Below, in pieces: positions 1 through 43,966 of a DNA stretch of 43,966 nt; the first letter of the stretch is position 1, and the number at the start of each line of letters is the position of its first letter. A model generated the notes under the pieces. It made no database searches and was not told the DNA's origin. It saw nothing but the letters and a program-made list of their open reading frames with translations. Source of the stretch: Bacilli bacterium (GTDB lineage Bacteria; Bacillota_I; Bacilli_A; RF39; UBA660); NCBI GenBank assembly GCA_017409025.1, contig JAFQTN010000002.1, forward strand, positions 1-43,966. The letters are read 5' to 3'. The translations under genes were made by a program, and so were the position numbers.

Positions 1-420
1 AATACTTACCCATTTTAATTTAGGTATTTTAATTAATCTATTAACTAAATCAAGTTCAATATTACAATATTTTCTACCCTTATATTCACTATAAACTGCA
101 CTAGTAGTATAACTATGTCTATCAAATTTATTTTTATATTTCGGATAGCCAAAACCATTATTATAATATTTCTTAATATTATCATCTAAATGAAATAAAG
201 TCTTTCTAATAATAATACTGTCTATTTCTTGTAAAAATATATATTTATATTTTAAATTATTAACATAATCAGATATATTTGAACAAGCATTACTATACTT
301 ATCGTTTTTAATCTTAGAAAGATAATAATTATAAATAAATCGGGAGCATCCAAAACTTTTATTAAGCAATTCTTTTTGTTCTTTATTTGGATATAATCTA
401 AATTTAAAAGACTTATACAT
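1..420 (-). CDS. tnpB: TnpB, RNA-guided endonuclease of an IS200/IS605-type element (5' part, runs off the window)
   Basis: The reading frame is open for 140 codons from the ATG at 420 to the window edge, so only the N-terminal third is present. It starts MYKSFKFRLYPNKEQKELL, the classic TnpB/OrfB opening, followed by a CSRFIYNYYL segment and GYPKYKNK, which match the N-terminal domain of this family. TnpB proteins are transposon-encoded nucleases guided by an RNA from the element's end; the RuvC and zinc-finger parts would lie beyond the left edge. The ATG at 420 has AGAAAGG about 11 bases upstream; an in-frame ATG at 429 is too close to that site. No TnpA transposase gene lies upstream on this side. 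Intactness of the rest cannot be judged. Confidence 0.88.
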   Translation of the reverse strand, partial: MYKSFKFRLYPNKEQKELLNKSFGCSRFIYNYYLSKIKNDKYSNACSNISDYVNNLKYKYIFLQEIDSIIIRKTLFHLDDNIKKYYNNGFGYPKYKNKFDRHSYTTSAVYSEYKGRKYCNIELDLVNRLIKIPKLKWVSI

Positions 421-451
421 AATTATCATTACCTTTCTTAAAGATAATATA

Positions 452-481
452 ATTATATCAAACGACACTAACATACGTCAA
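452..481 (-). promoter_or_regulatory. Sigma-A type promoter for tnpB
   Basis: On the minus strand TTGACG (476-481) is followed after 18 bases by a perfect TATAAT (452-457), about 30 bases before the tnpB start. Confidence 0.6.
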
Positions 482-533
482 TATAAAAACATACATTTGT
501 TCTGTTTGCTTATATCTCTGAGAACTTTCCTAT

Positions 534-581
534 TTAATAAAAAAGTATCCATTAACCTATAAAAGGTCTCATGGATACTTT
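534..581 (-). terminator. Rho-independent terminator overlapping the 3' end of the unknown gene
   Basis: An 11-base stem (542-552 with 571-581) and an inner ACCT/AGGT pairing surround the stop codon of the gene ending at 552. On the minus strand the stem is followed by a T-rich run. The last eight or so codons of the gene are part of the hairpin. Confidence 0.75.
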
Positions 582-1451
582 CTTAACTCTAGCCTGACAT
601 ATCTTTCTCTTATTAATAATCTCATAAATCATATTAGCACTTTTATTATTTTTACCATTTTTTAGTTCTTCTATTTTCTCATATATCTTTTCTTTATTCG
701 CCAAATAATCCTTCTTACTTATTAAAGCAAAACTAGCCTGTAACATAAATGAAGCATTTGCTATAGCAGCTAATTTATTATAATCATTATAGTCGCTATC
801 ATTAAATTCCATTAATTGATTAATCATCCCATCAATAACATCTAAATAGCAATTTAATATTGCCTCATCACACTCTGATATATTAATACCCAAAGTCTCA
901 GCTACTAAATAAACATCAACATAATTTTCTAAAGGAACTTTAAAATTATATTCTAAAAGCACATCTTCAATATCATGTTTAGTAAAAGTATTATAATATT
1001 TAATTGTTAATAATCTCTCCCTTAATTCTGGAATATTATTATTACTAACAAATTCATCTACAAAAGAAGAATATACTAAAAATATATTTCTAACACAAGA
1101 ACACATTAACTTAGCTATTTTCATAGTTAATTTTTTATCTTCTATAATTTCTTCTGAATCAAATTCTTCTATCGTTATATTTAAAGCTTCATATGTTTTA
1201 ATATAATCTCTCATTCTTAGCATTGTAGAATTATCTTCATCAAATATAATCGTTTTCATTTCTTCATAATCATCCGAATCAAATAACTTTTCAAACAATA
1301 TTTTCTCTTCATTAACTTTCTCTCTTAATAATTTAACTAAATTTTTAAAACTATTACTAACATTAGAACGCCATATTTCTTCACTACATAATTTTATATA
1401 TATATCACTTATTTCTGAATATAAACTAACTAATTTCTTAAAAAAATCCAT
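552..1451 (-). CDS. Hypothetical alpha-helical protein, 299 aa
   Basis: I do not recognise this protein. It has no signal peptide and no clear membrane segment, and it looks soluble and mostly helical, with acidic and lysine-rich stretches (for example around residues 90-110). A run of short hydrophobic helices with two cysteines lies near residue 115. The ATG at 1451 has a GTGGTGAT ribosome-binding site a few bases upstream. It lies downstream of the thiol-redox cluster on the same strand, separated by about 64 bases, and may be the last gene of that transcript. Its stop codon is inside a terminator hairpin. Confidence 0.75.
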   Translation of the reverse strand: MDFFKKLVSLYSEISDIYIKLCSEEIWRSNVSNSFKNLVKLLREKVNEEKILFEKLFDSDDYEEMKTIIFDEDNSTMLRMRDYIKTYEALNITIEEFDSEEIIEDKKLTMKIAKLMCSCVRNIFLVYSSFVDEFVSNNNIPELRERLLTIKYYNTFTKHDIEDVLLEYNFKVPLENYVDVYLVAETLGINISECDEAILNCYLDVIDGMINQLMEFNDSDYNDYNKLAAIANASFMLQASFALISKKDYLANKEKIYEKIEELKNGKNNKSANMIYEIINKRKICQARVKKVSMRPFIG

Positions 1452-1515
1452 ATTATCACCACGTGAAAAATATTATATCATATCAAAGAAAAAATAAATA
1501 GATAAACTATTTATT

Positions 1516-2742
1516 TTAAAAATTAAACATCAGCCATTCTGGTTTAAATATCAAAAGTATTCCAATTAGTAAAAGTAATATACCACCAACTAATTTAGAT
1601 ATCTTACCATATTTCGTAGAAAAGCCAGTTATATGCATCGTAGTCATAGCTATAAAAAATATTATTAAATCATCTAATAAAAAGAACAACATATATAATC
1701 CTATATAAATTACCTCTTCAATAACAGTTAAATTATTAATAGATAATATCTCTATAAACATCAAAGGAAGTCCCGCTGAACAAGCAAGTTCTACTACATT
1801 AACAGATATCGCTAAAGCAATTACTCCAATAATTGCTAAAAAGAAATTCTTCTCACTAGTAAACTTTTTAATTCTATCAAATATCTTAGTTCTTTTCTTA
1901 TCATTAACAACTGTACAGCCTTCATTTTTTCTATTTTTAATATATCCATATAAATTAATTATAGCACCAATAATAGCCACAGTACCTATCAATATTCTTA
2001 CCCAATTAATAGATGTTATCAAAGTAGCTACATTTAACCATGTTAACATAAATAATAAATATATAAACGCTGAAGTTACTAAAAATGTAAGGCCTAATGA
2101 CCACATTCTCCTTTTATCTTTCATTCCAACCAACATACTAATTAAAAATAATAATACCCACATAGCACAAGGATTAAAACCATCTATTAAACCTATTAAC
2201 ATTGATACTACAGGTAAAGTTAATTCTTTTGTTTCTAAAGTCATTCCTAAAAAAGATATCTTATGATTACCGTAATTATCTATAAACTCATCAATACTAG
2301 TATTACTATTTTCAGATAATCCATAACTAGGAAGTTCAATATTACCTAAATATTTTCCTACTTTATCCTCATATCCATTATCTGAATAATATTCAATAGT
2401 TCCAATAAATTTACTCTTAGAATTTTCATAACTAAATCCTTTATATATTTTATCAGCAATTACTGTAAAAGGTACTCCTGTAACTTCAGTATCAAACATA
2501 TCTGCTACATCTAATAAAATATCCATATTATTATCAGTATTTACTTCATACTTGTATATTCTTATATTATCATATTCTTCTTCTAATTCCTTAAGTAACA
2601 CTTTCTCTTTAGCACAATGAGGACAACTATCTGAATAAAATAAATATATATTAACTAAATTTTTATTACTATCTGCATACACTGAAGAAATACTTAATAT
2701 AAATATAAGTAATAAAAATAATATTTTCTTTAAATATTTCAT
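1516..2742 (-). CDS. Membrane thiol-disulfide transporter: thioredoxin-like domain fused to a CcdA/DsbD-type membrane domain
   Basis: The 408-residue protein has a signal peptide (about 1-23), then a thioredoxin-fold domain with the redox motif CPHC (C40, C43) facing outside, then a membrane domain of six or more helices from about residue 175. The membrane part carries GFNPCAMW in its first helix and VELACSAGLP in a later one. These supply the paired cysteines that pass electrons across the membrane in CcdA/DsbD proteins. By family, it would take electrons from a cytoplasmic thioredoxin and deliver them to extracytoplasmic thiols. The gene for a small CPGC thioredoxin lies directly upstream: this start codon follows that stop without a gap and the GGAGG site lies within its last codons. 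That thioredoxin is the likely cytoplasmic partner (inference). Confidence 0.87.
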   Translation of the reverse strand: MKYLKKILFLLLIFILSISSVYADSNKNLVNIYLFYSDSCPHCAKEKVLLKELEEEYDNIRIYKYEVNTDNNMDILLDVADMFDTEVTGVPFTVIADKIYKGFSYENSKSKFIGTIEYYSDNGYEDKVGKYLGNIELPSYGLSENSNTSIDEFIDNYGNHKISFLGMTLETKELTLPVVSMLIGLIDGFNPCAMWVLLFLISMLVGMKDKRRMWSLGLTFLVTSAFIYLLFMLTWLNVATLITSINWVRILIGTVAIIGAIINLYGYIKNRKNEGCTVVNDKKRTKIFDRIKKFTSEKNFFLAIIGVIALAISVNVVELACSAGLPLMFIEILSINNLTVIEEVIYIGLYMLFFLLDDLIIFFIAMTTMHITGFSTKYGKISKLVGGILLLLIGILLIFKPEWLMFNF

Positions 2743-3009
2743 TTAAACCTCCATATATTTATCAATTATTTCTCTTAATTTACTTTCTTTTTGTTCCCCA
2801 ATTAATCTTTCCAATTCATTACCATTATTATCAAGAAATATTACTACTGGTAATATATTACCAACATTATATTTAGATACATTATCACTATCTATATCAT
2901 AATCTAATTCTAATATATCTAAATCATAATCTTTTAATATATTATTCCATATTTTTTTCATAACTAAACAACCAGGACACCATATAGCACCTATCTTAAT
3001 TATTTTCAC
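2743..3009 (-). CDS. Small thioredoxin-family protein (CPGC)
   Basis: An 88-residue cytoplasmic thioredoxin-fold protein without a signal peptide. It has the active-site motif WCPGC at residues 10-14 and a cis-proline-type ILPVVIF segment around residue 53, both hallmarks of the fold. It is shorter than classical thioredoxin (about 105 aa), close to glutaredoxin-like or minimal thioredoxins. It is packed between a cysteine desulfurase (2 bases upstream) and the CcdA/DsbD-like protein (0 bases downstream), so all three are surely co-transcribed. Possible roles are reducing the membrane transporter or accepting electrons around the desulfurase; the sequence does not decide which. Confidence 0.85.
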   Translation of the reverse strand: MKIIKIGAIWCPGCLVMKKIWNNILKDYDLDILELDYDIDSDNVSKYNVGNILPVVIFLDNNGNELERLIGEQKESKLREIIDKYMEV

Positions 3010-3011
3010 TC

Positions 3012-4133
3012 TTACATCTCCAATTTCTTATAACATTCATCAAACACTTCTAAAAATTTATCTACTTCTTCAAAAGTAGTCATATAAGATAAACTAATTC
3101 TTAAACTACCATTAGATAATTCTTTATCTTTTGTTAAAGCATATACAGAATTTGACATACTATTAGAACTAGAACAAGCACTCTTGGTAGATATATATAT
3201 TTCTTTCTCATCCAAAGCATGTACAAAAGTCTCAGGTTTTATTCCCTTTAAACTAAAATTAATCGTATTAGGTATGCTATTTTCTGTACTATTAATATGC
3301 ACTCTATCATAGCACCCTAATTTATCACATATTTTCTTATTTAATTTACTAACATATTGATAATTATCAGATACTTTAGGAATTATTAATTTTAAAGCCT
3401 TCATCAAAGATACTATTAAAGGCAATGCAGGAGTCCCACTTCTATATACCGTAGTACTCTTTCCTCCATGAATTAATGGTTCAATATTAATATTCTCTTT
3501 CTTAATTAATAAACCTATACCCTTCATTCCATATATCTTATGTGCTGACATTGAAGCTAAATCTACACCCGTTAAATCAACTGGAATCTTACCATATGCC
3601 TGCGTACAGTCAACATGAAAATAACATTTAGGATACTCACTAACTATATCTGCAATTTCTCTAATTGGTTGTTTAAGACCAATTTCACTATCAACCATAC
3701 ATATACTAACAAGTATAGTATCACTTCTCATTAAACTCTTTAAATGATCTAAATCTACAAGACCATCATCTTTTATCTTAACAAAGTCAACTTCAAACCC
3801 CATATTAGATAAATAATTCATAGGCCCTATAATAGAAGAATGTTCTAAAAATGTAGTAATAATATGTTTACCTCTATTTTGATATTTCAAACATATCCCT
3901 TTAATAGCTAAATTATTACTTTCACTTGCCCCACTAGTATATATTATCTCACTACTTTTAACACCCAACATTTTAGCAATCTCACTAGTAGCATAATCCT
4001 CTAACTCTTTAGATTTAACACCCAAACTATGTAAAGAATTACTGTTCCCTGGATAATCTAAACAAACTTTATTAAAAGTATCTAATACTTGTCTATTAAC
4101 CGGAGTTGTTGCCGAATAATCTAAATAAATCAT
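3012..4133 (-). CDS. Cysteine desulfurase, IscS/NifS family
   Basis: This PLP enzyme removes sulfur from cysteine as an enzyme persulfide, for Fe-S clusters or tRNA thiolation. The 373-residue sequence opens with IYLDYSATTP, has the PLP lysine in SAHKIYG (K199) and the catalytic cysteine in STKSACSSS (C320), in the long flexible loop typical of the IscS/NifS group rather than SufS. The ATG at 4133 has a GGTGAT site just upstream. It is the first gene of a tight three-gene unit with two thiol-redox genes. A second desulfurase, SufS, lies at 42394-43593, so this copy probably serves another purpose such as tRNA sulfur modification (inference). Confidence 0.92.
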   Translation of the reverse strand: MIYLDYSATTPVNRQVLDTFNKVCLDYPGNSNSLHSLGVKSKELEDYATSEIAKMLGVKSSEIIYTSGASESNNLAIKGICLKYQNRGKHIITTFLEHSSIIGPMNYLSNMGFEVDFVKIKDDGLVDLDHLKSLMRSDTILVSICMVDSEIGLKQPIREIADIVSEYPKCYFHVDCTQAYGKIPVDLTGVDLASMSAHKIYGMKGIGLLIKKENINIEPLIHGGKSTTVYRSGTPALPLIVSLMKALKLIIPKVSDNYQYVSKLNKKICDKLGCYDRVHINSTENSIPNTINFSLKGIKPETFVHALDEKEIYISTKSACSSSNSMSNSVYALTKDKELSNGSLRISLSYMTTFEEVDKFLEVFDECYKKLEM

Positions 4134-4164
4134 TATATCACCAAAATAATTTTAACACATTTAG

Positions 4165-4202
4165 ATAAAAATTAAAAGTCATAACTAATACTAGTTATGA
4201 CT
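4165..4202 (-). terminator. Terminator after rseP
   Basis: A perfect 11-base stem (4177-4187 with 4192-4202, 4-base loop) is followed on the minus strand by a T-rich run. It separates the cdsA-rseP operon from the desulfurase gene. Confidence 0.85.
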
Positions 4203-4217
4203 CATTACTATCATATA

Positions 4218-5258
4218 TTAAAATAATCTAAGTATATCATTAAATGTTACATATATAAGTAAACCAATGATTAAGAAGAAACCAACACTATGAATAATAT
4301 TTTCAACTTTCTTAGAAACTGGTTTTTTAAATATTTTTTCTATAAATAAGAATAATATTCTTCCACCATCAAATGCAGGGAATGGTAATAAATTAATAAT
4401 ACCAACATTAATACTTAAGTAAGCTACAAGATAAAGTATTGCTTCAAGTCCTTGTTCTGCTTGAGAATCAACTACTGAATATATACCAACAGGACCAGAT
4501 AATTGATTAACCCCTACTTTTCCAGTAAATAAATATTTTAACGTATCCCACATACTTCCAAATAAAGATACTGTTTTATTTACCGCATATTTAATTGATG
4601 GTACAAATCCATATTCTTTATCATATTGAGTAGCTATTCCAAATTTATAACTTTCATTTCCTTCTTCATCTGTTACTTTTTTAGGTTCTACAGTATATTC
4701 TATTACTCTTCCATCTGCTTTTTCTACTTTAAACACTACTGCTTCACCATTCGTAGTTTGAAGCATAACTAATCCTTGATCCCAATTATTAACTTTATTT
4801 CCATCAATAGATAATACCAAGTCTCCACTCTCAATTCCAGCAGTATACGCTGGATACTCTGGACTTACTTCACCAATATAAGGCTTCGTAGAAACAGCAC
4901 CATATATTAAAGCACTAATAAATAAAATTAAAAACGCAAAGATAAAGTTAAAAAATGCTCCTGCAAATAATACTAAAAATCTTGACCAAAATCCCTTATT
5001 ACACATTTGTCTTTTCTTAGGAATTTTATCATCTTCAACATCTTCCCCGGCAATCATTACATATCCACCTAAAGGAACCATTCTTAAACAAAATTCTGTT
5101 TCTCCACCTTTTCTTTTCTTACCAAATATTTTTTTACCCATACCAATCGAAAATTCATATACATAAATATTTGATAATTTTGCAAAGATAAAGTGTCCAA
5201 ATTCATGAACTGCAACAATCGCACTTAAAATAAGAATAAACCAAATTAACGATAACAT
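4218..5258 (-). CDS. rseP: RIP zinc metalloprotease RseP/RasP (site-2 protease)
   Basis: An intramembrane protease that cuts membrane-bound anti-sigma factors and leftover signal peptides. Zinc-binding HEFGH lies in the first membrane helix (H18, E19, H22). A PDZ domain spans roughly residues 120-190, and the second conserved motif NLLPFPAFDGG lies near residue 288 in a later helix. Three to four membrane segments are visible. At 346 residues it is the single-PDZ form common in Gram-positives. It starts 10 bases after cdsA with an AAGGAGG site, matching the conserved cdsA-rseP order of Bacillota, although dxr and proS are not nearby. A strong terminator follows. Confidence 0.95.
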   Translation of the reverse strand: MLSLIWFILILSAIVAVHEFGHFIFAKLSNIYVYEFSIGMGKKIFGKKRKGGETEFCLRMVPLGGYVMIAGEDVEDDKIPKKRQMCNKGFWSRFLVLFAGAFFNFIFAFLILFISALIYGAVSTKPYIGEVSPEYPAYTAGIESGDLVLSIDGNKVNNWDQGLVMLQTTNGEAVVFKVEKADGRVIEYTVEPKKVTDEEGNESYKFGIATQYDKEYGFVPSIKYAVNKTVSLFGSMWDTLKYLFTGKVGVNQLSGPVGIYSVVDSQAEQGLEAILYLVAYLSINVGIINLLPFPAFDGGRILFLFIEKIFKKPVSKKVENIIHSVGFFLIIGLLIYVTFNDILRLF

Positions 5259-5268
5259 AACATCCTCC

Positions 5269-6054
5269 TTAAATAATACTAAGTATCAAAGATAATCCTA
5301 AAGATACATATATAACACTATCAAATCTATCCAAAATACCACCATGCCCCGGTATTAAATTTGAATAATCTTTCTTATCAAAATATCTCTTTATACTACT
5401 AAAGAATAAATCTCCAAGTTCTGATAATATAGTTAAAAACAAACATAAAACAATAACTTCAAACTTAGTTACTCCACCTACTAAATTATAGTAATACACA
5501 CTACCAACTAGTGTCCCTATAATTGTCCCTATTACACTACCTTCAATAGTCTTCTTAGGAGATATACTAGTTAATTTATGTTTACCAATAAGCATTCCTC
5601 CAATATAAGCATATGTATCAGTTATAAATGCTATTATAAAAATAAATATACACTTAACTAAACTACTATCTGCCATATATATAATATTTCCAAAAGAAAG
5701 TCCTAAAAAATATACTATTCCTAAATTATATAAAGCATCAGTTATATTATATAATTTATTATCATTATAAAATATTATCGGTAAACTAAGTAACAGTAAT
5801 GGAACCAATATTACTATATTCATATCTATTTTATAAAAAGTATTATTCATAGCAGTCATTAATACCGATAAAATACCTATTAACCTAATTAAATTTAATT
5901 TCTTATTTTTTTCACTGTATCTTACATCAAAAAATTCTTTATATCCAATTACAGAACAAATTAACATAAGAACTCCAAATAACTTACTATCTATAAGTAT
6001 ACTACCTATCATTATGATAAGAAGTATAATTGCACTAATAGTTCTTTGTTTCAT
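5269..6054 (-). CDS. cdsA: Phosphatidate cytidylyltransferase
   Basis: CdsA makes CDP-diacylglycerol from phosphatidic acid and CTP, the entry point to phosphatidylglycerol and cardiolipin. The protein is a multi-pass membrane protein of about 261 residues. It ends with the family signature region: SPKKTIEGS, then SELGDLFFSSIKR and IPGHGGILDRFDS. The ATG at 6054 is preferred because a GATAGGA site lies 9 bases upstream; longer in-frame starts up to 6072 lack a site at a usable distance. It is the first gene of a cdsA-rseP operon with its own promoter. Confidence 0.94.
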   Translation of the reverse strand: MKQRTISAIILLIIMIGSILIDSKLFGVLMLICSVIGYKEFFDVRYSEKNKKLNLIRLIGILSVLMTAMNNTFYKIDMNIVILVPLLLLSLPIIFYNDNKLYNITDALYNLGIVYFLGLSFGNIIYMADSSLVKCIFIFIIAFITDTYAYIGGMLIGKHKLTSISPKKTIEGSVIGTIIGTLVGSVYYYNLVGGVTKFEVIVLCLFLTILSELGDLFFSSIKRYFDKKDYSNLIPGHGGILDRFDSVIYVSLGLSLILSII

Positions 6055-6077
6055 ACACATCATTCCTATCAAAATAA

Positions 6078-6106
6078 ATTATACTAAAAAAAAAGAATTT
6101 ATACAA
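6078..6106 (-). promoter_or_regulatory. Promoter of the cdsA-rseP operon
   Basis: On the minus strand TTGTAT (6101-6106) and a perfect TATAAT (6078-6083) are 17 bases apart, just upstream of cdsA. A T-rich tract between them may also be the tail of a weak terminator for the upstream activase gene. Confidence 0.55.
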
Positions 6107-6139
6107 CTAAATACTCTTTTTTTACACTTTTTATTTTCC

Positions 6140-7096
6140 TTAAACTTTTTTTAGTATACTACCTGCTTCACAATGATTACCCCAAAAATCAAGTAATTTA
6201 TCATTTTTATAAACTGATACTATCTCACAATTATTAGAACACCTTCCACATTCGACTATTCTTGTTTCTAATTTTAAATTATCTATATCAAAATCAAATA
6301 CATTCTCATATTTACTTTCCCTAGCCATAATAGCTATACCAAAAGCGCCCATTAAATGTGAATTTTTATCTACTATTATTTTATTTTTAACTATTTCTTC
6401 AAAAGCCTTAACTACTGCTTTATTTTTACTAACTCCCCCATTAAATACAATTGGTCCACGTATCTTCTTACCTTTTGCCACATTATTAATATAATTTACA
6501 GCTACTGCTCTACAAACACCAGCAATAATATCTTCTTTCTTATACCCCGCTTGTATTTTATGAATTAAATCAGATTCAGCAAAAACAGTACACCTAGCAG
6601 CTATATTCACTTTATTCTTAGAACTAAAAGCAACTTCACTTACTCTTTCTATTGGAACATCTAATCTCTTAGTTAAAGAAGTTATAAAAGCACCAGTACC
6701 TGCAGCACATAAAGTATTCATCGCATAATCTATTACAACGCCGTTATTAATAAGTGTTATCTTACTATCCTGTCCACCTATTTCAAAAATAGTCCTAACA
6801 TCAGGATATAATCTAACTGTCCCAACAGCATGAGCTGTAATTTCATTTTTTATTGTCTTAGCACCAAGTAATGTCCCAATTAATTTTCTAGCAGAACCAG
6901 TAGTCCCAACACTGACTACCTTATATTTATTTAAATCTATATCTTCTCTCATATTTTTAATAACTTTTTTTACCGCTTTAATAGGATTCCCTTCAGTATA
7001 TAAATAACTACTAGTTATTATATTATTATATTCATCAATTACTACCCCTTTAGTAGATATAGAACCAATATCTATTCCCATATATAATTTATTCAT
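6140..7096 (-). CDS. Activator ATPase of 2-hydroxyacyl-CoA dehydratase type (BadF/BadG/BcrA/BcrD family)
   Basis: These ASKHA-fold ATPases carry a [4Fe-4S] cluster and pass high-energy electrons to a partner reductase or dehydratase. The sequence has MGIDIGSISTKG at the N terminus, EIGGQDSK, LCAAGTGAFI and AARCTVFAESD. The cysteines of the last two motifs bind the cluster in this family. After about residue 285 comes a cysteine-rich tail (CGRCSNNC, then GNHCEAG). That tail is typical of the activase part of the very large activase-DUF2229 proteins rather than of HgdC itself. No dehydratase subunit lies nearby, so the partner is unknown. The ATG at 7096 follows GGTGAT by 4 bases and is preferred over an upstream GTG. 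Confidence 0.85.
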   Translation of the reverse strand: MNKLYMGIDIGSISTKGVVIDEYNNIITSSYLYTEGNPIKAVKKVIKNMREDIDLNKYKVVSVGTTGSARKLIGTLLGAKTIKNEITAHAVGTVRLYPDVRTIFEIGGQDSKITLINNGVVIDYAMNTLCAAGTGAFITSLTKRLDVPIERVSEVAFSSKNKVNIAARCTVFAESDLIHKIQAGYKKEDIIAGVCRAVAVNYINNVAKGKKIRGPIVFNGGVSKNKAVVKAFEEIVKNKIIVDKNSHLMGAFGIAIMARESKYENVFDFDIDNLKLETRIVECGRCSNNCEIVSVYKNDKLLDFWGNHCEAGSILKKV

Positions 7097-7229
7097 CAAT
7101 ATCACCTACCATAATTATATGTAGAATTTATATAAAAATTTGTCGAATTATAGCCTAAAAAATGTACACTATTTATCTACATATTTTTATGTTTATTTAT
7201 GAGAAAATATAACCAAGAGGTGTATTATT

Positions 7230-7466
7230 ATGAATAACAAAGTAAATAATACAAATATATATGATACCGTTAGAAAAAATATTAGAAAATATAGAAAATT
7301 AAAAGGTATGACTCAACAAGATTTAGCAGATGCTGCTGAATTAAGTCACGGATACATAAGAGAAATAGAATCTCTTAATATGGGAGTTACATTCTCACTA
7401 GACGCTGTAGAAAAAATAGCTAACGCCTTAGATTTAAAATTCTATCTTTTATTCGAAGAAAATTAA
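7230..7466 (+). CDS. XRE-family helix-turn-helix regulator, 78 aa
   Basis: A single-domain Cro/CI-type DNA-binding protein. The helix-turn-helix spans roughly residues 20-65 (MTQQDLADAAELSHGYIREI) and includes the usual KIANALDLKF segment that closes the domain. It has no other domain, so any ligand or partner is unknown. An AGAGGTG site precedes the ATG. It is transcribed divergently from the dehydratase activase gene (134 bases apart) and converges on the symporter gene, sharing a terminator with it. Its target is not evident. Confidence 0.9.
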   Translation: MNNKVNNTNIYDTVRKNIRKYRKLKGMTQQDLADAAELSHGYIREIESLNMGVTFSLDAVEKIANALDLKFYLLFEEN

Positions 7467-7473
7467 TAACATT

Positions 7474-7503
7474 AAAAAAACAAGTATTAACTTGCTTTTT
7501 TTT
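7474..7503. terminator. Bidirectional terminator between the XRE gene and the symporter gene
   Basis: A run of A, CAAGT, a 4-base loop, ACTTG and a run of T. It works in either direction and includes the stop codon of the symporter gene (7487-7489). Confidence 0.8.
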
Positions 7504-8734
7504 CTAACCATTTCTTTCCATCAACTATCCTACTAGTAAGCATTGCTGAAGCACTATCGCCTACAACATTTAAAACAGTTGCTGGTGGATCTATTATCGT
7601 AGCTATTATTGTAAGTATTGGTAAAGTAACCACCGGATACCCAAGCATTGTAATTATTAACATCTCAGATATTGTTCCTCCACCAATTGGAACAGCTGTA
7701 ACAAGAAGTGTCGCTATAATAGCGATTCCCATTACTTTTAATATAGATATATTCCCAACATCATTAAATAAATATACTAAAAACATTATTTTAAATACAC
7801 TACCAATAACTGACCCATCTTTATGAAAACTAGCGCCTAAAGAAACAGTCGTATCAACGATATCTTCAGATATTCCCATTTTTTTAGAACACTCCATATT
7901 AACAGGCATTGAAGCAGCAGAAGAACATGTTCCTAAAGCTGTAACAGTTGATGGAAATATATTCTTCCAAAACGCATTAACAGCTTTCTTTCCACCACTT
8001 AAATAAGCAAATATTGTATATATCACAAAATAGAAAAATATCGATACTAACAAATATATAATGAAAGTCTTCAAATAACCAACAGCTATTTCTCCTCCAA
8101 ATGTACCAACCAACGAAGCAAAATAACATCCAAGGCCCACGGGAGCATAATACATAATTATTTTAATCAAATTATTAACTATTTCATTACAAGATTCCAT
8201 AAATTTATATACTGGTTCAGCCTTATCACCTGCCATATGCATTGCAAAACCTACCAATATAGATATAACAATTAAAGCTATCATATTATCTCTAGATAAT
8301 AATTTAGCGAAATCATCTACCGAAGTCATTTCTACAAATTTCTCTAATGGATTTAAAGAAATCTCTTCTGAATTATCACTCTCATCTAAAGATAATTCTT
8401 CCTTTATTAATTCTTCATCTTTAGTATCCACTAACTTAAATGAATATGTACTAGCAATACCAATAAGAACTGCTATTATTGAAGTAACTAAAAATACTAT
8501 AAAAGTAGTCACTAATATTTTTCCCATTCTCTTAGGTTGTTTCATCTTATATATCGATGTTGCAATCGATAAAAATATAAGTGGAACAACAACCACAAGT
8601 AACATATTTAAAAATAATTCACCTAGTGGTTTAAGCACATTAGAACCACTACCCCACAGTAATCCTACCAAAGCTCCCAACATAATAAATCCAAGTAATA
8701 TTATAATTGATTTATAATTTTTTAATATTTTCAT
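7487..8734 (-). CDS. Dicarboxylate/amino acid:cation symporter (DAACS/SLC1 family)
   Basis: A sodium- or proton-coupled importer for glutamate, aspartate, C4-dicarboxylates or similar substrates. The protein of about 415 residues has eight or so membrane segments. The hallmarks are the serine-rich reentrant loop TCSSAASMPVN, the GGGTISEM motif near the second reentrant loop, and the DPPATVLNVVGDSASA segment that binds cation and substrate. Several members with this motif set carry serine, threonine or cystine, so substrate is open. The ATG at 8734 has AAGGAGG 6 bases upstream; an upstream in-frame start at 8782 lacks a site. It is a single-gene transcript. Confidence 0.9.
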   Translation of the reverse strand: MKILKNYKSIIILLGFIMLGALVGLLWGSGSNVLKPLGELFLNMLLVVVVPLIFLSIATSIYKMKQPKRMGKILVTTFIVFLVTSIIAVLIGIASTYSFKLVDTKDEELIKEELSLDESDNSEEISLNPLEKFVEMTSVDDFAKLLSRDNMIALIVISILVGFAMHMAGDKAEPVYKFMESCNEIVNNLIKIIMYYAPVGLGCYFASLVGTFGGEIAVGYLKTFIIYLLVSIFFYFVIYTIFAYLSGGKKAVNAFWKNIFPSTVTALGTCSSAASMPVNMECSKKMGISEDIVDTTVSLGASFHKDGSVIGSVFKIMFLVYLFNDVGNISILKVMGIAIIATLLVTAVPIGGGTISEMLIITMLGYPVVTLPILTIIATIIDPPATVLNVVGDSASAMLTSRIVDGKKWLEKKAS

Positions 8735-8836
8735 ATCTTCCTCCTTAATATAAGTATATAAATTAACTCTTAAAAATACCACTAATACAAATCCACAGTT
8801 AATTTATAAAATCCACATATATTTCACAAAAATTAA

Positions 8837-8865
8837 TTGAATATAACCTTCTATTATGTTAATAT
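8837..8865 (+). promoter_or_regulatory. Promoter of the Sel1-repeat gene
   Basis: TTGAAT (8837-8842) and TAATAT (8860-8865) with 17-base spacing, about 19 bases before the start codon. Confidence 0.5.
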
Positions 8866-8883
8866 ATTAATAAGGAGAAAAGT

Positions 8884-10401
8884 ATGAATACCTATATAAA
8901 ATTAAATAATAATGATAATCACCTATCTTTAGGCAATTTATTCAATATAATTAAAAAAATATCAAAAAATAAATCATCAGCCATCCAAACAGAATTATTT
9001 TGTATTATTTTTAATATTGATAATATTTCAGAAACAACAGTAAATAATTACTGTACCGGTCTAAGAAGTATAAATTCTACCTATAAACAAATATACATAA
9101 ATTATAAAAAGAAATACCAAAATAACAAAAATATCTTAATACCAACAATTAATAATCTTTTATCAATAATCGATGGATATATTTATGACATAGTTGAAAT
9201 ATCAGAACTAAATGATATAGAATCTTTAAAAAATTTAGTCACTAATCTTCACCCACTAGTAAAAAATGATATCTATGTTCCAAAAAAATTAAAAAAAGAA
9301 ATACTAGAAACTATAAAATCAAATAATTATTATCACTCTATATCATTAATTCTATTCTTTATAATTTTAGATAAAAAACAACCATTATATGTTGAAGAAG
9401 AAATAAAAGAAACTATAGAAAGCATCTCTAGAAATACTAATATCTCTATTAACGATCTTAAAAAATTCTTAGAAATAAAATTTAAAGAAGGGATCAGTTT
9501 GATACCATCTTTAAAAAAACTTGCCAAGGAAAATAACCCCTATGCTCTTCATGAACTAGGAAATCTAGAATATAACGGTATTATCGCAGGATACCCTAGA
9601 TATGAAGAAGCATTTAATTACCATAAAATTGCCGCTTCTTTCGAACACCCCACATCAAATTGGATGTTAGCCCATATGATAATAAATAAAAAAATAGGTT
9701 CACTATCCGAAGAAGACATCAATAATGCCTGGAACTATTTACAAAAAGCAAAATCACTTGACAGTATTTCCTCACTAAACACTATCGGCATTTGCTATTT
9801 ACACGGATATACACCAAGTAAAGAAATAAATGTAAAGAAAGCAATAGATTACTTTCAACTAGCTATCAAAAATAATTATGTGTATGCGTACAATAACCTA
9901 GGTAAAATATACGAGGACAAAAAAGATTATAAAAAAGCTTTTGAATATTACTTACTAAGTGCTAACCAAGAAGAAAGCTGGGCCTGTAATAAAGTAGCTG
10001 AATACTATAGATTAGGTATATATGTAGAAAAAGATATCGAAAAAGCATATAAGTACTACACCATTGGTGCCAATGCCCCAATCAGCAATCGTTGTAACTG
10101 GAATACCTATAACTTAGTAAAATATTTTTATCTAGAAGGAAATTCTACCTTAGGAATAAAAAAAGATATAGATAAATCTATATCACTATTAAAAGAAATC
10201 AAAGATTTTGAATATACAAATGAACTATTATTATATGCTTACTATGAATTATATTTATTAAATAATAATTACTTAACCGAAGTAAATTATTATCTAAATG
10301 AACTAAACACTAGTATAATATTAAATAAAGAATATAAAAATAAAATTGAAAACAAATTAAAAGAAATAGAAACTAATATAATCAAGATAGATTACAACTA
10401 G
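8884..10401 (+). CDS. Sel1-like/TPR repeat protein, 505 aa
   Basis: The C-terminal half (about residues 215-440) consists of Sel1-like helical repeats, recognisable from units such as NPYALHELGNLEYNG, YAYNNLGKIYEDKKDYKKA and EKAYKYYTIGA. Such repeats form a curved scaffold for protein-protein contacts. The N-terminal 200 residues are not recognised; they are helical, asparagine- and lysine-rich, and have no membrane segment or signal peptide, so the protein is probably cytoplasmic. The ATG follows an AAGGAGAA site by a few bases. Its last 20 bases overlap the end of the convergent prepilin gene. No partner is suggested by the context. Confidence 0.85.
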   Translation: MNTYIKLNNNDNHLSLGNLFNIIKKISKNKSSAIQTELFCIIFNIDNISETTVNNYCTGLRSINSTYKQIYINYKKKYQNNKNILIPTINNLLSIIDGYIYDIVEISELNDIESLKNLVTNLHPLVKNDIYVPKKLKKEILETIKSNNYYHSISLILFFIILDKKQPLYVEEEIKETIESISRNTNISINDLKKFLEIKFKEGISLIPSLKKLAKENNPYALHELGNLEYNGIIAGYPRYEEAFNYHKIAASFEHPTSNWMLAHMIINKKIGSLSEEDINNAWNYLQKAKSLDSISSLNTIGICYLHGYTPSKEINVKKAIDYFQLAIKNNYVYAYNNLGKIYEDKKDYKKAFEYYLLSANQEESWACNKVAEYYRLGIYVEKDIEKAYKYYTIGANAPISNRCNWNTYNLVKYFYLEGNSTLGIKKDIDKSISLLKEIKDFEYTNELLLYAYYELYLLNNNYLTEVNYYLNELNTSIILNKEYKNKIENKLKEIETNIIKIDYN

Positions 10402-10723
10402 TTCCTATTTCTTTTCCATTATAAAGATAACCATTTTCAGATATAGTAATTACATCATCATCATTTAACCTACTAATTTTTTTATCACTACTAAAATATC
10501 CATCTTTTTTAAGTTCCTCAATTTTAACTCCATCGTTATCTTGAAGATTCAATGAAAAATATATCTTCGCCGCACCAACAGCAAGTTCCTGTTGCTCTTG
10601 ACATTCTTTTTCATCCCTTCTTTCTAAAGATGCACTAATACCACCAACAGCCACCAAAGAAATTGAAACAAGTATCACCATAACTGCCAATAACTCTACC
10701 AAAGTAAAACCTTTATTATTCAT
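10382..10723 (-). CDS. Type IV pilin-like protein with prepilin N terminus
   Basis: The sequence opens MNNKGFTLVELLAVMVIL, the cleavage/methylation signature of type IV prepilins and pseudopilins: prepilin peptidase cuts after the glycine and methylates the phenylalanine. The mature protein would be about 109 residues, with a hydrophobic helix followed by a small acidic soluble domain with a pair of cysteines (C41 and C110). Size fits ComGC-like minor pilins. It stands alone: no pilus ATPase, membrane platform or peptidase gene is adjacent. The ATG follows GGTGATT by a few bases. The 3' end overlaps the convergent Sel1-repeat gene. Confidence 0.87.
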   Translation of the reverse strand: MNNKGFTLVELLAVMVILVSISLVAVGGISASLERRDEKECQEQQELAVGAAKIYFSLNLQDNDGVKIEELKKDGYFSSDKKISRLNDDDVITISENGYLYNGKEIGTSCNLS

Positions 10724-10809
10724 ATAATCACCATATTTCTATATTAATAATATCATAATTAAATGTATAAGTAAATAAATTAAATCATATATTTGATTAG
10801 GTGATAAAG

Positions 10810-11625
10810 ATGAAATTTATCAAACTTATAGGACTAATCAGTCTAATCTGTTTTACCTTTTTCTATACTGAAAAAATAATTAGTGTTAGCATCAATCAAG
10901 ATCAAATAATGATAAATTTAAAAGAAATAGAAAACGATTATAAAATAGAGCCAATTAACGCTATTATTAACGAAGATACCATTGTACCAGGAAAAACAGG
11001 AAAAGAATTAGACTTAGATAACAGTTATAAAGAAATGAAAAAAATAGGATACTTTGAAAAATCCCTACTAGTATATAAAACTATCTACCCAGAAATATCT
11101 ATTTATAATAATTATAATAAATATATTATTAGCGGAAATACATCCAATAAAAATGTATCATTAATCTATATTATTAACAATGATAAAACTATAGACAACG
11201 TCCTAAATATCATTAGTAATAAAAATACTACTATTTCATTTTTTATAGATAGTTCATATCTAAATAATAACATTGATATTTTAAATAAATTAAAAGACTA
11301 TGAAATATACAATTATGGTAATTCTGGCATTTATACTAAAGATAATTTAATAATCACAAATAATATCATCAATAACAAAACTAATAATAGTTCCTTATAT
11401 TGCTTATTCTTAACAAAAAACGAAGAATCATTAAATACTTGTGCTAATAATAAAATGTTATCAATCACTCCATCAATATCAGGTAATTATAACAATATTA
11501 AAAACAACATCAAAAATGGAAGTATTATCAATATTACTAATACTAAAGAATTACCTAACATTATAGATTATATAAAAAATAAAGGTTATAACATCGTATC
11601 TTTATCAAACAACATAAAAGAATAG
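10810..11625 (+). CDS. Membrane-anchored polysaccharide-deacetylase-like protein without catalytic motifs
   Basis: One N-terminal membrane segment (about residues 4-20) is followed by an extracytoplasmic part. Its second half follows the NodB fold order: a strand where TFDDG is expected (here VSLIYIINND), then TTISFFIDSSYLNNN as in deacetylases, then a segment aligned with the HSxxH zinc site but reading YEIYNYGNSG, and at the end GSIINITNTKELPNIIDYIKNKGY. The catalytic aspartates and both zinc histidines are therefore missing. If the assignment is right it cannot be an active deacetylase and may bind glycan or act as a scaffold. The ATG at 10810 follows GGTGAT; a GTG at 10801 lies within that site. 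A terminator follows. Confidence 0.6.
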   Translation: MKFIKLIGLISLICFTFFYTEKIISVSINQDQIMINLKEIENDYKIEPINAIINEDTIVPGKTGKELDLDNSYKEMKKIGYFEKSLLVYKTIYPEISIYNNYNKYIISGNTSNKNVSLIYIINNDKTIDNVLNIISNKNTTISFFIDSSYLNNNIDILNKLKDYEIYNYGNSGIYTKDNLIITNNIINNKTNNSSLYCLFLTKNEESLNTCANNKMLSITPSISGNYNNIKNNIKNGSIINITNTKELPNIIDYIKNKGYNIVSLSNNIKE

Positions 11626-11631
11626 TTAAAC

Positions 11632-11664
11632 AAAGAATTTATCTATAAAATAAATTCTTTTTCT
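11632..11664 (+). terminator. Terminator after the deacetylase-like gene
   Basis: An 11-base stem (11632-11642 with 11650-11660) followed by a T-rich tail. Confidence 0.8.
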
Positions 11665-11686
11665 ATAACTTTAAGCTTACCGAACC

Positions 11687-11716
11687 TTGATTTTACTTAC
11701 CATTTTTTGTTATAAT
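11687..11716 (+). promoter_or_regulatory. Promoter of mutS
   Basis: TTGATT (11687-11692) and a perfect TATAAT (11711-11716) with 18-base spacing. The -10 box lies only 17 bases before the ATG, so the leader is very short. Confidence 0.55.
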
Positions 11717-11733
11717 TGCCTAAAGGAAGTAAG

Positions 11734-14277
11734 ATGATTTATATGAAAAGAAGTGAAATAGATAGAACAAAATTAGCACCTATGATGTTACACTATGTAG
11801 AATTAAAAGATAAATATCCTGATACTATAATATTCTATCGTCTTGGAGATTTCTATGAAATGTTTTTTGAAGATGCAGAAATTATTAGTCATGAATTAGA
11901 ACTTACCCTAACAGGAAGAAATGCAGGGCTTGAAGAAAGAGTTCCTATGTGTGGAGTTCCTCATCATGCCGTAGATATATATATTGATAAACTAATTAAA
12001 AAAGGATATAAAGTAGCTATCTGTGAACAACTTGAAGATGCTAAAAATACTAAAGGAATGGTAAAAAGAGATATCACCGAAGTAATATCATCGGGTTCAG
12101 TTATAGCTAGTAACTCATTAAACGAAAAAGAAAATAACTATATCGGAAGTATCTATGATCATGAATATTGTTATACCCTAACCTATGCAGATATCACTAC
12201 CGGAGAAATTTTTTCTGAATCAATCGAAAGAAATAATGAATTATTATTAAATAAAATTTTATTCTTAGGCATTAAAGAATTAATAACAAATGAAAAAACT
12301 AATAAAGAAATAATTTCCAGTATAAAAGAGACTTATAAAATAACTTTAACTATAACAGATGATATCTATGATTTAGATAATTTAAAACATATATATGAAG
12401 ATATTGATAACATAATCTATATAATAGGTATTAAACACTTAATTAATTACTTAACACACACTTTAAAAAGAAATATTTCTCATTTCCAACATGTAATAAT
12501 TAGAAATAATAATGAATATTTAAAAATGGATATTCATACTAAAAGAAATCTAGAATTAACAGAAAGTATGAGAAATAAGGAAAGAATGTTCTCTTTATTA
12601 TGGCTATTAGATGAAACAAAAACGGCTATGGGTTCAAGAAAACTAAAATCATGGTTAGAATCACCGCTTACCAATAAAGAAGAAATAGAATCTAGATATA
12701 ATATTGTATCAACCCTACTTGAAGAATTCATTCTAAGTGAAGAATTAAGAAGATATTTATACGAAGTATATGATTTAGAAAGACTATGCGGAAGAATTTC
12801 TCTAGGAACAGCAAACGGAAGAGATTTAATTCAATTAAAAAATTCCCTAAAAGTACTACCAGAAATAAATAATATTCTTAAAAATATAAATTATAGTGAG
12901 CTTGAAGATGTATCTGAATTATATAACTTACTTGAATCTTCCCTTTGTGAAACACCACCAATGACACTAAAAGAAGGTTATTTAATAAAAGAAGGATTCA
13001 ATAAAGAATTAGATGAATTAAAAGATCTCCGTAGTGGTGGTAAAGAATTCATAAGTAATTATGAACAAGAAGAAAGAGAAAAAACAGGTATTAAAAATTT
13101 AAAAGTAGGATTCAATAAAGTATTTGGTTACTATATCGAAATATCTAAAGGAAATCTATCTTTAGTAAAAGAAGAATTTGGTTATATTAGAAAACAAACT
13201 TTAACTAATTGTGAAAGATTTATTAACCCCATCTTAAAAGAAAAAGAAGATATAGTTCTATCTGCCGAAGAAAAAATAATTAATTTAGAATATGAATTAT
13301 TTATAAGTATTAGAAATAAATGTAATGAATATATTTACAAATTACAAGAAATATCTAAAACCCTTAGTGAAATTGATGTTTTATCATCATTTGCACTAAT
13401 AAGTGAAAAATATCATTATGTTAAACCAACAATTTCTGTTGATAGTGAATTAGAAATTATTGAAGGAAGACACCCGGTCGTAGAAAAAGTAATAAAAACA
13501 GAATACGTCCCTAATGATATAATTATGGACAAAGATACATCTATTCTATTAATAACTGGTCCAAATATGGCTGGTAAATCTACATATATGCGTCAACTTG
13601 GAATAATTACTATTATGGCTCAAATAGGATGTTACATCCCTGCTAAAAAAGCTACTCTCCCAATATTTGATAAAATATTTACTCGTATTGGAGCAAGCGA
13701 TGACTTAGTTAGTGGTGAATCAACATTTATGGTAGAAATGACTGAAGCAGCTAATGCAATTAAAAACGCTACACCAAATAGCTTAATCTTATTTGATGAA
13801 TTAGGAAGAGGTACAGCAACATTCGATGGAATGAGTCTAGCACAAGCAATCCTTGAATATATCAATAATAAAATAGCTTGTAAAACATTATTTTCTACTC
13901 ATTATCACGAATTAACTGACTTAGAAAATACTCTAACTAAATTAAAAAATAAACACGTATCAGCAGAAGAAAAAGATGGAAAAATTACCTTCCTACACAA
14001 AGTAAAAGATGGTTCTGTAGACAAAAGTTATGGTATAAATGTTGCAAGATTAGCTAACTTACCAAAAGAAGTAACCGACAGAGCCGAAGAAATATTAAAA
14101 ATATATGAAAACAAAGAAGCATCTAGAGATATCGTTATTCAAACAACTCTACCGCTAGACTTTAAAGAAGAAAAAAATGAAATAGAAGAATACATAAAAA
14201 ACTTAAACGTCTTAGAATTAACTCCAATTGAAGCAATAAACAAACTATATGAATTAAAAAATAAAATAAAGCCTTAA
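11734..14277 (+). CDS. mutS: DNA mismatch repair protein MutS
   Basis: MutS recognises mismatches and small loops in newly copied DNA and recruits MutL. The 848-residue protein has the mismatch-reading motif GDFYEMFF near the N terminus (F40, E42). It then has the connector, lever and clamp regions, and a C-terminal ATPase with Walker A GPNMAGKST (about residue 610), Walker B LILFDELGRGT and STHYHELTDLE. Length is normal for MutS1. The ATG at 11734 has AAAGGAAG 6 bases upstream and is preferred over a TTG at 11716. mutL, its usual neighbour in Bacillota, does not follow; mutS is monocistronic, with its own promoter and a terminator shared with the convergent gene. Confidence 0.97.
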   Translation: MIYMKRSEIDRTKLAPMMLHYVELKDKYPDTIIFYRLGDFYEMFFEDAEIISHELELTLTGRNAGLEERVPMCGVPHHAVDIYIDKLIKKGYKVAICEQLEDAKNTKGMVKRDITEVISSGSVIASNSLNEKENNYIGSIYDHEYCYTLTYADITTGEIFSESIERNNELLLNKILFLGIKELITNEKTNKEIISSIKETYKITLTITDDIYDLDNLKHIYEDIDNIIYIIGIKHLINYLTHTLKRNISHFQHVIIRNNNEYLKMDIHTKRNLELTESMRNKERMFSLLWLLDETKTAMGSRKLKSWLESPLTNKEEIESRYNIVSTLLEEFILSEELRRYLYEVYDLERLCGRISLGTANGRDLIQLKNSLKVLPEINNILKNINYSELEDVSELYNLLESSLCETPPMTLKEGYLIKEGFNKELDELKDLRSGGKEFISNYEQEEREKTGIKNLKVGFNKVFGYYIEISKGNLSLVKEEFGYIRKQTLTNCERFINPILKEKEDIVLSAEEKIINLEYELFISIRNKCNEYIYKLQEISKTLSEIDVLSSFALISEKYHYVKPTISVDSELEIIEGRHPVVEKVIKTEYVPNDIIMDKDTSILLITGPNMAGKSTYMRQLGIITIMAQIGCYIPAKKATLPIFDKIFTRIGASDDLVSGESTFMVEMTEAANAIKNATPNSLILFDELGRGTATFDGMSLAQAILEYINNKIACKTLFSTHYHELTDLENTLTKLKNKHVSAEEKDGKITFLHKVKDGSVDKSYGINVARLANLPKEVTDRAEEILKIYENKEASRDIVIQTTLPLDFKEEKNEIEEYIKNLNVLELTPIEAINKLYELKNKIKP

Positions 14278-14299
14278 TTAAATAAAGCTTTATTTTTTT
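14263..14299. terminator. Bidirectional terminator spanning two overlapping stop codons
   Basis: The 10-base stem 14263-14272 with 14287-14296 has a T-rich run on both sides. The loop holds TTAA at 14274-14277, which contains the stop codons of mutS (+) and of the small convergent gene (-). Confidence 0.8.
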
Positions 14300-14513
14300 G
14301 AAGAAATAAATCTAATACTCTTTCATATTCATTGTCATCCTCTAATTTAGACAAATACTCTTCTCCATCTTCTATTTCGATTTTTCTAATACAAGAATCT
14401 TTTACATTTTTAATATTAGATAATAAAATATATCTAGTATCATTATGAATTAAATCATCAATCTCAGTATATTCTACACCATTCTCTAAAACTATTGTAT
14501 CTATATCTACCAT
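14274..14513 (-). CDS. Small acidic protein, possibly DUF1292-like, 79 aa
   Basis: A small beta-rich acidic protein with a stretch like NDTRYILLSNIKN followed by IRKIEIEDGEEYLSKLEDD. It resembles DUF1292-type small proteins of Bacillota, whose function is unknown; this family assignment is weak. It is the last gene of the phosphorelay operon: its ATG overlaps the previous stop (TAATG) and an AAGGAAGG site lies within the preceding gene. Its stop codon overlaps that of mutS. Confidence 0.7.
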   Translation of the reverse strand: MVDIDTIVLENGVEYTEIDDLIHNDTRYILLSNIKNVKDSCIRKIEIEDGEEYLSKLEDDNEYERVLDLFLQKNKALFN

Positions 14514-16060
14514 TATAATTTCCTTCCTTTACCGATATTTGAAAATTGTTTATAATACTCAGAACTATAACTTTTATATAAATCAGCTATTTCATTAATT
14601 AATTTCTTTTGTCCCTCATTTAAACAGTCCCAAGTCGTTTTAGTTTCATCATCATTATTTAAAGCAACAAATCTATATTCACGTATGACATTAATATATT
14701 TTTCTTGTAAAACATCTTCGCATCCTAATTCTGCCAATCTATTATACATAAACTCTATATAATAGTCAGCATCAACATCTATCCCATATTTATCTTGAAT
14801 ATCAGATAACATAGAATCCATAATGGCTAATTTGTCAGCTGAAATATGCATATATGCATCATAAAATGACAAATAACCATAAGTTTCTCCTAATTTACTA
14901 AAATTTCTATAATTATTAACAGTCAACTCCATATTTTTTTGATATTGATCAGAATATTTAGTAAATACCTGTCCATATTTTTCTTCATTCATTTGAGCTG
15001 AAGCTGTTTTATAATCTTTCAATGCCCTTCTCTCACGAAAATGAGCTATCGTATTATCAATTCCATGTTTTAATAAAAATCCCATACCTAACAAAGTTGC
15101 CGAAAGAATTAATGCAATAGTAGACTTATATACCATTCTTTTTCGTTTTTCATATTTTATTTTTTCAGCTTTTTGTTCTGCCTTTTCTTTCTCTCTTTTT
15201 TCTTTAATAGAAAGACGTCTTTGTTTGAAATAATAAAACCATTTAATAATTTCAGATTCATTTTTTTTATCTACTATACTATTAGAATTAAAACCATTAA
15301 GCCTTAATGCTTCATCAATTCTTTTAGTATAATATACAACTTCTTGTTCAGATAAACTGTTATCTTCTTTTGCAATTGTTTTCATTATATGTGAATGTGA
15401 ATCAACAGGCTTTCTCTTATTCTTAACAATATATTCCTTAGCGATATTAAGAATATCCTTATCAAACTGATTATTATCACCATTAACTATCAAATTATAA
15501 TTAGCAGTATTCAAAAGCTGAAGCAAAACATATTTTTCTAATTCCATCTGATTAATACCATCATTAACATAAACATGACTATCAATTTCTTTATTTAAAA
15601 CACGTCTTATGTTAGACAAAAGCAACTCTTCTAAAAACTTTTTTTGATCTTCATATAATATTTTTATTCTATCTTCAAATCCACCATTATTTAATTCATT
15701 ATAATTATAAAACTTGATTAAACTAGCGCTAATCTGATTAACAATATATTCAAAAATATCCTTACTAAAACTACCATCAGATAAATCATATATAACACGT
15801 TTAATATGATTTTTTAAGTTTTCAGAAGCTTCCCATAATTCTTTTTTTTCACTTCTAAAATAATCATCAATAAGCTTAATAATAATTTTATCAGCATGTC
15901 CCTTAAGAACATCATCAACACTATATATTTTAATTCTTTCTGAATTGTAAATATTATTATATAAAATTTCTAATATTTCACTTCTTTTAATATTTTTATT
16001 ATATTGTGGAAATCTCTCTGCAAATAATTTTAAAATATAGTCATTCACTTTTTTGTTCAT
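14513..16060 (-). CDS. Unknown membrane-anchored protein in the phosphorelay operon, about 515 aa
   Basis: No domain is recognised. The first 280 residues are soluble and helical. Next comes a strongly basic and acidic coiled-coil-like stretch (about 285-310, KEKREKEKAEQKAEKI), one membrane helix (about 312-330, STIALILSATLLGMGFLL), and a soluble 180-residue C-terminal domain. Given the positive residues before the helix, the N-terminal part is probably inside and the C-terminal part outside. The start at 16060 follows GTGAT by 4 bases; longer in-frame starts at 16066 and 16069 overlap the kinase stop. Because it sits between the kinase and the last gene with almost no spacing, it may be a sensor, target or partner of the relay (inference). 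Confidence 0.75.
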   Translation of the reverse strand: MNKKVNDYILKLFAERFPQYNKNIKRSEILEILYNNIYNSERIKIYSVDDVLKGHADKIIIKLIDDYFRSEKKELWEASENLKNHIKRVIYDLSDGSFSKDIFEYIVNQISASLIKFYNYNELNNGGFEDRIKILYEDQKKFLEELLLSNIRRVLNKEIDSHVYVNDGINQMELEKYVLLQLLNTANYNLIVNGDNNQFDKDILNIAKEYIVKNKRKPVDSHSHIMKTIAKEDNSLSEQEVVYYTKRIDEALRLNGFNSNSIVDKKNESEIIKWFYYFKQRRLSIKEKREKEKAEQKAEKIKYEKRKRMVYKSTIALILSATLLGMGFLLKHGIDNTIAHFRERRALKDYKTASAQMNEEKYGQVFTKYSDQYQKNMELTVNNYRNFSKLGETYGYLSFYDAYMHISADKLAIMDSMLSDIQDKYGIDVDADYYIEFMYNRLAELGCEDVLQEKYINVIREYRFVALNNDDETKTTWDCLNEGQKKLINEIADLYKSYSSEYYKQFSNIGKGRKL

Positions 16061-16065
16061 CAACA

Positions 16066-17913
16066 TCACTCACTTTCAATACCTAACCATTTTCTAAGTA
16101 TTTCATCTAATTCTACTTGATTTATAGGTTTAGATAAATATGCACAAAAGCCTTCTCTTAAATATCTTTCTTTAGATCCCTCAATAGCATTAGCAGTCAA
16201 AACTACTACTGGTGTATTAAAGCCATTCGCTCTTTTCTTTAAATTATAAAGTGTTTGAATACCATCCATCTCAGGCATCATATGATCTAAAAGTATTAAA
16301 TCATACTTTTTATTTTTAGTATAATTTAAACATTCTAATCCACTTTTAATACTAGTAATTTTAAAATTATATGGTTTTAATAACTTCTCAGCCACTTTTA
16401 AATTAAGTAAATTATCATCAACTAGTAATATTTCATAATTACTTCCATCAAAGTGTTCTTCTACCGTTTTTTTCTTAACTTTATGTGAATCCAAACCAAC
16501 AATCTTAGACTTATCCACAATTTCCTGCTCTAATTCAACTACAAAAGTAGTACCCTTTTGATATATACTTTCAAAAGAAATCTTACCGCCAATCATATCA
16601 ACTAATTTTTTAGTAATAGAAAGTCCTAACCCAGTTCCTTGAATATTTTTTTGTTCCTGATCTAATCTCTCAAATTTAACAAATATTTTATCTTGATCAC
16701 TTTTCTTTATCCCCATACCAGTATCAATTACTTTAAAAGTTAAATTAGCTTTATTACCAAAAATTCTAGACTCAATTTCTAATTTAATATTTCCTTTTTC
16801 AGTATATTTAACAGAATTAGATAATAAATTCATAAGTATCTGATATATTTTAACTTCATCACCCATTAACACACTAGGAATATTACCAATAGTACTAACC
16901 GTATACTTAATAGGTTTTTCACCTAAAGATACATTAATAATATTATTAATTTCAGCTACTACATCAGCCAAATTATAAGGCTTATTATTAATTTTAGTTT
17001 TCCCTTCTTCAATCTTCGTAATATCCAAAATATTATTAACTATCTCAAGTAAAGTATCTCCAGCCTTATTAATATTTTTAATATCTTCTTCGATATGTTT
17101 AGGAACATCATTAGAAAGTATTGATTGAGATAACCCTATAATAGCATTCATCGGAGTCCTAATCTCATGACTCATACTAGCTAAAAAGTTAGTCTTAGCT
17201 CTATTAGCTTCTTCCGCAGCATCTTTTAATGCATTCAATTCTTCAATATACTTAATATCTGGATTCTCTACAGTAAAATATAAAAATATTGTAATAAGAG
17301 AAATACCACTACCTAAAATAAATATTCCATCAAATCTCATCTGTATGAAAAAACTCATACATAAAATAACAATTGATATTAATATAGACCAATTCTTATA
17401 ATTAGCAATTTTTCTATTGTTAAATAATAATAATATTAACAGTAATAAAGAACCAACAATAGCAAGGCCATAAACAATAAATACTCCATTACCATAATAA
17501 ACTTCATTAGAAGCCATATATCCAATATTAGAAAATAGTAATAATATCATCAATATAATTGAAATAACAAACCACATTTTACATAAAATAGATTTTTTTA
17601 ACATAATTGCAAAATTATCATATTTTACATTTGCTTTATTTAATAAAACATAAAATATAAATAAACTTAACCAAACAAAAAGTGAAATAAAATATAACTT
17701 AGAAACAAATTCTATAATCACTAAATTAGACATATTATAATTAACAACATACATACTAAAAATATCTAAAATCAATGAAATCATCGTAGAAACAAGCAAT
17801 CCTTTATATACTTTGCTCTCTAAGAAATTATATTTTCTTTTTAAAAAGTACACTGAAGAAAGTATAAAAACATAAACAAAACTAACTACTTGAACAGATA
17901 TATCTTTATACAT
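16066..17913 (-). CDS. Hybrid sensor histidine kinase with receiver domain
   Basis: The 615-residue protein begins with six or seven membrane helices (residues 1-215), a compact 7TM-type sensor region with almost no external domain. A helical linker follows, then the HisKA dimerisation domain with phospho-histidine H249 (ASMSHEIRTPMNA). The ATPase domain has DTGMGIK and GTGLGLSI, and the C-terminal receiver domain holds the phospho-acceptor D543 in LLDHMMPEMDG and the lysine of LSKPI. Such hybrid kinases pass phosphate His to Asp internally, then to an Hpt histidine and a separate regulator; both are encoded just upstream. The ribosome-binding site overlaps the preceding stop. The stop is TGA. 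Confidence 0.93.
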   Translation of the reverse strand: MYKDISVQVVSFVYVFILSSVYFLKRKYNFLESKVYKGLLVSTMISLILDIFSMYVVNYNMSNLVIIEFVSKLYFISLFVWLSLFIFYVLLNKANVKYDNFAIMLKKSILCKMWFVISIILMILLLFSNIGYMASNEVYYGNGVFIVYGLAIVGSLLLLILLLFNNRKIANYKNWSILISIVILCMSFFIQMRFDGIFILGSGISLITIFLYFTVENPDIKYIEELNALKDAAEEANRAKTNFLASMSHEIRTPMNAIIGLSQSILSNDVPKHIEEDIKNINKAGDTLLEIVNNILDITKIEEGKTKINNKPYNLADVVAEINNIINVSLGEKPIKYTVSTIGNIPSVLMGDEVKIYQILMNLLSNSVKYTEKGNIKLEIESRIFGNKANLTFKVIDTGMGIKKSDQDKIFVKFERLDQEQKNIQGTGLGLSITKKLVDMIGGKISFESIYQKGTTFVVELEQEIVDKSKIVGLDSHKVKKKTVEEHFDGSNYEILLVDDNLLNLKVAEKLLKPYNFKITSIKSGLECLNYTKNKKYDLILLDHMMPEMDGIQTLYNLKKRANGFNTPVVVLTANAIEGSKERYLREGFCAYLSKPINQVELDEILRKWLGIESE

Positions 17914-17918
17914 ATAAA

Positions 17919-19547
17919 TTAACTCCCAACTTTAGTAATTGCCTCAAATTCAGATTGAACTTTTTTAAAACTATCAACTATCTTCGGATTAAACTTACGA
18001 CCAGATTCCATTACAATTAAAGACGCTACTTTATCATAATCAATTGGAACTATCGTATTAACTAAATTAACATATTCTATTGCTAAACTAGCTATTTGCG
18101 TAGCAATGGGAATACTATTAGCACTAAGCCCTTGAGGATATCCATTACCATCATATCTTTCATTGCAGCTCTTAACTATATCATAACAATAATTACTATC
18201 GATATCATGATTATCGCGACTAATAACATATTTAACTATATTAGCGCCATTTATATTAGCCATATTCATAATACTTCTCTCATCTTCAGTAAATAACCCT
18301 TTCTTATAAAGTAAACTCTTAGGCATTGTCCAATTACCAATAGCATAATAAACTGAAGAATTAGCTATCTTATCTATCATATTACTATTTATATTATATT
18401 CAGGATATTGAACTGAAACTTGCATTGCAAGAATTCTCGTATATTTCCTTAACATCTCCATACACTTAGCATTATCCATCTCATATGAGTGAACCAAGGA
18501 ATTCACTATATTTTTTAAATCTCTATGTTGTTGTGACAAAATATCTCCTAGTGAATTACTTGATCTATATAAATTAATCAAATTCTCAATTCTATGTCTA
18601 ACTACTTGAACATTAAAAGGTTTCTCTAACATATCTGCTATCTTATAACTATAAGCTCTATTTCTAGTTTCCTTATCATAATTACCACTAATAATTATAA
18701 CAGGCATCTTACTAAGATAATTATTATCATTTAAATAATCAAGCACACTAAAACCATCTAAATCTGGCATAATTAAATCTAAAAATATACAAGATATATT
18801 CATATTACCAGAATTTTTTAATAGTTCAATCGCCTCATTACCATTATGAGCTAATATAACATCATATTTCTTTTCAAATATTTTCTTTATTAAATTACAA
18901 GTCATCTTATCATCATCAATAATCATAACTGTACTTTTATTTCCCTCAGTCAAAAACATCGCATTATCATTTAAAGCTTCATTAAATTCCGGAAACTCAT
19001 TAGTTAAAGATACTAATATTGAATTAATAAATTCCTCTTTACTATAAATATTACTATCATTATTAATAATATTATGTATTTTTAAAATAGCTAAAGAAAC
19101 TGAATCAACCATCTGATTAAGTTTAGTCTCTAAATGACTTTTAACCCCATCATTATGAAGTGCATATCTCTTCCCATTATTAACTGAAGAAACTAAAACT
19201 ACAATAATTTTCTTTCCATTATTATCACATAAAGATATTGTATTCATATATTCTAAATAAGAATTTAATGTATTATCTTTTCTTTTATAATTTAAACTAA
19301 TACCATTACTTTCATTTTCTAATTTAGAAATAGATAAAGAATCTATATAACTATCAATATCATCTTCATAAATAAATTCTTTACAATCATTTAAATATTT
19401 CATATAAGATATTTCTTCTGAAAAAGAAATATTACCAGCTTTAACTAAATATTTATATAATTTATCTTCCATTACATCAATAACTAATATCTCATTATAA
19501 CTATTAATTATTGAATTATTTATAATCCCTTTATATTCATTCATCAT
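17919..19547 (-). CDS. Response regulator with degenerate HD-GYP output domain
   Basis: Residues 1-195 form an unassigned N-terminal region that may contain a PAS-like part. A receiver domain follows at about 205-325 (MIIDDDKM, phospho-acceptor D257 in LDLIMPDLDGF, EKPF). The C-terminal 200 residues align with HD-GYP c-di-GMP phosphodiesterases: the order IANSSVYYAIG, MPKSLLYKKG, LFTEDE, then ERYDGNGYPQGL is intact. However, the metal-binding HD of HDIGK and the HH before ERYDG are replaced (YYAIGN and SCNERYDG), so the enzyme is probably inactive and acts as a binding or scaffold domain. It lies 3 bases after the Hpt gene and 5 bases before the hybrid kinase. It has no DNA-binding domain. 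Confidence 0.87.
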   Translation of the reverse strand: MMNEYKGIINNSIINSYNEILVIDVMEDKLYKYLVKAGNISFSEEISYMKYLNDCKEFIYEDDIDSYIDSLSISKLENESNGISLNYKRKDNTLNSYLEYMNTISLCDNNGKKIIVVLVSSVNNGKRYALHNDGVKSHLETKLNQMVDSVSLAILKIHNIINNDSNIYSKEEFINSILVSLTNEFPEFNEALNDNAMFLTEGNKSTVMIIDDDKMTCNLIKKIFEKKYDVILAHNGNEAIELLKNSGNMNISCIFLDLIMPDLDGFSVLDYLNDNNYLSKMPVIIISGNYDKETRNRAYSYKIADMLEKPFNVQVVRHRIENLINLYRSSNSLGDILSQQHRDLKNIVNSLVHSYEMDNAKCMEMLRKYTRILAMQVSVQYPEYNINSNMIDKIANSSVYYAIGNWTMPKSLLYKKGLFTEDERSIMNMANINGANIVKYVISRDNHDIDSNYCYDIVKSCNERYDGNGYPQGLSANSIPIATQIASLAIEYVNLVNTIVPIDYDKVASLIVMESGRKFNPKIVDSFKKVQSEFEAITKVGS

Positions 19548-19550
19548 ATA

Positions 19551-19919
19551 TTACACCATCGCTTTATAATTAGTAAGAATTTTATATACTCTATTAACTT
19601 CATTAATAAGTTCATTATAATGTTCTGACACATAATTTATATCATTCTGTTTACTAGCAAGTTCATGTTGATAAAACATCTCTCCAGTAGACATAAAACC
19701 TAAAGTTCTACAATTACTTTTTAATGCATGTACTATAATTTCGTAATTAACCATATCACCACTAAGTTTAAATTGATTAAATTTATTAACATCTTGTGGA
19801 AATGATTCACAAAAATCAAGTAACAATTCATTATAAGTTTCAAAATCCATTGTATTCTCTATTCCTTTTTCTACATCTATACCATTTTGAATCAAAAATT
19901 TTTTCTTACTTTCTTCCAT
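19551..19919 (-). CDS. Histidine phosphotransfer (Hpt) protein
   Basis: A 122-residue single-domain protein with the Hpt signature IIVHALKSNCRTLG, where H64 is the phosphorylated histidine and the following KS is conserved. Hpt proteins shuttle phosphate between the receiver of a hybrid kinase and a second receiver. It is the first gene of a five-gene operon that also encodes both partners. The ATG has a GTAGGA site at a good distance and a promoter lies 25-54 bases upstream. Like the rest of its operon it is divergent from the FAD-dehydrogenase gene. Confidence 0.9.
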   Translation of the reverse strand: MEESKKKFLIQNGIDVEKGIENTMDFETYNELLLDFCESFPQDVNKFNQFKLSGDMVNYEIIVHALKSNCRTLGFMSTGEMFYQHELASKQNDINYVSEHYNELINEVNRVYKILTNYKAMV

Positions 19920-19944
19920 TATTTTTTCCTACTTTCCTAATATA

Positions 19945-19973
19945 ATTTTACTATATATACATAAAAATTGCAA
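19945..19973 (-). promoter_or_regulatory. Promoter of the phosphorelay operon
   Basis: On the minus strand TTGCAA (19968-19973) and TAAAAT (19945-19950) with 17-base spacing. Confidence 0.45.
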
Positions 19974-19982
19974 TATATATAA

Positions 19983-20012
19983 TTGCCATTAAACATAGAA
20001 ATATGTTATAAT
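19983..20012 (+). promoter_or_regulatory. Promoter of the FAD-dehydrogenase gene
   Basis: TTGCCA (19983-19988) and a perfect TATAAT (20007-20012) with 18-base spacing. It is back-to-back with the phosphorelay promoter. Confidence 0.6.
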
Positions 20013-20027
20013 TAAATAGGTGATAGT

Positions 20028-21422
20028 ATGTATGATGTAATCATTATAGGTGCAGGTCCAGCAGGACTATTTTCAGCCTATGAATTATCCAAAAAGAATA
20101 AAAATTTAAAAATATTACTAATTGATAAAGGAAAATTCGCTAAAAACAGATGTTGCCCTATTGCGCAAAATAAAAAAGAATGCATAAATTGTAAACCTTG
20201 TCAAATCTTATCAGGTTATGGCGGAGCAGGAACATTCTCAGATGGAAAACTAAATTTCATTCCTAAACTAGGAAAATCAGACTTATTTAAATATATGTCA
20301 AACGAAGAAGCATACCAAATTATTGATGACACAGAAGTTATATTTAATGAATTTGGAATGGATGCCCAAACTTTCCCTAGTAATATGAAAGAAGCAAAAG
20401 AATTAGAAAAAGAAATTGCTAAAACTGGTGCAAGACTTCTAATAATCAAAAATAAACATATTGGTTCCGATCATTTGCCTGAATGTATTGAAAATTTAAC
20501 TAACTATTTAAAAGATAATAATGTCGAAACACTAGAATTATGTGATGTATTAGATATTAAAACAATAGATGAATTTAATCATGAAGTAATATGTAAATAT
20601 AAAGGAAAAGATGTAACATATAAAAGTAAATATGTAATTGTTGCACCAGGAAGAACAGGTGCTAAATGGGTTGGTGAATTAGCTGATAAATATAATATTC
20701 CATATATGTCTCAAAGTATCGAAATTGGCGTTCGCGTTGAATTTAGAAAAGAAATTATGGAAGATATAAGTAAAATCTTATATGAACCAACCATATTTAT
20801 AAAAACTGATACTTATGGCGATGAAATTAGAACATTTTGTTCTAACCCCGGAGGCTACGTTGCTAAAGAAACATACGAGGGATATATCTGCGTAAATGGT
20901 TATTCCCTAAAAGATAAAAAATCTAATAATAGTAACTTCGCATTTATATCAAAAGTAAATCTAACATCTCCAGTAACAGATACTAGATTATATGGAGAAT
21001 CAATTGCCAGAATTGCCAATGTTCTTGGTGCTGGAAAACCAATTATCCAAACATTAAAAGATTTACGTAGTGGAAGAAGATCCGAATGGAACAGAATAAA
21101 TAAAGGATTTGTTGAACCGACCCTAAAAGATTGTGTAGCTGGAGACCTAGCATTAGTTCTTCCTCATAGAATTCTAATAAACATACTTGAAGGATTAGAA
21201 AAACTAGACAAAATAATGCCTGGTATCAACAATGGAGAAACACTTCTATATGGACCAGAAATAAAATTTTTCTCAAATGAAATAACTACAAATAACAAAT
21301 TTAAATTAGAAAATGATAATATCTATTTCGTAGGTGATGGAGCCGGAAAAGCAGGAAATATCGTAGCTGCAGCTGCAACAGGCTTAATCGCAGCAAGAGA
21401 TATACTAGAAAATAATAATTAA
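20028..21422 (+). CDS. FAD-dependent dehydrogenase (NAD(P)/FAD oxidoreductase, COG2509-like)
   Basis: The 464-residue protein has an N-terminal Rossmann motif VIIIGAGPAGLFSAYEL, a cysteine-rich stretch soon after (CCPIAQNKKECINCKPC), then SGYGGAGTFSDGKL. At the C terminus is the FAD-binding IYFVGDGAGKAGNIVAAAATG. This combination fits the uncharacterised FAD-dependent dehydrogenase family found in many anaerobes. The physiological substrate is unknown. The clustered cysteines are a conserved feature of the family and could bind metal or act in redox chemistry. The ATG follows AGGTGAT. It is monocistronic with its own promoter and terminator, and part of its 3' end is repeated at 23724. Confidence 0.88.
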   Translation: MYDVIIIGAGPAGLFSAYELSKKNKNLKILLIDKGKFAKNRCCPIAQNKKECINCKPCQILSGYGGAGTFSDGKLNFIPKLGKSDLFKYMSNEEAYQIIDDTEVIFNEFGMDAQTFPSNMKEAKELEKEIAKTGARLLIIKNKHIGSDHLPECIENLTNYLKDNNVETLELCDVLDIKTIDEFNHEVICKYKGKDVTYKSKYVIVAPGRTGAKWVGELADKYNIPYMSQSIEIGVRVEFRKEIMEDISKILYEPTIFIKTDTYGDEIRTFCSNPGGYVAKETYEGYICVNGYSLKDKKSNNSNFAFISKVNLTSPVTDTRLYGESIARIANVLGAGKPIIQTLKDLRSGRRSEWNRINKGFVEPTLKDCVAGDLALVLPHRILINILEGLEKLDKIMPGINNGETLLYGPEIKFFSNEITTNNKFKLENDNIYFVGDGAGKAGNIVAAAATGLIAARDILENNN

Positions 21423-21428
21423 TAAAAA
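21406..21428 (+). repeat. 23-base direct repeat, copy 1 (end of the FAD-dehydrogenase gene)
   Basis: This stretch covers the last codons and stop of the FAD-dehydrogenase gene and is identical to 23724-23746. In both places a related terminator hairpin follows and then a paralogous surface-protein gene. Confidence 0.75.
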
Positions 21429-21433
21429 TATAT

Positions 21434-21470
21434 AAAAGACCCCTGGATTTTTATTCCAAGGGTTTTATTT
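21434..21470. terminator. Bidirectional terminator between the FAD gene and surface protein 1
   Basis: A 9-base stem with one mismatch (21439-21447 with 21555 minus 100, that is 21455-21463) has T-rich runs on both strands. It can end both convergent genes. A related hairpin lies at 23788-23825. Confidence 0.75.
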
Positions 21471-21521
21471 TTAATGATGTATATTATCCTCATTTAAAAA
21501 AGTTAATATCTGCATAGTTTA

Positions 21522-21647
21522 CTATGGCAACCTTACAGAACGTGATCCAAAGGTTGTAGATGCACCAGATTGGTCATTAAAGGCAAACACTCCAGCACTT
21601 GCACCGCTATCAAACTTTCCACCACGTACGAAAAATGGTTTAGTAGC
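21522..21647 (-). other. Variable-region-like C-terminal segment of surface protein 1
   Basis: Codons from FFVRGG to the stop. The pattern RGG, G, AG.F.FN, G, RSV matches the diversified segment of DGR target proteins. The paralog keeps the framework residues but changes most others and is one codon longer. No template repeat was seen in this window. Confidence 0.45.
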
Positions 21648-23606
21648 GTTAACAAAAGCTCCACTCTTATTATCACTATACCATCCAGCAGTTTCATTTA
21701 AAGCATGGCCACCACATGTGTCTATTGTACAAAGCCCTAAATTAGTAGAATCCGTTCCTACAAATATATCAGTTGGATATACATCATAATACTTTTTATC
21801 TGGCAATTCGCTAAAACCTGAATCGTAACCATTATCATTAATTGCATTTCCAAAATGTCCCATTACAAATTCATTTGCACCACCTGACATATCAAATACT
21901 CCAGTTATATTTCCTGTTGTACTTTGTGGATATGATGACACTGTTCCAAATGCATTTGGACATCCAGAGGTTGATCCAGCATTTGCAGTTGATGCTCCAC
22001 AACCAGTGTATACGGAACTATTATTTATTCTTACCTCTTTATTGATTCCATATTTAGAATGTGATAGATATGCTACAGCTCCCCACTCACTATTCTTTAT
22101 CATATGATCTCTACCATCTTGCAACAATGAAAACATATTAGCTATTGTTAAACCAGTTAAAGGAAGTCGATTAGGTACTATTACATACGGTCCCGCTCTA
22201 TCATCACCCTCACTAGCCTCAAACTTTCCTACCCATATTCCTGGTAACATTTCATCAGAATCAACTATATTATCATTGTCATTATCCCACCAAAATGCTG
22301 GATGCGTTCTATATTCTGATGTTGCATTTTCTAATGTCATAGGTGCATCTGCAGATTCAAATGAAATATCAATTGAAGTTACCCCACCATGAGAAACAAT
22401 TTTATCAACTTTAGTCACAGCAACTTTATAATCTTCTGAATCAAGATAATCTTCTAAATATATTGTTTGATCATAACCATTAAAATCAATGTAAACGCTT
22501 CCAGTAGCGAATAATTTTTCAAAATAAGCAATATCACTTTCACTACAACTAAAATTATCTATAGTTCCATCTTCCCAAGTATTACAAAAACCATAACCGT
22601 CAATAAGCGTCCAATATGTTTTTTCAATAAATTCTTCTTCACTTATTAACAATGTATATTTCTTGTTATAACATTCAGGATGAGTTTCTATTGTAGCATT
22701 AGTTAAATCAGAACAAGCAACATTAGTTGATATTTTATACTTAAATCTAGGTATCCATACATAATAAGCAATTTGAGGTGCATCAACAATTTCATTACGG
22801 TGTGCCTGATGATAATTTTCAGGAGTTTCATTTTCTATTTCTTTATAATATGGCATCCAAGACTCTACAGTAACTGCATTAGCCCATTCTTTATTATCAT
22901 AATTATACCAGGATGGATCATCCGGAGATACACCTATTAATGTGCCATTATCTTCTATTTTTACTGGTATCATAGCATTTTCATCAATTACTGGTTTATT
23001 AGGTTGTGGTGTATCTGCGCATTGTCCGCCAAGAGAAAGATCAAATGTTTTATCTTGGGTTTCATTATCAGTCTCATCTTTATCTAACCATATATATAAA
23101 TAATATGTTTTTGAAGTTAAGTCTGTTTCTGTAAACACCGAGTTTGTTAATAGAGATGCTTGTCCACCTGTTGTTAATCCTTTGAAATTTCCTTCACTTA
23201 CTACATCAGTAGTACAACTATCTTTATTTGTCGTTAATGCATATCTTAAATTTTCACTATTGGATAAAGCTTCAGCTATAGAATTTACTGTTAACCATAA
23301 GTCCATTCCTACTGTTAAACCATCCTTCTTTATATCCGCCGAAACAGTTACCGTTCTTTTTAATACATTTACCCCATCACCAGCACATTTATCTGGAAAT
23401 TTTTCTACATCTACTGGTATTAATGATATATCTTGAGATGTTATAGGTTCACCACCGTCTGCTGAACATGAAAATTCTCTAGTTACTGTAAATGCTAAAC
23501 CAGTATTCTCTGTAGAATTCCAAGTCCAATATGCCAATGTTCCACCTACTACTGTAAATACTATTATTAAACTTAATAATGATATTATCGTTTTTTTATT
23601 ATTCAT
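21522..23606 (-). CDS. Exported surface protein 1: TasA/camelysin-like N terminus and C-terminal C-type-lectin/FGE-like (DGR-target-like) domain
   Basis: The 694-residue protein starts with a hydrophobic export segment ending GGTLAYWTWNSTENTG, like SipW-processed TasA/CalY proteins. A beta-rich domain follows to about residue 200. The middle (about 245-435) is unassigned and differs from its paralog. Then come an acidic loop DNDNDNIVDSDE (441-452, EF-hand/dockerin-like) and GIWVGKFE. The C-terminal domain of about 190 residues has EWGAVAYLSHSKYG, GVFDMSGGANEFVMG, HALNETAGWY and finally FFVRGGKFDSGASAGVF. This is the order seen in the lectin-fold variable proteins of diversity-generating retroelements and in sulfatase-modifying-factor domains. 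Many cysteines suggest disulfides. Ligand and function are unknown. Confidence 0.8.
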   Translation of the reverse strand: MNNKKTIISLLSLIIVFTVVGGTLAYWTWNSTENTGLAFTVTREFSCSADGGEPITSQDISLIPVDVEKFPDKCAGDGVNVLKRTVTVSADIKKDGLTVGMDLWLTVNSIAEALSNSENLRYALTTNKDSCTTDVVSEGNFKGLTTGGQASLLTNSVFTETDLTSKTYYLYIWLDKDETDNETQDKTFDLSLGGQCADTPQPNKPVIDENAMIPVKIEDNGTLIGVSPDDPSWYNYDNKEWANAVTVESWMPYYKEIENETPENYHQAHRNEIVDAPQIAYYVWIPRFKYKISTNVACSDLTNATIETHPECYNKKYTLLISEEEFIEKTYWTLIDGYGFCNTWEDGTIDNFSCSESDIAYFEKLFATGSVYIDFNGYDQTIYLEDYLDSEDYKVAVTKVDKIVSHGGVTSIDISFESADAPMTLENATSEYRTHPAFWWDNDNDNIVDSDEMLPGIWVGKFEASEGDDRAGPYVIVPNRLPLTGLTIANMFSLLQDGRDHMIKNSEWGAVAYLSHSKYGINKEVRINNSSVYTGCGASTANAGSTSGCPNAFGTVSSYPQSTTGNITGVFDMSGGANEFVMGHFGNAINDNGYDSGFSELPDKKYYDVYPTDIFVGTDSTNLGLCTIDTCGGHALNETAGWYSDNKSGAFVNATKPFFVRGGKFDSGASAGVFAFNDQSGASTTFGSRSVRLP

Positions 23607-23631
23607 TTTAAATCACCTACCATATAATAAT

Positions 23632-23660
23632 ATATTATCATTTAGTATCCCCCTTGTCAA
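23632..23660 (-). promoter_or_regulatory. Strong promoter of surface protein gene 1
   Basis: On the minus strand a perfect TTGACA (23655-23660) and TAATAT (23632-23637) with 17-base spacing. The flanks (AAAGAAA before the -35 box, TAAATGA before the -10 box) match the promoter at 25949-25977. Confidence 0.78.
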
Positions 23661-23723
23661 TTTCTTTACAGTCAATAAATAAAATTTTCTCGAACAAAAT
23701 TACTGCAAACAATAAATCTAAAT

Positions 23724-23746
23724 TAGAAAATAATAATTAATAAAAA
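23724..23746 (+). repeat. 23-base direct repeat, copy 2 (remnant of the FAD-gene tail between the paralogs)
   Basis: Identical to 21406-21428 but outside any gene. The sequence just before it is not a continuation of the FAD gene, so only a short remnant is left. Confidence 0.75.
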
Positions 23747-23787
23747 AATTAACCAACCATTTAGGTTTGTTTTATTATGCAAAAAAA

Positions 23788-23825
23788 ATATAAAAGACCT
23801 CTGGCATTTATACCAAAAGTCTCTT
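23788..23825 (-). terminator. Terminator after surface protein gene 2
   Basis: An imperfect stem (23795-23804 with 23813-23822) with a long T run on the minus strand. It is related in sequence to the hairpin at 21434-21470. Confidence 0.6.
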
Positions 23826-23845
23826 CATCATTTTAAAATTGTATT

Positions 23846-23974
23846 TTATGCACCATATCCAGTTACAATTACTGAACGAAATCCATAAGTATCAAAAGCA
23901 GTACCAAAATGATCATTAAAGTAAAACGCACCAGAAGTAGTTCCGTTACTGTATAATCCTCCACGGAAGAACCA
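23846..23974 (-). other. Variable-region-like C-terminal segment of surface protein 2
   Basis: Codons from WFFRGG to the stop, the counterpart of 21522-21647. Framework residues RGG, G, SGAF.FND, G and FRSV are kept. Intervening codons differ at one to three positions each, and one codon is inserted relative to copy 1. Confidence 0.45.
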
Positions 23975-25915
23975 ATCTTTTCCCTCAGAAGAAACAAATC
24001 CACCACTTTGATTATCACCATACCATCCAGCCGTTTCATTTAAGGCATGACCACCACACGTATCTATTGTACAATATGATAAATTTTCACTGGCTGTTCC
24101 TGGAAAATCAGTTGGAGAATATAAATCATAATATTTTTTCTCTGGCATTGATGTAAAACCTGATTTATCCATACTACCAATTGTATCTCCGTAATGTCCC
24201 ATTACATATTCCTGTTTTCCACCTGACATATCAAATACTCCACTTATATTCCCAGTTGTACTTTGTGGATATGTTGAAACTGTACCAAACGCATTTGGAC
24301 ATCCTGTAGTTGAACTAGCATTCGCTGTTAATGCACCACAACCTGTATATACAGAGCTATTATTTATTCTTATTTCTTTATTTATTCCATATTTTGAATG
24401 TGATAAATAAGCGACAGCCCCCCATTCACTATTCTTCATCATATGAGAATCAATTTCTGAAAATAATAATCCATATACAGCTTCAGTAGCAAATGCTTGA
24501 CTTATTTTAAATTGTTCACTTAATGTTCTACCGGTTACAGAAAGATGAGTTGGTAATATTGTGGGTTCATATACATCAGGAGACATATCGTATTCATCAG
24601 TCGTTTCAAATTTTCCTACCCATATTCCAGATAACATTTCATTCGAATCTACTACATTATCATTATCATCATCCCACCAAAATGCCGGATGTGTTCTATA
24701 TTGTGTCTTAGCATCTCCTAAACTCATTTCCATGCTTGCAGATTCAAATTCTATATCTATCGGCATCTCTTTTTTACCCGAAGAAATAATTTTATCACTT
24801 TGTAATATCAACTCGTATTGAGATGGTTTTAAAAATTCAGTTATATTATAATTAGCACCTACCTCTGTCATAAATATTATTTTTTTATTATTAACAGCAT
24901 TAATTAAAGAATCATAATATTCATCTGGATTTCCTAAAACAGCATCAGGATCCCATTCTTCCACTCTTTTTAAAAATTCACTCTCGCTAACTTTTAAATT
25001 AGCATAATAACAATCTGGATAATCAGTAGGATTAACATCAGGTATATTAGAACAAGCAACACTACTACTAGACATTTTATACCTATATCTAGGTATCCAT
25101 ACATAATATGCTAAAATATATGTTTCTGGTACTTCCATATTAGGATTTTCAAAATACTCATCCATTTGAGCAGTTGAATCTACCAATACAATATTGGCCC
25201 ATTTTTTGTTACTATAATCATACCACGACGGATCATCTTCTGATACTGTTGTTACAGTTCCATCATCAGATATTTTCACAGGAAGCATACCAGTAGCAAG
25301 TTCGGGTTTATTAACTTGCGATGCATCACTACATTGTCCCCCAAGTGAAAAATCAAATGAACTATTTTGAGTATAATTATTTGTTTCAGCCGCATCTAAC
25401 CATATATACAAATAATATGTTTTTGATGTTAAATTATCTTGTGAAAATGCAATATTATTTAATAATGATACTCTACTATTATTTGCAGTATTCTTAAATG
25501 TTCCTTCACTTACTATATCTGTTGTACAGCTATTCTCATTTGTAGTTATTGCGTATCTCAAATTCTTATTAGCTAAAGTCTGATCTATAGCATTTACATT
25601 TAACCATAAATCTGTTCCTATTGTTAAACCAGTCTTTTCGATATTTGCTGAAACGGTTATTTTTCTTTTTAATACATTCTCCACATCACCAGCACACTTG
25701 TCCGGAAATTTTTCTACATCTACAGGTATTAATGATATATCTTCTGAAGTCATAGGTTCTCCACCATCTGCTGAACATGAAAAATCTTTAGTTATTGTAA
25801 AAGCTAAACTTGTATTTGTCGTTGAATTCCAAGTCCAAAATGCTAACGTTCCTCCCATTACCGTAAATATTATTGTTAAACTTAACAATGTTGCTACTAA
25901 TTTCTTATTATTCAT
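23846..25915 (-). CDS. Exported surface protein 2, paralog of surface protein 1
   Basis: A 689-residue paralog with the same plan. The export segment ends GGTLAFWTWNSTTNTS, and a nearly identical N-terminal domain follows with the same cysteine positions (FSCSADGG, DKCAGD, GGQC). The middle (about 240-430) is unlike the other copy. Next are the acidic loop DDDNDNVVDSNE and GIWVGKFE, then the lectin/FGE-like domain with EWGAVAYLSHSKYG, GVFDMSGGKQEYVMG and HALNETAGWYG. The last 42 residues (from WFFRGG) keep the framework of the other copy but differ at most exposed positions and end with a short VTGYGA extension. It has its own promoter and terminator, so the two genes are separate transcripts. 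Surface location is inference from the export segment. Confidence 0.8.
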   Translation of the reverse strand: MNNKKLVATLLSLTIIFTVMGGTLAFWTWNSTTNTSLAFTITKDFSCSADGGEPMTSEDISLIPVDVEKFPDKCAGDVENVLKRKITVSANIEKTGLTIGTDLWLNVNAIDQTLANKNLRYAITTNENSCTTDIVSEGTFKNTANNSRVSLLNNIAFSQDNLTSKTYYLYIWLDAAETNNYTQNSSFDFSLGGQCSDASQVNKPELATGMLPVKISDDGTVTTVSEDDPSWYDYSNKKWANIVLVDSTAQMDEYFENPNMEVPETYILAYYVWIPRYRYKMSSSSVACSNIPDVNPTDYPDCYYANLKVSESEFLKRVEEWDPDAVLGNPDEYYDSLINAVNNKKIIFMTEVGANYNITEFLKPSQYELILQSDKIISSGKKEMPIDIEFESASMEMSLGDAKTQYRTHPAFWWDDDNDNVVDSNEMLSGIWVGKFETTDEYDMSPDVYEPTILPTHLSVTGRTLSEQFKISQAFATEAVYGLLFSEIDSHMMKNSEWGAVAYLSHSKYGINKEIRINNSSVYTGCGALTANASSTTGCPNAFGTVSTYPQSTTGNISGVFDMSGGKQEYVMGHYGDTIGSMDKSGFTSMPEKKYYDLYSPTDFPGTASENLSYCTIDTCGGHALNETAGWYGDNQSGGFVSSEGKDWFFRGGLYSNGTTSGAFYFNDHFGTAFDTYGFRSVIVTGYGA

Positions 25916-25948
25916 TCTATTTCACCTACTTTATAATACTATATATCT

Positions 25949-25977
25949 ATAATATCATTTATGATATCTCTTGTCAA
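25949..25977 (-). promoter_or_regulatory. Strong promoter of surface protein gene 2
   Basis: On the minus strand a perfect TTGACA (25972-25977) and TATTAT (25949-25954) with 17-base spacing. It closely matches the promoter of the paralog. Confidence 0.78.
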
Positions 25978-25999
25978 TTTCTTTAAATAAATAAAATTA

Positions 26000-26022
26000 A
26001 AAAAGATAAAAATTTTTTATCT
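26000..26022 (-). terminator. Terminator after the SPOR-like gene
   Basis: A self-complementary AGATAAAA/TTTTATCT hairpin followed by a T-rich run on the minus strand. Confidence 0.6.
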
Positions 26023-26026
26023 AGTA

Positions 26027-26491
26027 TTATTCAACCAAAACAAACTTAATCGTATCATCTTCTCTATATAAATTTAATATATTATCAACCACTTCTTTAA
26101 CCTCATATAAATCATCAGTATTACTTAAAATAATATCATATTCATTTTGTTTATCATTAAGTAATTCCGTTGATACATAATATTCTTCTACTTTTAAATT
26201 ATCATTATATAAACTTTTTATCTTATCTATATTATCTTCTTTTTTAGTTATACCAATAACACTCTTATAACCATCTTCATCTTTATAATAAATATAATTA
26301 TTTAAAGCATTTTCTTCCCTCATATTATCATAAGTTAAATATTCTCCATTTTGAATCAAATATATTTTCGAAGACTCTAAAGTATTTTCTATATCATCAC
26401 CATATACCCTATATACTAATTTAGCACAAACAAATCCACATATCATTGATACTACTAACGGAATAAATACTCCTTTAATCATTTTTTTCAT
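26027..26491 (-). CDS. Membrane-anchored protein with SPOR-like domain, 154 aa
   Basis: One N-terminal membrane segment (about 8-24) anchors an extracytoplasmic part. Residues 42-105 (IYLIQNGEYLTYDNM, then NNYIYYKDEDGYKSVIGIT) have the length and beta-alpha-beta pattern of SPOR domains. SPOR domains bind denuded peptidoglycan at division sites and in spore-related proteins. The similarity is judged by pattern only, so the family call is tentative. The ATG follows GGTGATG. It is downstream of the rimM-trmD group on the same strand but separated by about 70 bases and is followed by its own terminator. Confidence 0.65.
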   Translation of the reverse strand: MKKMIKGVFIPLVVSMICGFVCAKLVYRVYGDDIENTLESSKIYLIQNGEYLTYDNMREENALNNYIYYKDEDGYKSVIGITKKEDNIDKIKSLYNDNLKVEEYYVSTELLNDKQNEYDIILSNTDDLYEVKEVVDNILNLYREDDTIKFVLVE

Positions 26492-26560
26492 ATCATCACC
26501 ATCATAATGATATAATATTAATCTATAAAAAAATGTCGAAAAAAAAAGAAAAAGAATAAA

Positions 26561-27040
26561 TTATCTTCCTCTTCTAGTATTCATATTATAATCTTCTTCT
26601 CTATCCATATAGAAAAAGTTTTCTCTTTCTAAATCCCTAATCGTATACAATTTAAATCTTAGTTGATTAATAATTATCTGAATTTTCTTTAAAGTCAAAC
26701 TCTGATAAGTATTACCTAAATATTTAACATAATTATTAATTATCTGAAGTTTTAATTTTTCAGCATCCATCAAATTTCTTTTAATTCCACCCTCATCAGG
26801 ATTTCCATCTTCTTCAATTAATTTTAATTGTGATAATAAATAAGCTATTTTCTTATCAATCTTTTTTCTAATTATTTTCTCACTCATACTATCATTAATA
26901 AAAACTATTTTACTAACTTCGATTGAATCTTTTTTCTTAGCCTTTGGAGTAACTTTATATCCATCTATTTTATCATATTCAAAATAAACAACCTCATTAG
27001 ATTTCTCACTTCTAGATACACTATAACTTCTCTTATCCAT
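26561..27040 (-). CDS. Hypothetical helical protein after trmD, 159 aa
   Basis: Not recognised. The first 60 residues are charged, and the rest is predicted helical with many lysines and isoleucines (for example KKIAYLLSQLKLIEE) and an arginine-rich end. There is no export signal or membrane helix. The ATG at 27040 overlaps the end of trmD by 8 bases, with a GGTGAT site inside trmD, so translation is probably coupled. rplS, the usual gene after trmD, is not here. Confidence 0.72.
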   Translation of the reverse strand: MDKRSYSVSRSEKSNEVVYFEYDKIDGYKVTPKAKKKDSIEVSKIVFINDSMSEKIIRKKIDKKIAYLLSQLKLIEEDGNPDEGGIKRNLMDAEKLKLQIINNYVKYLGNTYQSLTLKKIQIIINQLRFKLYTIRDLERENFFYMDREEDYNMNTRRGR

Positions 27041-27710
27041 TATCATCACCCGAAACCAAATCTTTTCTATTTTGATTAGTTAATCTAATCTTTTCTTCTT
27101 GTCTATATTTTTCTATATTCTTATGATGTCCGGATAATAACACATCCGGAACTCTCATCCCTCTAAATTCTTCAGGTCTTGTATAATTAGGATAATCTAA
27201 ATATCCGTCATTAAAACTTTCACTATCTAAAGATGTTGATGTTATAACTCCTGGAATTAATCTTGTAACAGCATCTGTAATAACCATCGAAGGAACTTCT
27301 CCACCAGTTAATACATAATCTCCAATAGACATTTCCATATCAACAATTGTCTTAATTCTCTCATCAAATCCTTCATAGTGTCCACAAAGTAAAATTATAT
27401 GTTTTCTCTTTGATAAATCTATTGCCATATTTTGTTTAAATACCTGGCCAGATGGACTTAACATTATAACTACTGAATCATCAGTCCTAATAGCCTCAAC
27501 TGCTCTAAATATTGGTTCACACATTAAAACCATACCAGCACCGCCACCATAAGGATAATCATCTACTCTACCATGTTTATCTAATGAGTAATCTCTAAAA
27601 TTATGAACCCTAATATCTACTTTTCCTAAATCTCTAGCTCTTTTAATAATTGAAGTATTTAAAAATCCATCAAACATCTCTGGAAATAATGTAAGAATAT
27701 CTATTTTCAT
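27033..27710 (-). CDS. trmD: tRNA (guanine-N1)-methyltransferase TrmD
   Basis: TrmD makes m1G37 in tRNAs with G36, which prevents frameshifting. The 226-residue protein begins MKIDILTLFPEMF and has the trefoil-knot SAM-binding motifs LCGHYEGFDERI and SIGDYVLTGGE, plus the C-terminal PNYTRPEEFRG and LLSGHH segments. The ATG at 27710 follows GAGGTGA by 6 bases; an in-frame start at 27740 would overlap rimM and has no better site. It follows rimM by 13 bases in the usual rimM-trmD order. Confidence 0.97.
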   Translation of the reverse strand: MKIDILTLFPEMFDGFLNTSIIKRARDLGKVDIRVHNFRDYSLDKHGRVDDYPYGGGAGMVLMCEPIFRAVEAIRTDDSVVIMLSPSGQVFKQNMAIDLSKRKHIILLCGHYEGFDERIKTIVDMEMSIGDYVLTGGEVPSMVITDAVTRLIPGVITSTSLDSESFNDGYLDYPNYTRPEEFRGMRVPDVLLSGHHKNIEKYRQEEKIRLTNQNRKDLVSGDDNG

Positions 27711-27723
27711 AATTTTCACCTCA

Positions 27724-28218
27724 CTAATCAAATAACCCAACTATATTTTTTACATGCATTTCTTTCTTTTCTAAATCTATGTCTATTATTATATCAAAAT
27801 TATAAGGAACAAGATAGTTCTTTTTATCATTTTCTATAACTAATATTTCATTAACTGAATGTTTTTCTATCTTTTTTACTCTTCCTAATAACCTATCTTC
27901 AACATAAACATTAAGACCAATTATATCTTCATCTAAATATTCACCTTCATTAAGTACTAAATCTTCTTTATTTATAAAGATATATTCACCCTTATATTTA
28001 AGTATTTCATTAATATTATTATACCCATTCATAGTAATCATATCAAATATCTTATGATATCTATAACTATTAATCTCTTCACATACCTTATCTTTACCAA
28101 TATATACTTTCATACCTTCTTTAAATACTCTATCTTTGTACTTAAATGAAGATAATATTCTAACTTCACCCTTTAATCCATGTGTATTAACTATTTTCCC
28201 TAATAAAACATATTTCAT
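27724..28218 (-). CDS. rimM: Ribosome maturation factor RimM
   Basis: RimM helps mature the 30S subunit head by binding uS19. The 164-residue protein has the N-terminal LLGKIVNTHGLKGEVRI signature and a C-terminal PRC-barrel (EDIIGLNVYVEDRLLGRVKK, then YLVPYNFDIIIDIDLEKK). The start overlaps the preceding stop (ATGA), with GAGGTG about 8 bases upstream. rpsP, normally just upstream of rimM, is replaced here by an RNA methyltransferase gene. Confidence 0.95.
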   Translation of the reverse strand: MKYVLLGKIVNTHGLKGEVRILSSFKYKDRVFKEGMKVYIGKDKVCEEINSYRYHKIFDMITMNGYNNINEILKYKGEYIFINKEDLVLNEGEYLDEDIIGLNVYVEDRLLGRVKKIEKHSVNEILVIENDKKNYLVPYNFDIIIDIDLEKKEMHVKNIVGLFD

Positions 28219-28937
28219 TTATTATTCACCTCATACATAAGTATTGAAGCAGCTACTGATGCATTTAAGCTCTCACATTCACTATTCATAGAAATATATA
28301 TAAATTTATCACATAATTTCTTTATATTATCAGATATTCCTCTACCCTCATTACCAATTACTAAAACTATTTTAGAAGGAATATCTTCTTCTTTTATATT
28401 ATTTCCATTTGATACATCAGTTCCATATACTGTATATCCATCTAATTCACTAAGAAATAATTCTATATCTCTAATCAAAACATTTTGATTAAATAACATC
28501 CCCTTAGTACTACGAATAACCTTAGGATTATATAAATCTACAGTATTCTTACTAAGAACTACTGTATCAAAATTAAATGCTACCGAACTTCTAATTATAG
28601 TACCCAAATTACCTGGATCTTGAATATTATCTAAAACAATAATCCTATTTCCTATATTATTTTCATCTCTCTTATAACATACTGCATAATATTCACTAAT
28701 ACTCTCCATATCACTTATCTTTTTCATTACATCATAACTAACATAAGTAACAGGTATATCCATATTAACATCTGTACCTTCTAATACATATAATTCTTTA
28801 ATAATATTATTTTTATATGCTTCTAAAGCTATATCATAACCCTCTACAAAAAACAGATTATTATTATCACGATATTTCTTATCTTTAAGTTTTACTAATT
28901 CTTTAACTCTATCATTATTTAAAGATGTAATTAACAT
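28215..28937 (-). CDS. TrmH/SpoU-family RNA 2'-O-methyltransferase
   Basis: A 240-residue SPOUT enzyme: a short N-terminal substrate-binding domain (FFVEGYDIALEA) and a knotted SAM-binding domain with motifs LDNIQDPGNLGTIIRSS, VLVIGNEGRGIS and SLNASVAASILMYE. These are typical of RlmB/YsgA-type 23S rRNA or tRNA methyltransferases; the exact target cannot be told from sequence. It is the first gene of a unit with rimM and trmD (4-base overlap with rimM). The ATG follows GGTGAT. The stop is TGA. Confidence 0.92.
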   Translation of the reverse strand: MLITSLNNDRVKELVKLKDKKYRDNNNLFFVEGYDIALEAYKNNIIKELYVLEGTDVNMDIPVTYVSYDVMKKISDMESISEYYAVCYKRDENNIGNRIIVLDNIQDPGNLGTIIRSSVAFNFDTVVLSKNTVDLYNPKVIRSTKGMLFNQNVLIRDIELFLSELDGYTVYGTDVSNGNNIKEEDIPSKIVLVIGNEGRGISDNIKKLCDKFIYISMNSECESLNASVAASILMYEVNNK

Positions 28938-28977
28938 AATATCACCACTTCATCTAACTTAATTATACCATTACAAA

Positions 28978-29007
28978 AGAAAAAAAGAAACATTAAATAG
29001 TTTCTTT
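28978..29007 (-). terminator. Terminator after the DUF2207 gene
   Basis: An AAAGAAAC/GTTTCTTT stem followed by a T run on the minus strand, directly after the glycine-rich tail codons. Confidence 0.7.
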
Positions 29008-30686
29008 TAACGGCTTCCGCCTCCTCCTCCACCGAAGGAACCTCCACCTCCACCACTAGATGAAAATCCTCCACCACCAGATGAATAACTCTGTGCAGCA
29101 CTTCTAGCACTTGATGCAGCGGATACACTTCTTAAAGATATATGATTAACAAATAATAATGTATCATAATCAAAATTCTGACTATGCATTTCTTCAATTA
29201 CTTCAGGATACATATCTTTAAGTTGCTTAGAAACCTTATCAGCTATTCCAAATAAATATGCAAACATTAAATATTCATCCCAAAGTTTAACTTCCATCAC
29301 TTCTTTAGTATCCATCCTAGAAAATTCCTCTAGATACTTTTTCAAACCATATAATTCTACACTATCATTATATATCATATCATCCATTACATTTTTCTTT
29401 TTACATTCATTTTTATCAGTTCTTTTCCATATGTGTCCAGAATCTTTTAAAGAATTTATCGTATCATTTTCAATCCTAGTAAATACATTAAAAAATTTAT
29501 CATAGTTTTTCTTACACCATTTTTCAAATTCCTTAGTTTCTAGTAACCCGTCTTTACTAGCAGCTCTCATCATACTAAACAATTTAGTTTCCATTTCATT
29601 ATCAAAAGTAACATCTTTAGTTAAATCAATAACACTAGTATCTTTATTAAATACACCCTTCTTTTCATTCTTAAATATTATTTTATCATTTCTCAACCAT
29701 TTAAGAATAATAGCCCCCAAAATATTACCTTGTTTATATTCAAAATTATTTAATTTTATTAAAGTATTCGCATAATATATATCTTTATTACAAGGTATAT
29801 CTCTAAACATAGGAACATTACTTTTATCTATTTTCTTATTATTTTTATAACCATAACCATCTTCCAAAGCTTTTTTAATTCCAAAAACAGAAAAAACAAA
29901 AATTAATATACCTAAAATATTTTCAATAAATTCACCTATAATTATAAATACTTTATTAAAAAAATCACTCCAAAAAGTACCCTTTTCTGCTTTATTTAAA
30001 ACTTCATCAAATGTTTTAAAATCATCTACTGTATTATGTTTATTAGTAAAAGTACCTAAAGGAAATTTAGCAAGTAAAACAACATAATCATTATTCATAT
30101 CTCCATCTTCATCAGACATCTCTATCTTACCATTAGATACATAAGCATATCCTTCATATCCATATCCCCAAACATCTAATGTATCCGGAAACTCATAATA
30201 ACTAGATACAGTTACTGAAAATCTATCAAAATCAACATCAGTTAATTTATCAATTAAATTAAAATAAATAACTTGACTATCATCAGTAGAAAAAACAAAA
30301 TTAGATAAACTATAATTTAATACAAAAACATGTCTATTATAATCATACTTACCAAAACAAAGTTCTAAACCATCACTAGTATAATTAATTCCATAATATC
30401 CTCTTTTTTGAATAAGTGATTCATCAATATTCCAATTCTTATAAGTAAGATTTTTCCCATCCATTATAACACTAAAATTAGATAACTTAGAATTACCTAG
30501 ATTATTCATAACTTTATACCATTCAGTTCCATCAGTTCCATCTACATCCCAAGTCTCCGTTATATTAGCACTACCATCTTCATTTAAATAAATATCAATA
30601 TCAATACTATGTATTTTATTTGATGCATTAACAGACATTGGTACCATCAACATTAACGAAATAATCAATAAATATATTTTTTTCAT
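29007..30686 (-). CDS. DUF2207 membrane protein with glycine-rich C terminus
   Basis: A signal peptide (about 1-21, ending SVNA) precedes an extracytoplasmic beta-rich DUF2207 domain (SIDIDIYLNEDGSANITETW near the start). One or two membrane helices lie around residues 245-272, then a cytoplasmic domain and a glycine/serine tail (GGGGG...SFGGGGGG) like the tails of TPM/YgcG-type proteins. The family has no defined biochemical role but is repeatedly found beside LemA, as here (LemA is encoded two genes upstream). The ATG follows AGGAGG. A second long frame over the glycine codons (28931-29128) is not a gene. Confidence 0.88.
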   Translation of the reverse strand: MKKIYLLIISLMLMVPMSVNASNKIHSIDIDIYLNEDGSANITETWDVDGTDGTEWYKVMNNLGNSKLSNFSVIMDGKNLTYKNWNIDESLIQKRGYYGINYTSDGLELCFGKYDYNRHVFVLNYSLSNFVFSTDDSQVIYFNLIDKLTDVDFDRFSVTVSSYYEFPDTLDVWGYGYEGYAYVSNGKIEMSDEDGDMNNDYVVLLAKFPLGTFTNKHNTVDDFKTFDEVLNKAEKGTFWSDFFNKVFIIIGEFIENILGILIFVFSVFGIKKALEDGYGYKNNKKIDKSNVPMFRDIPCNKDIYYANTLIKLNNFEYKQGNILGAIILKWLRNDKIIFKNEKKGVFNKDTSVIDLTKDVTFDNEMETKLFSMMRAASKDGLLETKEFEKWCKKNYDKFFNVFTRIENDTINSLKDSGHIWKRTDKNECKKKNVMDDMIYNDSVELYGLKKYLEEFSRMDTKEVMEVKLWDEYLMFAYLFGIADKVSKQLKDMYPEVIEEMHSQNFDYDTLLFVNHISLRSVSAASSARSAAQSYSSGGGGFSSSGGGGGSFGGGGGGSR

Positions 30687-30758
30687 ACAATCCTCCTATT
30701 AACAATATAATTATATCATCATAAAAGAAAAAAAGAAATGAATATATTAATACATATT

Positions 30759-31385
30759 TCATTCTTTTAACATTTTTCTACATTCTTTATATTTAGGATA
30801 ATATTTATAAACAAAATTCCAAAATTCTTTAGAATGATTAGGATGTATAAAATGACTAAGTTCATGAACTATAACATAATCTAAACAACTTATATCATAC
30901 TTAGATAAATGATAGTTTAAAGTAACATTATGATTTCTAATATTACAAACTCCCCATCTACTAGTCATCTTCCTTATCTTTAAATTAGGTCTAGGTATTT
31001 TTTCTTCAAATATATTATACCAATAATCAAGTCTATCACTATATATATCTATAATCTTCTTATTTATATATTTATCTAAACATTTTTTATCTATTGCATA
31101 TATCTTATCACTAGTAATATCTATATCACTAAATCCATATATAACATCATATTTCTTACCAAAATAATAAAAATTATCATTCTTATCCATCTTTTTAGAA
31201 TCTTTATTAATCATCTGAATAATACTTTTTTTATTATCCATAATAAGTTTTATAATACTATTCTTATTAGTTAAATAATTCGTGGTAACAACTATTTTAC
31301 CATCCTTAACCCTAACATAAGTATTTCGATTATTCTTTTTAATTATTTCAACATCATAAATATTACCATCAATCTCTATTTGCAT
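30759..31385 (-). CDS. YgjP/DUF45-type zinc metallopeptidase
   Basis: A 208-residue soluble protein. The C-terminal motif YVIVHELSHFIHPNHSKEFW supplies HELxH and a downstream glutamate/histidine region as in YgjP/WSS1-like (SprT-related) zinc peptidases. Upstream is the typical MTSRWGVCN (substrate-groove) segment and a CNIRNHNVTLNYHL stretch. The start at 31385 follows GGGGG by 4 bases; a longer in-frame start is within the intergenic hairpin. It lies between lemA and the DUF2207 gene. Confidence 0.9.
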   Translation of the reverse strand: MQIEIDGNIYDVEIIKKNNRNTYVRVKDGKIVVTTNYLTNKNSIIKLIMDNKKSIIQMINKDSKKMDKNDNFYYFGKKYDVIYGFSDIDITSDKIYAIDKKCLDKYINKKIIDIYSDRLDYWYNIFEEKIPRPNLKIRKMTSRWGVCNIRNHNVTLNYHLSKYDISCLDYVIVHELSHFIHPNHSKEFWNFVYKYYPKYKECRKMLKE

Positions 31386-31391
31386 AATTCC

Positions 31392-31420
31392 CCCTAAAGA
31401 AAAAGACAACTAAATTGTCT
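31392..31420 (-). terminator. Terminator or attenuator after lemA
   Basis: An AGACAA/TTGTCT stem with a T-rich tail on the minus strand, covering the lemA stop and the space before the peptidase gene. Read-through could still supply the downstream genes. Confidence 0.6.
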
Positions 31421-31982
31421 AAAATTTAACTTTTGGTGTTGCTTTTTCACTTTCAGATGCTTCAAAATATTCATATCTCTTAAATCCAAAGATACTAGCT
31501 ACAATATTTGAAGGAAACATCTCAACTAAATCATTAAAAGTCATTGCTGTATCATTATAAAATTGTCTAGCATAAGTAATCTTATCTTCAGTATCTTTTA
31601 AATCACTTTGTAAAGATAAAAAGTTTTCATTAGCTTTTAATTCAGGATAAGCTTCAGATAATGCAAATAATTTATTTAATGCACCAGTAAGTTGATTTTC
31701 AGCTTCAATCTTATCATTAACGCTTGTAGCACTAACTGACTTATTTCTAGCTTCAACTACTTCTTTAAAAGTATCCTTTTCATGTTTAGCATATCCTTTA
31801 ACAGTTTCAACTAAATTTGGAATTAAATCAGCTCTTCTTTTTAATTGAACATCAATTTGACTCCACTGATTTTTAACCTTATTTCTAGCATTTACAAGTC
31901 TGTTGTATACACCTATCACATAAAATGCTAAAAAAAGTAATAATCCAACAATAATAATTATAATAATTGTACTAAGTTCCAT
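31419..31982 (-). CDS. lemA: LemA family membrane protein
   Basis: LemA proteins have one N-terminal membrane helix (about residues 4-24) and a cytoplasmic helical bundle. The signatures seen are YNRLVNARNKVKNQWSQIDV, QLKRRADLIPNLVETVKGYA, and near the end KITYARQFYNDTAMTFND followed by FPSNIVASIFGFK. Length (187) is normal. The role is unknown in most bacteria. It has a strong AGGAGG site and is divergent from sspI. Confidence 0.95.
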   Translation of the reverse strand: MELSTIIIIIIVGLLLFLAFYVIGVYNRLVNARNKVKNQWSQIDVQLKRRADLIPNLVETVKGYAKHEKDTFKEVVEARNKSVSATSVNDKIEAENQLTGALNKLFALSEAYPELKANENFLSLQSDLKDTEDKITYARQFYNDTAMTFNDLVEMFPSNIVASIFGFKRYEYFEASESEKATPKVKF

Positions 31983-32017
31983 ATCATCTATCCTCCTAAA
32001 ATAATTATACCATAATT

Positions 32018-32047
32018 TTATAAATTTAATAGTATTTTTTCATATTA
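32018..32047 (+). promoter_or_regulatory. Possible sigma-G-like promoter of sspI
   Basis: CATATTA (32041-32047), preceded after 18 bases by TTATA (32018-32022), loosely resembles sporulation sigma-G promoters. It is proposed because sspI is forespore-expressed in Bacillus; in this AT-rich DNA it could be chance. Confidence 0.25.
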
Positions 32048-32075
32048 TTGGTAAATAATATATCTAGGTGATAAA

Positions 32076-32300
32076 ATGACAGATATCGATATAAGAAAAT
32101 ATATCATAGAAAATTTTAAAGATGATAATGCAGAAAAAATTAAAGATTCAATTGAAACAACAATCAAATCAAAAGATGAAGATGCTCTAATAGGACTAGG
32201 TGTATTGTTTGAGCTTCTTTGGTCTAAATTAACTGAAGAAGAAAAACAAAAAAATCTAGATAATATTAGACAAAGTATAAAAAATCTAGCACAAAACTAG
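32076..32300 (+). CDS. sspI: Small acid-soluble spore protein SspI-like
   Basis: A 74-residue protein with the SspI pattern: an N-terminal IRKYIIEN, a middle IKDSIETTIKSKDEDALIGL, the hallmark GLGVLFELLWSKL, and a short charged helical C terminus. In Bacillus, SspI is a minor forespore protein made under sigma-G; its mechanism is not well known. Its presence suggests a spore-forming or recently spore-forming lineage. An AGGTGAT site precedes the ATG and the stop codon lies inside a terminator stem. The gene stands alone, divergent from lemA. Confidence 0.85.
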   Translation: MTDIDIRKYIIENFKDDNAEKIKDSIETTIKSKDEDALIGLGVLFELLWSKLTEEEKQKNLDNIRQSIKNLAQN

Positions 32301-32308
32301 ATTTTTTT
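32281..32308 (+). terminator. Terminator containing the sspI stop codon
   Basis: The stem AAATCTAG/CTAGATTT is followed by seven T. The TAG stop at 32298-32300 lies in the 3' arm. Confidence 0.8.
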
Positions 32309-32336
32309 ATTTATTATATATTAATTAAATTACATT

Positions 32337-32368
32337 AAAACAGTAAAATAAACGTATAACTGTTTTTT
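32337..32368 (+). terminator. Second hairpin with T run after sspI
   Basis: The stem AAAACAGT/ACTGTTTT, with a 14-base loop and a T run, lies 30 bases after the first terminator and before the exchanger promoter. It looks like a tandem back-up terminator. Confidence 0.5.
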
Positions 32369-32382
32369 TATTTATTAACAGA

Positions 32383-32411
32383 TTGAAAATAATTAAACTT
32401 TTTGTTATTAT
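32383..32411 (+). promoter_or_regulatory. Promoter of the exchanger gene
   Basis: TTGAAA (32383-32388) and TATTAT (32406-32411) with 17-base spacing, 24 bases before the ATG. Confidence 0.5.
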
Positions 32412-32435
32412 TATGATAGATATGAGTGTGATTTT

Positions 32436-33377
32436 ATGATAACAGATATAATTTTTATAATATTAGGTTTCATTATATTAATTAAGGGAGCAGATTTATT
32501 TATTGACGGAATATCATCAACTGCCATTAACTTAAAAATTGCTAAAATAATAATTTCCCTAACAATCGTAGCATTTGGAACTAGTGCTCCTGAATTAGCT
32601 ATATCTATCCAAGGAATGCTTAATGGAAATGGTAGCCTTGTTTTAGCAAATGTTATAGGTAGTACTATAGTAAATACTATGTTAGTAATCGGATTAGCAG
32701 CTTTAGTAAGACCAATTAAAGTTCAAAACGAAACTGTAAAAAGACAACTACCACTACATTTAATAACTATAATTATATTTTCATTATTATATCTACTAGG
32801 AAACGGTATATCAAGAGCAGATGGATTAATTTTAATTCTTATGTTTACCGGTTTCTTAATATATATTATTAAATTTATGAAGAAAAAAAATTCATGGTTC
32901 GAAAAAAAAGAAAAACCAAAATGGAAAATATCTACTTCAATAATTTTTAGTATAATTGGATTAATAGCAATATTCTTAGGAAGTAACTTAGCAGTAAATA
33001 ACTGTACTGATTTAGCACATAAACTAGGAATTAGCGAAAAATTAATCACTATGGTAGTTTTAGTTATTGGAACTAGTGCTCCAGAAATAACTCTTGCTAT
33101 AGCATCTGCTAAGAAAAAAGAATTTGATATCATACTAGGAAATATTATTGGAACAAATATCTTTAATATTGGATTTGTCCTTGGATTACCAGTTTTATTA
33201 TTTGGTTCAGTAACCTCAATCGATTTTACTTTAATAGACATGGTTCTAATATCATTAGCAGGAATTATCGTATATGAATTTTCTAAAGACGATAAAATTA
33301 TATCTAAAAAAGAAGGCATCATCATGTTAACCGTATTTATTGAATACTATCTATATGTATTTGTCACTGGTTTATAA
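32436..33377 (+). CDS. Sodium/calcium exchanger (CaCA family, YrbG-like)
   Basis: A 313-residue membrane protein of ten helices made of two inverted halves. The ion-binding repeats are visible as AFGTSAPELAISIQG (about residue 47) and VIGTSAPEITLAIASA (about 213), each followed by GNxxGT/STxxN (ANVIGSTIVNT, GNIIGTNIFN). By family, it exports Ca2+ in exchange for Na+ (some members also K+). The centre has a short basic loop (KKKNSWFEKKEK). It has its own promoter and shares a bidirectional terminator with the convergent ABC permease gene. A Ca2+-type P-ATPase is encoded at 38106-40670, a second route for calcium efflux. Confidence 0.93.
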   Translation: MITDIIFIILGFIILIKGADLFIDGISSTAINLKIAKIIISLTIVAFGTSAPELAISIQGMLNGNGSLVLANVIGSTIVNTMLVIGLAALVRPIKVQNETVKRQLPLHLITIIIFSLLYLLGNGISRADGLILILMFTGFLIYIIKFMKKKNSWFEKKEKPKWKISTSIIFSIIGLIAIFLGSNLAVNNCTDLAHKLGISEKLITMVVLVIGTSAPEITLAIASAKKKEFDIILGNIIGTNIFNIGFVLGLPVLLFGSVTSIDFTLIDMVLISLAGIIVYEFSKDDKIISKKEGIIMLTVFIEYYLYVFVTGL

Positions 33378-33392
33378 ATTAAATCTTAAACA

Positions 33393-33430
33393 AAAAAAGT
33401 ACTAATTGTTTCTAATTAGTACTTTTTCTA
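33393..33430. terminator. Bidirectional terminator between the exchanger and the ABC permease gene
   Basis: A perfect 14-base stem (33395-33408 with 33415-33428) flanked by A and T runs on both sides. It includes the permease stop codon. Confidence 0.9.
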
Positions 33431-34193
33431 TATAGACAACCATTACATACATTACATAAGATACCACTAAAAGAATTATTATTCCACCAAACACTAAATT
33501 TAAATTAAATACCTGTGAGCCATAATTAATTAAATAACCAATACCCTCTTTAGATACTAAAAATTCTCCCATAATAACACCAATAAGTGACATACTAACA
33601 TTTATTTTTAAACTATTAACTATAACATGATAATTACCTGGAATTACTAAATAAATAAGAATTTGCCACTTACTAGCATTAAAACTTCTAAGTAATTTTA
33701 TTTTGTTTTTATCAGTACTAATAAATCCATTATAAACATTAGAAATAGTAACTATCAAAGATATAAGCAATGCCATAATTATAATTGAATTAATATTAGC
33801 ACCAAAAATTATAATTATAATAGGTCCTAAAGCTACTTTAGGTAAACTATTAATAACTGTTAAATAAGGATCTATTACTTTAAATAAAAACTTACTATAC
33901 CAAAGTATTATAGCTATAATTGTACCAAGTATTGTAGCTAAAGAAAAACTAATAAATGTCTCATATACAGTAACCCAAATATGATTAAATAAATTTCCTT
34001 CTTGATATAAACTATATATCGTCTTAAATGCTTTACTTGGAGAAGAATATATAAAAGAATTAATAATATTATTACTAGATAAATATTCCCATATAAATAT
34101 AAAAGATACAATAATTATTATTTGACACATATGAACAAAAAATTTATTTAATCTTAATTTTCTTAAATATTCTTTATGTTCTCTATCATACAT
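33402..34193 (-). CDS. ABC transporter permease, SsuC/TauC/ThiX type
   Basis: A membrane protein of about 263 residues with six helices of the binding-protein-dependent transport family. The ATPase-contact loop is recognisable (LLRSFNASKWQILIYLVIPGN, an EAA-like region), followed by MGEFLVSKEGIGYLI. The ATG at 34193 overlaps the end of the ATPase gene by 8 bases; an upstream TTG at 34202 is possible. Together with the next two genes it forms an importer of nitrate/sulfonate/taurine/pyrimidine-precursor type. The substrate cannot be told from the sequence. Confidence 0.9.
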   Translation of the reverse strand: MYDREHKEYLRKLRLNKFFVHMCQIIIIVSFIFIWEYLSSNNIINSFIYSSPSKAFKTIYSLYQEGNLFNHIWVTVYETFISFSLATILGTIIAIILWYSKFLFKVIDPYLTVINSLPKVALGPIIIIIFGANINSIIIMALLISLIVTISNVYNGFISTDKNKIKLLRSFNASKWQILIYLVIPGNYHVIVNSLKINVSMSLIGVIMGEFLVSKEGIGYLINYGSQVFNLNLVFGGIIILLVVSYVMYVMVVYIEKVLIRNN

Positions 34194-34932
34194 GATGATC
34201 AATCTCTTTCCATATCATATCATAATACATTGAAAACTCACTACATTTTCTATTATTAATTGGAGTCCCCTTATCTTTCATCTCTATATTATATATCTTC
34301 TTTACTTTTGCAGGTCTATTAGTAAGAACGACAATTCTATCAGACATTGATATAGCTTCAGCTATATCGTGAGTTATCATAATAACTGTCCTACCAGTAT
34401 CTTTAATAATATTATATACATCATCTGATACTGCTAATCTCGTTTGATAATCAAGTGCTGAAAAGGGTTCATCTAAAAGTAATATATCAGGTTTTAAAGC
34501 CAATGTTCTAATCAAAGCCACTCTTTGCCTCATACCACCAGATAAACTAGATGGATATTTATACTTAAATTCTGAAAGACCATAAGTATCTAATAATTCT
34601 GATACATACTTAATATTTTCATCATTAAGATTACCATTTATTTTTAATCCTAATAAACAATTATCCATTATATTTAACCAAGGAAATAAACAATCATCCT
34701 GAAGCATATATCCTACCTTAATATCATCATTCATCTTTATTTCTCCACCACTTTTAGTATCAATTCCACCAATAATATTAAGTAAAGTACTCTTCCCACA
34801 ACCACTAGGGCCAACAATTGCTATATACTCTCCTTCTTTAATATTCAAAGTTATATCTTCTAAAGCTACTACTACACCTTCTTTATTATGATAATTCTTA
34901 TGTAATTTATCAATCATTAAAACATTACTCAT
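34186..34932 (-). CDS. ABC transporter ATPase, SsuB/TauB/ThiZ type
   Basis: It powers the adjacent permease. Walker A GPSGCGKST, Q-loop YMLQDDCLFPW, signature LSGGMRQRVA, Walker B ILLLDEPFSALD and switch MITHDIAEA are all present. The LFPWLN after the Q-loop is typical of the nitrate/sulfonate group. The start at 34932 overlaps the stop of the binding-protein gene (ATGAGTAATG). A later ATG at 34917 (MIDKLHKNY) is also possible, and neither has a strong site. The stop is TGA. Confidence 0.93.
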   Translation of the reverse strand: MSNVLMIDKLHKNYHNKEGVVVALEDITLNIKEGEYIAIVGPSGCGKSTLLNIIGGIDTKSGGEIKMNDDIKVGYMLQDDCLFPWLNIMDNCLLGLKINGNLNDENIKYVSELLDTYGLSEFKYKYPSSLSGGMRQRVALIRTLALKPDILLLDEPFSALDYQTRLAVSDDVYNIIKDTGRTVIMITHDIAEAISMSDRIVVLTNRPAKVKKIYNIEMKDKGTPINNRKCSEFSMYYDMIWKEIDHHV

Positions 34933-35932
34933 AATCATCAAAATATTCATCAAATATTAATTTATCATATTCTACATATTTATCTAATTCTGAAGAAGCC
35001 TTCATAATTTCTTGTATATGATCCCACTCATCTTCAGAAATTGTTATATTTTTCTTCCAAGATTCTCCTTCTTTATATCTATTAACTATTGTTATCATAT
35101 CAGATAAACTAGTATCTGGAAAATACTTACCAACTATTTCTGCTACTTCTTCTCCAGTATGACTATAAACATACTGTAACCCTTTGTTAATAGCTCTTGT
35201 AAATTTTTCTATTACATCTTTATTTTCCATAATATAACTACGTCTTGCATTATAAGCCGTATATGGAACTTCACCACCAAGTTCTCCTATATAAGCAACT
35301 ACATATCCTAAACCATTTTTTTCTACTGAAGTAGCATTAGGTTCAAACAATGTTACAAAATCCCCATTACCACCAATAAATGCCCCTTCCATCGCTGCAA
35401 ATGCCACTGAAGTATCAATTGTTAAATCTTTTTTCGGATCTATTCCATGTTCCCTAAGTGCCCATTCAAATGTCATCTCAGGCATACCACCTTGTCTTCC
35501 ACCAATAACAGTCTTTCCTCTTAAATCATCTAAAGTAAAGTTATCATACTTCTCCCTTGAAACTAAGAAAGAACCATCTTTTTGTGTTAATCCTGCAAAA
35601 GTCATAACATAATCTTCTTCGCCACCATTATAAACATAAATTGTTGCTTCACTACCAGAGAAACCAATATCAGCATCTCCAGATAATACTGCTGCCATAA
35701 CATTATCTGCACCACTTGTTAAAACTATCTCTACATCTAATCCTTCTTCTTCAAAATAACCAAGACCATGAGCTACATATTGTGGAGCATAAAATACACT
35801 ATGAGCAACTTCAGCTACAGTTATTTTTGTTAAACCTTTATTATCATCATCACCATTTATTCTAACAATAGCTATACAAGACAAAACTATTACTAAAAAA
35901 ATTAAACATAGCCCAATAATTTTTTTCACCAT
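34925..35932 (-). CDS. ABC transporter substrate-binding protein, NMT1/SsuA type
   Basis: A 335-residue exported binding protein: an N-terminal hydrophobic segment with a possible lipobox cysteine (VLSC, C19), then an NMT1-type periplasmic-binding fold (SVFYAPQYVAHGLGYFEEEGLDVEIV, SGDADIGFSGSE, GGRQGGMPEMTFEWAL). This family binds sulfonates, taurine, nitrate, or thiamine-pyrimidine precursors. No TPP riboswitch-like leader was seen upstream, which gives no support to the thiamine option. It is the first gene of the three-gene importer operon, with a GGAGG site and a promoter just upstream. Confidence 0.92.
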   Translation of the reverse strand: MVKKIIGLCLIFLVIVLSCIAIVRINGDDDNKGLTKITVAEVAHSVFYAPQYVAHGLGYFEEEGLDVEIVLTSGADNVMAAVLSGDADIGFSGSEATIYVYNGGEEDYVMTFAGLTQKDGSFLVSREKYDNFTLDDLRGKTVIGGRQGGMPEMTFEWALREHGIDPKKDLTIDTSVAFAAMEGAFIGGNGDFVTLFEPNATSVEKNGLGYVVAYIGELGGEVPYTAYNARRSYIMENKDVIEKFTRAINKGLQYVYSHTGEEVAEIVGKYFPDTSLSDMITIVNRYKEGESWKKNITISEDEWDHIQEIMKASSELDKYVEYDKLIFDEYFDDYE

Positions 35933-35955
35933 TCTTTTCCCTCCATCTCTTTATT

Positions 35956-35983
35956 AGTATATTCTTAGTAATAATAAAGACAA
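35956..35983 (-). promoter_or_regulatory. Promoter of the ABC importer operon
   Basis: On the minus strand TTGTCT (35978-35983) and TATACT (35956-35961) with 16-base spacing, upstream of the GGAGG site. Confidence 0.45.
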
Positions 35984-35993
35984 GTAAAAAGGC

Positions 35994-36023
35994 CCAAAAA
36001 AAAGAAAACTACAGTCTCCTTTT
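35994..36023 (-). terminator. Terminator after the DUF5305-like gene
   Basis: A 10-base stem with two G-U pairs and a TGTA loop, followed by eight T on the minus strand. Confidence 0.75.
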
Positions 36024-37057
36024 TAATTAACTTTATTTGAATTTAATTCATAAACCCAAATAGTATCTTTATCAGTAATAAAAAATACACTTCTACTATT
36101 AATCACAAGTTCTTTAAAACCTATTATATTCCTTATTTTATTATGAACATCCAATAATTCATCAAAACTACATACATATATTATATTATACTTCTTACTA
36201 ACATTAAATCTCTTTACTTTGACAATATCATTATCATATTTAGACAATATTTTTTTTAGTAACTTATTGTATTCAGTTTCATTTTTATAAATAAATATAA
36301 ATTGTCTAATAACCATAACAAAAAAAGTCATAGACAGAGAAAAACAAAATAACCCAATTAAAATAAATACAACATTCATCGTAGTTTTATCACTAAATTC
36401 ATAATAACTATCAATATCATTTATATTATTAGTATCAATATCAACAAAATCTTTTGTCAAAGGAATGTTTAAAGATATTACCTTATTATCAGCATATTCT
36501 TTCTCTAAACTATCAAAATTAAGAAATTCTAATATATTTATTCTAATATGCAAATAACCAGACACATCTATATTATAAGTATTAATAAATTCCTCTATTT
36601 CATTCTTATATTTAATATAATTTATTCTAAAAGAATCATCTATTTTTATATTATTTATATTATTTTCATCTAACAATATAATTTTATTATTAACAAGATT
36701 ATATTCTCTTTCCCATAAACTATTAGTAATATCTTCCTCATAAGTTATTAAATATGCCATTACATTATACTTATAATAACCGCTAACATATTCACTTAAA
36801 ACATTATTATATTGATAATTAACCTCAATATAATCAATCATATTACTAGCGTACTTATTCATATTTACATAATCAAAACTATCATCTATGTATTTAACTT
36901 TATAATATATATTACTATTATTTTCATAATTTACATAAATTTTAGTCTTAGTATTAAAACCACTATCAAGAAACAAATATGTTAAAACAGAACATACTAC
37001 TATAGATATAGCATAGAATAAAGATTTTCTATACACTTTGTTCTTAATACCAATCAC
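36023..37057 (-). CDS. Two-pass membrane protein, possibly DUF5305-like, 344 aa
   Basis: A membrane helix at about 13-30 and another at about 228-250 flank a 200-residue external beta-rich domain. This domain begins with NIYYKVKYIDD and contains ASNMIDYIEVNYQY, a pattern like DUF5305 proteins, which have no known function. A cytoplasmic domain of about 90 residues follows (KYNIIYVCSFDELLDVHNKI, then FFITDKDTIWVYEL), which could bind a ligand or partner. The start is unclear: GTG at 37057 sits inside the GGTGAT sequence that usually acts as ribosome-binding site in this window, and no ATG lies at the normal distance. It is a single-gene unit with its own terminator. Confidence 0.7.
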   Translation of the reverse strand: MIGIKNKVYRKSLFYAISIVVCSVLTYLFLDSGFNTKTKIYVNYENNSNIYYKVKYIDDSFDYVNMNKYASNMIDYIEVNYQYNNVLSEYVSGYYKYNVMAYLITYEEDITNSLWEREYNLVNNKIILLDENNINNIKIDDSFRINYIKYKNEIEEFINTYNIDVSGYLHIRINILEFLNFDSLEKEYADNKVISLNIPLTKDFVDIDTNNINDIDSYYEFSDKTTMNVVFILIGLFCFSLSMTFFVMVIRQFIFIYKNETEYNKLLKKILSKYDNDIVKVKRFNVSKKYNIIYVCSFDELLDVHNKIRNIIGFKELVINSRSVFFITDKDTIWVYELNSNKVN

Positions 37058-37106
37058 CTTCTCATTCTATAGTATCATTTTAACATATATATATTTTTTT
37101 GTCATT

Positions 37107-37138
37107 AAAAGAAAAAGAAAAAGAGTTATTAAACTCTT
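37107..37138 (-). terminator. Terminator after the nucleotidyltransferase gene
   Basis: An AAGAGTT/AACTCTT stem with a 4-base loop (37121-37138), followed by a T-rich run on the minus strand. It overlaps the stop codon. Confidence 0.8.
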
Positions 37139-38042
37139 AATTCCATAATCCTTCTGGATATTCTCCATTATCTACCAACGCTTTTATTTCACTAACAACT
37201 TTTGGTTTATCTTCTTTATATGTTATTCCTTGCCATACAGCATCAGTCTTCAACACTTCAACTCTTGCTGTTTTATTTTCAATTTCTTCAAATACCAAAG
37301 TAGGTATTAAATATTCACAAGTATCAATATCTTCCTTATGACTATCTAAAAATTCTGGAAATCTCTTTTCTAAATATTCAAATATATGAGTTGTAAAACC
37401 AAACATATTCATTGAAACAGTATCCTCTTCTGATACCTTAAAACTATCTCCCCCCTCTAGTGGTGTAGCTATTAATTCACCATCTACATACTCAACTTTA
37501 CTCTCAACAAGTTTTGTTAAATATTTTCCTTCAGTCTCACATACACCTCTTTTAACAGAACCATTCTCTGTTAAAGTATTTACTACCTTATATCCAGCCA
37601 TAGCATACTCTTGATATTTACTATCACTATTATCTTTTCTTAAAAATTCAGATATTACTCTAAAAGCATCTCTTCCATAAAAATCATCTGAATTAATAAT
37701 AGCAAAATTCTCTTTAACTACATCTTTACAACATAAGATAGCATGAGCTGTACCCCAAGGCTTAACTCTTCCTTCTGGAACACTATATCCAAGAGGTAAA
37801 TTTTCTAACTCTTGAAATACATATTCTACTTCAATGTGACTTTCTACCCTTTTACCTACAGTTTCTCTAAAAATATCATAATTTTCTTTCTTAATTATAA
37901 AAACAACCTTTTTAAATCCTTCTTTAATAGCATCATATATTGAATAATCAATTATAAAATTGCCATGTTCATCAATTGGTTCAATTTGTTTTAAACCACC
38001 AAATCTACTGCCCATTCCAGCAGCCATTATAACTAACGTCAT
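37137..38042 (-). CDS. Sugar-phosphate nucleotidyltransferase family protein
   Basis: A 301-residue NTP-transferase-fold protein. The N-terminal nucleotide-binding motif is MAAGMGSRFGGLKQIEPI and the metal/sugar site is NSDDFYG. The middle contains PWGTAHAI, as in sugar-1-phosphate uridylyl/thymidylyltransferases, though overall it belongs to the less defined nucleotidyltransferase group of gut Bacillota. It would transfer an NMP group to a sugar phosphate for cell-wall or glycan precursors (family knowledge). The ATG at 38042 follows AAAGGAGG by 5 bases; the longer in-frame start at 38081 is not supported. It may be co-transcribed with the P-ATPase 63 bases upstream. Confidence 0.88.
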   Translation of the reverse strand: MTLVIMAAGMGSRFGGLKQIEPIDEHGNFIIDYSIYDAIKEGFKKVVFIIKKENYDIFRETVGKRVESHIEVEYVFQELENLPLGYSVPEGRVKPWGTAHAILCCKDVVKENFAIINSDDFYGRDAFRVISEFLRKDNSDSKYQEYAMAGYKVVNTLTENGSVKRGVCETEGKYLTKLVESKVEYVDGELIATPLEGGDSFKVSEEDTVSMNMFGFTTHIFEYLEKRFPEFLDSHKEDIDTCEYLIPTLVFEEIENKTARVEVLKTDAVWQGITYKEDKPKVVSEIKALVDNGEYPEGLWN

Positions 38043-38105
38043 ATTTCCTCCTTTATTTAAAATAAATATATCATATTTCATTTATTTTTACAATAGATGA
38101 ATATT

Positions 38106-40670
38106 TTACACCCCAACTTTTTTACCCTTTTTCTTTAAAACTAACTTTCTAACAAAATCAATTGGTATTACTGTCGAAGCTAATATCATCATAATAATAA
38201 ATTCATTTAACAATAAACCTCTAGTCCTAAATAATTCTCCCCCTTTATAAATTAAAAATATTTGCATCATAATAACAAAACTTATAATTATTATAAAAAC
38301 CTTATTTTTAGATATATTACCAAGTATATTTAATCTATGTGTTCTAGCAGAAAAACTATTAAATATACTGATAAATATTATAAGACCAAAAAAAGCTGTC
38401 ATTAAATCATCACCAAATATATTATTAATAAATTTATCTTTCAAAAAAACTATACAAAGTATCGCTGAATATAAACCTGTAACTAATATTTGATTAAACA
38501 TATATGAATTGATTATTGGTTCACTTTTTTTCTTAGGTTCTTCATACATGTATTCAAGTAATGCCGGTTCATAAGAAAAAGCTAACCCAGATAAAGTATC
38601 CATAATCATATTTATCCATAACATTTGAATTACTGTAATCGGTACAGGTATTCCAATAAATGGTCCTATTATTGATACTAACAAACTACATAAATTGATA
38701 GTTAACTGACATATTATAAATTTTCTAATACTTTTGAATATTGTTCTACCATATAATATAGCATTAGCAATTGAATAGAAATTATTATCAAGTATTACTA
38801 TGTCAGAAGCTTCTTTAGCCACTTCTGTACCACTTCCCATAGCAAAACCAACATCAGCTTTTTTTAAAGCAATCGCATCATTTACACCGTCCCCCGTCAT
38901 TCCAACAACTAAATCCATACTCTTAGCAATATTAACAAGTCTACTCTTATCCTGAGGCATTGCTCTAGCAATAACTTTTATATGAGGAAAAATATCTCTC
39001 ACTTCATCATCACTCATCTGATTTAATTTATCACTTGTAATTACTATATCCTCTTCATTGCCTATTAGATTAAGTTCCTTAGCAATACTAATAGCAGTAT
39101 CCCTGTTATCACCAGTTACCATAATAGTCTGAATAGAAGCCTTCTTAACCATATCAATACCATCTAATACATTCTCTCTTATTTCATCTGCTAAAACTAC
39201 AAACCCAAGTAAAGTTAAATTATTTAAAGTCTCTCTATCTTCACTTATAGCTAACGCTAATACTCTAAGTTTTTTAGAAGATAATTCACTAATTCTTTTA
39301 TCAACTATATTTTTATTACTAATCATATGTTTAATACCATCACTATCATAATAACTATTACACTTCTTTGAAAGAACTTCATAAGCACCCTTAACAAGAT
39401 TAATAACATGACTATTATATTTTATTTTCGTATACATATACTTATTTTTAGAATTAAATTCTTCTCTTTTAATTATTTCACAGTCACACTTATATTCTTT
39501 TATAAAATTTAAAAGAGCCTTATCAGTAATATTTCCTCCAATAATTTTATTATTAACTCTATCATAAGTACTTTCATTATTAATACTAATACTCATATTA
39601 AATAATTCTCTTAATTTACTATTCATATTATTTATTTCATTACCACTACCATCTAAAAATGATACCACATCTAATTTACCATTAGTTAAAGTACCCGTTT
39701 TATCAGTAAATAATACATTTATACTACCAGCAGTCTCTATTCCTACTAATTTTCTAACCAATACATTATCTTTAAGCATTCTTTTCATATTAAATGATAA
39801 TACTAAAGTAATCATCATAGGTAACCCTTCTGGAACAGATACTACGATAATGGTTACACATAAAGTTAATGCATCTAAGAAGTATCCAAATATCGTTCTT
39901 CCATTACTTATCGTTTCTACTATTTTACTACCATCAAATCCATTAACTATAAATATCATATAAAATAAGTAAGAAACTGCCACAAAAAAAGAAGCAGCAT
40001 ATCCAATTTTACTAATAGTCTTAGCTAGTCCAGTTAATCGTAATTTTAAAGGTGATTCTCCACTATCATCCTGAAGTTCCATTGCCATTTTTCCATAAAA
40101 TGTATTATCTCCAACATATCTAACCAACATAGAAGCACTACCAGAATATACTACCGTAGACATATATACCATATCATTTATATTTTTATATGCTTCTTTA
40201 GATTCACCATTCATCATCGATTCATCAACAGAAATATTTCCCTGTATCAATACTCCATCTGCAGGTATTTTATCCCCCTCAGACAAAACCACAACATCAT
40301 TAACTACAACCTGATCAATAGGAATAGTTATTACTTCACCATCCCTCTTTACTCTAACATTTATCTTACTAGTCTCTTCAGTAAGTTTATTAAATGCATT
40401 CGTTGCGCCATATTCACTAATACTAGAAATCAAAGATGCTATAAGTATTGCAAGTACAATACCAATTGTTTCATACCAATCGAAATCTCTTATCAAAAAT
40501 ATTGTCTTAATTCCTAACGCAATCAGTAATATCTTTATTATGGGATCAGAAAATGTCTCCAACAATAATTTAAAGAAACTATCTTGCTTCTTCTTAGTAA
40601 AAGTATTACTACCATATTTTCTTCTATTTATAATTACTTCTTCACTAGTTAAACCATTATTATTTATCAT
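38106..40670 (-). CDS. Calcium-transporting P-type ATPase (P2 group)
   Basis: An 854-residue ion pump. An N-terminal cation-ATPase segment (LTSEEVIINRRKYGSN) precedes the first helices. The actuator domain carries NGES (residues 154-157), and the ion-binding helix carries VPEGLPM (about 279-285), as in plasma-membrane-type Ca2+ ATPases. The phosphorylation site is DKTGTLTNG with D323, followed by nucleotide-domain motifs and MVTGDN and TGDGVNDA hinges. The C-terminal membrane domain has IQMLWINMIMDTLSGLAFS. It pumps Ca2+ (possibly Mn2+) out of the cell. An AGGAGG site precedes the ATG. Length is complete. Confidence 0.94.
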   Translation of the reverse strand: MINNNGLTSEEVIINRRKYGSNTFTKKKQDSFFKLLLETFSDPIIKILLIALGIKTIFLIRDFDWYETIGIVLAILIASLISSISEYGATNAFNKLTEETSKINVRVKRDGEVITIPIDQVVVNDVVVLSEGDKIPADGVLIQGNISVDESMMNGESKEAYKNINDMVYMSTVVYSGSASMLVRYVGDNTFYGKMAMELQDDSGESPLKLRLTGLAKTISKIGYAASFFVAVSYLFYMIFIVNGFDGSKIVETISNGRTIFGYFLDALTLCVTIIVVSVPEGLPMMITLVLSFNMKRMLKDNVLVRKLVGIETAGSINVLFTDKTGTLTNGKLDVVSFLDGSGNEINNMNSKLRELFNMSISINNESTYDRVNNKIIGGNITDKALLNFIKEYKCDCEIIKREEFNSKNKYMYTKIKYNSHVINLVKGAYEVLSKKCNSYYDSDGIKHMISNKNIVDKRISELSSKKLRVLALAISEDRETLNNLTLLGFVVLADEIRENVLDGIDMVKKASIQTIMVTGDNRDTAISIAKELNLIGNEEDIVITSDKLNQMSDDEVRDIFPHIKVIARAMPQDKSRLVNIAKSMDLVVGMTGDGVNDAIALKKADVGFAMGSGTEVAKEASDIVILDNNFYSIANAILYGRTIFKSIRKFIICQLTINLCSLLVSIIGPFIGIPVPITVIQMLWINMIMDTLSGLAFSYEPALLEYMYEEPKKKSEPIINSYMFNQILVTGLYSAILCIVFLKDKFINNIFGDDLMTAFFGLIIFISIFNSFSARTHRLNILGNISKNKVFIIIISFVIMMQIFLIYKGGELFRTRGLLLNEFIIMMILASTVIPIDFVRKLVLKKKGKKVGV

Positions 40671-40705
40671 AAATAGTTCCTCCTATTAAAAAATATTTAT
40701 AAACA

Positions 40706-40741
40706 AAAGAAAAAGAACATTATCTGTATGACAATATTCTT
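40706..40741 (-). terminator. Terminator after the Rpn-family gene
   Basis: A 12-base stem with two G-U pairs (40713-40724 with 40730-40741), followed by a T-rich run on the minus strand. Confidence 0.7.
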
Positions 40742-40744
40742 ATA

Positions 40745-41794
40745 TTATTTTTCAAAAGATTTCTTAATTTCTAAAATTTCTTCTTCACTTTTACCAGTAA
40801 TTCTAGATATCATCTCAATACTAATATTTTCATGAATCATATTTATAATAGTTTCCTTGAACTTTTTCTCTCCTTCAGCTCTTCCTTCAGCCAATCCTTC
40901 AGCCAATCCTTCAGCCAATCCCTCAGCCAAGCCTTCAGTCCTTCCCTCTGCAAGACCTTCCGCACGGCCTTCTGCTCTACCTTCTCTCATCGCTTCTGCC
41001 TTTAAATTTTTCTCACTAGTATATTTAACAAGTTCATTTAATTTTTCCAATTCCCAATCCTGAAAAATTACTTCATCATTATTCATATCTATCACATTCC
41101 TTATAAATTGTTCTTTCTTTTCCTCATCGAACAATTTTCCTAATATATTATACATTTCCAAGAAAGATTTACTTGTGAATAATACTAACCATAAACAAGC
41201 CTCATCCAACTCTTCACCCTTATTATAATATAGATCCCTATAATATTCAAGAAATTTAACATAAACAAACTTATTACTATTATATATCTTTCCACTATCA
41301 AGTCCATAATAAACTACCTTATCTGTTCCAAACTTTAACTTTTGTTTATTATCATCATATTTATCTACTGCATTTAAATTTATTTGAACAAAAAGTGTAT
41401 CATCTAAACAATCAATATTATCACCTCTTTGTAATAACATCGTATGTATTTTATCAGCAAATAGAAAATTTCTCTTTTCTACATTTTTAAAATATTCCCT
41501 ATTAATTTCTACATTTACATATATATTATTTAATTCAACATATATATCTACCGTCTTTTGATATTCATTATACTTATCCTTAGCCAATTCAGAATCAAAT
41601 AATCTAACTTTACAAACATCTTCACTCATATCTACATCTAAAGATAACTGGCTTAATATAAATTCTTTTAATAAATTTAAATCTTTCTTAAATAATGCTT
41701 TAAACATTCCATCAAATGTAAGTGGAATAAATTCCTTTTCCTGATCTAATTTAATCATATCTTCTTTTCCATAATACTTCTTTTCTTTAATCAT
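40745..41794 (-). CDS. Rpn family PD-(D/E)XK nuclease / putative transposase
   Basis: A 349-residue protein of the recombination-promoting nuclease group (PDDEXK transposase-like). The N terminus PLTFDGMFKALFKKDLNLL is typical. The nuclease core is seen as a YVELNNIYVNVEINRE stretch, which gives the conserved glutamate pair and strand order; a D and an ExN-type motif are visible rather than a full ExK. Residues 270-308 are a tandem run of four-residue EG(R/L)AEG units, then a helical end. Such repeats vary in number in this family. The ATG follows AAGGAG. It stands alone; the biological role is probably DNA recombination or a selfish element. Confidence 0.87.
   Translation of the reverse strand: MIKEKKYYGKEDMIKLDQEKEFIPLTFDGMFKALFKKDLNLLKEFILSQLSLDVDMSEDVCKVRLFDSELAKDKYNEYQKTVDIYVELNNIYVNVEINREYFKNVEKRNFLFADKIHTMLLQRGDNIDCLDDTLFVQINLNAVDKYDDNKQKLKFGTDKVVYYGLDSGKIYNSNKFVYVKFLEYYRDLYYNKGEELDEACLWLVLFTSKSFLEMYNILGKLFDEEKKEQFIRNVIDMNNDEVIFQDWELEKLNELVKYTSEKNLKAEAMREGRAEGRAEGLAEGRTEGLAEGLAEGLAEGLAEGRAEGEKKFKETIINMIHENISIEMISRITGKSEEEILEIKKSFEK
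40873..40989 (-). repeat. Tandem 12-base repeats coding for EG(R/L)AEG units
   Basis: About nine imperfect 12-base units. Three neighbouring units are almost identical, so copy number could change by slippage without breaking the frame. Confidence 0.85.
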
Positions 41795-41934
41795 TTATAC
41801 ATCTCCTTCTTTATTTAATGAAAGTATTTATCCCTTTCATAAGTATTATTCGTAAGAAGACCACCATTTTACTTTTATTTATATTAAATTTATTAAATTT
41901 TATTTAAACTTTACAAAAAATATGTAAATAAAAA

Positions 41935-41968
41935 GCAGAATACAACTAGTATTCCACTCAAAATATTA
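41935..41968 (-). terminator. Terminator after sufU
   Basis: A GAATAC/GTATTC core stem extended with G-U pairs, 5-base loop, and a T run on the minus strand, right after the sufU stop. Confidence 0.75.
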
Positions 41969-42394
41969 TTACTTATCTTTACTAACTATATTTTCTATAC
42001 CTCTAGCAAACAACGTAACACAAGTTTTTCTAGATGGTTGCTTATATATATCATCATATACACAAGCCTCACCTAACAATTCCTTATCATAATCACGCTC
42101 TTCTATCATATTATAATAGTTTTTTAATATAGTTTTTACTTCTTCAATATTCTTTCCTATTAACATATCACTAAGTATTGAAGTACTAGATATAGCTATA
42201 ACACAAGCTTCTCCTTCAAATTTGATATCTTCAATAACATTATCTTTTAACTTAACATATATATCTATATTATCTATACAACTCTGATTATTACTATTAA
42301 TTTTAATATAACCATCCGCATTAAGAGGAACTCCCCTATTTTTAGCATCTTGATAATTATCTAATATAATCGTGCGTTTAATATCTGCATCCAT
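41969..42394 (-). CDS. sufU: SufU Fe-S cluster assembly sulfur-transfer protein
   Basis: SufU is the zinc-containing sulfur acceptor for SufS in Gram-positives. The 141-residue protein has the ligand set C39-x-D41 (usually CGD, here CID), C64 in GEACVIAISSTS and C125 in RKTCVTL, plus the ISSTSILSDMLIGK stretch. All metal residues are kept. The ATG at 42394 overlaps the sufS stop (TAATG), with GGGAGG within sufS. A terminator follows, so sufB is not downstream as it is in Bacillus (sufCDSUB); it may be upstream beyond the window. Confidence 0.93.
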   Translation of the reverse strand: MDADIKRTIILDNYQDAKNRGVPLNADGYIKINSNNQSCIDNIDIYVKLKDNVIEDIKFEGEACVIAISSTSILSDMLIGKNIEEVKTILKNYYNMIEERDYDKELLGEACVYDDIYKQPSRKTCVTLFARGIENIVSKDK

Positions 42395-43593
42395 TATAAA
42401 ATTTCCTCCCAAATATTTTTACTATTTTTAAGTACATTTATAAGTAAATCAACTTCACGACGAGTATTATAAAAACTTAAACTTATTCTACAAGTATTAG
42501 CTATATTAAATACATCTTTTAATATCTTAGCACAATGATTACCAGCCCTAACACATATATTATATTTATCCAAATATATTGCTGCATCTTGACTAAATAC
42601 CCCTTTAATATTAAATGCCACAGTAGTAGAATAATTATCTTCATTATATAAAGTAATAAAATCCAATTCTTTTAATCTACTTACTAGATAATCTCTTAAT
42701 TCATGCTCATACTTACTTATCTTATCTATTCCTATACCACTAATATAATCTATTGCCCTACTAAGACCAATTACTCCTTCGATATTTGGTGTACCAGCTT
42801 CTAATCTAGAAGGTATATCTTTAAGTTCCATATAACCATCTCTTGTAAATATTGCATTCATATCTCCACCATAATTTCTAGGAACCATCTCTTGTAATAA
42901 ATTAAATTTTCCATACAAAACTCCTACACCGGTAGGTCCGTACATCTTATGTGAAGAAAATGCCATAAAATCTATATCCATATCAGATACATCCACAGGT
43001 ACATGAGCTATACTTTGCGCAGCATCTACAATAAGTAATATATTATTATCGTGACATAGCTTAGATATACTCTTAATATCCCTAACATCACCAATAACAT
43101 TAGTAACATGTGCTAGAGATACTACTTTAGTCTTATTAGTAATTGCCTTCTTTAAATTATCTATTGTAATTTCATTTTTATCATCCAAAGAAACATATTT
43201 TACTATTATTCCAATTTCTTCCTGAAGTTTAAACCAAGGTAATACATTAGATGCATGCTCAGACTCTGATATTATTACCTCATCACCCATATTAAGTTTA
43301 TATTTAAAATATCCAAATACGATATCATTTAAAGAAGCTGTAGTTCCAGAAGTAAAAACAATTTCACTACTATGCTTAGCATTAATATAATCTCTTACTT
43401 TATCTCTACACTCTTCATATAATTCTGAAACCATCAAACTATTTTGATAATCACCCCTATGTATATTAGAAGTATATTTATTATAATAATCATCTATTCT
43501 TTCTCTTACCATATCTGGTTTCAAGGTAGTAGCACCATTATCAAAATAAACTAAATTACTATCTCTAAGTATCGTAAAATCATCTCTATTCAT
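42394..43593 (-). CDS. sufS: SufS cysteine desulfurase
   Basis: This PLP enzyme takes sulfur from cysteine and passes it to SufU for Fe-S clusters. The 399-residue sequence has VYFDNGATTLKP near the start, the PLP lysine in SSHKMYGPTG (K216), and the catalytic cysteine in VRAGNHCAK (C354), in the short rigid loop that marks SufS (group II) rather than IscS. The start has GGAGGTGAT that lies partly in the sufD stop region, 4 bases after sufD. This makes two desulfurases in the window, with the group I enzyme at 3012-4133. Confidence 0.96.
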   Translation of the reverse strand: MNRDDFTILRDSNLVYFDNGATTLKPDMVRERIDDYYNKYTSNIHRGDYQNSLMVSELYEECRDKVRDYINAKHSSEIVFTSGTTASLNDIVFGYFKYKLNMGDEVIISESEHASNVLPWFKLQEEIGIIVKYVSLDDKNEITIDNLKKAITNKTKVVSLAHVTNVIGDVRDIKSISKLCHDNNILLIVDAAQSIAHVPVDVSDMDIDFMAFSSHKMYGPTGVGVLYGKFNLLQEMVPRNYGGDMNAIFTRDGYMELKDIPSRLEAGTPNIEGVIGLSRAIDYISGIGIDKISKYEHELRDYLVSRLKELDFITLYNEDNYSTTVAFNIKGVFSQDAAIYLDKYNICVRAGNHCAKILKDVFNIANTCRISLSFYNTRREVDLLINVLKNSKNIWEEIL

Positions 43594-43597
43594 AACA

Positions 43598-43966
43598 TCA
43601 CCTCCAATACATATCTATAACATTAAGTATTTTTTCTCTTAAATCATTATCCGCATTAATATTAGAAAATAAGTATCCTTTAACTAACAATTTAACACTA
43701 TCCTTATAACTAATTCCTCTACTCATCAAATAAAATACTAAATCGTCCTTAAATGTCCCAATAACAGAACCATGTCTAGCCTCTATATCATCACAATCAA
43801 TATACATATTAGGACTAATCTTTGAATCACTATTACCGAATGTTACTATTCTAGTATTCTGATTTAATATAGATTTTTCATATTCTCTACCTACATTACT
43901 ATTAATAACAAAATTAAGTTTACTTCCATCTAAAGCTATTGATTTATTACAAATATTACTATTCGT
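43598..43966 (-). CDS. sufD: SufD Fe-S assembly protein (C-terminal part)
   Basis: The frame is open from the window edge to the TGA at 43598, giving the last 122 residues. The end reads KISPNMYIDCDDIEARHGSVIG, the conserved SufB/SufD segment (normally PN..ID.DDVEARHGS.IG), then the helical C terminus (LMSRGISYKDSVKLL). SufD is the scaffold partner in SufBC2D. The rest, and sufC and sufB, would be to the right. Its end abuts sufS, whose ribosome-binding site lies within the last codons. Confidence 0.9.
   Translation of the reverse strand, partial: TNSNICNKSIALDGSKLNFVINSNVGREYEKSILNQNTRIVTFGNSDSKISPNMYIDCDDIEARHGSVIGTFKDDLVFYLMSRGISYKDSVKLLVKGYLFSNINADNDLREKILNVIDMYWR

Follow-up and report, generated by a model that had tools for sequence, protein, structure and literature searches.

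The window, 43,966 nucleotides of a Bacilli contig (JAFQTN010000002.1), carries on its minus strand two adjoining paralogous genes, C1a and C1b, with the following features:

23846..25915 (minus strand): gene C1a, 689 aa, export segment plus stem domain plus head module
25820..25903 (minus strand): C1a export segment, hydrophobic and ending in GGTLAFW, by its sequence a SipW-like signal or membrane anchor, common to related stems
25316..25819 (minus strand): C1a stem domain, residues 33-200, predicted to be beta-rich, with four Cys and a suggested TasA-like fold
23849..25303 (minus strand): C1a head module, residues 205-689, predicted TaqVP/FGE-type C-type-lectin fold
24761..25063 (minus strand): low-confidence insert in the C1a head, residues about 285-385, which most relatives lack
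23864..23974 (minus strand): C1a residues 648-684, aligning without gaps to the DGR template/variable repeats of relatives
25949..25977 (minus strand): C1a promoter-like site, TTGACA-17-TATTAT with TG extension (consensus match only)
23792..23825 (minus strand): terminator-like hairpin downstream of C1a (consensus match only)
21522..23606 (minus strand): gene C1b, 694 aa, same architecture as C1a
23001..23606 (minus strand): C1b export segment and stem domain, residues 1-202
21525..22991 (minus strand): C1b head module
21534..21635 (minus strand): C1b equivalent of the variable repeat, residues 658-691
23632..23660 (minus strand): C1b promoter-like site, TTGACA-17-TAATAT with TG extension (consensus match only)
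21439..21463 (minus strand): terminator-like hairpin downstream of C1b (consensus match only)

Because C1a and C1b come with a promoter-like site and a terminator-like hairpin apiece, they are probably neighbours rather than parts of a single transcript. A sequence-only reading had described them as a tandem pair of cysteine-rich surface proteins, and all of the motifs that it quoted are present (GGTLAFWTWNST / GGTLAYWTWNST, GIWVGKFE, EWGAVAYLSHSKYG, GVFDMSGG, HALNETAGWY, and FRGG or VRGG). With 10 and 12 Cys per about 690 aa, "cysteine-rich" was an overstatement, and the N-terminal domains, supposedly nearly identical, share 69% identity. Both ORFs are real and do adjoin each other, but the tandem pair is part of a larger family: the host genome (a 1.28-Mb draft from a gut bacterium of the Bacilli, in 37 contigs, 95.9% complete) encodes ten members, eight with the head and two that share only the stem, joined to another C-terminal module. 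Similarity among the members is far above chance (E down to 1e-234), and an N-terminal hydrophobic export segment of one style is found in all eight head proteins. Neither C1a nor C1b has a match in Pfam or NCBIfam, and an Rfam search of the window gave none.

The C-terminal two-thirds of both proteins, from about residue 205, consist of a single head module, relatives of which number in the hundreds in uncultured Bacilli (276 in one scan). With a profile of 47 heads, the only sequence match in the PDB was 5VF4 (E 2e-4), the structure of TaqVP, which serves as variable protein in the DGR of a Thermus aquaticus prophage (PMC6328139). An AlphaFold2 model of the head based on a 72-sequence alignment (pLDDT 84.6, pTM 0.82) likewise had TaqVP as its top Foldseek match (E 3.7e-8), and VIA-align superposed the two over the whole head (Z 22.5, rmsd 3.3, 256 residues), followed by PvdO, TvpA, FGE, and Mtd at Z 13.0 to about 11 (TvpA 12.9, Mtd 10.9). 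An earlier structure model, built from 7 sequences only, had reached a pLDDT of 47; its Foldseek list was noise, and matches beyond the stem were meaningless. As modeled, then, the head is an FGE-subtype C-type-lectin fold of the DGR variable-protein type. The DGR-target-like lectin/FGE C terminus postulated earlier, for which structure prediction and a fold search had been proposed as a check, has thereby gained stronger backing than was originally claimed, with TaqVP ranking first and TvpA and Mtd lower.

The stem is less clear-cut. Its model (residues 33-200) is poor, with a pLDDT of about 65, and the best fold match, the TasA fibre 8aur (rmsd 3.6 over 130 residues), has a Z of 6.7, a score too low to tell true kinship from a commonly shared fold; sequence profiles of the stem found no match in Pfam, NCBIfam, or the PDB. 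The model thus suggests a TasA-like fold as a plausible assignment and a good lead. The previously proposed TasA/camelysin-like N terminus is no more than suggested by this top fold match and has no sequence match to lean on; the export segment is SipW-like. The prepilin N-terminal methylation motif is absent from C1a and C1b and present in L036, a relative with a head of the C1a/C1b type. A SipW-like signal peptidase (TIGR02228 above cut-off) is encoded in the host genome at C33, upstream of one family member. Matches to such peptidases turn up in nearly every genome of the order (184 of 193), and their presence therefore does not single out the stem/head system, so that we discarded SipW as an uninformative marker.

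A survey of relatives, also proposed earlier, showed head-bearing proteins to be widespread in the order and carried on several stems. In L036 and L047, as well as in the viral contigs L105/L106, a head gene is followed downstream by an RT with the DGR motif IGNxxSQ, and in L036 an Avd protein is encoded beside the RT (Pfam model matched above cut-off). In three template/variable repeat pairs, every mismatch falls at a template A (15/15, 9/9, and 13/13; p 4e-9 to 5e-6). A systematic scan yielded 13 distinct pairs, mostly beside IGNxxSQ RTs, with 90-100% of mismatches at template adenine, and 11 of these share their stretch with a recognisable head gene. Of the 193 genomes surveyed in the order, 71 have heads and 27 encode a close relative of the RT (over 200 bits); 26 of these 27 also have heads (Fisher p 3e-12). 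Judging from these sequence marks, the head module in relatives is a DGR target.

Its copies can be numerous, with 51 head matches in G100 (1.6 Mb) and 46 in G085 (1.3 Mb), and a single template may serve many of them. The L036 template differs from a copy on another contig of the same genome almost exclusively at adenines (21/22 mismatches). When 39 G100 copies were compared with one template, 19 showed a significant adenine bias (p<1e-3), and eight of the copies, on six contigs, had 90-100% of their mismatches at adenine. Compared pairwise, these fresh repeats show about 20 base differences, and therefore none was copied from another. The remaining G100 copies match the template more poorly, as would be expected if they had drifted or followed another template.

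The head is carried on prepilins, on SipW/TasA-type segments, on short membrane stalks, and on other stems, and a tree of 85 heads, with their stems sorted into five classes, requires the stem class to change at least 15 times, the tree being a quick, unrooted one with unsure deep forks and the classes being assigned by simple motif rules. DGR-linked targets include both prepilin stems (L036, L047, and L126) and SipW/TasA-like stems (L105, L125, and L128). DGR-diversified pili have reportedly been observed in Bacteroides as well, which we did not use as support. Of particular relevance to the window is L029, which encodes a 600-aa protein that combines the head with a stem of the C1a/C1b type (GGTLAYWRW...FSCAADGGG). 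Downstream of this gene lies a template repeat with 21 of 26 mismatches at template adenine (p 1e-8), and a copy with the same stem on another contig, at L030, shows 18 of 22 mismatches at adenine against that same template (p 8.5e-8). Proteins with the exact layout of C1a and C1b were therefore DGR targets. From these template marks we infer a live DGR acting on a C1a/C1b-type stem, although no RT was found in the L029/L030 genome, the closest relative with this stem.

In the window genome itself, a search with PF00078 and DGR RT queries found no DGR RT in the draft assembly, the sole RVT_1 match being the RT of retron St85. Since the genome is incomplete and split over 37 contigs, a gap in the assembly could hide both RT and template, and the relatives, in which a single template serves copies on many contigs, illustrate that the RT need not be near; C1a and C1b would then be live targets of a DGR still active in the species. 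We nevertheless consider this unlikely. No template/variable pair, or any template-like partner, was found at the loci examined for the eight copies, and a DNA search for a template with the C1a repeat as query returned paralogues only. Furthermore, the template-N positions of the window-genome copies include the codons TTA, GTA, AAG, and AGG, none of which adenine mutagenesis could produce directly from AAY. Finally, the former variable repeat is under purifying selection, with a dN/dS of 0.23 between C1a and C22a, compared to 0.2-0.6 between window-genome paralogues generally (estimated by NG86, a simple method, on diverged pairs). The suggestion that ligand sites differ between copies fits these data insofar as differences are concerned, but such sites bear no sign of hypermutation in the window genome.

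Conversely, the window copies might never have been DGR targets at all, representing an older, ordinary branch of C-type-lectin adhesins from which the DGR-targeted heads arose later. The absence of adenine bias against any recovered template and a nonsignificant third-base test (p 0.23-0.26) are what such a history would predict; it is harder to reconcile with the template repeat and the adenine-biased variable repeats of a relative's same-stem proteins and with the gap-free alignment of relatives' templates to C1a residues 648-684, and we rate it as somewhat less probable even than a still-active DGR. By far the least credible alternative, which we rejected, takes the C-terminal domain for a formylglycine-generating-family enzyme: PF03781, the FGE-sulfatase family, has no match in the window genome, and the cysteines of the head vary across the family without conservation. 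In addition, neither C1a nor C1b has a Cys after the RGG motif, where FGE has its copper-binding (catalytic) Cys pair.

The simplest reading is that the window copies are fixed receptors under ordinary purifying selection, and we favour, with a probability of roughly three in four, a frozen repertoire of displayed receptors or adhesins that descended from a multi-target DGR system. C1a and C1b would be exported and mounted on their stem, with the SipW/TasA-type export segment and the beta-rich stem holding the protein at the cell surface, possibly with TasA-like polymerisation, while the TaqVP-like C-type-lectin head would contact an extracellular ligand through a binding face formed by the last approximately 45 residues. 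The head module belongs to a large family in the order, whose Bacilli have small genomes. In relatives, DGRs alter the gene's 3' end at the positions of adenines in a template repeat, dispersed copies being targeted in trans as well, and the copies have spread via duplication and repeated stem exchange. In the window genome, we infer, a DGR once existed and has been lost, as opposed to never having been there or having escaped the assembly, and the eight copies would now be fixed specificities. This reading builds on observations made above, namely the fold predicted for the head and its homology to known targets of DGRs, the marks of DGR activity in relatives (on the same stem, too), the exchange of stems, and the failure to find an RT or template in the window genome. 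A broader version, to which we give even odds, holds that one DGR rewrites many dispersed heads on pilin and SipW/TasA-type stems, constituting a genome-wide repertoire, and that loss of the RT, as in the lineage of the window, leaves a fixed set of pre-evolved specificities, amounting to hypermutation followed by domestication.

The binding diversity that DGRs can generate is comparable in scale to that of antibodies. A family of up to about 50 copies per genome of 1.3-1.6 Mb, mounted on interchangeable display stems, provides a natural series for how hypervariable receptors become fixed, as well as a route to asking which ligands such receptors recognise. The earlier statement that no described system has this architecture was too strong, given that cyanobacteria harbour dispersed, paralogous C-type-lectin DGR targets onto which differing N-terminal domains have been grafted; some of these undergo diversification from a remote site, and others undergo none (PMC7517822). 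For those targets, the paper emphasises regulatory domains, whereas the Bacilli heads have export stems (of the prepilin and SipW/TasA types) and reach up to 51 copies in 1.6 Mb. Cellular DGR targets are also commonly membrane-anchored (Roux 2021, PMC8144416), combining, like C1a and C1b, an N-terminal membrane or signal segment with a C-terminal C-type-lectin variable domain; the main text of that survey does not mention pilin stems, however, and its approach could not detect remote targets. No paper on DGR targets with SipW/TasA stems was found in the open-access literature. What looks new here is that export stems occur together with a very large number of copies per small genome and with a gradation that starts at fresh targets, passes through an orphaned template, and ends in copies that look frozen.

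As for the individual parts, TaqVP (PDB 5VF4, PMC6328139) has in common with C1a and C1b an FGE-subtype C-type-lectin fold over the whole head and a binding region at the extreme C terminus, but it is a single-domain prophage protein, whereas C1a and C1b present the head on an export stem and are encoded on a chromosome in which no DGR was found. With TasA and camelysin, the SipW-exported fibre proteins of Bacillus, they share the style of the export segment, an adjoining beta-rich domain, and a SipW-like peptidase in the genome; unlike those proteins, to which they have no sequence match and a weak fold match, C1a and C1b carry an extra head of 490 residues.

All proteins of this draft genome that bear the C-terminal C-type-lectin head have N-terminal stems of the SipW/TasA type, despite the two pseudopilin-like ORFs seen upstream of a head gene on contig C35 (L020:869-2535). 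On contig C33, a head protein, into which a Laminin_G_3 lectin domain is inserted, is encoded in a row with a membrane-anchored protein of 557 amino acids:

L025:2943-5228 with L018:15582-17925, gene row: SipW-like peptidase, membrane-anchored protein, head protein

Two further proteins of this genome (L023:4053-5939 and L021:11424-13226) share the stem of the C1a/C1b pair and end in another, unnamed C-terminal module, with the motif YRYEGKEVDNYI...WRIIGLE.... Close to the pair itself, as neighbours by position, are one gene whose product is a hybrid histidine kinase and another that encodes a response-regulator/HD-domain protein (window:16066-19547).

Contig C20 of the same genome encodes a reverse transcriptase (RT) of the retron St85 type (L017:7908-8861), with an NCBIfam score barely above the cut-off. 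In the genome survey of the order, G031 and G164 (43 and 31 head candidates, respectively) gave no RT match; these genomes are additional candidates for frozen repertoires, or else contain assembly gaps. An RT-like frame in a third genome (G093:C2:307-1272) contains seven in-frame TAG codons and possibly belongs to a TAG-recoding phage or element. On L105, a putatively viral IMG/VR contig, a DGR whose target has a SipW/TasA-like stem is flanked by two ORFs that resemble those of Fic proteins:

18-899, Fic-like ORF, one side of the DGR
6449-7261, Fic-like ORF, other side of the DGR
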